This document shows positions 1-40,304 of a DNA stretch of 40,304 bases, piece after piece (position 1 is the first letter of the stretch; each line of letters opens with the position of its first letter). Position numbers and translations under genes: made by a program. The DNA lies in NCBI GenBank assembly GCA_947176585.1, contig CAMWRI010000005.1, positions 1 through 40,304 of the forward strand, given 5' to 3'. The DNA is from an uncultured Porphyromonadaceae bacterium. GTDB lineage: Bacteria; Bacteroidota; Bacteroidia; Bacteroidales; Muribaculaceae. The notes beneath the pieces were generated by a model. The model saw only the letters and a program-made list of their open reading frames with translations, was not told the DNA's origin and searched no databases.

Positions 1-2140
<2,140 letters not shown>

Positions 2141-2185
2141 TTTAAAAATTTTATAAAAGACAGCTTATAGTTCGGCGAAATTTTG

Positions 2186-2193
2186 TAACTTTG
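2186..2193 (+). promoter_or_regulatory. Promoter -7 box upstream of eno
   Basis: TAACTTTG matches the Bacteroidetes -7 consensus TAnnTTTG exactly. It lies 65 bases before the enolase ATG. No clear -33 TTTG is seen at the expected distance. The surrounding 2141-2258 stretch is AT-rich and holds nothing else I can identify. Confidence 0.6.
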
Positions 2194-2225
2194 TGGCATA
2201 ATTGAGACAAAACAAACCTATATAA

Positions 2226-3566
<1,341 letters not shown>

Positions 3567-3593
3567 AGACGTGTAAGTTCCAATTAAATATGG

Positions 3594-3631
3594 CTTCGCC
3601 GGCAACGTGATGTTGCCGGCGAAGTTTTTTT
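3594..3631 (+). terminator. Rho-independent terminator after eno
   Basis: A perfect 13-bp stem (CTTCGCCGGCAAC with GTTGCCGGCGAAG) closes a 5-base loop and is followed directly by seven T residues. It starts 27 bases after the eno stop. Confidence 0.95.
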
Positions 3632-3652
3632 GTTGAGATTCACATTCGTTAT

Positions 3653-3684
3653 CTTGACAAAACCGAAAATTATTCCTACCTTTA
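3653..3684 (+). promoter_or_regulatory. Promoter of the nfeD-SPFH operon
   Basis: A -33 element CTTG (3653-3656) and a -7 box TACCTTTA (3677-3684) are separated by 20 bases; each has one mismatch to the Bacteroidetes consensus. Only seven bases separate the box from the nfeD ATG, so the 5' leader would be only a few bases long. Confidence 0.6.
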
Positions 3685-3691
3685 CGGCATT

Positions 3692-4144
3692 ATGACGATT
3701 ACATGGATTCTTTGGTTGATAATCGCGGCCGTGCTCGTGATTGTCGAAATACTGTCGCAGATGGTGTGGACGCTTTGCCTCGCCATAGCCTGTGTGGCAG
3801 CTCTGGTCGCTTGCCTTATGGGATGCACGCTGCCCGTGCAGCTTGCGGTGCTCGCTGTGGCATCTGTTGTGGCCTATCTCGTGCTTGTGCCTTATTTCAA
3901 GAAGATTCATCATCTGGCCGCCGAGCGTGAAGGCCGCGCCGCCCGCACCGGTATGGACGCGCTCATTGGCATGGAAGCAACTGTGGTGCAAGCCATCGAG
4001 CCGGGACGACTGGGCCGCGTGAAAGTGGACGGCGACAACTGGCAGGCCCGAGCCCGCCACGAGGGCGAGAGCTTCATGATAGGGCAGCGCGTGCGCATCC
4101 ACTCCTACGACAGCATAATCCTTACAGTTGAAAGTATCAAATAA
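3692..4144 (+). CDS. NfeD-like membrane protein (short form)
   Basis: This is a short NfeD protein of 150 residues, the usual operon partner of stomatin/SPFH proteins. Three hydrophobic segments fill roughly residues 1-75. A basic stretch follows, then a C-terminal OB-fold (NfeD beta-barrel) domain, residues about 88-150, beginning GMDALIGMEATVVQAIEPG and ending ILTVESIK. The ClpP-like serine protease domain of long NfeD proteins is absent. The SPFH gene begins six bases after the stop, so the two are co-transcribed. In this family the OB domain faces the cytosol and is thought to help organise the SPFH oligomer in membrane microdomains. That role is family knowledge, not seen here. Confidence 0.88.
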   Translation: MTITWILWLIIAAVLVIVEILSQMVWTLCLAIACVAALVACLMGCTLPVQLAVLAVASVVAYLVLVPYFKKIHHLAAEREGRAARTGMDALIGMEATVVQAIEPGRLGRVKVDGDNWQARARHEGESFMIGQRVRIHSYDSIILTVESIK

Positions 4145-4150
4145 ATCATC

Positions 4151-5134
4151 ATGGAATACAGTTCTCTGATTTTTGCCGCCATTCTGGTGATTCTCGCCAT
4201 TGTGGTGATCTCGGCAGGCGTGTGTGTCGTGCCGCAGTCCGAAACCCGCGTGATCGAGCGCCTGGGTCGCTTCCACAGCGTGCTCACTCCAGGTCTCAAC
4301 TTTATCATCCCCTTCATCGACAAGGCCAAAACCATCTATACCCGCCGCATCGAGACGGGTGTGGGCGGCCGCGTCTACGTGCGCATGACGGCTTCGCCCG
4401 TGATTGACTTGCGCGAGCAGGTGTACGACTTCCCGTCTCAGCAGGTGATCACGCGCGACAACGTAACCACCGAAATCAATGCTCTGATCTACTTTCAGAT
4501 AGTTGACCCCAAGAAGGCAGTGTACGAAATCGACAATCTGCCCAACGCCATCGAGAAACTCACCCAGACCTCGCTGCGCAACGTCATTGGCGAGCTCGAA
4601 CTGGACGAGACGCTCACATCCCGCGATACCATCAACAACAAGCTCCAGGCCATTCTGGACGACGCCACCAACAAGTGGGGTGTGAAGGTGAACCGCGTGG
4701 AACTCCAGGATATCACACCTCCCGAGAGCGTGCGCATCGCCATGGAAAAGCAGATGCAGGCCGAGCGCAACCGCCGCGCCGAGATTCTGAACGCCGAGGG
4801 CGAGAAGCGCTCCCGCATCCTCCGCTCCGAGGGCGAGAAGGCATCGCGCATCAATGAGGCGGAGGCCATCAAGCAGGCCGAAATCCTGCGTGCCGAGGGT
4901 GAGGCCCAGGCCATCATCCTCAACGCCCAGGCCGAGGCCGACGCGATCCTGCGCGTGGCACAGGCCGTGAGCACGTCGCAGACCAACCCCGCCACCTACA
5001 TGCTGGCCATGAAGTATATCGACACCTTGCGCGAGATGACCTCCGGCAAAGACAACAAGACCGTCTACATCCCCTACGAGGCATCATCAGTGCTTTCGAG
5101 CATAGGCTCTATCCAGTCGCTGTTCAACAAGTGA
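4151..5134 (+). CDS. SPFH/Band 7 (stomatin-like, QmcA-type) protein
   Basis: This 327-residue prohibitin-homology membrane scaffold is close to the QmcA/paraslipin length. A single N-terminal transmembrane helix (about residues 5-28, SLIFAAILVILAIVVISAGV) anchors it. The SPFH domain follows (VIERLGRFHSVLTPGLNFIIP onward). After it comes a long Ala/Glu/Arg-rich coiled coil (about 195-270, with repeats such as ILNAEGEKRSRILRSEGEK) and a short C-terminal segment. Such proteins form large cage-like oligomers around membrane proteins and are linked to protease quality control. The immediately upstream NfeD gene supports the call. A bidirectional terminator closes the operon. The specific cargo is unknown. 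Confidence 0.93.
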   Translation: MEYSSLIFAAILVILAIVVISAGVCVVPQSETRVIERLGRFHSVLTPGLNFIIPFIDKAKTIYTRRIETGVGGRVYVRMTASPVIDLREQVYDFPSQQVITRDNVTTEINALIYFQIVDPKKAVYEIDNLPNAIEKLTQTSLRNVIGELELDETLTSRDTINNKLQAILDDATNKWGVKVNRVELQDITPPESVRIAMEKQMQAERNRRAEILNAEGEKRSRILRSEGEKASRINEAEAIKQAEILRAEGEAQAIILNAQAEADAILRVAQAVSTSQTNPATYMLAMKYIDTLREMTSGKDNKTVYIPYEASSVLSSIGSIQSLFNK

Positions 5135-5152
5135 CCTGCGGTCTGAACGCAT

Positions 5153-5188
5153 AAAATCGGCTGCCTCCGTATGGGGCAGCCGTATTTT
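5153..5188. terminator. Bidirectional terminator between SPFH gene and convergent membrane gene
   Basis: An 8-bp stem CGGCTGCC/GGCAGCCG (5158-5165 with 5175-5182) has A-rich sequence on its left and T-rich sequence on its right. It can therefore stop transcription from both converging genes. It sits just outside both stop codons. Confidence 0.85.
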
Positions 5189-5570
5189 ATTTCCGGGGTT
5201 TCACCTCGAAGTCTTCATCGCCAAGATTGAGCGAGAAGATGAAGAGCAGGGGAATGGCGATAAGCGCAGGAGCTATGTACCACCAAGGATTCGGAGTCTT
5301 CATCCACGGAACAGCAAGAAAATAGATGAAGTATAGCCCGCTCACATTCGACAGCCAGTCGTTGATCGCGATCCGCCGGGGACGCGCTATCCATATCCAC
5401 AGAGCGTAGCCAACGAAGAGCACCCCGGCTCCGGCTGCACACATCAGGAAAAAATCATTCCGCGTGTGGAGTGCCATGATCAAACTCAGATAAATAAGAA
5501 TCATGAGCGAGTTGAGCGCCTTGCTTCGGTAAAAGGCGTATAGCCTGCGGTGTCGTATAGTTTGTTCCAT
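5187..5570 (-). CDS. Small integral membrane protein, function unknown
   Basis: I do not recognise this 127-residue protein. It has a basic N-terminus (MEQTIRHRRLYAFYRSK) and about four hydrophobic helices (near residues 18-35, 40-60, 75-90, 98-115). The tail is charged, contains DEDFEVKPRK and is probably cytosolic. I chose the ATG at 5570 rather than an upstream TTG because the TTG lies inside the -7 box TAACTTTG (5574-5581); only three bases separate box and ATG. Both ends are bounded, by a promoter and by a shared terminator, so it is a monocistronic unit with no functional context. Confidence 0.72.
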   Translation of the reverse strand: MEQTIRHRRLYAFYRSKALNSLMILIYLSLIMALHTRNDFFLMCAAGAGVLFVGYALWIWIARPRRIAINDWLSNVSGLYFIYFLAVPWMKTPNPWWYIAPALIAIPLLFIFSLNLGDEDFEVKPRK

Positions 5571-5573
5571 GCA

Positions 5574-5581
5574 CAAAGTTA
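5574..5581 (-). promoter_or_regulatory. -7 box three bases before the ATG of the small membrane gene
   Basis: Read on the minus strand this is TAACTTTG, then TGC, then ATG. If transcription starts 3-5 bases after the box, the mRNA would be leaderless or nearly so. Confidence 0.6.
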
Positions 5582-5589
5582 AACATTAA

Positions 5590-5621
5590 ATTTGTAACCT
5601 ATGCTTTTTTTTCCTACTTTT
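5590..5621 (+). promoter_or_regulatory. Promoter of the TSCPD-yifB operon
   Basis: TTTG (5590-5593) and TACTTTTG (5614-5621) are separated by exactly 20 bases and match both Bacteroidetes elements perfectly. The predicted leader to the ATG at 5652 is about 25 bases. Confidence 0.75.
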
Positions 5622-5651
5622 GTGATTCAATCAAGGCTTGTTTATTGCATT

Positions 5652-5900
5652 ATGGCTCATTATCAATATACTACGCAAGGCACGTGCAGCCGCAGCATCG
5701 ACTTCGACATCGACGGGGACGGATGCGTGCACAATGTGCGCTTCGCCGGCGGTTGCCACGGTAATCTTCAGGGTATCGCAGCTCTCGTGGAAGGCTGCAA
5801 GGCATCGGACGTGGCGGCTCGTCTCGCCGGCATACGCTGCGGAAGCAAGCCCACCTCGTGCCCCGACCAACTTGCCCGCGCGTTGTCAACCATAAAATAA
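5652..5900 (+). CDS. TSCPD domain-containing protein (TIGR03905 family)
   Basis: This small 82-residue protein belongs to the TSCPD family, named after the C-terminal motif visible here as TSCPDQLA. Other conserved parts are TQGTCSRSIDFDIDGD and RFAGGCHGNLQGI. The cysteines in GTCS, GGCH, EGCK, IRCGS and TSCPD suggest metal or nucleotide-related chemistry; the same module is appended to some ribonucleotide reductases. Its stand-alone role is not established. I chose the ATG at 5652 because the longer reading frame would begin upstream of its own -7 box. It lies six bases before the yifB ATG, so the two genes form an operon. Confidence 0.85.
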   Translation: MAHYQYTTQGTCSRSIDFDIDGDGCVHNVRFAGGCHGNLQGIAALVEGCKASDVAARLAGIRCGSKPTSCPDQLARALSTIK

Positions 5901-5906
5901 GAGGTG

Positions 5907-7451
5907 ATGCTGGTAAAGACTTTCGGTGCGGCCGTTCAGGGCATAGATGCTATAATAATCACCATTGAGGTGGCCGTGGGCCGCGGATTTCACTACACCA
6001 TAGTGGGACTGCCGGACACTGCGGTTAAAGAAAGTCTCGAACGTGTGCGCCACGCGCTGCTGAGCTCCGGCCACGAATTGCCGCGTCATAATGTGGTGGT
6101 GAACCTTTCGCCGGCCGATGTGCGTAAGGAAGGGGCGGCCTACGACCTGCCCATAGCCGTGGGACTGCTTGCAGGCGCGGAAAAAATCCAGGCTCCGCAG
6201 CTCGACTGCTATATGATAATGGGCGAATTGTCGCTCGACGGCTCCGTGCTGCCCATACGTGGCGTGCTGCCTATGGCTATCGCAGCCAGGGCCGCCGGCT
6301 TCAAGGGCATGATATTGCCGCGCGACAATGCCACTGAGGCCGCAGTGGTGAATAATCTCGAAGTGTACGGCGTGGATAATCTTTCGCAGGTGCTGGAATT
6401 CCTTGCCGGCACGCGCGATATCCAGCCCACTGTGGTGAACACCCGTGCGGAATTTGCCCGTGCGAGCTGCGATTATGATTTTGATTTCGCCGAAGTGAAG
6501 GGGCAGGAAAACGTGAAGCGAGCATTTGAGGTGGCATGTGCCGGGGGCCATAATATACTGCTCGTGGGCCCTCCGGGCTCGGGTAAATCCATGATGGCCA
6601 AGAGACTGCCGTCGATCATGCCCCCGCTATCGCTCGCCGAGGCTCTCGAAACGACCAAAATCCACTCCGTGGCCGGGCGGCTCAAGAGCGGCTCAAGACT
6701 CATGACGCGCCGCCCTTTCCGCTCGCCCCACCACACGATTTCTCCCGTGGCACTCGTGGGAGGCGGCTCCAATCCTCTGCCGGGCGAGATTTCGCTTGCC
6801 CACAACGGAATACTCTTTCTCGACGAGTTTCCGGAGTTTAGCCGCTCTGTGCTCGAAGTGATGCGTCAGCCGCTGGAGGACAGGGTGATAAGCGTGTCGC
6901 GTGCGCGCTACCGTGTGGATTATCCCGCCGGTTTCATGCTCGTGGCCTCTATGAATCCATGTCCATGCGGCTACTACAACCACCCCACACGCGAATGTAC
7001 CTGCGCACCGGGTCAGGTGAGTAAATATCTTGGACGTATATCAGGTCCGCTGCTGGACCGAATAGATATTCAGGTGGAAATAATGCCGGTGGAAATCGAC
7101 GAACTCGCCTCGCGTCCCACTGGCGAGTCAAGCGCAGCGATACGCGAACGTGTGACGCGCGCCCGCGAGATTCAGGCCGCACGCTTCGCCGATGAACTGA
7201 ACGTCCACTGCAACGCCCAGATGAACTCCCGCCTGCTTGCCCGCTGGTGCACGATGGATGCTTCCACCACGGCGATACTGAAGAAGGCAATCGTGAAGTA
7301 CGATATGAGTGCCCGCGCCTACGACCGCATCCTCAAGGTGGCCCGCACCATAGCCGACCTTGACGGCTCTCAGGATATTCAGGCGCAACACATCAGCGAA
7401 GCAGTATCCTACCGCAACCTCGACCGCTCTTCCTGGGGAAAGAGCTATTAG
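5907..7451 (+). CDS. YifB/ComM family Mg-chelatase-like AAA+ ATPase
   Basis: This 514-residue protein has the full ComM/YifB architecture. The N-terminal Lon-protease-like domain (MLVKTFGAAVQGIDA to about residue 165) is followed by an AAA+ domain with Walker A GPPGSGKS (221-228), Walker B ILFLDE (302-307) and the family motif MNPCPCGYY. A C-terminal Mg-chelatase helical domain follows. In naturally competent bacteria ComM is a hexameric helicase that extends branch migration during integration of incoming DNA. A role in non-competent gut Bacteroidales is not known. ATG 5907 is chosen over the adjacent GTG at 5904. It is translated with the TSCPD gene directly upstream. Confidence 0.96.
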   Translation: MLVKTFGAAVQGIDAIIITIEVAVGRGFHYTIVGLPDTAVKESLERVRHALLSSGHELPRHNVVVNLSPADVRKEGAAYDLPIAVGLLAGAEKIQAPQLDCYMIMGELSLDGSVLPIRGVLPMAIAARAAGFKGMILPRDNATEAAVVNNLEVYGVDNLSQVLEFLAGTRDIQPTVVNTRAEFARASCDYDFDFAEVKGQENVKRAFEVACAGGHNILLVGPPGSGKSMMAKRLPSIMPPLSLAEALETTKIHSVAGRLKSGSRLMTRRPFRSPHHTISPVALVGGGSNPLPGEISLAHNGILFLDEFPEFSRSVLEVMRQPLEDRVISVSRARYRVDYPAGFMLVASMNPCPCGYYNHPTRECTCAPGQVSKYLGRISGPLLDRIDIQVEIMPVEIDELASRPTGESSAAIRERVTRAREIQAARFADELNVHCNAQMNSRLLARWCTMDASTTAILKKAIVKYDMSARAYDRILKVARTIADLDGSQDIQAQHISEAVSYRNLDRSSWGKSY

Positions 7452-7502
7452 CGGTATAGGCCGGCGGCGCACGATTTCGGGCTGTGCTGCGATATGAGAA
7501 TT

Positions 7503-7520
7503 ATTTGCAAATGTGCAAAT
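7503..7520. promoter_or_regulatory. Inverted repeat over the -33 region, likely autoregulatory operator
   Basis: ATTTGC-N6-GCAAAT is a perfect 6-bp dyad, and it also carries TGCAAAT as a direct repeat eight bases apart. A second pair, ATATGA (7492-7497) and TCATAT (7520-7525), flanks it slightly off-centre. The placement over the -33 box of a gene for a helix-turn-helix repressor suggests autorepression. The binding itself is inferred. Confidence 0.5.
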
Positions 7521-7535
7521 CATATTGTATCTTTG
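7504..7535 (+). promoter_or_regulatory. Promoter of the XRE-S24 regulator
   Basis: A -33 TTTG (7504-7507) and a -7 box TATCTTTG (7528-7535) are separated by 20 bases, both exact matches. The ATG follows 20 bases later. The -33 element lies inside the dyad at 7503-7520. Confidence 0.75.
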
Positions 7536-7555
7536 CAACAGATTAACAATTCGTT

Positions 7556-8269
7556 ATGAAGGAAAGTCTTGACAATCTTGCATTGCCGGCACCATCGGCC
7601 ACTATCGTGGACCGACTGCGCTATCTCATAAAGCTGTCGCGCCTTACGCAGGCGCGGTTTGCAGAGCGCGTGGGGGTTGACCCGTCCAATATTTCGCGCA
7701 TGCTTTCGGGTCATAATCCCGTGAATGAGGCATTTATCAATCGCGTGGTGGTGGATCTGGGGGTGTCGAAGCCGTGGCTTGTGGATGGCGTTGGGGTGCC
7801 TTTTCCGCGCGATATCCACGCGCGCACGCTTGCCGGCGGATCCATCGTGGCATCGCACGATTCACAGCGAGGAGCGCCGGTGTATGATATAAACGTGAGT
7901 GCCGGAAGTGCCAATCTGAGCCGCGAGTTCACCGACGATCGCATCGTGGGATTCTGCCAGTTGCCGGGGTTGAATCCGCAGTATCCGCTCGTGCGTGTAC
8001 GCGGCAACTCCATGTCGCCGCGGTTGCAGGATGGCAGTTGGGTGTCTATACGCCCCGTGAGCGATACGGCTCCCATCCTATGGGGGCAGATATATGTGGT
8101 GGTGCTCGACGACTACCGCATGATCAAATATGTGCGCCGCCATCCCGATCCCTCGATGATAATATTGCACAGCGATAATCCGGATTATGATGATATCGAG
8201 GTACGTCGCAGCGATGTGCGCGATCTGTTTCTCGTTGAAAATATCCTGAATTTTGAAATCGCTATCTGA
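7556..8269 (+). CDS. XRE-family HTH / S24 peptidase-like transcriptional regulator
   Basis: This 237-residue LexA/CI-like regulator has an N-terminal XRE helix-turn-helix (about residues 16-72, with LTQARFAERVGVDPSNISRML). A linker follows, containing Ala116-Gly117 (NVSAGSAN), a candidate self-cleavage site. The C-terminal S24 domain has the catalytic pair intact: Ser152 in RGNSMSP and Lys191 in RMIKYV. Proteins of this type repress DNA-damage or prophage genes and inactivate themselves when stimulated by RecA. No prophage genes are nearby, so this one is probably a chromosomal stress regulator. Its coding end overlaps rnhB by 17 bases, which suggests co-expression with a DNA-maintenance enzyme. 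The nearby dyad suggests it controls itself. Confidence 0.9.
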   Translation: MKESLDNLALPAPSATIVDRLRYLIKLSRLTQARFAERVGVDPSNISRMLSGHNPVNEAFINRVVVDLGVSKPWLVDGVGVPFPRDIHARTLAGGSIVASHDSQRGAPVYDINVSAGSANLSREFTDDRIVGFCQLPGLNPQYPLVRVRGNSMSPRLQDGSWVSIRPVSDTAPILWGQIYVVVLDDYRMIKYVRRHPDPSMIILHSDNPDYDDIEVRRSDVRDLFLVENILNFEIAI

Positions 8270-8873
8270 ACCTCTGCCTCCATGCCTGCATCCTGGCGTG
8301 CTTGAGGCCGGATGTGACGAAGCCGGACGCGGTTGCCTGGCCGGCCCGGTATTCGCCGCGGCCGTGATCTTGCCGGACGATTTTTCGCATCCGTGGCTCA
8401 ACGACTCCAAGAAGCTCACGGATGCCAGGCGCCGCGCACTCGTGCCCGTAATCAAGGATGCAGCCGTGGCATGGGCCATAGCATCGGCCACAGCTGCGGA
8501 AATTGATGAAATCAATATACTGCGAGCGTCGATTCTGTCAATGCACCGTGCGCTCGATGCCCTGGACGTGCGCCCCGGCCACATAGCTGTGGACGGCAAC
8601 CGTTTCACGCCGTACGGCTCCGTGCCGCACACCACGGTGGTGCACGGCGATGCCAGCCTGGCCAATATCGCGGCAGCTTCCGTACTAGCCAAGACCGCCC
8701 GCGACGATTATATGGAAGCGGCCGCCGCCGAATATCCGGCCTATGGTTGGAATGTTAACAAGGGATATCCCACGGCCGCCCACCGCAAAGCTCTGGTGGA
8801 GGTGGGCGTGAGCCCGCTGCACAGGCGCACATTCCGCGGCGTGAGCGATTTATTAGATAATCTTTTCAATTAG
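8253..8873 (+). CDS. rnhB: Ribonuclease HII
   Basis: RNase HII cleaves RNA in RNA/DNA hybrids and single ribonucleotides misincorporated into DNA. The conserved N-terminal active-site block EAGCDEAGRGCLAGPV is present with its DE pair, followed by NDSKKLTDARR, the acidic position in HIAVDGNR, and DASLANIAAASVLAKTARD. Length (206) is typical. I chose the TTG at 8253 because no ATG lies upstream of the active site and family members carry 10-20 residues before EAGCDEAGRG. It overlaps the preceding regulator gene by 17 bases and is followed after two bases by the next gene. Confidence 0.95.
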   Translation: MKSLSEPLPPCLHPGVLEAGCDEAGRGCLAGPVFAAAVILPDDFSHPWLNDSKKLTDARRRALVPVIKDAAVAWAIASATAAEIDEINILRASILSMHRALDALDVRPGHIAVDGNRFTPYGSVPHTTVVHGDASLANIAAASVLAKTARDDYMEAAAAEYPAYGWNVNKGYPTAAHRKALVEVGVSPLHRRTFRGVSDLLDNLFN

Positions 8874-8875
8874 CT

Positions 8876-9607
8876 ATGTTTACTCTCGACGACCCTAAAC
8901 CACAGGCAGAGACTACCGTATCGGCCGAGGCTCTGCGCACCGAATTGCTAAGGCTGCGCTACGCCCGCCTGCTTGAACAGCCCGAGGTGTTTCCATCGCA
9001 GGCCAATTGGGATTTCATAATCCAGAACGCCCTCGAGGGTATAGGCGAGGGGCTGTACCGCAAGTTTCTGGTGAGCGCCGTGCTCGACGAGAGCGAACGC
9101 CGTTCGCCCAACCGCATAGCCCTGAAGGAGTTTCCGCGCTATCTTAAGGCGGTGCCGCGCCCGTATGCCATCGAGGTGGTGTACGACGACACGGTGAGTG
9201 CACCGGAAGCTACGAAAAATCTTATAGTGGAGTGCGATCTATTCGATGCCCATGCCGTGGCAGAGCTTATAGAGAGAGGAGAATTACTCATGGCCGTGGA
9301 CCTGCTTGAAGCGTTCCAGCCCGAGTATACACGCGCCGATCTTGCCGATATGCGCGCATTGCTCGACCGCCTTCAGCATCTGCCCGAGGAGGGCGAGATG
9401 GCCGATGGCCGCGGGCTGCTGCGCCGCGAGCTGCGATATGTGTGCCCGGCGGGCCATGTGAATGCCGCCGAGGCTCAATATTGCACACATGCCGGCTGCG
9501 GTCTCAATATCTACGGCCTCACCCGCGAGAAGGTGCAGGCCATCGACGCATATGCCACGAGGGTAGATGCGCTTGCATCACTGCTGGCGAGGGATGCCGC
9601 AAAATAG
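8876..9607 (+). CDS. Hypothetical protein with C-terminal zinc-ribbon-like motif
   Basis: I do not recognise this 243-residue soluble protein. Most of it (residues 1-180) is charged and apparently helical. Near the C-terminus C190-x3-H194-x8-C203-x4-C208 (from CPAGH and YCTHAGCG) resembles a small zinc ribbon or treble clef. A further helix closes the protein. It begins two bases after rnhB, so it is probably translated with the regulator-rnhB operon. No signal peptide or membrane segment is seen. Its last 30 bases overlap the end of the convergent membrane-protein gene on the other strand. Confidence 0.75.
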   Translation: MFTLDDPKPQAETTVSAEALRTELLRLRYARLLEQPEVFPSQANWDFIIQNALEGIGEGLYRKFLVSAVLDESERRSPNRIALKEFPRYLKAVPRPYAIEVVYDDTVSAPEATKNLIVECDLFDAHAVAELIERGELLMAVDLLEAFQPEYTRADLADMRALLDRLQHLPEEGEMADGRGLLRRELRYVCPAGHVNAAEAQYCTHAGCGLNIYGLTREKVQAIDAYATRVDALASLLARDAAK

Positions 9608-11227
9608 CCGCACGCCCTTGATGCCGGAAGAATCTTCGCGCAGGTGCATGGAGAGCGCTTCGATGAGTTCTTCATCGTATGGCGCGAATTCCCTGCATTG
9701 TATCTCGCCTGCGAATGGGGCGGGCACGATCACGGCCACATCCGGTATCGTAAGCACCTCGTGCATGGCCTGGCGGAATTGGGGAGAATTGCTTATACTC
9801 ATATTTTCTTCGGCCCAATTATGATGGTTGACCATCATAGGCGCTCCCGTAATCAAGGCCCAGCCGAAACGGTTTAGGCCGGAGGCGAGCACCCGCACTT
9901 CGTAGCCCTTTTCGCGCAGGTCGCGAGAGAGGGTACACGCCTTTTCTGTATAGTCTGCAAACTGCTTGGTGGTGCCGATTCCGCTCATCGGATGTCCTGC
10001 TATCATAACGCGCTCCTCGATACAAGCCGGCCCGACATCCTTATATCCCTCTACGCAGCGCACGTAGCCACCCACGCAGCAGTATACTGCAACAATCATT
10101 ATCAACCATATGCCCAACGGGCGCGACTGCCACGGACGGCTTATGGCCACGGCTATGGGAAACATGCCTATCGAAAGAAACTTGATAAAGCCGGTGTTGG
10201 AGCCGGCAACAGCACAGAAGCCTGTCCACAAAGCGGCCAACGCGAGAACTTTTGTGGTGCCATCCACCCCCTTGCGCCTGAAAAGCGGATAGAGCAGCAA
10301 TGGGATAACTATGCACTCGGCCATCTGTTCCACCACTGTGTATTTCCACACTGTGAGACGGAACACCAGCCCCAGTAATGCGGCTCCTGCGATACCGAGT
10401 GACCAAAAACGCCACGTTGCGAATCCGTAGCGCATGCCAGCATAACGGATCAGCAGGAAAAGGCAGATTGCAGAACAAAGCAAGGGTGCGAACCATACCA
10501 AGCCGCTGAAGGTGTTCTGAATCAGGGTGGGGATGCTATGACCGCCGGGAGAATTGGCGGCAATTGCTTCGAGATAGTGGCCCACGCTGCCATAGGCCCA
10601 CAGCACGAAGCCTACTACGACCACCGCGAAAGCTGTGAGCACGGCAACTATGGCGCTCCACCTGCGTTGAGGCAGTGCATAGACTGCCACTGCCGTCACA
10701 GCCGGGAGAAGCACCACATTGGGCACTCGGCACAGCATCGCGCCGGCAGCAAGGACACCGCCTATGAAGGCCGTCGCGCACGACGGCTTGCGCACGAGTA
10801 AGCACAGCCATGCCATTGTGATGCTGAGCGATGCGTTGGAATATATATCCCAGCCATAGAGCCACGCGCCCACGTAGGGAGCGGCCAGCATAGTGGCCAC
10901 GCCGAAACTGAGTGCTGCGTAGTCTGCTCCGTCGCCGCTTATGAGGCGACGGCGGCACAGCAGGGTTGCAACGGCTATGGAGGCGAGCGTGATTATAAAC
11001 GAGTTCCATCTCATGCTTATGAGCGACGATAACGGGCACTGCTGCAAATGACCTATCCATGCCGGGAGGGGAGCAAGAGGGCTGTCGAGAGGATGCTGCG
11101 CATTCATCAGCTCGTAGGGCTCATCCATGAAGTCAACGCCGCATCTAATAAAGGTAAATGCGGTCAGGATGCCGATGACAGCGGTGATCACCGAAAGCGC
11201 CGGGCGGATATAGCGGCGGTAGTTCAT
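9578..11227 (-). CDS. Large multi-pass membrane protein, possibly GT-C-type glycosyltransferase
   Basis: This 549-residue protein has about ten to twelve hydrophobic helices across residues 8-400 and a soluble C-terminal domain of roughly 130 residues. After the first helix a loop carries acidic residues (CGVDFMDEPYELM), as in GT-C-fold enzymes that use lipid-linked sugars, where the first periplasmic loop holds the catalytic acid. I cannot assign a family from motif alone, so glycosyl transfer is a guess. Expression should start from the -7 box TATTTTTG only five bases before the ATG. The stop overlaps the convergent zinc-ribbon gene by 30 bases with no terminator between them. Confidence 0.75.
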   Translation of the reverse strand: MNYRRYIRPALSVITAVIGILTAFTFIRCGVDFMDEPYELMNAQHPLDSPLAPLPAWIGHLQQCPLSSLISMRWNSFIITLASIAVATLLCRRRLISGDGADYAALSFGVATMLAAPYVGAWLYGWDIYSNASLSITMAWLCLLVRKPSCATAFIGGVLAAGAMLCRVPNVVLLPAVTAVAVYALPQRRWSAIVAVLTAFAVVVVGFVLWAYGSVGHYLEAIAANSPGGHSIPTLIQNTFSGLVWFAPLLCSAICLFLLIRYAGMRYGFATWRFWSLGIAGAALLGLVFRLTVWKYTVVEQMAECIVIPLLLYPLFRRKGVDGTTKVLALAALWTGFCAVAGSNTGFIKFLSIGMFPIAVAISRPWQSRPLGIWLIMIVAVYCCVGGYVRCVEGYKDVGPACIEERVMIAGHPMSGIGTTKQFADYTEKACTLSRDLREKGYEVRVLASGLNRFGWALITGAPMMVNHHNWAEENMSISNSPQFRQAMHEVLTIPDVAVIVPAPFAGEIQCREFAPYDEELIEALSMHLREDSSGIKGVRLFCGIPRQQ

Positions 11228-11232
11228 GACTG

Positions 11233-11240
11233 CAAAAATA
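11233..11240 (-). promoter_or_regulatory. -7 box for the minus-strand membrane gene
   Basis: On the minus strand TATTTTTG is followed after five bases by ATG. This is half of a compact divergent promoter region; the opposite box lies at 11276-11283. No -33 match is evident. Confidence 0.55.
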
Positions 11241-11275
11241 CTTATTTTTCATGAAAAACGAGTGCGTTTTTTTCG

Positions 11276-11283
11276 TACCTTTG
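11276..11283 (+). promoter_or_regulatory. -7 box for the EamA transporter gene
   Basis: TACCTTTG is an exact consensus match, nine bases before the ATG at 11293. It fixes the start codon, because the in-frame ATG at 11251 lies upstream of it. Confidence 0.6.
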
Positions 11284-11292
11284 CGGCCGGGT

Positions 11293-12168
11293 ATGAAAAA
11301 AGAAAAGATTGTGGGACACAGCGCCATGATGGGCGCCGAGATTATGTGGGGTCTTGGAGCCCCCCTGGGAAAGATTGTGCTGGCCGGAAGCGTCACGCCA
11401 TTGCTGCTCACTGATTTCAGAATCGTTGGTGCAGGACTGCTGTTCTGGATATTGTCTTTTTTTGTGGAAGAACCGGAAATTCCCGTGCGAGACCACGTTG
11501 CGTTGTTCGGCGCATCGCTGCTCGCTATCGTGCTCAATCAAGGTTTTTTTATGCTTGGCCTGAGCTACACCACGCCCATCAACGCCACGATAATCACTAC
11601 GAGTCTGCCCATCGTCACGATACTTATGGCCGCAGTGTTTCTGCATGAGCGCGTTACTCGGGTCAAGGTGGGCGGCGTGCTTCTCGGAGCCGTGGGTGCC
11701 CTTGTCCTTATCACGGGAGGATCGGAAGTGGCAGGCACGGGCTCGGTCAAGGGCGACCTTCTGGTGCTGGCCGCCCAGATATGCTTCAGCTGCTACCTTA
11801 TATTTTTCAAGGGACTGATAGGTCGCTACAAGGCTGTGACGCTTATGAAATGGATGTTCACCTATGCCACGCTGTGCATGCTTCCGGTGTCGTTCGTGCC
11901 CATGGCATCTATGCCGTGGGAGAGCATTGTGCCGCTCGAATGGTGGATATGCGTGGCCTATGCCGTGGGCCCCACGTTTCTGAGTTATCTGCTGCTGCCT
12001 CTGGGGCAGACGAGGCTCAGCCCTGCTGTTGTCTCTATCTACAACTATGTGCAGCCCGTGGTGGCAGCCATTGTGGCAGTGTGGGCCGGAATGGATACGT
12101 TTACTCCGGCAAAAGCGGCAGCCGTTGTGCTCGTTTTCACCGGAGTATTTCTCGTGAGCAGGCGCTAA
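11293..12168 (+). CDS. EamA (DMT superfamily) transporter
   Basis: This 291-residue integral membrane protein has ten predicted helices arranged as two EamA repeats (about residues 8-140 and 150-290). Typical features are IMWGLGAPLGKIVL in the first helix, LSYTTPINATIITTSLPI in the first half, and VVSIYNYVQPVVAAI near the end. Members of this drug/metabolite family export or import small metabolites such as amino acids or nucleotides; the substrate cannot be predicted. I chose ATG 11293 over 11251 because the longer frame runs through its own promoter box. The gene ends four bases before the convergent HU-LysM gene, with no terminator visible. Confidence 0.88.
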   Translation: MKKEKIVGHSAMMGAEIMWGLGAPLGKIVLAGSVTPLLLTDFRIVGAGLLFWILSFFVEEPEIPVRDHVALFGASLLAIVLNQGFFMLGLSYTTPINATIITTSLPIVTILMAAVFLHERVTRVKVGGVLLGAVGALVLITGGSEVAGTGSVKGDLLVLAAQICFSCYLIFFKGLIGRYKAVTLMKWMFTYATLCMLPVSFVPMASMPWESIVPLEWWICVAYAVGPTFLSYLLLPLGQTRLSPAVVSIYNYVQPVVAAIVAVWAGMDTFTPAKAAAVVLVFTGVFLVSRR

Positions 12169-12172
12169 GGCC

Positions 12173-13222
12173 CTACAGGTTGTATCGTTCGGCGTATTCA
12201 GCCGCCAGTTTGCGTGCGCGTGCGCGCAAGTCGGGATTAAGAGCGGGATGTTCTCCAAGGTAGGGAATCTCCACGCGTGTGCCCGGCGATATTAGGTTCG
12301 GACTTTTCAGGCGCGCAGCATTGGTTTCGTAGATAAATACCCAATAATCTTTGCGGCCATAATGATCGCGCGCTATGGTGGTGAGGTATCTCGAGGTCCC
12401 CACGGTGTCGTACACCGGTTCTTTCTTCACCTCAGCGGCGACTGCGGGGCTTTCTTGAACGGCAACGGTATCCTGTGCCACGACTTGTGATGCAGCCTCG
12501 GCCGCATAAGGCACGCTGTCGGTGCTCGTGGTGGCGGGAAGTTCTTTGGCTTCAACCGGCTCGGTTGCGGCAGCAGTAGCAGCCGAAGAATAATTTCCCA
12601 GGCAATATCCGCCGGCAAATCCGGCCACAAGGGCGATGAGCGCCACCACCCATGGCCACGGATTGCGGCGCGCCACATAAATAATCTGCGGTTCCGGAAG
12701 AGTGGCAACGGTATCGTTTTCGGGGTTTTCCGTGATTTGCGGCTGTTGGGCTGCATCCGGCTGTTGCGGCTCGACTTCAGGTATGCTTTCTTCATTAGCC
12801 GGTTCGGATATGCTCACGGGTGCAGGTTCGGTTGATGTTGCCGGCTCTTCTTCCGGAACGTATACGGGAGGCAACACCTCCCGGATTTCCCTGGGAGCCT
12901 CGGTGTGCACCGCGGCTTCGGCAACGGTATCTTCTTCCACCTCAAACCGTCTTGCATCTTCGGCAGAGAGCTCCACGGGCGCAAAAATCGCGAAAGGTGC
13001 GTTGATGGCCGATGCAAGACTTGTGTCCGGAACGAAAACCAGACCATCTTCCGTGGCGGAAAATGTACCTATCCCGGGAATATTCGCTTTGCGGGAGGCT
13101 GCAAGCCAAGCTTCCACGGCAGAAAACAACTGCACCACAAAGCGCGTGGCCTTGTCGCTGTCCACGCCGGCTGTGCTTGCCAGAGCTTCGGCTATCTCGG
13201 GGAGTGTGATAGTGCTATTCAT
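12173..13222 (-). CDS. HU-domain / transmembrane / LysM fusion protein
   Basis: This 349-residue protein joins three modules. Residues 1-85 are an HU/IHF-like fold of the CCDC81-like clade (ANIPGIGTFSATEDG, then INAPFAIFAPVEL). Residues 90-185 are an acidic Pro/Glu-rich linker. Residues 189-211 form one transmembrane helix (WPWVVALIALVAGFAGGYCL), followed by a low-complexity Ala/Thr/Glu stretch. Residues 274-322 form a LysM-like domain (SRYLTTIARDHYGRKDYWVF, ending ISPGTRVEIP). With the N-terminus inside, the HU domain would sit in the cytosol and LysM in the periplasm on peptidoglycan. Start 13222 is chosen because the longer frame lacks family similarity; it overlaps the HU gene upstream by 8 bases. 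DNA binding is not shown: the HU arm is atypical. Confidence 0.88.
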   Translation of the reverse strand: MNSTITLPEIAEALASTAGVDSDKATRFVVQLFSAVEAWLAASRKANIPGIGTFSATEDGLVFVPDTSLASAINAPFAIFAPVELSAEDARRFEVEEDTVAEAAVHTEAPREIREVLPPVYVPEEEPATSTEPAPVSISEPANEESIPEVEPQQPDAAQQPQITENPENDTVATLPEPQIIYVARRNPWPWVVALIALVAGFAGGYCLGNYSSAATAAATEPVEAKELPATTSTDSVPYAAEAASQVVAQDTVAVQESPAVAAEVKKEPVYDTVGTSRYLTTIARDHYGRKDYWVFIYETNAARLKSPNLISPGTRVEIPYLGEHPALNPDLRARARKLAAEYAERYNL

Positions 13223-13490
13223 TGAGCGAAAGGCGTTTGCGCAGCATGCTGCCGGGATTGAATTTAAGTACGAGGCCGGGCGGCATGAGCATATGTCGGC
13301 CGGTATCGGCATCCGTTTCCACATGTTCCTTCACCTTTTCCGGCACGAACGTGCCGAATCCGGGGATGGCCACGGAGTCCATCTGCGCTGCCTTCTCGCG
13401 CAGAATAGCTGCGAGGGCGTCGGCCATGGATTGTGCTTGTGCGGCGTCGCATCCGGCTGCGGCTGCGGCTTGCTGTAGAATTTGGTCCAT
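13215..13490 (-). CDS. HU/IHF family DNA-binding protein
   Basis: This 91-residue HU/IHF-type protein has a helical N-terminus ([20 protein letters not shown]), the hinge VAIPGFGTFVPEKVKE and a C-terminal helix region with FNPGSMLRKRL. It binds and bends DNA as a dimer in the canonical family. The arm region (ETDADTGRHMLMPPGLVLKF) differs from the usual RNPQTG tip, so it is not a standard nucleoid HU. Its start overlaps the queA stop by one base (TAATG) and its end overlaps the HU-LysM gene by 8 bases. The two HU proteins are therefore translationally coupled and may be partners. Confidence 0.88.
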   Translation of the reverse strand: MDQILQQAAAAAGCDAAQAQSMADALAAILREKAAQMDSVAIPGFGTFVPEKVKEHVETDADTGRHMLMPPGLVLKFNPGSMLRKRLSLNE

Positions 13491-14545
13491 TACTTGTCGA
13501 TTATGAGCATGGCATCACCGTAGGCTCCGAAGCGGTAGTGCTCTTTCACTGCTTCCGAATACGCGTGCATAACTTCATCGTAGCCCCCGAACGCAGCCAC
13601 CATCATGAGCATGGTGGAGTAGGGCATGTGGAAATTGCTCACCATGGACGTGGCCACCGTGAATTCATATGGCGGGAAAATGAATTTGTTGGTCCATCCG
13701 TCGTAGGGCTGCAGATGTCCGCCCATGCTCACTGCCGTGCTCATGCCGCGTAGCACGCTGGTGCCCACGGCGCATACCTGCTTCTCGGCATCCTTGGCTG
13801 CATTCACTGTGGCCACGAGCTCGGGCGAAACGATGAGCTGTTCCGAGTCCATCCGGTGCTTTGTGAGGTCTTCCACGTCGATTTCCCGGAAGTTGCCCAG
13901 TCCGCTGTGTTCGGTGAGGAACGCCTGCTTCACGCCTTTGATCTCAAGGCGCTTGAGCAGCTCGCGCGAGAAGTGGGTGCCGGCAGCAGGAGCCACGACC
14001 GCACCCTCGTTGCGTGCGAAGATGCACTGGTAGCGCTCGGCGTCGTCTTCGTTGGGCTCTCGCTTTATATATTCGGGCAGCGGGGTGTGGCCCAGAGCGT
14101 AGAGATCGCGCTTGAATGCATCCCTGGGGCCGTCGTAGAGAAAGCGCAGGGTGCGGCCGCGCGAGGTTGTATTGTCGATCACCTCGGCCACCATCGATTC
14201 GTCTTCGCCGAAGTACAGCTTATTGCCAATGCGGATCTTGCGCGCCGGTTCCACGAGCACATCCCACAGCTTGATATCGGCGTTGAGCTCGCGAAGCAGG
14301 AACACCTCTATACGCGCTCCGGTTTTTTCCTTATTGCCGTAAAGCAGGGCCGGAAACACTTTGGTGTCGTTGAACACCATCACGTCGCCGTCGTCAAAGT
14401 AGTTGAGGATATCTTTGAACAGGCGGTGCTCGATTTCGCCGGTGCGGCGGTGGAGCACCATCATGCGGGATTCGTCGCGGTTTTCTGCCGGATATTGAGC
14501 TATCAGATCGTCGGGCAGACGAAATTTGAATTGTGAGAGCTTCAT
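13490..14545 (-). CDS. queA: S-adenosylmethionine:tRNA ribosyltransferase-isomerase
   Basis: QueA transfers and isomerises the ribose of S-adenosylmethionine onto preQ1 at position 34 of tRNA to make epoxyqueuosine. The 351-residue length is normal. Family landmarks are the N-terminal [66 protein letters not shown], and [23 protein letters not shown]. It is the fifth gene of the ftsX operon, 36 bases after truB, and abuts the HU gene by a one-base stop/start overlap. Confidence 0.98.
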
Positions 14546-14581
14546 TTGTTTATTTGAATTGTCTATTGGATGTATTCGATA

Positions 14582-15307
14582 TTATTCTTTACGCGGACCT
14601 TCGTACCAGTCCGGGTATTCCACCGGCACGGCGGCAATCAGGTCGGCGGCCTGCTGCACACTCATGCAGTCGGCGATGTCGATGTTGCCCACGCGTGTGC
14701 GTCGCAAGGCCGTGAGGTGCGCGCCGCTTTGCAGGGCGCGACCGATATCGCGGGCCAGAGCGCGGATGTAAGTGCCTTTGCTGCACACCACACGAACGGT
14801 GATGCTTTCCTGCGAAAATTCCTGCAACTCGAGCTCGTCGATCACGAGCGTGCGGGGCTTGAGCTCCACTTCCTTACCTGCGCGTGCGCTCTTATAGGCC
14901 CGCTTGCCATCCACCTTGCAGGCCGAAAATGCCGGGGGCACCTGCTCGATGCGCCCGGTGAAGCTGCGGAGCACTTCCTCGGTGAGTTCGCGGGTGATAT
15001 GGGCCGTAGGGTAGGTGGCATCTTGTTCCGTTTCCAGATCGAAGCTGGGAGTAGTGGCGCCCAGAGCTATAGTCGCCACATATTCCTTCACCCCGGCCTG
15101 CAGTTCGTCGATACGCTTGGTGGCACGGCCTGTGCACACGATCATCACGCCGGTGGCGAGGGGGTCAAGCGTGCCGGCGTGGCCCACCTTGAGCTTGCGC
15201 ACATCCAGCCTGCGGGTGAGAGCGCCGCGGATGCGCTTCACGGCATCAAACGACGTCCAGCCCAACGGCTTGTCCACGCATATTATTTCTCCTGATAGGA
15301 AGTCCAT
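14582..15307 (-). CDS. truB: tRNA pseudouridine-55 synthase
   Basis: TruB makes pseudouridine 55 in the T-loop of tRNAs. The 241-residue protein begins MDFLSGEIICVDKPLGWTSF and has the catalytic Asp48 in GHAGTLDPLATG, the numbering matching the E. coli enzyme. Further landmarks are ALGATTPSFDLE (RYDTWD region), VPPAFSACKVDGKRAY and VCSKGTYIRALARDIG. The frame stays open far upstream, but that extension runs antisense-like through uppP in another frame and is rejected. The start overlaps the uppP stop by one base (TAATG). Confidence 0.98.
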   Translation of the reverse strand: MDFLSGEIICVDKPLGWTSFDAVKRIRGALTRRLDVRKLKVGHAGTLDPLATGVMIVCTGRATKRIDELQAGVKEYVATIALGATTPSFDLETEQDATYPTAHITRELTEEVLRSFTGRIEQVPPAFSACKVDGKRAYKSARAGKEVELKPRTLVIDELELQEFSQESITVRVVCSKGTYIRALARDIGRALQSGAHLTALRRTRVGNIDIADCMSVQQAADLIAAVPVEYPDWYEGPRKE

Positions 15308-16140
15308 TAAAGTGCGGAAACAATGCAGATTATACCTATGATCAGGCAGTAGGCGGCAAACCATACGAGCTTGCCTTTCTTCACGATGTTGAGCATCCAG
15401 CGGCATGCGATGCATCCCACGATGAAGGATGCAAGAAATCCCACGAGCAGCGGAAGCCAGCCTATCTCGCATCCGGTGGCTGCGGCAACATCGCCGCCCA
15501 TCATCTTCTTCACGTCGAGAAGGGCTTCGCCCAGAATGGGGATTATAACCATGAGAAACGAGAAGCGCGCCACATCCTCGCGGCGGTCGCCCAGAAGTAT
15601 GCCGGTGGCGATTGTGGTGCCCGAGCGAGACAGTCCCGGCAGCACGGCCACAGCCTGCGAGCAGCCGATGATGAATGCGTCGAGCATCGTGATTTCGCGG
15701 CCTCGCGGAGCTTTGCCGGCTTCCTCGGGACGGGTGCGCGTGAAATACGCGAACGACAGCAGTGCCGCCGTGATGCACAGACACACACCCACAATGCCAA
15801 GACCTCCGCCGAAAAAGCCCTCGATCACGTCCTTGAAACATAGTCCCACGATAGCAACCGGAATGCAGCTCACAAGAATTTTCAGCACATATCGGAAGTT
15901 GTTGTCGTGGCGGAAAGTGAAGAACGACACACACAGCGGCTTGAATTCATTCCACAGCACCACGATTGTGCTCAGAACGGTGGCCACATGCAGCATCACG
16001 TCGAATTCGAGGCTCTCGGCACCGCTCAGCTCAAGGCCGAGCAGGTCGCGGCAAATTTCGAGATGGCCGCTGGAACTGATGGGCAGATACTCCGCGAGTC
16101 CCTGCACGATTCCCATAATCAGGGCGCTAAGCCAATCCAT
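15307..16140 (-). CDS. uppP: Undecaprenyl-diphosphatase (BacA type)
   Basis: UppP dephosphorylates undecaprenyl pyrophosphate on the periplasmic side to recycle the lipid carrier for peptidoglycan and surface glycans. The 277-residue membrane protein shows both signature motifs, GLAEYLPISSSGHLE (Glu17, Ser22-His26) and PGLSRSG (168-174), set in re-entrant loops between about eight helices. It lies between DUF3098 and truB in the division/tRNA operon. It is relevant to the large exopolysaccharide locus downstream in the window, which consumes the same carrier. Confidence 0.98.
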   Translation of the reverse strand: MDWLSALIMGIVQGLAEYLPISSSGHLEICRDLLGLELSGAESLEFDVMLHVATVLSTIVVLWNEFKPLCVSFFTFRHDNNFRYVLKILVSCIPVAIVGLCFKDVIEGFFGGGLGIVGVCLCITAALLSFAYFTRTRPEEAGKAPRGREITMLDAFIIGCSQAVAVLPGLSRSGTTIATGILLGDRREDVARFSFLMVIIPILGEALLDVKKMMGGDVAAATGCEIGWLPLLVGFLASFIVGCIACRWMLNIVKKGKLVWFAAYCLIIGIICIVSAL

Positions 16141-16151
16141 ATCAGTATGAT

Positions 16152-16415
16152 TTATTTTTTAGCGGGTTTGATAATGATTGCTATCGCCATTGCCACGAAG
16201 CCTATAAACGCAAGTGCAGGCCCCACGACTATGCGGCGGGCACTGAAAATGTCGGGGTTGAATTCTGTTTCCGTGGAAGGTGCGCCCAGCATCAGGATGA
16301 AGCCGAGCACGATGAGAGCTCCGGCCACAGCCATGGCTATGAAATTACGACGTCCCAGTGGTTTCTGGGCTTCGCTTTCGGGCATAATTCTTTCGGTATT
16401 CTTCTTTGATTCCAT
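16152..16415 (-). CDS. DUF3098 family small membrane protein
   Basis: This 87-residue protein has a hydrophilic N-terminus of about 20 residues. Two transmembrane helices follow (about 26-45, FIAMAVAGALIVLGFILML, and 62-83, IVVGPALAFIGFVAMAIAII), with FNPDIFSARRIVVGP between them, the typical DUF3098 signature. The family is found in Bacteroidetes between ftsX and uppP, exactly as here, which suggests a role with FtsX in the envelope. No biochemical function is established. Spacing is 12 bases from ftsX and 11 bases to uppP. Confidence 0.9.
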   Translation of the reverse strand: MESKKNTERIMPESEAQKPLGRRNFIAMAVAGALIVLGFILMLGAPSTETEFNPDIFSARRIVVGPALAFIGFVAMAIAIIIKPAKK

Positions 16416-16427
16416 GTCGAACCGTTT

Positions 16428-17303
16428 TTAGTTCATGTAATAATCGTCGATGTCGGAGCGCAGATAGCGCGTGGTGGCAATGGCCGACGCTAGCAGACAG
16501 ATGAGCACTCCCACAATCACGAGAGCCACATATATTACTGCGCTCACGCGCCAGTCGAGCACCGATGCCAGTGCCGGGTCGCTCTGCATCACCCATGCCT
16601 GAGCTGCCGCGAGCACGACGCATGCTACTACCGCCGAGAGCAGGCCGTTCACGGCGCCGGCTTTGATAAACGGCCTACGGATAAAGGCCGCGGTGGCACC
16701 CACGAGGCGCATGGTGTGGATAATGAAACGCCGCGAATACACGGCCAGACTTACAGTGTTGTTGATAAGCACGAACGATATCACCAGCAGAGCGGCAGCA
16801 ATGGCGAGCATTATCAGCATCACACGGGAAATGTTGTGGTTCACGCTGTCGATTACACCTGTGTCGGTGAGCACATCCTCTACCCCGGGCAGTGCGGAGA
16901 TAGTGCTTGCTATACGGTCGATACTGTCGCCGCAGGCATACGCGGGACGCAGCCTCACATCGAATTCGGCGCCGTAAGGATTCTCGTCCACCAGCTGCAT
17001 GATGTCTTCGCCGATTATCTCGGCCTCCTGCGCCAGGATGTCGTCGGCGCCGGCATAAACGTATGTTTCGGCGTATCGGGCTCCGGAGAGATGACGCTTC
17101 ATGGCATTGATGTCGGCAGCGGAAGCTCCGCGCTCCATTTTCACGGTGAATCCCAGATTGCGGCGCAGATTATCGGTGGCAGTGCGGGCAGCACCGCTCA
17201 TAAGTGCCACAAGGCCAATGAGTATCAACACAAGAGCTACGCTCACCACCGAGGTGGCGCGCGAGCCGAATACGCTTATGTGATGTGAGCGTTTTTGTGC
17301 CAT
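16428..17303 (-). CDS. ftsX: Cell-division protein FtsX (permease-like)
   Basis: FtsX forms the membrane part of the FtsEX complex, which activates peptidoglycan hydrolases at the septum. The 291-residue protein has one N-terminal helix (about 15-38), a periplasmic domain (about 40-160), then three helices (about 165-190, 215-240, 255-280) in FtsX-permease order. Landmarks are LRRNLGFTVKME, LPGVEDVLTDTGVID and RRFIIHTMRLVGATAAFIRRPF. The partner ATPase FtsE is not in the window. ATG 17303 is chosen over an upstream non-ATG start; the -7 box lies 25 bases further upstream. It is the first gene of a seven-gene operon. Confidence 0.95.
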   Translation of the reverse strand: MAQKRSHHISVFGSRATSVVSVALVLILIGLVALMSGAARTATDNLRRNLGFTVKMERGASAADINAMKRHLSGARYAETYVYAGADDILAQEAEIIGEDIMQLVDENPYGAEFDVRLRPAYACGDSIDRIASTISALPGVEDVLTDTGVIDSVNHNISRVMLIMLAIAAALLVISFVLINNTVSLAVYSRRFIIHTMRLVGATAAFIRRPFIKAGAVNGLLSAVVACVVLAAAQAWVMQSDPALASVLDWRVSAVIYVALVIVGVLICLLASAIATTRYLRSDIDDYYMN

Positions 17304-17328
17304 GCGTGTGTGTTGCTGCAATCGACTA

Positions 17329-17360
17329 CAAAATTAATACTTTCAGGAGCGTTTGTCAAG
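17329..17360 (-). promoter_or_regulatory. Promoter of the ftsX operon
   Basis: On the minus strand a -33 CTTG (17357-17360, one mismatch) and a -7 TAATTTTG (17329-17336) are 20 bases apart. It lies in the divergent region shared with the Crp-type gene. Confidence 0.65.
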
Positions 17361-17437
17361 TGTTTAAGCCATATTTTTTGCGGTGAATGTCCCAACTATA
17401 TTGCATTTTCCGCTGTTATAAAATAAATGTTTTATTT

Positions 17438-18154
17438 ATGAGCAGCATGTTTGATTTATTGATGGAGCTTCCTCTGTTCAGGGGTGTGAGTGCCGAGACG
17501 ATGCACAACACCGTGGGACAGGCCAAGTTTCATTTTCTGAAATATCCGCAAGGCGAAACGATTATTGAAGAAAACCGGCCTTGCACCCACATCACCTTTC
17601 TGGTGAGCGGTTCCGTGCGTCTGACCACCGCCAACCGCAATGGCCGCATATCCGTGTCGCAAACTCTTAAAGCTCCCGATGTGATTGCTCCGGAATTTCT
17701 TTTCGGCAGAGCCACCAATTATCCCTGCACGGTAGTTGCTCTGGAGGATACAGGCATAATGCAGGTGAGCAAAGGCGATTATATAAAGATATTGAACTCA
17801 GATCCCGTGTTCATGTTCAATTATCTCAATATAATATCCATGAACGCCCAGAAAAGCGTCACGGGCCTGATGTCGCTCACATCCGGATCGCTTGAAGAGC
17901 GGATTGCGTTCTGGGTGCTGATGCTCACGCAGCACACCGGCGAGAATATTGCCATAGACTGTCCTCTGCGCAACCTTTGCGCCATATGGGGTGTGCAGCG
18001 CTCGGCTCTTGTCGAAGCCCTCACCCGCATGCAGGGAAAATGCGTGGAATCTTTCGGTCCTACGGGCATAGTGTTTTCATCGCGCAGAAATCTGCTTGAT
18101 ATGCTGTCGGCTCACCCGGAGATTGCCACCGATTCGGAAGAAAATGCGGTGTGA
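17438..18154 (+). CDS. Crp/Fnr family transcriptional regulator
   Basis: This 238-residue regulator has an N-terminal cyclic-nucleotide-binding beta-roll (about residues 10-125, with FLKYPQGETIIEENRPCTHI and FLVSGSVRLTTANRNG). A dimerisation helix follows (about 130-165), then a C-terminal winged helix-turn-helix (about 185-225, NLCAIWGVQRSALVEALTRM). No Fnr-type N-terminal cysteine cluster is seen. The effector and targets are unknown; Bacteroidetes carry many such regulators. The start at 17438 follows an AT-rich stretch; a longer frame from 17387 exists but its N-terminus looks non-coding. It is divergent from ftsX, and no exact -7 box is found. Confidence 0.9.
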   Translation: MSSMFDLLMELPLFRGVSAETMHNTVGQAKFHFLKYPQGETIIEENRPCTHITFLVSGSVRLTTANRNGRISVSQTLKAPDVIAPEFLFGRATNYPCTVVALEDTGIMQVSKGDYIKILNSDPVFMFNYLNIISMNAQKSVTGLMSLTSGSLEERIAFWVLMLTQHTGENIAIDCPLRNLCAIWGVQRSALVEALTRMQGKCVESFGPTGIVFSSRRNLLDMLSAHPEIATDSEENAV

Positions 18155-18301
18155 TATTGCCCTGCATCCCATATTTCATCTTATATTTTGTATATATTTA
18201 AATTGAAGTAAATAATTATAAAACAAATATATATTATCTAATTCCCTTGATTTTTATTTATATTTCAATTATACAACGCGCCAAATATGGCCGTGGGTTA
18301 T

Positions 18302-18449
18302 TAATTTTGCGATGTAAATAATTGTTAGGTCTTAGATTTCGGTTCTGATCAGGTTATTCAGATATCGTAAAAAGGATTAAATGGTTTTAGGTATTTAGTG
18401 TTAGAGACACCACAAGAAAAGAGCCGCCCGCGATGGAGTGGCTCTTTTC
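18302..18449 (+). ncRNA. Candidate intergenic small RNA (promoter box to terminator)
   Basis: TAATTTTG at 18302-18309 is an exact -7 box with no ORF of note behind it. A transcript beginning near 18313 would end at the hairpin at 18416-18449, giving about 135 nucleotides. No -33 element is clear and no known RNA family is recognised. The terminator may instead serve only the minus-strand gene ending at 18482. Confidence 0.25.
18416..18449. terminator. Hairpin terminator, probably for the minus-strand membrane gene
   Basis: A 10-bp stem GAAAAGAGCC/GGCTCTTTTC (18416-18425 with 18440-18449) has a 14-base loop. On the minus strand it begins 32 bases after the stop at 18482 and ends in a T-rich run; on the plus strand it could end a small RNA. 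Confidence 0.7.
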
Positions 18450-18481
18450 GTTGCAAGTTTTCGCCCGATGGATCAATCCGA

Positions 18482-19912
18482 TTATACGGAGAGAAAATAG
18501 AAGACGAAAAGAACGGCGGCAATGCCTGAACCGCCGGCGACAAGCCAGGTGCGCAAGCGCGGATAATCATTGCGACACGTCCACAAGAGTGAGGCGCAGG
18601 GCACGAAAAGGCACAGCAGAGGGATTCCGTAGCGCGACACGGTGCCACCGAAGATAAAGGCCACGCCTGCGTAGAACGCCAGCCCCACCAGGCACAACCT
18701 GAGCGCCGGAGTGAAGCTGCGCTTTCGCAGCTTCTTGAAAAGGAAGAACGCCACGAGCAGCCCCGTGAAGTATCGGCAGAACCCGAAATATGCCAGCGCT
18801 ATAAATGGGCCGAAAGCCAGATTGTTGGCGAAATTCCAGGGCAATGGTATCAGAAATTGTACACCCAGGGTAATCGGCAGTAGCAGCAGGCGTTTCCATA
18901 CGGGTGCCTTGAAATAAAACGAAAAATTATCGTAGTACGCGGCGTGCTGTGGCTGGTGGGCCGAGTCGTCAAGGTCGGTTCCAAGTTCAGGAGCGAAGTG
19001 TGCTTGGGCCGGTGTGGCGGCCTCCAGTGAATGAAAATACAACAGAATCACCGCACAACACACCGATATAGCGGCGGCAATCGTGATGTTACGTTTGTCG
19101 TGGGCACACACACCCGGAATCAAAACGATGAACACGGAGAGATAATTCGGACGCGCATAGCAGGTTATGAACACCGCGGCCGCAATAGCTGCGAGCGGTC
19201 GCAGCAAGTTGCCGCCGTAGCGAAGCCGTATGGCCGACCATGCCACCAGGGCCGTGGCCATAGCCATAGGTGCGTCCTTAAGCAGAATGGTGCCGGAGGC
19301 TATCAGGTCGCCCATCAGCGACATAAGCACGATTGCACACAAGGCCGCTTTTCTTTGCCGCGCGGCATCGCGGATAAAACGGGATGTCAGCGCTCCGGTG
19401 AGCGCTATTGTGCATAGAACGCAGAAGCAGTTGAAAAGCAGTGGTATGGAGATGTCGATTGCAGATGCTTTCATGAGCAATCCTATGAAACGTCCGTAGC
19501 CTTCGGCCGGCCATAGCGACTCCACGGCATGGTCGCTTCCCAGATGATACAAGGCGTTGTTCCATGCACTCCAATGATCAAGATTCATCAGCAGCGGGCG
19601 CGACACGTCGCCGCAGCCCCACACATGTACAAAATAGTGGCAGTTGATAACCACTCCCACCGTCATCACAACAGAGGCCCCCCATAGCGTCCACGCTGCC
19701 GCCCGCGAGCACCACGCGCGCAGAACGCACGGAAGCGTCACCACAATATAAATAAGAGTCCATCCCAGTGATGTGGTGAGCATCGAAGCTCCCGGCAGCA
19801 GCAGATTGCTCATTCCCACGATGCAAAAACCTGCGGGAATACCATATAATATCGGTGAGGCATGGCATGCCCCAAGCAGCGAATCGTATTTATGCCTTAA
19901 ATTCATCGCCAT
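18482..19912 (-). CDS. Multi-pass membrane protein, function unknown
   Basis: I do not recognise this 476-residue protein. It has about ten to twelve hydrophobic segments and an extramembrane loop near residues 95-140 (GCGDVSRPLLMNLDHWSAWN). This layout and a second loop with acidic residues (FAPELGTDLDDSAH) are compatible with a GT-C glycosyltransferase or polymer transporter, but no diagnostic motif is seen. The start ATG at 19912 is nine bases after the -7 box TAATTTTG; the longer frame would start inside that box. It is divergent from the glsA operon, so a shared envelope role is possible. Confidence 0.72.
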   Translation of the reverse strand: MAMNLRHKYDSLLGACHASPILYGIPAGFCIVGMSNLLLPGASMLTTSLGWTLIYIVVTLPCVLRAWCSRAAAWTLWGASVVMTVGVVINCHYFVHVWGCGDVSRPLLMNLDHWSAWNNALYHLGSDHAVESLWPAEGYGRFIGLLMKASAIDISIPLLFNCFCVLCTIALTGALTSRFIRDAARQRKAALCAIVLMSLMGDLIASGTILLKDAPMAMATALVAWSAIRLRYGGNLLRPLAAIAAAVFITCYARPNYLSVFIVLIPGVCAHDKRNITIAAAISVCCAVILLYFHSLEAATPAQAHFAPELGTDLDDSAHQPQHAAYYDNFSFYFKAPVWKRLLLLPITLGVQFLIPLPWNFANNLAFGPFIALAYFGFCRYFTGLLVAFFLFKKLRKRSFTPALRLCLVGLAFYAGVAFIFGGTVSRYGIPLLCLFVPCASLLWTCRNDYPRLRTWLVAGGSGIAAVLFVFYFLSV

Positions 19913-19921
19913 ACGCGGATG

Positions 19922-19953
19922 CAAAATTAGTTTAAAAATGGCTTGTGCACAAA
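19922..19953 (-). promoter_or_regulatory. Promoter of the minus-strand membrane gene
   Basis: On the minus strand TTTG (19950-19953) and TAATTTTG (19922-19929) are exactly 20 bases apart, both perfect matches. The 5' leader to the ATG at 19912 would be only about five bases. Confidence 0.75.
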
Positions 19954-20001
19954 TTTAACACGCCTTAACGGCATAAATGTGGTACAATCGTTAATTTTCG
20001 C

Positions 20002-20009
20002 TAATTTTG
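20002..20009 (+). promoter_or_regulatory. -7 box of the glsA operon
   Basis: TAATTTTG lies 16 bases before the ATG at 20026. A weak -33 (TGTG, 19978-19981) is found at the correct 20-base spacing. It diverges from the promoter at 19922-19953. Confidence 0.65.
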
Positions 20010-20025
20010 TGTCAAATTTCAGAGT

Positions 20026-20874
20026 ATGACACCGCAGGAACCTATGCGCATAAATCTCAGGCAGCTGCTTCGCGACCGTCTCGGTCGTTGGAGCCGGCTT
20101 GTGCCCGGCTTTTTGCGGCGGAAACTCGAGCGTCTTGTGTGTCAGGACCGGTTGAACTGGCTGCTGGAGCACAACTTCCCGCGTCGAGGTTCCGAGTTTT
20201 GCCGTGGCGTGCTTGCTGATCTCGACGTTGAGCTGCGCGTGGAAGGGGTGGAAAACCTGCCGCCGCCGTCGCAACGGCGCGTGTTGCTTGTGTGCAATCA
20301 CCCTTTGGGTGGTCTTGATGGTATCAGCCTTATCGCCTGGTTCTCCGAGTATTTCGGCTGCGAGCTGCAGGTGGTGGTGAATGATCTGCTCATGGCCGTG
20401 GAACCTCTTGGAGAGTGTTTCGTGCCCGTCAACAAGCACGGCGCGCAGAGCCGCGGCACCGCCCGCTCTATAGATGCCGCCATGGCTTCGGACGGCCCTG
20501 TGCTGATGTTCCCGGCAGGGTTATGCTCCAGGCAGTCGCCCGACGGTACGATCGCCGACCCCAAATGGAACAAAATGTTTTTGCGTAAGGCCCGTTCCTA
20601 CGAGCGCGATGTGGTGCCCCTGTATTTCGACGGCCGCAACAGCGACCGCTTCTACAAGGCCGCCCGCCGCAGAGTGCGTGCCGGTCTGAAATTCAACTTC
20701 GAGATGGTGCTTTTGCCAGGCGAGGTCTTTGCCAGCAGCGGCAAGAGCTTTACCGTCACGTGCGGCCGTGCCTTGCCGTGGACATCGCTGGCGCCGGCGA
20801 GCGACCGGGAGGCTGCACGCATCAGAAATATTGTGTACAATCTTTCTTCACCAGCCCATCACACTAATGGATAA
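20026..20874 (+). CDS. glsA: O-acyltransferase, glycine-lipid (GlsA/OlsA) type
   Basis: This 282-residue acyltransferase is related to 1-acylglycerol-phosphate acyltransferases. The catalytic block NHPLGGLDG (His92, Asp98) is followed by the substrate block VPVNKHGAQSRGTARS and the FPAGLCSR motif (162-169). In Bacteroides thetaiotaomicron this subfamily (GlsA) esterifies a second fatty acid onto N-acyl-3-hydroxy-acyl glycine to make glycine lipids. The spacing between His and Asp is five residues rather than the usual four, as I recall for this branch. The next gene is the matching N-acyltransferase, which overlaps it by 8 bases and strengthens the assignment. A general lysophospholipid acyltransferase is the alternative. 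Confidence 0.82.
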   Translation: MTPQEPMRINLRQLLRDRLGRWSRLVPGFLRRKLERLVCQDRLNWLLEHNFPRRGSEFCRGVLADLDVELRVEGVENLPPPSQRRVLLVCNHPLGGLDGISLIAWFSEYFGCELQVVVNDLLMAVEPLGECFVPVNKHGAQSRGTARSIDAAMASDGPVLMFPAGLCSRQSPDGTIADPKWNKMFLRKARSYERDVVPLYFDGRNSDRFYKAARRRVRAGLKFNFEMVLLPGEVFASSGKSFTVTCGRALPWTSLAPASDREAARIRNIVYNLSSPAHHTNG

Positions 20875-21805
20875 GATAATTGCCCCGGTAGACCCGCTGC
20901 TGATCGAGAGCGAACTCACTCCCGAGCGTTTTCTTCGCCACACCAACCGTGGCGGCAATCTGCTTTATGTGGTGGATGCGCATTGCGCTCCCAATACAAT
21001 GCGCGAGATAGGCCGCCTGCGCGAGATCGCTTTCCGCACAGCCGGTGGCGGAACCGGGCTTAGTTGCGACATTGACAGCTACGACACCATGGAGCCGCCA
21101 TGCCGGCAGCTTATAGTCTGGGATCCGGAGAGCAGGCAGATTCTCGGCGGCTACAGATTCATCTACGGCAGCGATATACGCTGCGATGAGCATGGTCGCC
21201 CGCGCATAGCCACCAGCCACATGTTCAATTTCTCCGAGAAATTCCTGCGCGAATTTCTGCCGTACACGCTCGAATTGGGTCGCAGCTTCGTGCGTCTCGA
21301 ATATCAAAGCACCCGTGCGGGCGTGAAAGCCATATACGTGCTCGACAATCTGTGGGACGGTCTGGGCTCCCTCACGGTGATACATCCGGAGCTCCGCTAC
21401 CTATTCGGCAAGATGACGATGTATCCCAGCTACACGGCGGCCTGCCGCGACATGATCCTCTATTTCCTCCACAAGCATTTCCCGGACCCCGATCATCTGG
21501 TGACGCCCATCCACCCCCTCCCCGTGCATTACGACGAGGCTGCCATGGAGCGTCTTTTCACGGGCGACTGCTTCAAGGCCGACTACAAGATACTCAACGC
21601 CCAGGTACGAAGCCACGGCGACAACATCCCCCCGCTCGTCAACGCCTACATGAGTCTGTCGCCCACCATGCGGATGCTCGGAACTGCCGTGAACGATGAG
21701 TTCGGCGATGTGGAGGAGAGCGGCATTCTTATCACCATCGACGAAATCCTCGATGAGAAGAAAGAGAGGCACATCTCCACCTACGAAGACCACAAAAGTT
21801 TATGA
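20867..21805 (+). CDS. glsB: GNAT N-acyltransferase, glycine-lipid (GlsB/OlsB) type
   Basis: This 312-residue protein belongs to the OlsB-like GNAT group. Landmarks are the helix MREIGRLREIAFRTAGGGTG, the central strand RQLIVWDPESRQILGGYRFI, the motif ELGRSFVRLEYQ, and LWDGLGSLTVIHPELRYLFG. The family attaches a 3-hydroxy fatty acid to the amine of an amino acid: glycine in Bacteroides (GlsB) or ornithine in other bacteria (OlsB). With the preceding O-acyltransferase it forms a complete two-step amino-lipid pathway. The ATG at 20867 overlaps the glsA stop by 8 bases, and the stop overlaps the next gene by 4 bases. Glycine versus another amino acid cannot be read from the sequence. Confidence 0.85.
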   Translation: MDKIIAPVDPLLIESELTPERFLRHTNRGGNLLYVVDAHCAPNTMREIGRLREIAFRTAGGGTGLSCDIDSYDTMEPPCRQLIVWDPESRQILGGYRFIYGSDIRCDEHGRPRIATSHMFNFSEKFLREFLPYTLELGRSFVRLEYQSTRAGVKAIYVLDNLWDGLGSLTVIHPELRYLFGKMTMYPSYTAACRDMILYFLHKHFPDPDHLVTPIHPLPVHYDEAAMERLFTGDCFKADYKILNAQVRSHGDNIPPLVNAYMSLSPTMRMLGTAVNDEFGDVEESGILITIDEILDEKKERHISTYEDHKSL

Positions 21806-22557
21806 TACCAAAGGTGATCCACTACTGCTGGCTGAGCGACGGGCCCATGCCGGAGCGCCTGCGCAGCTACGTCGACACGTGGCGCCGCATATTGCCCGAC
21901 TACGAGCTTAGGCTGTGGGACTACAAGCGATTTCCGCGAGGCAAATCCAAGTGGGTCGACGAGGCTTTCGACAATAAGAAATATGCCTTTGCTGCGGATT
22001 ATATAAGGGCCTATGCCCTCTATCACGAGGGTGGAATCTACCTCGACAGCGACGTGGAGATGCTCAAGCCATTCGACGACCTGCTGCATCTGCCCTATTT
22101 CATGTGCCGCGAGACGGGTTCGCGTTGCCCCGAGGCAGCCGTGGTGGGCTTCGAGGCCGGTTCGGAGCTGTATCGCGCAGTGCTTGAAAGATACGACAGT
22201 ATCTCTTTCGTCAGGCCCGACGGCACGCTCGACATCACTCCTATGCCCGACGTGCTGAACATCGTGTTCAGGCAGCTGGGTATGGAGTTCGAGGATGTGG
22301 AGTCGCCGTCAGATGTGCGCCCGGACGCACACAGATTCTTCATGCTCCCCAGCGACTATTTCAGCCCCGTCAATATCGAGAATCTCGAGCTGCGCGCAAC
22401 GCCGCGCACCTATTGCATCCATCGTTTCGCAGGCAGCTGGAAGTCGCCTTACCACCGGTTCAAGAAGCGCCTGCAGCAGATGCTGGGCCCGCGCATGGCC
22501 CAGCATATAATCAATGCTAAAAGAAAAATCAAGAACTTCCCGAATAATGGAAAATAA
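21802..22557 (+). CDS. DXD glycosyltransferase (GT32/capsular polysaccharide type)
   Basis: This 251-residue GT-A glycosyltransferase starts IPKVIHYCWLSDGPMPE, the typical GT32/Gly_transf_sug beginning. It has the nucleotide-sugar DXD motif as DSD (82-84) within GGIYLDSDVEML, then ADYIRAYALYHEGG just before it, and a C-terminal CIHRFAGSWKS. Such enzymes move hexoses or N-acetylhexosamines onto lipids or glycans. There is no membrane helix; the basic C-terminus could contact the membrane. Its 4-base overlap with glsB and 11-base overlap with the deacetylase gene tie it to the amino-lipid operon. The sugar donor is not predictable. Confidence 0.88.
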   Translation: MIPKVIHYCWLSDGPMPERLRSYVDTWRRILPDYELRLWDYKRFPRGKSKWVDEAFDNKKYAFAADYIRAYALYHEGGIYLDSDVEMLKPFDDLLHLPYFMCRETGSRCPEAAVVGFEAGSELYRAVLERYDSISFVRPDGTLDITPMPDVLNIVFRQLGMEFEDVESPSDVRPDAHRFFMLPSDYFSPVNIENLELRATPRTYCIHRFAGSWKSPYHRFKKRLQQMLGPRMAQHIINAKRKIKNFPNNGK

Positions 22558-23197
22558 AAAGATACTGGTGATAGCTCCGCATGCCGACGACGAAGTGCTC
22601 GGCGTCGGCGGTTATCTGTTGCACGAAAAAGCGCACGGCGCCGAGATAATGTTGGTGATAGGCACCATAGGTGGCACCGATATCCGTCAGAACTACGATG
22701 TGCGCATGGCCGAGTTCAATGCCGTGTGTGAGCGTCTCGGAGCCAGGGGCGAGGTCCTTTTTAAGAATATGGACACCCTTATGGACACTTTGCCTGCCTT
22801 CGAGATCACTTCGCGCCTCGACAAGATTGTGGACAGTTTCCGCCCCGACGAAATATTCATCAACTATCGCAGTCTGCATCAGGACCATATCAAGCTCTAT
22901 GAATGCGCGCTGGCCTCCATGCGCCTCCGCGAGGGATATTCACCGCGGCTCGTGGCTTTATACGAGTATCCCTTCGCCACCACGCAGGTAGGACCCATAG
23001 GCGGAGGCTACATGTATCACGACATAAGCGACTGCATTGAGGAGAAAGTGGCGCTATTTGAGCTTTATGCCACGCAGATAAGAGCCACACCGTCGCCTCT
23101 CAACCGCGAGGGTGTGCTCGCTCTCGCCCGCATCAGGGGAGTTGAATGCGGCACGGAATATGCCGAGAAGTTTTATGTGCAAAAAATGATGTTATGA
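22547..23197 (+). CDS. PIG-L/LmbE family deacetylase
   Basis: This 216-residue zinc-dependent N-deacetylase has the family metal motif PHADDE (11-16, the usual AHPDDE) and a second motif RSLHQDH. Relatives deacetylate N-acetylglucosaminyl groups: PIG-L on GlcNAc-phosphatidylinositol, MshB and BshB on thiol precursors. I chose ATG 22547 over a longer frame because the family begins a few residues before the metal motif. It overlaps the glycosyltransferase gene by 11 bases and the ATP-grasp gene by 4 bases. In this order it would remove the acetyl group from the sugar just added by its neighbour. Confidence 0.92.
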   Translation: MENKKILVIAPHADDEVLGVGGYLLHEKAHGAEIMLVIGTIGGTDIRQNYDVRMAEFNAVCERLGARGEVLFKNMDTLMDTLPAFEITSRLDKIVDSFRPDEIFINYRSLHQDHIKLYECALASMRLREGYSPRLVALYEYPFATTQVGPIGGGYMYHDISDCIEEKVALFELYATQIRATPSPLNREGVLALARIRGVECGTEYAEKFYVQKMML

Positions 23198-24087
23198 AAT
23201 ACGTGGTATTTGAGGCCGGTAGCCGTGCAGGCTTTTCAGCGGAGTTTTTTTATCTGGCATGGAAGAAAAACCATCCCGGGCGCGACGTGCAGCTCGTGAT
23301 GGGCGACAGCGATGCCACCTTCGCGCTTATTCCTGCCGAAGATGGCGTTATGCGCGAGAACGACAAGGTGGCCGCTGCTCATCTCGGCGGTGAGGGATAC
23401 CGCGCGTTTCCCGGCGACGAGCTCACACGACAGCGCGACGATGCAGTGCGCGGAGCCATTTCGTCCGACCGCATGGCCGCCGTCGAGACCTGGTATTATG
23501 AAAAAGCGCGGGTGAACCGCACCCTTGAGCGCCTCGCCGGTGATGATGCAGGAATCCGCGTGCCACGCACGTTCATCATGGAGAGCGTGTGCGTGAAGCC
23601 CAATTCCGGCTCTGCCGGATCCCGCGGTGTGGAATTCAAGGAGAATGTGTGCGTGTCGGAGCTCATCGATATCAAGCGCGAATACGTGGTGGACGTGCTT
23701 GAGCAGGATGGTGACTACCGCATTTATGCCCGCGAGACCAAGCTGCGCTGCGGCTACGATAAACTCGTGCGCCTGCTTCCCGGCGACGACCTGCTGGTAG
23801 CCGCCGTGCGCAAGTTTCTCCACACGGTGAACGCCCGCTGGGATGCCACGCTGTTTCACGACGTGTTTCACCTGCAGATAGCCGAGAACGCCGCCGGAGA
23901 GTACTATTTCATAGAAGCGTCGAAGCGAATTTCCGGCAGTGCTATCGTCAACATTTTCAAGGGTTTCAATCCCTTCGACGTGCTTGAGGGTACCGAGCCC
24001 GCCGTGTACGACAATCCATTTGAAGACGACCGCTGGTATCGCTTCGAGGACTTCGTTGCCCGTCTCTCGCTCGTCACTTCCCGGTAG
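23194..24087 (+). CDS. ATP-grasp ligase
   Basis: This 297-residue protein is an ATP-grasp enzyme. It has a pre-ATP-grasp region (1-110), the nucleotide-binding strand and loop VCVKPNSGSAGSRGVEF with Lys135, REYVVDVLEQDGDYRIYARE, and the metal-binding end QIAENAAGEYYFIEASKRIS (Glu241, Arg245). ATP-grasp enzymes join a carboxylate to an amine or thiol through an acyl phosphate. As the last gene of the operon, after a deacetylase that would expose an amine, it could add an amino acid or similar group; that is inference. Its last 14 bases overlap the end of the convergent GT4 gene. Confidence 0.83.
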   Translation: MKYVVFEAGSRAGFSAEFFYLAWKKNHPGRDVQLVMGDSDATFALIPAEDGVMRENDKVAAAHLGGEGYRAFPGDELTRQRDDAVRGAISSDRMAAVETWYYEKARVNRTLERLAGDDAGIRVPRTFIMESVCVKPNSGSAGSRGVEFKENVCVSELIDIKREYVVDVLEQDGDYRIYARETKLRCGYDKLVRLLPGDDLLVAAVRKFLHTVNARWDATLFHDVFHLQIAENAAGEYYFIEASKRISGSAIVNIFKGFNPFDVLEGTEPAVYDNPFEDDRWYRFEDFVARLSLVTSR

Positions 24088-25075
24088 CTGCCTTTTCCAG
24101 CAGCGAGCGGTATGCTTCAAGCATCCTGCTCTCCGTGAAGCATTGCTCGTAGCGCAGCCTTGCGTTGCGGGCAATTGCTTTATAATCCTCACTGCCGGGA
24201 ACGGGCAGATGTCTGATGGTACTCTTGAGCTCGTCGAGGTCGCGGCAAGCGAAGCCGGTGACGCCGGGCTGGTTGATTTCGAGTACGGAGGGTAATGTGT
24301 TGGTGATCATCGGGCGTCCGTACATGCAGGCTTCGATAAGGCTTAGCGGCAGACCTTCTTTCTGCGAGAACAAAAGAATATAGTCGTAGTCGGCTATCTG
24401 CTTCGAGGGGTCTATCTGCCCCGAAAAGTGCATATCGTGTTTTGAACGAAGTCGTTCCTCCAGTTCCCGCTCCTGCGGGCCGCGGCCTGCAAAGTACAAT
24501 TCGGTGCCTTCGGGCAGATGCCCGTCCAAGGCATCGGCAATTTCCAATTGGCGCTTCACGGAGCATATTCTGCCCATAAGAAGGATTCTTATTCCCGGTC
24601 CGCGCCGCGGCTCTTTTACTCTTTTGTCTGATAATCCGTTTGGAATCAGGGTGATGCGCTCGGCGGGAAGCCTGAAATAGTCTTTAAGGTTGGCCTCCAC
24701 GGCCTTTGATATAGCCACAACATGCTCCGGAAACAGAGTAAAGCGGCGGAGATTGTCGAAAACATTGTGAGCCACGTGCACCACCTTCAGTTTTCTGAGC
24801 ACCAAAGTTTTGTAAAGCATAAGCCGCGTGGTGGATTTGCGGTCATGCGACATAAACACGGCATCAGGCCACTTACGCATAATTTCCTTTGCGTACTTAA
24901 GGGACAGCGGCCTGAAATCTGCCGTATCATGATATGACCGAGCTATTCGTTCCGCGGGCGTGCGTGTGAGCACAACCGGCACATCGTCGGGCGAAAAACT
25001 GCCGGCGAGGCGGAGCGCCATATCCTGCGCGCCCCCCGTGTTGGCGAAGTTGTTGTATACGCTTATGACCTTCAT
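24074..25075 (-). CDS. GT4 family glycosyltransferase (last gene of EPS operon)
   Basis: This 333-residue GT-B glycosyltransferase begins MKVISVYNNFANTGGAQD with the acceptor-side glycine loop. It has LIPNGLSDKRV at the domain junction, ILLMGRICSVKRQLEI at the donor domain start, and the retaining E-x7-E motif in EGLPLSLIE. The product is unknown. The start at 25075 overlaps the previous gene by 4 bases (ATGA). A longer frame to 25123 is rejected because it reaches into that gene without family similarity. The stop overlaps the converging ATP-grasp gene by 14 bases. Confidence 0.92.
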   Translation of the reverse strand: MKVISVYNNFANTGGAQDMALRLAGSFSPDDVPVVLTRTPAERIARSYHDTADFRPLSLKYAKEIMRKWPDAVFMSHDRKSTTRLMLYKTLVLRKLKVVHVAHNVFDNLRRFTLFPEHVVAISKAVEANLKDYFRLPAERITLIPNGLSDKRVKEPRRGPGIRILLMGRICSVKRQLEIADALDGHLPEGTELYFAGRGPQERELEERLRSKHDMHFSGQIDPSKQIADYDYILLFSQKEGLPLSLIEACMYGRPMITNTLPSVLEINQPGVTGFACRDLDELKSTIRHLPVPGSEDYKAIARNARLRYEQCFTESRMLEAYRSLLEKAATGK

Positions 25076-26232
25076 TTTACAGCGAATGTATTTCTCGCGC
25101 AGTATAGCGCGTGCAGATACCATGCGTAGAATTCGATATAATCGTTGCGGTTCTTGCCGTAGACGAATATCTCCGGCGCGAGTTTTCCGGTGCGTGGCGA
25201 GAAAATTCGGTCATACATATAGTTGACGAGTTTCTCCACCCGCTTTTCATCCGGGAGATATATCGAATAGAAAGTGATGGCTTCCGAGAGATCTCGACCG
25301 TCGAGGCGCTGGAATATCCAGGTGGTGCCGGGGTTGAAACGCGTGTCGTAGCGTTGCGGAATCAGGTACCTGTCGGTTTCGGTGAATTGCGAGCGGTAAA
25401 ATTCCACACCTTTGTTGATGCAATCGGCGAGTCGGTCTATCGCTGCATCCTTCACGTCCATGAGGGCTTTGAGAATATAGCTCTGGTGGAAGCCGTCTAT
25501 AGCCTTGCGGTGGGGTGGCCCGTAGTAGTACCAGCTTCCGTCGGGATTTTGATTCTTAATAATATATGATATTCCGCGTTTGCCGAGCTCCACATATTTG
25601 TCGATGCCATAGGTGGTGCCTGTGCGGATAAGGAAAGAACTGATAATGGCGCTGGCGTTGTAGATCACGTCCTTGAGATGGTGGCCGTAGAAGAAATATA
25701 TGCCATCTTCGCCATGGTCTTCATATCCGAGTTCCTGAGTGAGGTAGCGGCATATGGCCATGAGCACCTCACGGCGGTCCTCCTCGTCAAGGGCCCCGTA
25801 GCGCAACAGGTAGTCACCGAAAAAAACGGTGTTGAGCGGCGTGGGATCGTCTCCGGAATCCTCGTAAAGGCTGATTGATATGCGTATCCCCTGGCGCAGG
25901 GCGAAGTTGCGGGTGAGGGGGGATTGAAGTTGTTCCATGACGCGCCGGGTGAGCTGTGCGCCGGTCTTGGTATCGCCACCCGCTCCGCAGGCAGCAAGCG
26001 ACGCCACGGCCTCGTGGGGCGTGTACGGGCTCCGGCCTATATCCTTCTTGCTGCGAAGATTGAAGGGCAGCAGCCGGAAAGCAGTGCGGATCAGCATATT
26101 CAGCTTGCGGTTGCGGGTGAAAATCCGGGGCGGCACGTAGTTGCACTCAATATAGTGATAGTCGTGCGCCTCAAGCCACCGTTCGGCAGCCCCGATCATG
26201 CGGTTGATCTTGTCTAAGGTGGTCGGGTTCAT
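25072..26232 (-). CDS. Alpha-toroid-like protein of the EPS operon, function unknown
   Basis: I do not recognise the function of this 386-residue soluble protein. It is rich in amphipathic helices and has a QW-like repeat NQNPDGSWYYYGPPHRK, followed by IDGFHQSYILKALMDV. This is the pattern of (alpha/alpha) barrels found in prenyl cyclases, glycoside hydrolases and uronate epimerases. No signal peptide is seen. It overlaps genes on both sides by 4 bases, so it is translated with the glycosyltransferases. A sugar-modifying enzyme such as an epimerase or lyase is possible, but no catalytic motif can be named. Confidence 0.72.
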   Translation of the reverse strand: MNPTTLDKINRMIGAAERWLEAHDYHYIECNYVPPRIFTRNRKLNMLIRTAFRLLPFNLRSKKDIGRSPYTPHEAVASLAACGAGGDTKTGAQLTRRVMEQLQSPLTRNFALRQGIRISISLYEDSGDDPTPLNTVFFGDYLLRYGALDEEDRREVLMAICRYLTQELGYEDHGEDGIYFFYGHHLKDVIYNASAIISSFLIRTGTTYGIDKYVELGKRGISYIIKNQNPDGSWYYYGPPHRKAIDGFHQSYILKALMDVKDAAIDRLADCINKGVEFYRSQFTETDRYLIPQRYDTRFNPGTTWIFQRLDGRDLSEAITFYSIYLPDEKRVEKLVNYMYDRIFSPRTGKLAPEIFVYGKNRNDYIEFYAWYLHALYCARNTFAVK

Positions 26233-27128
26233 TTGCTGTTGCGTTTATGGTGGTGGATCAGTTGCCACGAGTTCACGGTATTGTGCCATGCCACGTAGGC
26301 GGCGGGAGCCACCGATGCCACGGGATTCAGATAGGCGAGTGCAAGCCATATTGCCAGCACTGTATTCTTTTGTCCGAGGCTCTGACCGCCGCTCACCTTG
26401 TCGCCGAAACGCGCTCCCACGCGGCGCCCTATATAGAACTGGATGAGGCATACCACGCCCGAGCCGAGGGCGAGCGCGACGATTTCGGGCAGGTGGTCGT
26501 GGTCGTAGTTGCGGATGATGAAGCTCACGGAACTGCCCACCACGATGAAAAGCGAAACCGCCCACATGTAGAACGAAAGAGACTGGTTCTCGGCAAGAAA
26601 ATCATGGAAACTGCGCCACGCGTAGCGCAGGATGAATGCAGTGATGATGGGAAGGAGAAGCAGGGGCAGCACGGCGGAGCAGATGCGGTAAAAAGAATCG
26701 GCGAACGTCATACTGGTGTCGCCTATGGCCGCGAGAACCACGGGGCCGGTGATGGCCACGAACACGTTGCACAGCAGGGAATAGGTGGCCACATGGCTTA
26801 TACTGCCGCCGAGCATGGCCGTGATCACAGGAGCGGCTGTGGCCGTGGGCACGAACACACAGATAAACAGCCCCGTGGCCACATTGTGGTTCAATGGCAG
26901 CAGCGCAAGCAGCACGATGGCGGCGAAGGTCATCTGGGCAAGCATCAGCCATGCCTGGAAGCGGTGGGGCTTGAACTCGCGCGGCTCCAGGCGGCAGTAG
27001 GTGATGGTGAGCATCGCGAAGATTAGGAAGGGCGAGAGAAATGTGAGGTGCCCCATCCATTTGTAGAACACCACTCCGCCCAGCATCGCAATCGGAAGCA
27101 TCCAATCTTTGAGTTTCTGACGCATCAT
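26229..27128 (-). CDS. Bile acid:sodium symporter (BASS) family transporter
   Basis: This 299-residue membrane protein has about nine to ten helices. Landmarks are FVPTATAAPVITAMLGGS and GGQSLGQKNTVLAIWLALAY, which resemble the paired sodium-site helices and the discontinuous helix of the BASS family. In mammals the fold carries bile acids; bacterial members carry pyruvate, pantoate or other organic anions. Sitting in an exopolysaccharide operon, with 4-base overlaps on both sides, is unusual. It might move a precursor or counter-ion, or it might be a passenger gene. The substrate is unknown. Confidence 0.83.
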   Translation of the reverse strand: MMRQKLKDWMLPIAMLGGVVFYKWMGHLTFLSPFLIFAMLTITYCRLEPREFKPHRFQAWLMLAQMTFAAIVLLALLPLNHNVATGLFICVFVPTATAAPVITAMLGGSISHVATYSLLCNVFVAITGPVVLAAIGDTSMTFADSFYRICSAVLPLLLLPIITAFILRYAWRSFHDFLAENQSLSFYMWAVSLFIVVGSSVSFIIRNYDHDHLPEIVALALGSGVVCLIQFYIGRRVGARFGDKVSGGQSLGQKNTVLAIWLALAYLNPVASVAPAAYVAWHNTVNSWQLIHHHKRNSK

Positions 27129-28195
27129 TTCTTTTTTTCTTGTAAAGACTTGTGGAGGGCAATCACCTTTTCTGCCACGCGCTCGGGTAAGAACTTCGCG
27201 GCGATCACCCGGTTTTTTCTGCCCATTTCCGGAATCACGTCGCGGTGGTCGATAAAGAATTTTATGGCCTCGAATATCGTTTCGGAATCTTTGGGAGTGA
27301 CGTAGATGCCGTTCACACCGTCTGCAATCACCTCGGCCATGCCGCCCACAGGTGTCACTATGGCAGCCAGGCCTGCTGCCATAGCCTCGAGCAGCGACAT
27401 GGGCTGCCCCTCGGCGTAAGACGGCAACACAAATACATCGTTGCTCTCTATAAGGCGTGCTTTGGGCTCTCCGCTCATCCAGCCGTGGATGCTTACGATG
27501 TTTTCAATCCCGTTGCGGGCGATGAAGTCGAGCGCATCGCGATAGCCTGAGCCGTCGCCACCCACGTCAAGGTGCACGCGGCCTTGAAGCTCGTCCTTGT
27601 GGTCGGCGATGGCTGCGAGCAGCTCGTCCAGACCCTTGGTATGGTCGATAATGCTTAGAAATAGCAGCCGGAGCTTGCCTGAGTTGTTCTCTTTCCGCGT
27701 CACCCCGGTGAATTCCACGGGATTCTCTATCACCACCACATTGGTTAGTCCGAATTCCCGGCGCAGATAATCGGCCCATCCTTGCGTAAGGGCAACTACG
27801 GTGTCGCGTTTCCGTAGGCTGCGGGCCACCTTTTCGGGCCCTATCGAGGCGAAATGTCTCTGAAGCGCGCCGTTGTGGATGTGGTGCACGGTTCGCATCC
27901 CCAGAAACCGTGCCCAGTCGAGAAGCAGGCTTTTTCTGGTCCACGAGCCGCGCACCGAGCCGTGGGCATGCAGGGTGTCGAAGCCTTTCATGCGATAGAA
28001 GGGCAGTTTTATCATTGCCATAGCGAAGGCGAGGATCGATAGCGCCTTGTTGCGGAAATGAGTGGTGGGAAGATACGTAATCTCACCCAAAGCTTTCTTA
28101 TAAAGACCCATCACGGAAGCTATACCGCCGCGCGAGCGCAGGTCGGGACCGGCGAAAAGCACGCGGCTCAATATACGGGATGAATTGGCGGTCAT
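27125..28195 (-). CDS. GT4 family glycosyltransferase
   Basis: This 356-residue GT-B glycosyltransferase has the N-terminal motif LFAGPDLRSRGGIASVM, HHIHNGALQRHFA (acceptor-domain histidines), VIENPVEFTG at the domain hinge, LLFLSIIDHTKGLDELL and the E-x7-E motif in EGQPMSLLE, followed by TPVGGMAEVI. It adds one sugar to the lipid-linked repeat unit on the cytosolic face. Both ends overlap neighbours by 4 bases. The sugar is not predictable. Confidence 0.93.
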   Translation of the reverse strand: MTANSSRILSRVLFAGPDLRSRGGIASVMGLYKKALGEITYLPTTHFRNKALSILAFAMAMIKLPFYRMKGFDTLHAHGSVRGSWTRKSLLLDWARFLGMRTVHHIHNGALQRHFASIGPEKVARSLRKRDTVVALTQGWADYLRREFGLTNVVVIENPVEFTGVTRKENNSGKLRLLFLSIIDHTKGLDELLAAIADHKDELQGRVHLDVGGDGSGYRDALDFIARNGIENIVSIHGWMSGEPKARLIESNDVFVLPSYAEGQPMSLLEAMAAGLAAIVTPVGGMAEVIADGVNGIYVTPKDSETIFEAIKFFIDHRDVIPEMGRKNRVIAAKFLPERVAEKVIALHKSLQEKKK

Positions 28196-29316
28196 AGTTC
28201 AAGTAATTTATGAATGTCTGTGGCCGTAGTCGGATCAAAGCCGTGGCTGCGCTGCATATCGGCTGCCCGCATTATGGCATCTGCCAGCGCTTCAGGTTTG
28301 CCCTCCACTATCTGCGCGTTCGGTTGCTCTGCCACCTGCTCCGATCCTGAGAACGGTGTGCACACCACCGGCATTCCGAAGCTGCGGGCTTCGGCCAGTG
28401 TGATGCAGAATCCCTCGTGGAGCGACGGCTGGACGTACACATCGCAGGCGGCCATATAGGGGTAAGGATTCTCTTTGAGCCCCACGAATTTAAGGCAGTC
28501 GGCTATCCCGCGGCGCTCTGCCTCGCGGCGGCACGGCTCGAGCAGTTCGTCGCCGCCCACCCAGTACCAGCAGAAAGCGTAGCCGCGCCTTTGCAGCTCG
28601 GCAGCTGTATCTATCGCCGCGTAAGGACCCTTGGCCTTGTTCACCCTGGCCACCGTGCATATCATAGTCTTGCCTGCAGGGTCCTCCACCGCATACTCAC
28701 TCGCGAGAGCGCGCACACACTGCGGATTCACCACATTGCAGAATACTTCCGTGCGTCCGGCAAATTCAGGAAACACGCGGCAGAATGATTGCCGCGCGCT
28801 TTCGCTCACCACGAATATGCGGTCGTAGCGCGGATATACCAGTCGCCCTGTGCGGGGGTTGATGAAGCTGTGGGCGATATCGAAATGAATCCAGGCCACG
28901 TATTTGTCGGCACTTATGTGCGTGGGCACGTACCAGTCGAGCAATTGGCTGGGGCCCTGATACGACACGGCTATATCGAAATGCCTGTCAATGTCGCGCT
29001 CGTCACCCAATATGTGGTGATAGTAGGGAATAAGTGTGCCGCGCAGTTTGGCGCCAAGATAGCTGAGCGGACCGCTCAGATCCGTGGCGTGGCGCAGCGG
29101 AAAGCCCAGACGCGGCTTGTTGCGCTCGATGCTTCTGAGCGTGTGCACCGTCACATCCCCGGGGATATTGCCCAGCAGTTCGCCCTTGTGTTGCATCAGG
29201 GCGATGTGTATGTCGAAAGTTTCACGTGGGAGCGCATCAATGAGGGAGAGTAGGGATTTCTCCACTCCACCCGTGTGCATATAATTGATGCAGAATATGA
29301 TGCTGCGCTTTTTCAT
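28192..29316 (-). CDS. GT4 family glycosyltransferase
   Basis: This 374-residue GT-B enzyme begins IIFCINYMHTGGVEKSLLSL, the typical glycine-rich acceptor loop. It continues with VAWIHFDIAHSF, NVVNPQCVRAL at the hinge, TVARVNKAKGPYAAIDTA at the donor domain start, and the E-x7-E motif in EGFCITLAEARSFG. It resembles capsule glycosyltransferases of Bacteroidetes. It overlaps the flippase gene and the next glycosyltransferase gene by 4 bases each. Confidence 0.93.
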   Translation of the reverse strand: MKKRSIIFCINYMHTGGVEKSLLSLIDALPRETFDIHIALMQHKGELLGNIPGDVTVHTLRSIERNKPRLGFPLRHATDLSGPLSYLGAKLRGTLIPYYHHILGDERDIDRHFDIAVSYQGPSQLLDWYVPTHISADKYVAWIHFDIAHSFINPRTGRLVYPRYDRIFVVSESARQSFCRVFPEFAGRTEVFCNVVNPQCVRALASEYAVEDPAGKTMICTVARVNKAKGPYAAIDTAAELQRRGYAFCWYWVGGDELLEPCRREAERRGIADCLKFVGLKENPYPYMAACDVYVQPSLHEGFCITLAEARSFGMPVVCTPFSGSEQVAEQPNAQIVEGKPEALADAIMRAADMQRSHGFDPTTATDIHKLLEL

Positions 29317-30824
29317 CGACGAAATTTATTCAATATTGGTTGCTTCACGCTGCGGGGAAGTATTACGGCCCATGCAAGCGCGCCAAGCACCGCGAGCGTG
29401 GTGGCACCCACGGAAAGGAGCCGGAGCCACATTCCCTGAACCGCGGCCGCCACTATCCACACGGCCCCGAACGTGACAGCAATGAGAACTGCCGGCTTCA
29501 GCACACCGCGCAACCAGAAGCTCCATACGGAAAATTCCGGCATCTGGTATTTGAGAATCAGCGTGTTCACAAGCAATATCCCGGTGACTGCGCACGCGTG
29601 CACGCAGTACACCACCGGAGGCATTCCGGTGCTTCGCAGCAGTAGCCACATCAGGGGAAGCTCCAGAAGATATAGACTTCCGGAAATGAAACTGATGCGA
29701 AACACTCGCCCTGTGGCATGGATGCCTATGGCAGCTACGGTGTTGAGCAGTTCGCCACACGCTGCGATAAGGCTGATGCGGCAGAATACCACGGTGTAGG
29801 CCGGAACGTCCACCAGCCACAGTCCCAGCAGTGTGTCCATTTCCACGATAGCGGGCACGATTAGCAGTCCCATAAGCAGCAGCGAATAGCATGCGGCATT
29901 GTTCAGCAGTGTTAGCACGCGGTCGTAGGCCCTGGCGGCGTACTCTTTCACGATCTGAGGGCGGAAAGCCGAGACCACCGAGCCCGCAAAGCTGCCTATG
30001 GTGCCGGAAACGGTGAGAGTGAGACCGCCGGCGGCGTTCAGCACGGTACCGCCGAAGTGGTTAAGCACCACGAGCGTACCCTGTGAGCGGGCCGTGAAGC
30101 ACAGATTGCCGTAGGAATCCCATCCGCAGAAACCCAGCATGGCGCGCATCGTGGCGCGGTCCGAGGCCTTGATCGAGCGGCACGCCGGAAAATGGTGGCG
30201 GGCATAGAAAGCATACATTCCGCACACTGCGATGGCGGCCAGTGCCATAAGCGAAGCATAGCCCACAAGCGTGTCGCTCGTGGCAAAAAGGGCTATGCCC
30301 AGAGCCGCTAGAAATTTGAGCACCACATTGGCCACGGCTATCCCGGCATAGGCGTCCATGCGTTCGTGCGACATTATGGACGCCATATAGGGCACCTGCA
30401 CTATCGTGGCCATTGCTGCAAGGATGGATAGCTGATACGTGGCGTTGGCGGCGGCCATGCGCTCCGGGGCTATCACCAGATGGTGATTCACATACCACAA
30501 GCCTGCAGTCTCGGCAAGCAACAGCACGATACCGGCAAGCGTGAGATGCACTCGCATCGAGGCCCCGAATGTGCGGCGCAGGCGCTCGGGGTCGCCTGCG
30601 CCGAGTTCATAGCTTATGAAGCGGGACGTGGCCGCGCTCATGGTGCCGTTTAGGAAGCTGAGGATGGTGACGATTCCGCCCACGAGGGTGTACACGCCGT
30701 AGTCGTCCACACCCAGCTGCTCGAGCACGATGCGCGAGGTGTAGAGCGAAATCCACACCGTCACGAGCATACGCCCGTAGAGGAAGAGCGTGTTGCGGGC
30801 TATGCGACGGTCATTTTCCTGCAT
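29313..30824 (-). CDS. wzx: Oligosaccharide flippase (Wzx/MurJ-MATE fold)
   Basis: This 503-residue protein has 12-14 transmembrane helices. The N-terminus RRIARNTLFLYGRMLVTVWI and SRIVLEQLGVDDYGVYTLVG match the Wzx/PST group of the MOP superfamily. It moves undecaprenyl-linked repeat units from the cytosolic to the periplasmic leaflet. It sits between the polymerase gene (14-base overlap) and a GT4 gene (4-base overlap), as expected for a Wzx/Wzy-type locus. Confidence 0.93.
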   Translation of the reverse strand: MQENDRRIARNTLFLYGRMLVTVWISLYTSRIVLEQLGVDDYGVYTLVGGIVTILSFLNGTMSAATSRFISYELGAGDPERLRRTFGASMRVHLTLAGIVLLLAETAGLWYVNHHLVIAPERMAAANATYQLSILAAMATIVQVPYMASIMSHERMDAYAGIAVANVVLKFLAALGIALFATSDTLVGYASLMALAAIAVCGMYAFYARHHFPACRSIKASDRATMRAMLGFCGWDSYGNLCFTARSQGTLVVLNHFGGTVLNAAGGLTLTVSGTIGSFAGSVVSAFRPQIVKEYAARAYDRVLTLLNNAACYSLLLMGLLIVPAIVEMDTLLGLWLVDVPAYTVVFCRISLIAACGELLNTVAAIGIHATGRVFRISFISGSLYLLELPLMWLLLRSTGMPPVVYCVHACAVTGILLVNTLILKYQMPEFSVWSFWLRGVLKPAVLIAVTFGAVWIVAAAVQGMWLRLLSVGATTLAVLGALAWAVILPRSVKQPILNKFRR

Positions 30825-32277
30825 CGGCTATGGCTGATGGTTTTGTCTTGTTGGATAGGAGCACAACGGCAAAGGCAATGGCTGCGAGTTCGAGGCCCAT
30901 GGGGAAAATAAGACCTTCGAAACCTCCGAGTCCGAACCACAGGAACGCGCAGATCACCGATATGAAATAGCCGCGGTAGCGGCATTTCATCACGAGCCAC
31001 ACGAGATAGGCAAAGAACAGTATGTGGGCGGCAAGGCCAATATAGCCTATGGTGATAAGCGCTTGCAGGGCTGTGATTTCAATACCTGTGGCAACCTCGA
31101 TGGCTTCCGTTTTGTCCAGATAGTATTCGTTTTCTACAATGAATTTGGGGTTGTCGGTGTTCTCTGAAAGAAAACCGAGGCCTTTCCATTGATATCCAAG
31201 ATTGTACAGCAGTTCCAGTTTGGGGATGGCCTGACCTATGCGTCCGGAGCCGAATTCGGCAATGTCCTCGTCGTCTACGGCCTCCGTAAGATCGAAAATC
31301 TGATTCACCGACGTGTATATTCGTAAGGGCGACTCTTCCCTGAGCTCATCGTTGGAATAGGCCATGCTACCGTCGATATAGTATAAGGCCACACTGCCTA
31401 AGCTGCCTGCAACAATGTAAAAAAATATGCGTTTCCAGCTTGCCTGAAGTAGTATGTACACCAGCAGGAGCCCGGAGATGAACGTAAACGTCTGTGTGGA
31501 CATCATTGCCAGCAACACGATGCCCCACTGCCACCACGCAAGGCGGTATTTTCTCGCGAGCGGGTAAAGCAGCAGCGTGAGGATATAGAGGCCGGGAGGA
31601 TATTTGCGTATCACAGCTCCTGAAAGTGGTTGCCACGCGAGATCGTAGAACGTGGAGGTGCCGTTGTCCCATATATATGAATTTGGAATCAGCACCCAGC
31701 CGCTGAGAACGAAAGCATCGAGGATGTAGAATACGCACAGAATGAGTGCGTATGGCAAGAGCGTTTTCACAAACCTGTCGTAGTCAAATTCCTTTCCGGC
31801 ATAAATGGCCACCGGCACGGTGAAGTATATGAACGTGCAGTAGCATATCAGCGAGCCGTACTGCTTGAGAATGGGTTCCTCGCTCAATAAGGCCAGGACG
31901 AAGAACACGCCCGAACAGGCCACCCACGCGATACATGCCTTGCGTAGTATCCCTTTCTTGCGCAGGAGCAGCATGCATATCACGCCAAGGAAGAAGGCCA
32001 GGTAGGCAGTGTTGTAGCCCGTGACGGTGGGTTTGAGAATGGCATAGCCTCCCAGCAGGATCGAGAGCTGGATAAAGAACTGGTAGCGGTCGTTGCGGAA
32101 TCGATTTACGAGTATAAACAAAATCACCGCTACCGCCGGATAGAACTGCAGTCCCACCGCCGACAGGCTCAGCAAAAAGGCCACCGCCCACGGCCAGCTG
32201 CCCTTGGGGGCAACAAGCAGCGGGCGCCGTTCTTTCAGCCCTTTGCGGGGCTCGTCACTGATGGCTGTGGTGTGCAT
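30811..32277 (-). CDS. wzy: Polysaccharide polymerase (Wzy/O-antigen ligase-like)
   Basis: This 488-residue membrane protein has about ten to twelve helices and one long periplasmic loop near residues 315-390 (from DGSMAYSNDELREE through NEYYLDKTEAIEVA). This is the layout of Wzy polymerases, which join repeat units on the periplasmic face. Sequence conservation in this family is always low, so the call rests on topology and position between Wzc and Wzx. It starts six bases after the Wzc stop and overlaps wzx by 14 bases. Confidence 0.82.
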   Translation of the reverse strand: MHTTAISDEPRKGLKERRPLLVAPKGSWPWAVAFLLSLSAVGLQFYPAVAVILFILVNRFRNDRYQFFIQLSILLGGYAILKPTVTGYNTAYLAFFLGVICMLLLRKKGILRKACIAWVACSGVFFVLALLSEEPILKQYGSLICYCTFIYFTVPVAIYAGKEFDYDRFVKTLLPYALILCVFYILDAFVLSGWVLIPNSYIWDNGTSTFYDLAWQPLSGAVIRKYPPGLYILTLLLYPLARKYRLAWWQWGIVLLAMMSTQTFTFISGLLLVYILLQASWKRIFFYIVAGSLGSVALYYIDGSMAYSNDELREESPLRIYTSVNQIFDLTEAVDDEDIAEFGSGRIGQAIPKLELLYNLGYQWKGLGFLSENTDNPKFIVENEYYLDKTEAIEVATGIEITALQALITIGYIGLAAHILFFAYLVWLVMKCRYRGYFISVICAFLWFGLGGFEGLIFPMGLELAAIAFAVVLLSNKTKPSAIADAGK

Positions 32278-32283
32278 AGGCCA

Positions 32284-34590
32284 CTACTTGTTGCCGTAAC
32301 CGTAGCCATAGCTGTAGCCGTACGAGCGTCGGGCAGGGGTGCCGTTCACAACCACGCTCAGACGCTTGAGGCGATGCTGATCGCGTATTTCGTCGGCCAA
32401 CGCGATTTCCGGGATGGTGGTATGACCCACGCGGCACACGAATATCGCCGCATCCGATATGCGGTCGAGAGCGAATGTGTCGCTCACGCGCCCCACCGGT
32501 GCCGTGTCCACTATGATGTAGTCGTACATCGTGCGAAGCGCTTCAAAGAGGTCGTCTACGCGCTGCGACACGAGCATTTCGCCGGGATTCGGGGGCACGG
32601 GGCCGGAGAGTATCACGTCGAGTCCTTCCATGTTGGGCTCGTGGATGATGATACGTTCCATGGGCATATCCGGATTGGACAGATAGTTGGTGAGGCCCAC
32701 GGGATGATCTATGTTTAGATACTCGGCGAGCTTGGGCTTGCGTATGTCCATACCAACCAGCAGCACGCGCTTGCCCAGGAGAGCCAGGGTGGCGGCGAGG
32801 TTCACGGCTATGAAGCTCTTGCCGTCGCCCGGAGTGGAGGACGTTACGAGCACCACTTTCTCGTTGGGAGGGGTAAGGATAAACAGCAGATTGCTGCGCA
32901 GCAGGCGGAATAGCTCGGCCGTGCTGCTGGTCTCTTCCGCGTCGATCACGAGGTGCTTGCCCGAGCGGGAGGTGCTGATTTCGCCCAGAATGGGGGCATC
33001 CGTGAGGCGTTCCACCTCCTGGCGCGTTTCTATGCGATTGCGAAGCGCGCGGCGCACATACAGGAGAATCGGTGGGCAGCACAGGCCCAGAATCAGGCAG
33101 ATGGCCAGGATGCCCTTGGTGCCCAGTCCCAGGGGTTCGTTGAGGGTGTATGCCTCGTCCACCACCAGTCCTTTAGGCGTGGAATTGGCGAGCATGATGG
33201 ATGTTTCCTCCTGTTTCTGGAGAAGGAAGAGGTATATTTCCTGCTTGATCTGGCGCTGCCGCTCCTTGTCGAGGAATTCGCGTTCCTGCTGAGGCACGCC
33301 TCCCAGGCGACCCATCGTGCCGGACAGTTTGGCCTTCAGGTCGGCTGCGGCTCCCACATTGGTCTGATATGCTCGCTGCACTGTGGCATAGAGGTTGTCG
33401 CGCATGGCGTTGATCTGCTCGTCGAGACGGCGCAGCGATATGTTGCCGGGCTTGGCGTTGGATGCCAGCTGCATGCGCCGCAGCACAAGGTCGTTGAACG
33501 ACTGTATGCCGGCCTGCAGGCCCGCGTTTTCAATCGAAGGTGCGGGTATAAGGTCGTAGGCATTTTCGGGATTCTTGATGAAATCGGCCGTCATCTTCAG
33601 CATTTCTGCCTGAACCTCGGCCTGCAGCAGTTCCTTCTCGATCGATGCGCGTTTCTCGGTCTGATACTTGGCTTCGACATCCACGCCTATCAGTCCCTTG
33701 CTTTCCTTATACGACTGTATCTCGCGCTCCGTGGCCGAAAGGTCGCCGGTGAGCACGGCAATACGCTCTTTAAGAAAATCGGCGGTCTTGGACGCCTGCA
33801 GGTTTTTCTCGTCGATACCGCGGATGTTGTACTGCCTTACGATTTCGTTGAGAAGAGCCTCGCCGAAGGCGGGGTAGGGCGTGTTGATGCCCATGGATAT
33901 CACGTTGGCGCGCTTCGAGGCTATATTCATGCCCAGACTTTTTGCCAGATCCTCGGCGGCATGGTGATAGCCCATAACCACGATGGTGGAGGTGATGTCT
34001 TCTCCGGTGGGGAAATCGGGGGTGGGAACAACGGAAAAATCTCCGTATTGCGTGGAGAACGTGTGGGGCAGCTGCACCTCTGCGTTCTTTACAATTTTTT
34101 TGCCTTTCGCCGAGATGGTGACTTTTGCCTTGCGGTCCGGCTTGGCCTTGATTTTGAACACCATGGCTGTCTTGAGTGTGTCGAGCATGCTCTCAGGCAC
34201 GTCCACATCCAGCGGATAGCCCTCGAATTCTTGCACGCTGTTCAGGAATCCCTTGCGCACGAAGCGCTGGCGGTTGAGATCAAGTTCCTTGACGGCCTTG
34301 CGGATGATGGAGTGGGACGAGAGCACATAGTATTCGTCGTCCACCGCACCCTTGGCACCGAACAGGCTGCCCAGAGCGCCCATCTCGCCACCCATGGCCG
34401 ACATGGGGTTGCTGTCTTCCTGGGCGATCAGCACATTCGCACGCACCGCGTACTGAGGCTTCTTCACCTTGGCATACAATATGCCGAGCCCGATGAACAC
34501 TACAACGGATATCACGAACCAAAGCCAATGACGGAGATATTCGTCGAGCAGGCCTTTGATGTCTACGAAATCGGAATTTTTCTTTGCCAT
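32284..34590 (-). CDS. wzc: Wzc-type polysaccharide co-polymerase / BY-kinase
   Basis: This 768-residue inner-membrane protein has a first helix at about 23-41, a periplasmic Wzz/GNVR region with coiled coil (to about 485), a second helix near 490-510, and a cytosolic BY-kinase domain. The kinase domain has Walker A STPGDGKS (Lys591), Walker A' VLLVGMDIRKPKL and YDYIIVDTAPVG. The last 15 residues contain five tyrosines alternating with small residues (Tyr757, 759, 761, 763, 765), the autophosphorylation cluster. Phosphorylation cycling controls chain length and export with Wza. It starts two bases after the wza stop. A 577-residue open frame on the opposite strand is a shadow. Confidence 0.96.
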   Translation of the reverse strand: MAKKNSDFVDIKGLLDEYLRHWLWFVISVVVFIGLGILYAKVKKPQYAVRANVLIAQEDSNPMSAMGGEMGALGSLFGAKGAVDDEYYVLSSHSIIRKAVKELDLNRQRFVRKGFLNSVQEFEGYPLDVDVPESMLDTLKTAMVFKIKAKPDRKAKVTISAKGKKIVKNAEVQLPHTFSTQYGDFSVVPTPDFPTGEDITSTIVVMGYHHAAEDLAKSLGMNIASKRANVISMGINTPYPAFGEALLNEIVRQYNIRGIDEKNLQASKTADFLKERIAVLTGDLSATEREIQSYKESKGLIGVDVEAKYQTEKRASIEKELLQAEVQAEMLKMTADFIKNPENAYDLIPAPSIENAGLQAGIQSFNDLVLRRMQLASNAKPGNISLRRLDEQINAMRDNLYATVQRAYQTNVGAAADLKAKLSGTMGRLGGVPQQEREFLDKERQRQIKQEIYLFLLQKQEETSIMLANSTPKGLVVDEAYTLNEPLGLGTKGILAICLILGLCCPPILLYVRRALRNRIETRQEVERLTDAPILGEISTSRSGKHLVIDAEETSSTAELFRLLRSNLLFILTPPNEKVVLVTSSTPGDGKSFIAVNLAATLALLGKRVLLVGMDIRKPKLAEYLNIDHPVGLTNYLSNPDMPMERIIIHEPNMEGLDVILSGPVPPNPGEMLVSQRVDDLFEALRTMYDYIIVDTAPVGRVSDTFALDRISDAAIFVCRVGHTTIPEIALADEIRDQHRLKRLSVVVNGTPARRSYGYSYGYGYGNK

Positions 34591-34592
34591 AA

Positions 34593-35432
34593 TTACTTTA
34601 TAGCCAGGGCGATTACGAGCGACGCCACAACCGACGACGCACTCACGATGGTTGAAATCACAGAAATCTTGAACGAGTTGTACTGATTGTACTTCGAGTT
34701 GGCCTGGCGCACGGCATTAGGCTCAACATATATGTAGTCGTTCTGTTGCAGATAGAAGTATGGCGACGATAGAAGGTCGGCCGAGTTGAGATTGAGTCGG
34801 TGATACTCGCGCTTGCCGTTTTCCTCGCGCACAAGCATCACGCTTGAGCGCTCGCCGTATTCCGTGAGGTCGCCGGCATCGCCCAATGCGTCGAGCACGC
34901 TGTAGCGGCTGCGGTTCACCAGAATCTTCTTGGGCTGCTTGACTTCGCCGCCCACCACCACTTCGAAATTGGCGATGCGCACGGTCACGATGGGATCTTC
35001 CACGTCTTTGCTTATGCGCTCTGTGAGGAGTTTCTGAAGGTCTTCCACGGTCATTCCGGCCACGTGTATTTTGCCGAGCACGGGGAACTGAATGTCACCG
35101 TCGGTGCTCACTATGTACGTTTGTATCTGAATGGAAGAGTTGGCAATGTACATGGGCATCATCGCGGAAGCCGACGAATTGCCGTTGTGGATATTGGTGC
35201 CGGGATTATACGCCGGGAGCGAATATGCCGAGGTGGCTGCCGGATCGAGGGCGCTCACTGTGATGAGCAGCTCATCGTCGGGCTTGATGCGGCTCAGGTA
35301 TTCGCCGGCCTCGATTTCACCATGGGCATTCTTGGGCACATCGGCGAAATAAGGAAGAACGGTCTTGCGGGCCGAACATGAGCACAGGGCGATGACGCAC
35401 GTCATGGCCACAATAAGGCTAAACTTATTCAT
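34593..35432 (-). CDS. wza: Polysaccharide export lipoprotein (Wza/BexD type)
   Basis: This 279-residue outer-membrane export protein has a lipoprotein signal with lipobox LCSC (Cys19, Cys17 as alternative). A Poly_export domain follows (about 50-150, IKPDDELLITVSALDP), then an SLBB-like domain (about 155-240, VVVGGEVKQPKKILVNRSRY) and QNDYIYVEPNAVRQ. A C-terminal hydrophobic helix (about 258-278) may span the outer membrane, as in Wza. I chose ATG 35432 because the frame from 35462 would bury the signal peptide. It is the first gene of the EPS operon; the region upstream carries a 12-base direct repeat. Confidence 0.94.
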   Translation of the reverse strand: MNKFSLIVAMTCVIALCSCSARKTVLPYFADVPKNAHGEIEAGEYLSRIKPDDELLITVSALDPAATSAYSLPAYNPGTNIHNGNSSASAMMPMYIANSSIQIQTYIVSTDGDIQFPVLGKIHVAGMTVEDLQKLLTERISKDVEDPIVTVRIANFEVVVGGEVKQPKKILVNRSRYSVLDALGDAGDLTEYGERSSVMLVREENGKREYHRLNLNSADLLSSPYFYLQQNDYIYVEPNAVRQANSKYNQYNSFKISVISTIVSASSVVASLVIALAIK

Positions 35433-35485
35433 ATATATATTGCATGCATTTTTCAGATTCAATCTCCTACAATAAACGTGGCTGT

Positions 35486-35517
35486 CGTAAAAATATTATG
35501 TGGGACGTAAAAATATT
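35486..35517. repeat. Direct repeat CGTAAAAATATT upstream of the EPS operon
   Basis: The 12-mer occurs at 35486-35497 and 35506-35517, start points exactly 20 bases apart (two helical turns). It lies 54-85 bases upstream of the wza ATG. On the minus strand each copy contains TATTTTTA, one mismatch from the -7 consensus. It could be a regulator site or a pair of alternative -7 boxes. Confidence 0.55.
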
Positions 35518-35548
35518 GCGCGCATGCCATGATTTGCCGAAAATTGAG

Positions 35549-35556
35549 TAATTTTG
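35549..35556 (+). promoter_or_regulatory. -7 box of the GT2-like gene
   Basis: TAATTTTG lies 18 bases before the ATG at 35575. No -33 TTTG is found at 20 bases; one lies at 35533-35536, too close. Confidence 0.55.
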
Positions 35557-35574
35557 CAGGTCAAATGATCGAAT

Positions 35575-36756
35575 ATGCACTTTAGTCTTGATATTGAATT
35601 CACGGTTGTGATATTGCTGTGCGCCGCGCTGCTGCTGGCGCTTGCCGCTTTTATGTATGCCGCGGTGCAGACGCGCCGTCTTGTGCGCACGCGCCGGTTC
35701 TGCGACCTTGCCGATATGGAAGAGGGTACGGCATTCGAGCCCGTGACCGTGGTGATATACTCGCAGGACGAGGCTGAGGCGCTTGAGGCATTGCTCGTGA
35801 GCGTGCTGTCGCAGGACTATCCCGCGCCGGTGGAGGTGGTGGTGGTCAACGAGGGCGACAGCTCCGAAATCCGCGACCTCGTGACGCGCCTGCAGATTAC
35901 GTACCCCAATCTGTATCTTACGTTTACGCCCGATGGCGCCCATAGCCTGAGCCGTAAGAAACTTGCCCTCACGCTGGGCATCAAGGCCGCCCGATACGAT
36001 ACCGTGGTGCACACCGCAGTGGGTGCGCGGATACGTTCCGATAAGTGGTTGCGCAGCATGATGCGCCATTTTGCCCGCGGCGGAGAGGTGGAAGTTGTCA
36101 TAGGCTATGCTGCCGCGTTGCCTGACGACGATACCGCCTCGGGGGCCCGTTGCCGCGCGTTCGATGCCACGATGGATGCCGCCCGCTGGTTCGGTGCGGC
36201 AGTGGCAGGCCAGCCTTTCAGGGCTTCTGAATACAATGTGGCCTATCGCCGAGAGGCCTTTTTCCGCAACAAGGGTTTCTCGCGCTCGCTCAATCTTCAT
36301 TTCGGCGACGATGATATTTTTATCAGCGAGATAGCGCACGAGGGCAATACCTCCGTGGAATTGAGCGACAATAGCATAGTGGGTGTTCTCTCGCCGGATT
36401 ATTCGCAGGCGGCCCGGCAGGCGTCGTTGAGGCGCGTGTTCACGGAGGGTCATATCGGACGCAGACCGCGTGTCTGGCGCACGGTGGCAGCAGCATGCGT
36501 GCCGCTGTCGCTCGCGGCGCTGGTTGCGGCAGTGTGTCTTGATGCGGGAAATGCTTTCGTGATAGCCCTTGCAGTGGGAATTCTGGCTCTGCTGGCGGGC
36601 TCAATTACCGTGACTTGGCGCTCGGCCATGCGGGCTCTGAACCTGCGCGTGCTCGGGGCCGCGATTTTTCCGCTTGCCCTTACTTACATATGGCGGCGCG
36701 CTGTGCTCAGGACGCGCGCGCGATTCGGACACCACAAGCGCTACACCTGGGATTAA
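35575..36756 (+). CDS. GT2-like membrane glycosyltransferase with degenerate DXD
   Basis: This 393-residue protein has an N-terminal helix (about 8-30), a GT-A domain (about 55-300) and two or three C-terminal helices (about 305-375). The nucleotide-binding start VTVVIYSQDEAEALEALL and the late motif GDDDIFISEIA are recognisable. At the place where GT2 enzymes carry their DXD, between RYDTVV and SDKWLRSM, the sequence reads HTAVGARIR with no aspartate pair. It may be inactive or use another metal ligand. Its stop codon overlaps that of the convergent tcdA by three of four bases. Confidence 0.82.
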   Translation: MHFSLDIEFTVVILLCAALLLALAAFMYAAVQTRRLVRTRRFCDLADMEEGTAFEPVTVVIYSQDEAEALEALLVSVLSQDYPAPVEVVVVNEGDSSEIRDLVTRLQITYPNLYLTFTPDGAHSLSRKKLALTLGIKAARYDTVVHTAVGARIRSDKWLRSMMRHFARGGEVEVVIGYAAALPDDDTASGARCRAFDATMDAARWFGAAVAGQPFRASEYNVAYRREAFFRNKGFSRSLNLHFGDDDIFISEIAHEGNTSVELSDNSIVGVLSPDYSQAARQASLRRVFTEGHIGRRPRVWRTVAAACVPLSLAALVAAVCLDAGNAFVIALAVGILALLAGSITVTWRSAMRALNLRVLGAAIFPLALTYIWRRAVLRTRARFGHHKRYTWD

Positions 36757-37469
36757 TCTTTTTTGTGCAGGTCTTCGATTATCAGTCCTGCCAGAGTGAG
36801 CCCGAATATTGCGGTGATGTGCATCAGCGAGCCGTTGGCGCGTTCGCGGGCATCACTCTCTCCGAGATTGGGCACGAGTTCGTCGCTGTACACGCATTTG
36901 AACTTGCGGCCGGGTCGTGTGCCGCTCCTTTTGAATCTGTCGCGCAGGGCGCGAGCGAGCGGACAGCCCGATACCTTGTAGAACTCGGCCACCTTCACTC
37001 GCGACGGGTCGAGCTTGCGAGCTGCGCCCATCGACGAGAAAAGGCGTGCCCGCGAGCGTGTGGCCATGGCTATGAGCAGCATTTTATCGGCCACGGAGTC
37101 GATGGCGTCCACCACGTAGTCGTAGCTGTCAAGGTCAAATGCGGATGCCGTGGTGGAGGTGAACCGATCGTGGCGAGCCTCCACCTTCACCTCAGGGTTG
37201 ATCGTGAGCAGATGGTCGCGCATGGCGTCCACCTTTACGCGGCCGATGGTTTCTGTGGTTGCCATAAGCTGGCGGTTCACGTTCGACGGGCACACGCTGT
37301 CGTCGTCGACGATCGTGATATGGCGCAGCCCCGAGCGCACGAGGCTCTCCACGCACCACGACCCCACGCCGCCCACGCCGAAGACGATTACCCTTGCTTC
37401 CCTGAGCTTATTCATAGAAGCCGTGCCCAGCAGAATGCGGGCACGGCTCAGTGTGTCGATGGAATTCAT
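36753..37469 (-). CDS. tcdA: tRNA threonylcarbamoyladenosine dehydratase
   Basis: TcdA (CsdL) is a ThiF/E1-like enzyme that uses ATP to cyclise t6A37 to ct6A37 in tRNAs. The 238-residue protein shows the Rossmann loop VFGVGGVGSWCVESLVRSG, the adenylation motif VDDDSVCPSNVNRQ, and VDAIDSVADKMLL. Cys169 in SGCPLA and later residues fit the bacterial group. It starts four bases after the secreted-protein gene and is probably the last gene of that operon; the functional link is not obvious. Confidence 0.95.
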   Translation of the reverse strand: MNSIDTLSRARILLGTASMNKLREARVIVFGVGGVGSWCVESLVRSGLRHITIVDDDSVCPSNVNRQLMATTETIGRVKVDAMRDHLLTINPEVKVEARHDRFTSTTASAFDLDSYDYVVDAIDSVADKMLLIAMATRSRARLFSSMGAARKLDPSRVKVAEFYKVSGCPLARALRDRFKRSGTRPGRKFKCVYSDELVPNLGESDARERANGSLMHITAIFGLTLAGLIIEDLHKKD

Positions 37470-37473
37470 CGCG

Positions 37474-38493
37474 TTATTTCACGAACACTTTGTGGCTACC
37501 GGTAGCATCGCGGCGGATATAAACGGCGCCCGGTGCGGGCTGCTCCACGCGCATGCCCTGGAGGTTGTAGTACACAGCGTTGCCGTTGTCGCCGTCCGGG
37601 GTGATGTCTTCGATTCCTGCGCTGTGCGGGTGGTCGATCACCACGCCGTCCAGAATCATAGAGTTGCCGCCCCAGCCTTCGTTGCGGGTGTAGCGGAACG
37701 CGAGTTTCACGTTCTTTCCGTCGTAGTCGCGGAGGCTTGCTTCGAATTCGTGCAGGTATATGCCGGTTCCTTTCATGATTGCATAGTCGGAAAGTGGCGA
37801 CACGTATTCATGCTCGAGGTCGAAGATGGTGTCCCAGTTTTCGCCGCCGTCCGTGGTGATCATCACGTAGAAGTTGCAGAAGAGCTCTCGCTTGCTATAC
37901 TCGTATGTGCCGTAGTCGAAATAGTCGAAGTTGTATATTTCGGAGCAGTCGTATTGCAGCAGGAAGTGGAGGGTCTCCTGCCGGGCGAGCTGTATTTCTG
38001 GTGTCACAAGCCATTCGTCCTGCGCGGCATCTGTGGTTCCGTAGTCGCCGTCGTAGGCATAATGGATGAATGCCTCCTTATCGCCGTCGGTGGTGTAATC
38101 CTGATACATGTTGGAGCTGTAGTAGCAATACCACGAGTTGTTGATATTGTGCATCAGCTGCGTGGGGGTGGGAGCGTTGGCCTCGGTGTTGATTTCGGTC
38201 CACATCGGCGGAATCCAGTTGAGGCCCAAGTACTCCTCGTAGTCTTCGAAGCCCTCGTAGAATGTGGTGTCGCGTGGAGATTGCGGAGCTTTTACCGCGG
38301 GTGCGGGTGCCTCGTCTCGGGCCGCTTGGCGCGGGTCGGTGTGCAGTTTGATGATACGGCCGGCATCGTCGCGGGCGATGCTGAAGCGGTTGCCGCTCGG
38401 TGTGGCGTGCTCGGAGACGATGGTGTAGTTGCTGCCAGCCCAGGCGGCTATGGATAGGGTAGCGAGTGCGAAACTTAAAAGGTGTCTTTTCAT
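37474..38493 (-). CDS. Secreted protein with cleaved-adhesin-like domain and C-terminal sorting-type tail
   Basis: This 339-residue protein has a signal peptide (MKRHLLSFALATLSIAAWA). A central region resembles the cleaved-adhesin/choice-of-anchor J lectin-like fold (FYEGFEDYEEYLGLNW, then DEWLVTPEIQLARQETLHFL, then VMITTDGGENWDTIF). The C-terminal tail (308-339) starts YYNLQGMRVEQPAPG and ends HKVFVK, of the type related to T9SS type A sorting domains. The next gene upstream carries the same tail. It starts 15 bases after that gene with no promoter between them. It is probably exposed or secreted; the ligand is unknown. Confidence 0.82.
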   Translation of the reverse strand: MKRHLLSFALATLSIAAWAGSNYTIVSEHATPSGNRFSIARDDAGRIIKLHTDPRQAARDEAPAPAVKAPQSPRDTTFYEGFEDYEEYLGLNWIPPMWTEINTEANAPTPTQLMHNINNSWYCYYSSNMYQDYTTDGDKEAFIHYAYDGDYGTTDAAQDEWLVTPEIQLARQETLHFLLQYDCSEIYNFDYFDYGTYEYSKRELFCNFYVMITTDGGENWDTIFDLEHEYVSPLSDYAIMKGTGIYLHEFEASLRDYDGKNVKLAFRYTRNEGWGGNSMILDGVVIDHPHSAGIEDITPDGDNGNAVYYNLQGMRVEQPAPGAVYIRRDATGSHKVFVK

Positions 38494-38508
38494 ATAAAAG
38501 TGGAGAGA

Positions 38509-39768
38509 TTAACGGATTATTACTTTTTCTGTGTGCGTGCCCCTGTGGCGGATATATACGTTGCCGGGCTCGGGGTTGGCCACGCGGATGCCCTGAAGGT
38601 TGTAGTATTCCTCGGAGAAGTCTGCATCGGCGGCTACGTCGCTCACTCCTGCATCCACGCCGGGCATGAATATCTTGGCGGGATAGGTCAGCGGCTGGTC
38701 TTCGTAGTCGGTCCACACATATCCGAAGTCGCTTGAGGCGTTGAAGCCGTAGAGGGTGTTGTTGATGGTGATGACGCCGGCACTCATGGTGTCGATGCGT
38801 TGGGGCGCGTACTGCTTGATCTCGTCCTTTGTCCAATAGTCGTTGGCAACGAGCGTGCCGGCCATATTTCCGATGTAGAAGTTGCGGTCGGTCTGGTCAA
38901 CGCTGCCTGAGAAGCCGCTGAACTGGGGCGTGATCACCACGATGTCCGGGTCGGTCGCGTCCACGAGGATATATGCGTTGCCGGTGTTGATGTTGACCGA
39001 GAGCATGGGGTTGCCCGCCACGAGATAGGGGTTGATGAGGCGGTAGAGTCCGGGGGTGTCGTCCTTCTCCTCAATGGGCACTTTCCACATGTGCTTTGCA
39101 GGATCCGTGAGATACCATCCGGCGAGGATGAAGCCGTCCTGATACGTGCATTTACCAATTTCGGTCCACCCGGCTGCAGTATCTCCAGCGGGGAGCACGA
39201 GCCTGCCGTTGTAGCCACCCTGCCAGTTGTAGCCCTGGTCGTTCACATCGGCGCTTTTACCGAACTTGGGGCCGATGATTTCGATGGCACCATCGCTGAG
39301 GGTGGAGGCGTAGCCGTAGTCTTTGATAGCCTCGACGGTATTGCCTTCGGCTTCGAAATACCATCCTGCGTTGCACACGTAGAACGGATCGGTAAAGTTC
39401 ACCGTAAGGGTGGAGCACACGAATCCCGAATTCTGCGGTGCGATGCGCACGAAAGTGGGATCTGTGGCATCGATTACGATGTCGCAAGGCGTACTCGCGG
39501 TATTTTTGTCCAGAAACGGAAAGTAGTCCGAGGTGTAGGGGCTTGCAATTTTGTACATGCCGGGAGTGGAGGTGCTTTCAAAAACCTCCACTTCGTAGAT
39601 GTATGGAGTGGGGTCGGTGTAGGTGGCAGGTGCGAAAATGCCGGGAGTCACCCAGCCGTCGGTGTACTGTCCCATGCCGAGGCTTTTCCATTCGCTATCC
39701 TCTGCCTGAGCGTTGTGGCTGGCCAGCAGGCATGTAGCGATTGCAAATGTCAAGTAAAGACGTTTCAT
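38509..39768 (-). CDS. Secreted protein with internal duplication and sorting-type tail
   Basis: This 419-residue protein has a signal peptide (cleavage near residue 22, SHNAQA) and two related segments of about 85-90 residues: 27-117 (WKSLGMGQYTDGWV, TPGMYKIASPY, VIDATDPTFVRIAPQNSGF) and 201-286 (WTEIGKCTYQDGFI, TPGLYRLINPY, LVDATDPDIVVITPQFSGF). A third region with FYIGNMAG follows. The C-terminal tail (388-419) begins YYNLQGIRVANPEPG and ends EKVIIR, nearly identical in pattern to its neighbour's. I chose ATG 39768 because the longer frame crosses its -7 box. No function is recognised. Confidence 0.82.
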   Translation of the reverse strand: MKRLYLTFAIATCLLASHNAQAEDSEWKSLGMGQYTDGWVTPGIFAPATYTDPTPYIYEVEVFESTSTPGMYKIASPYTSDYFPFLDKNTASTPCDIVIDATDPTFVRIAPQNSGFVCSTLTVNFTDPFYVCNAGWYFEAEGNTVEAIKDYGYASTLSDGAIEIIGPKFGKSADVNDQGYNWQGGYNGRLVLPAGDTAAGWTEIGKCTYQDGFILAGWYLTDPAKHMWKVPIEEKDDTPGLYRLINPYLVAGNPMLSVNINTGNAYILVDATDPDIVVITPQFSGFSGSVDQTDRNFYIGNMAGTLVANDYWTKDEIKQYAPQRIDTMSAGVITINNTLYGFNASSDFGYVWTDYEDQPLTYPAKIFMPGVDAGVSDVAADADFSEEYYNLQGIRVANPEPGNVYIRHRGTHTEKVIIR

Positions 39769-39805
39769 GTTTGCTTTTGTGGCGATTGGTTTGTAAATTC
39801 TGCCA

Positions 39806-39813
39806 CAAAAGTA
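39806..39813 (-). promoter_or_regulatory. -7 box of the secreted-protein operon
   Basis: On the minus strand TACTTTTG lies 37 bases before the ATG at 39768. It directly follows the terminator at 39827-39854. Confidence 0.65.
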
Positions 39814-39826
39814 AATAAAAAACGTC

Positions 39827-39854
39827 ATACGGGCACTATTGTGCTCGTATTTTT
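39827..39854. terminator. Terminator after the small acidic gene (bidirectional)
   Basis: A 10-bp stem ATACGGGCAC/GTGCTCGTAT (one G-T pair) has a 4-base TATT loop and T-runs on both strands. It lies 11 bases after the minus-strand stop at 39865. Confidence 0.8.
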
Positions 39855-39864
39855 AGGCATAAAT

Positions 39865-40053
39865 CTAAAGGGCGTCTGCCGGAACGGCAGGATCGTCCAC
39901 CGGCGCGTCGAAGTCGCCGATGCTGTGATTGTCGTTGAGTTCTTCCGTGGCTTCTTTCTCGAGCCGTGGTGATTTTTTGCAACCCTCAGCCATGTCGGTT
40001 GCCACTCCCGGATATACGTGCGCGTCCTGCGCTTTTTTATTCTTACATGCCAT
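39865..40053 (-). CDS. Small hydrophilic protein, function unknown
   Basis: I do not recognise this 62-residue protein. Its first third is basic (MACKNKKAQDAHVY) with cysteines at residues 3 and 24, and its last third is acidic (EELNDNHSIGDFDAPVDDP). No signal peptide or membrane segment is seen. The start at 40053 is preferred over 40077. It is followed at once by a good terminator, which supports it being a real transcribed unit. No convincing -7 box is seen upstream, only GAACTTTC near 40096. Confidence 0.55.
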   Translation of the reverse strand: MACKNKKAQDAHVYPGVATDMAEGCKKSPRLEKEATEELNDNHSIGDFDAPVDDPAVPADAL

Positions 40054-40304
40054 AGTCTGATGAAATTTAAATGTCAACGCTTTTTCTGACGCGAAAGTTC
40101 AAAATGTGTGGTCCTAAAAGTCAATAAAGCGGTGGCACGCCGGCTAAGCAGGCATGCTCCCCGATTCATCACGATATAGACAGGGTGCCCCGCGCCCCGG
40201 TAGCGCGGGCGGCACATCTGTCTCATTTTCGTGTGGAGTGTAAGGGTGAGGCGTTTTCAGCAGTCGCGAGGAAGCGCTATTGTCGAAACTTGCGGAAGCG
40301 GCCC
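40054..40304. other. Right-edge region without a recognised gene; contains a long hairpin
   Basis: No coding region is supported in these 250 bases. Positions 40178-40223 form a long GC-rich hairpin: arms AGACAG/CTGTCT, GTGCC/GGCAC and CCGCGC/GCGCGG, with a 7-base loop and small bulges. A short T-rich run follows on the plus strand. It could be a terminator, a structured RNA, or part of a gene that continues past the window. Confidence 0.4.

Follow-up and report, generated by a model that had tools for sequence, protein, structure and literature searches.

The glsA-glsB cluster for glycine lipid synthesis in Bacteroides consists, as described in PMC12746155, of two genes. Published work includes glsAB expression in laboratory E. 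coli. In the window analyzed in the current study (the whole 40,304-nucleotide stretch of an uncultured Porphyromonadaceae bacterium, Muribaculaceae, probably living in the gut), three sugar-conjugate genes follow glsA and glsB in what appears to be a single operon. This raises the question of what the three added genes make, and whether the glycine lipid is the molecule on which they act.

Organization of the locus

The following features were assigned:

20002..20009, + strand: TAATTTTG, presumed Bacteroides-type -7 box (pattern match), upstream of glsA
20026..20874, + strand: glsA, lyso-glycine-lipid O-acyltransferase, 282 aa (NF053697, 293 bits, cut-off 260; PF19576)
20867..21805, + strand: glsB, glycine N-acyltransferase, 312 aa (NF053696, 503.9 bits, cut-off 300)
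21802..22557, + strand: GT32-type glycosyltransferase, 251 aa (PF04488, 54.5 bits, cut-off 23)
22547..23197, + strand: PIG-L/LmbE-type N-deacetylase, 216 aa (PF02585, 59 bits, cut-off 28.2)
23194..24087, + strand: ATP-grasp-like protein of divergent sequence, probably an amide-forming ligase, 297 aa (hhalign; position directly behind PIG-L)

Five overlapping genes behind one promoter box had been proposed in a sequence-only reading of this DNA. The strand, coordinates, start and stop codons and the overlaps of 8, 4, 11 and 4 bases were all found as claimed, the size of the overlaps depending on the start chosen, since longer in-frame starts are also present in genes 2, 4 and 5. The TAATTTTG element, which we take to match the Bacteroides-type -7 consensus, is also located just upstream of glsA in loci L042, L043 and L044 of the same genus, but no TTTG was present 17-23 bases before it in the window, and no full TTTG...TAnnTTTG promoter was found there. 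With 21 matches in the window against 10.9 expected by chance, the pattern is weak evidence on its own.

Assignment of the encoded proteins

The sequence-only identification of the first four genes was borne out. GlsA and GlsB scored above the NCBIfam equivalog cut-offs and are encoded in the same order as in Bacteroides. GlsB was the single match in the window's own genome, and is nearly universal in the family (188/198 genomes).

The third protein matched PF04488, which we take to correspond to GT32, above the gathering score, and carries the expected DXD as a DSD motif at residues 82-84 (22045-22053). None of the NCBIfam models matched it at E 0.001, the GpgS-type synthase model NF053787 included. 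A TcdA/TcdB Pfam match covered 27 residues only, and a toxin reading was rejected as reflecting a shared glycosyltransferase motif; toxin chains also appeared among the 32 PDB matches listed, of which 26 were stretches covering the DXD region. Relatives of the GT32 protein are widespread in the genus, occurring in 24/49 genomes.

In addition to its PF02585 score above the gathering threshold, the fourth protein has an intact metal site: H12/D14/D15/E16 and H111/D113/H114, corresponding to AHxDDE/HxDH, presumably the PIG-L metal motif, were identical in 28 of 28 aligned sequences. Its profile matched solved LmbE-related, diacetylchitobiose deacetylase, BshB and MshB proteins, and the closest NCBIfam model was BshB (BshB1, 51.9 bits, cut-off 182.5). 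Further PIG-L matches found with the profile in the genus scored much lower, with E 3e-21 at best in a single genome and >1e-7 in all others.

For the claim of an ATP-grasp ligase, the results were divided. The profile of the fifth protein aligned with a true ATP-grasp alignment over 145 columns in hhalign (63% probability, E 7e-5), compared with 0.53% and 0.49% probability for two control alignments. On the other side, the protein had no Pfam match at E 0.001, and when 28 members were scanned at E 1 only weak signals appeared: DUF1297 in 14 members with a lowest E of 0.0011, and ATPgrasp_Ter in 3 with a lowest E of 0.025. A PDB search gave nothing at E 1 with the sequence, and one chance match (E 0.36) with the profile. 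Relative to what we take to be the usual ATP-grasp residues, Asn of the ExN motif is replaced by Ser in 28/28 members, and Lys of the KP motif by Arg in 17/28, the window copy having Lys. These changes make ligase activity uncertain; the fifth gene probably encodes a divergent, amide-forming ATP-grasp-like ligase.

Conservation within the genus

The ATP-grasp-like protein was found in 6 of 198 genomes of the family, and in 4 of 49 genomes of the genus, where it occupies five loci. GT32, PIG-L and glsB adjoin at all five. The five-gene order is kept down to 65% identity in glsA, and the 4-base overlap between glsB and the glycosyltransferase gene in 4/4 loci compared (window, L042, L043 and L044), suggesting selection for co-expression. 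dN was well below dS in the 15 computable of 20 gene comparisons, ambiguous bases being present in the other five; the genes are thus under purifying selection.

The dS values were 0.57 for GT32 and 0.49 for PIG-L against L075, where glsA and glsB gave 1.16 and 1.02, and 0.49 for ATP-grasp against L042. Co-transfer of the last three genes was considered and dropped; since identity varies between 64 and 92% over the stretch as a whole, these dS differences are not counted as evidence for it.

The surroundings of glsAB are variable. At 14 glsAB loci of the genus lacking the cassette, a purB-like gene came next in four (by clustering; function read in L088), and a legionaminate-type cluster follows glsAB in 9 of 20 loci that had been selected for an ATP-grasp match. 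Because these neighbours vary in both genus and family, adjacency to glsAB is by itself a weak argument, and it is possible that the cassette is hitch-hiking behind glsAB.

Distribution of the PIG-L/ATP-grasp pair

Genome contigs were scanned with two N-terminal peptide patterns, so distant relatives were missed. In all 27 related loci found, each titled Bacteroidia, PIG-L lies directly upstream of ATP-grasp. The order-wide search for the ATP-grasp-like protein, in which the window's own family is sparsely sampled, returned the window's genome only (1/247 with the single protein, 1/393 with the profile).

The pair is joined to glsAB only at own-genus loci (3/27, in addition to the window itself and to one genome's second copy), and 24/27 loci have no adjacent glsAB. 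A GlsB match was present elsewhere than at the pair locus in 20 of the 24 genomes with such loci, which is uninformative given how widespread GlsB is in the family. In the largest group (13 loci) the pair occurs with exporter genes, a GT4 gene and the small gene of an SMR-type membrane protein, which alone separates GT4 from the pair. All 13 have the SMR protein and some or all of a MacB/MFP/TolC exporter (functions read in L045), consistent with a product that is exported or resides in the membrane. The SMR protein scored below the cut-offs of ArnE (36.7 bits against 92) and ArnF (33.2 against 99), as did the GT4 of L045 below that of NF053787 (83.7 bits, cut-off 480). At two loci a bare GT4-PIG-L-ATP-grasp cassette is flanked by a fumarase gene and priA, as read from gene functions in L009 and from clustering in L062, and at nine a thioredoxin-like gene precedes the pair and a GT2 gene is convergent.

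A same-strand glycosyltransferase therefore precedes the pair in 18/27 loci and comes from two families, namely GT32 in 3 and GT4 in 13 and in 2; the GT4 proteins of the exporter-linked loci and of the bare cassettes share only a 131-residue, 30% match. In trees of PIG-L and of ATP-grasp, the glsAB-linked, exporter-linked and bare-cassette loci each formed a single group. The constant pairing, together with glycosyltransferases of two families ahead of it, indicates that the combination of sugar transfer with deacetylation and ligation is not just a chance feature of this one window.

Co-occurrence with glsAB, as opposed to capsule loci, had been set as a test of the glycine lipid proposal, and the outcome was divided: the pair usually has no glsAB next to it, which counts against the proposal, but a capsule setting was not seen among the genes annotated at the representatives L008, L009, L010 and L045, to which this check was confined.

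Proposed function and alternatives

We tentatively favor a reading in which GT32, PIG-L and ATP-grasp build an amide-capped amino-sugar conjugate whose acceptor is most likely the glycine lipid or a derivative of the glycine-serine type that carries a free hydroxyl. The GT32 enzyme would transfer an N-acetylhexosamine onto the acceptor; the PIG-L enzyme would take the acetyl group off the sugar, and the ATP-grasp enzyme would link the freed amine with a carboxylate, perhaps an amino acid. The glycine lipid is preferred as acceptor because the last three genes stand behind the sole glsAB copy found and are probably co-expressed with it, an argument drawn solely from operon structure in one genus. 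The N-acetyl sugar donor, the order of chemistry, the ligase activity and the carboxylate used are all inferred.

It is quite possible that the same capped amino sugar is placed on another acceptor, such as undecaprenyl phosphate, another membrane lipid, LPS or a soluble molecule, and that the glsAB site is simply insertion-tolerant and well expressed. The 24 pairs away from glsAB, the bare cassettes, the 13 units with SMR and exporter genes and the variable glsAB neighbours all point this way, and the five-gene order and glsB/GT overlap, kept down to 65% identity in glsA, argue against it. An unlikely alternative is that the cassette acts with the polysaccharide-type genes on the minus strand (24074 onward), modifying a surface polysaccharide or its lipid-linked repeat. 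Here a group-1 glycosyltransferase gene converges on the ATP-grasp end with a 14-base overlap, L042 and L075 retain the downstream region too, as L043 does in part, and one of the two annotated among the three nearest GT32 relatives outside the cassette lies in a polysaccharide locus; in L010, one of the loci with a thioredoxin-like gene, two GT2 genes are close to the pair, and this could be a glycan locus. Yet the downstream genes are on the opposite strand, and no DNA match to L044 extends past 24068, although L044 keeps the five-gene unit.

The sequence-only reading had also drawn on mycothiol and bacillithiol synthesis, where MshA/B/C and BshA/B/C glycosylate, deacetylate with a PIG-L enzyme, and amidate. 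The analogy held for the proposed order of chemistry, consistent with the 27/27 pairing and the glycosyltransferase ahead in 18/27; membership in these pathways was not supported. The window has GT32 where those pathways use GT4, and an ATP-grasp-like protein where they use BshC or MshC, and its PIG-L is only distantly BshB-like. A soluble low-molecular-weight thiol or cofactor of this type is thus very improbable as the product, even with the same enzyme logic, BshB as the closest model and the thioredoxin-like gene just upstream of the pair in 9/27 loci, since BshC was found in 0/8 genomes (the same search being positive in 3/14 control genomes), the BshB1 score lies far below its cut-off, and the glsAB and exporter contexts are unlike those of a cytosolic thiol. 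Equally remote is a role of ATP-grasp as the missing enzyme for ligating serine to glycine lipid (flavolipin, lipid 654, doreamide), with GT and PIG-L as side modifications. In PMC12746155 and PMC10191378 the serine-attaching step is stated to be unidentified, and a protein with no Pfam match would go undetected in the Pfam searches that are described in those papers. Against this, ATP-grasp occurs in 6/198 genomes of the family compared with 188/198 for GlsB, it follows PIG-L in 27/27 loci and usually does not stand beside glsAB, and glycine-serine lipids are reported from several Bacteroidota.

Relation to known systems and significance

The nearest described logic to the proposed unit of glycosylation, deacetylation and amidation appears to be that of the amino-sugar lipid systems GpgSDF and HexSDF. 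According to PMC12713373, a glycosyltransferase, a deacetylase and a predicted flippase of Pseudomonas aeruginosa put an amino sugar on a membrane lipid, giving GlcN-phosphatidylglycerol; GpgS is a GT4 and GpgD a COG3233 protein, unlike the GT32 and PIG-L of the window, and the three-gene operon lacks ligase and aminolipid genes, whereas the five-gene operon of the window lacks a flippase gene. In Clostridioides difficile, PMC10128005 describes HexSDF, a glycosyltransferase, a deacetylase and a flippase-like protein required for an aminohexosyl glycolipid; this deacetylase is annotated as a polysaccharide deacetylase, the acceptor is of the diradylglycerol type, and the three-gene operon has no ligase. 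Searches of the open-licence PMC literature found no described GT/PIG-L/ATP-grasp set or PIG-L/ATP-grasp enzyme couple, and no work on glycine lipid together with glycosyltransferases in Muribaculaceae.

The PIG-L/ATP-grasp pair is compact and portable, and its second member matches no Pfam family; it may point to a new class of amino-sugar amides, a possibility open to testing by mass spectrometry. Were the glycine lipid not the acceptor, the pair would still be an enzyme couple not found described in open-licence papers. A fuller scenario, doubtful as a whole, is that a Muribaculaceae-like gut clade produces a hexosaminyl glycine lipid and caps its amine with an amino acid by means of a new ATP-grasp family that has PIG-L as obligate partner, the pair being reused with other glycosyltransferases, and with an SMR protein and exporter, in mostly ruminant Bacteroidales for related capped amino-sugar conjugates. 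Two reviews describe the glycine lipids of gut Bacteroidota as host-active ligands of TLR2 and GPCRs. If the proposal is true, a sugar-decorated, amide-capped glycine lipid would differ in charge and bulk, and probably in how it is recognized by the host.

Composition of the operon

The sequence-only reading placed five overlapping genes on one strand, and their extent and overlaps were reproduced:

20026-24087, + strand: glsA, glsB, GT32-type glycosyltransferase, PIG-L deacetylase and ATP-grasp-like protein genes, with successive overlaps of 8, 4, 11 and 4 bases

Both glsA and glsB surpassed the NCBIfam equivalog cut-offs, and the window's genome contained a single glsB match. The product of the third gene is of GT32 type (PF04488) and carries a DSD motif, and the fourth gene encodes a PIG-L deacetylase whose metal residues were the same in 28 of 28 aligned sequences. 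The fifth protein had no Pfam match at E 0.001. ATP-grasp proteins usually have Asn in the ExN motif and Lys in the KP motif; here Asn was replaced by Ser in all 28 aligned sequences and Lys by Arg in 17, Lys being kept in the window. A profile of this protein and 27 relatives matched a genuine ATP-grasp alignment (63% probability, E 7e-5, 145 columns), compared with 0.53% for the NeuB and 0.49% for the PIG-L control alignments. Given this match and the departing motifs, the protein is probably an ATP-grasp, and ligase activity is likely.

Minus-strand genes flank the operon on both sides. A 480-residue protein (18482-19924), divergent from glsA and without a match in Pfam or NCBIfam, is likely a membrane protein, judged from its sequence. 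Convergent with the operon end, 24074-28195 carries a glycosyltransferase and other genes, the first overlapping the ATP-grasp gene by 14 bases; this region was conserved in the compared loci L042 and L075, partly in L043, with no match in L044.

Conservation within the genus

The ATP-grasp protein was present in 4 of 49 own-genus genomes (5 loci), and GT32, PIG-L and glsB adjoined it at all five. The 4-base glsB/GT overlap was conserved in the window, L042, L043 and L044, as was a TAATTTTG box 5' of glsA, a common pattern with 21 occurrences in the window versus 10.9 expected. Third codon positions were the commonest substitution sites in 20/20 gene comparisons, and dN was well under dS in all 15 that were computable. 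Fourteen own-genus loci without the cassette had different genes 3' of glsB, including a purB-like gene in four (function assigned from L088). GT32 relatives occurred in 24/49 genomes, with 30-51% identity outside the cassette. One 71%-complete genome held the five-gene locus twice (L074 and L075; G446:C17 and G446:C33), for which mixed strains seem likelier than duplication.

Distribution and contexts of the PIG-L/ATP-grasp pair

GlsB was matched in 188 of 198 genomes of the window's family and the ATP-grasp protein in six; among 393 genomes sampled across the order, only the window's own had it. Searching one genome per species (84,980 species) with a six-row ATP-grasp alignment recovered 27 loci, each titled as Bacteroidia, as the order Bacteroidales or as one of that order's families or genera, and 13 titles named a ruminant stomach compartment. 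The PIG-L gene lay directly 5' of the ATP-grasp gene in 27/27, with a same-strand glycosyltransferase ahead of the pair in 18.

Gene contexts of the pair among the 27 loci
A, 3/27 (L042, L043, L044, taken as G446:C17, G433:C6, G468:C4): glsA-glsB-GT32-PIG-L-ATP-grasp
B, 13/27 (functions assigned from L045:996-11399; 12 similar loci): MacB-type ABC exporter, membrane-fusion protein, TolC-like, GT4, SMR, PIG-L, ATP-grasp, 352-residue protein, DUF3108-like
C, 9/27 (from L008 and L010): 229-residue protein, DUF4369/thioredoxin-like protein, PIG-L, ATP-grasp
D, 2/27 (from L009, region of L050; L062 by identical gene clusters): GT4-PIG-L-ATP-grasp between fumarase and priA

GT4 and the SMR protein were found in 13/13 context B loci; the outer exporter genes were absent where the contig ends, L063 keeping only the TolC-like one. 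The SMR protein of L045 resembles ArnE/ArnF, scoring under both cut-offs. All nine context C loci had a convergent GT2, and since L010 has a second GT2 near the pair, it may be a glycan locus. A PLP decarboxylase-type gene lies downstream in two of these nine (L010:5208-9841 and eight similar loci). Contexts A, B and D each formed one group in the PIG-L and ATP-grasp trees; context C did so for PIG-L only (support 72/45), and context D may sit within it in the ATP-grasp tree.

Proposed pathway and its acceptor

In the proposed pathway the glycosyltransferase would add a sugar, PIG-L would deacetylate it and the ATP-grasp would amidate it. Bacillithiol or mycothiol synthesis, whose gene order the sequence-only reading had compared, was not borne out as the pathway when tested. 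Sugar transfer followed by deacetylation on a lipid is described for GpgSDF (PMC12713373) and HexSDF (PMC10128005); each three-gene operon has a flippase-like gene, lacks a ligase, and has a deacetylase annotated to a family other than PIG-L. Among the contexts, B (GT4 and SMR protein) is closest to them. Alternatively, the predicted ATP-grasp could attach serine in glycine-serine lipids, a step that PMC12746155 and PMC10191378 describe as having no assigned enzyme, but the rarity of the gene and its tie to PIG-L argue against that role.

The expectation that the last three genes accompany glsAB and not capsule loci held in part: the pair adjoined glsAB in 3/27 loci and lay elsewhere in 24/27, and absence from capsule loci holds for the annotated representatives. 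GlsB was matched outside the examined loci in 20 of those 24 genomes, which is uninformative because GlsB is so common. Within the family, glsAB has differing carbohydrate-gene neighbours. In 9 of 20 glsAB loci, pre-selected for an ATP-grasp match, it was followed by members of a set of Wzi-like, lipocalin-like, LegB, PRK12767-type ATP-grasp and NeuB genes (eight assigned by protein match, L171 from coordinates), all five gene clusters being called in six (L166, L167, L168, L169, L173, L175). With neighbours this varied, finding a sugar cassette 3' of glsAB falls short of proving the acceptor to be glycine lipid. These nine loci (L166-L173 and L175, e.g. L166:7475-14202; functions assigned from L166) place a legionaminate-type cluster beside glycine-lipid genes.

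Comparative genomics supports the last three genes as a unit that would glycosylate, deacetylate and amidate, with the chemistry predicted from the enzyme families. In this clade glycine lipid is the single likeliest acceptor of the sugar, at somewhat less than an even chance.
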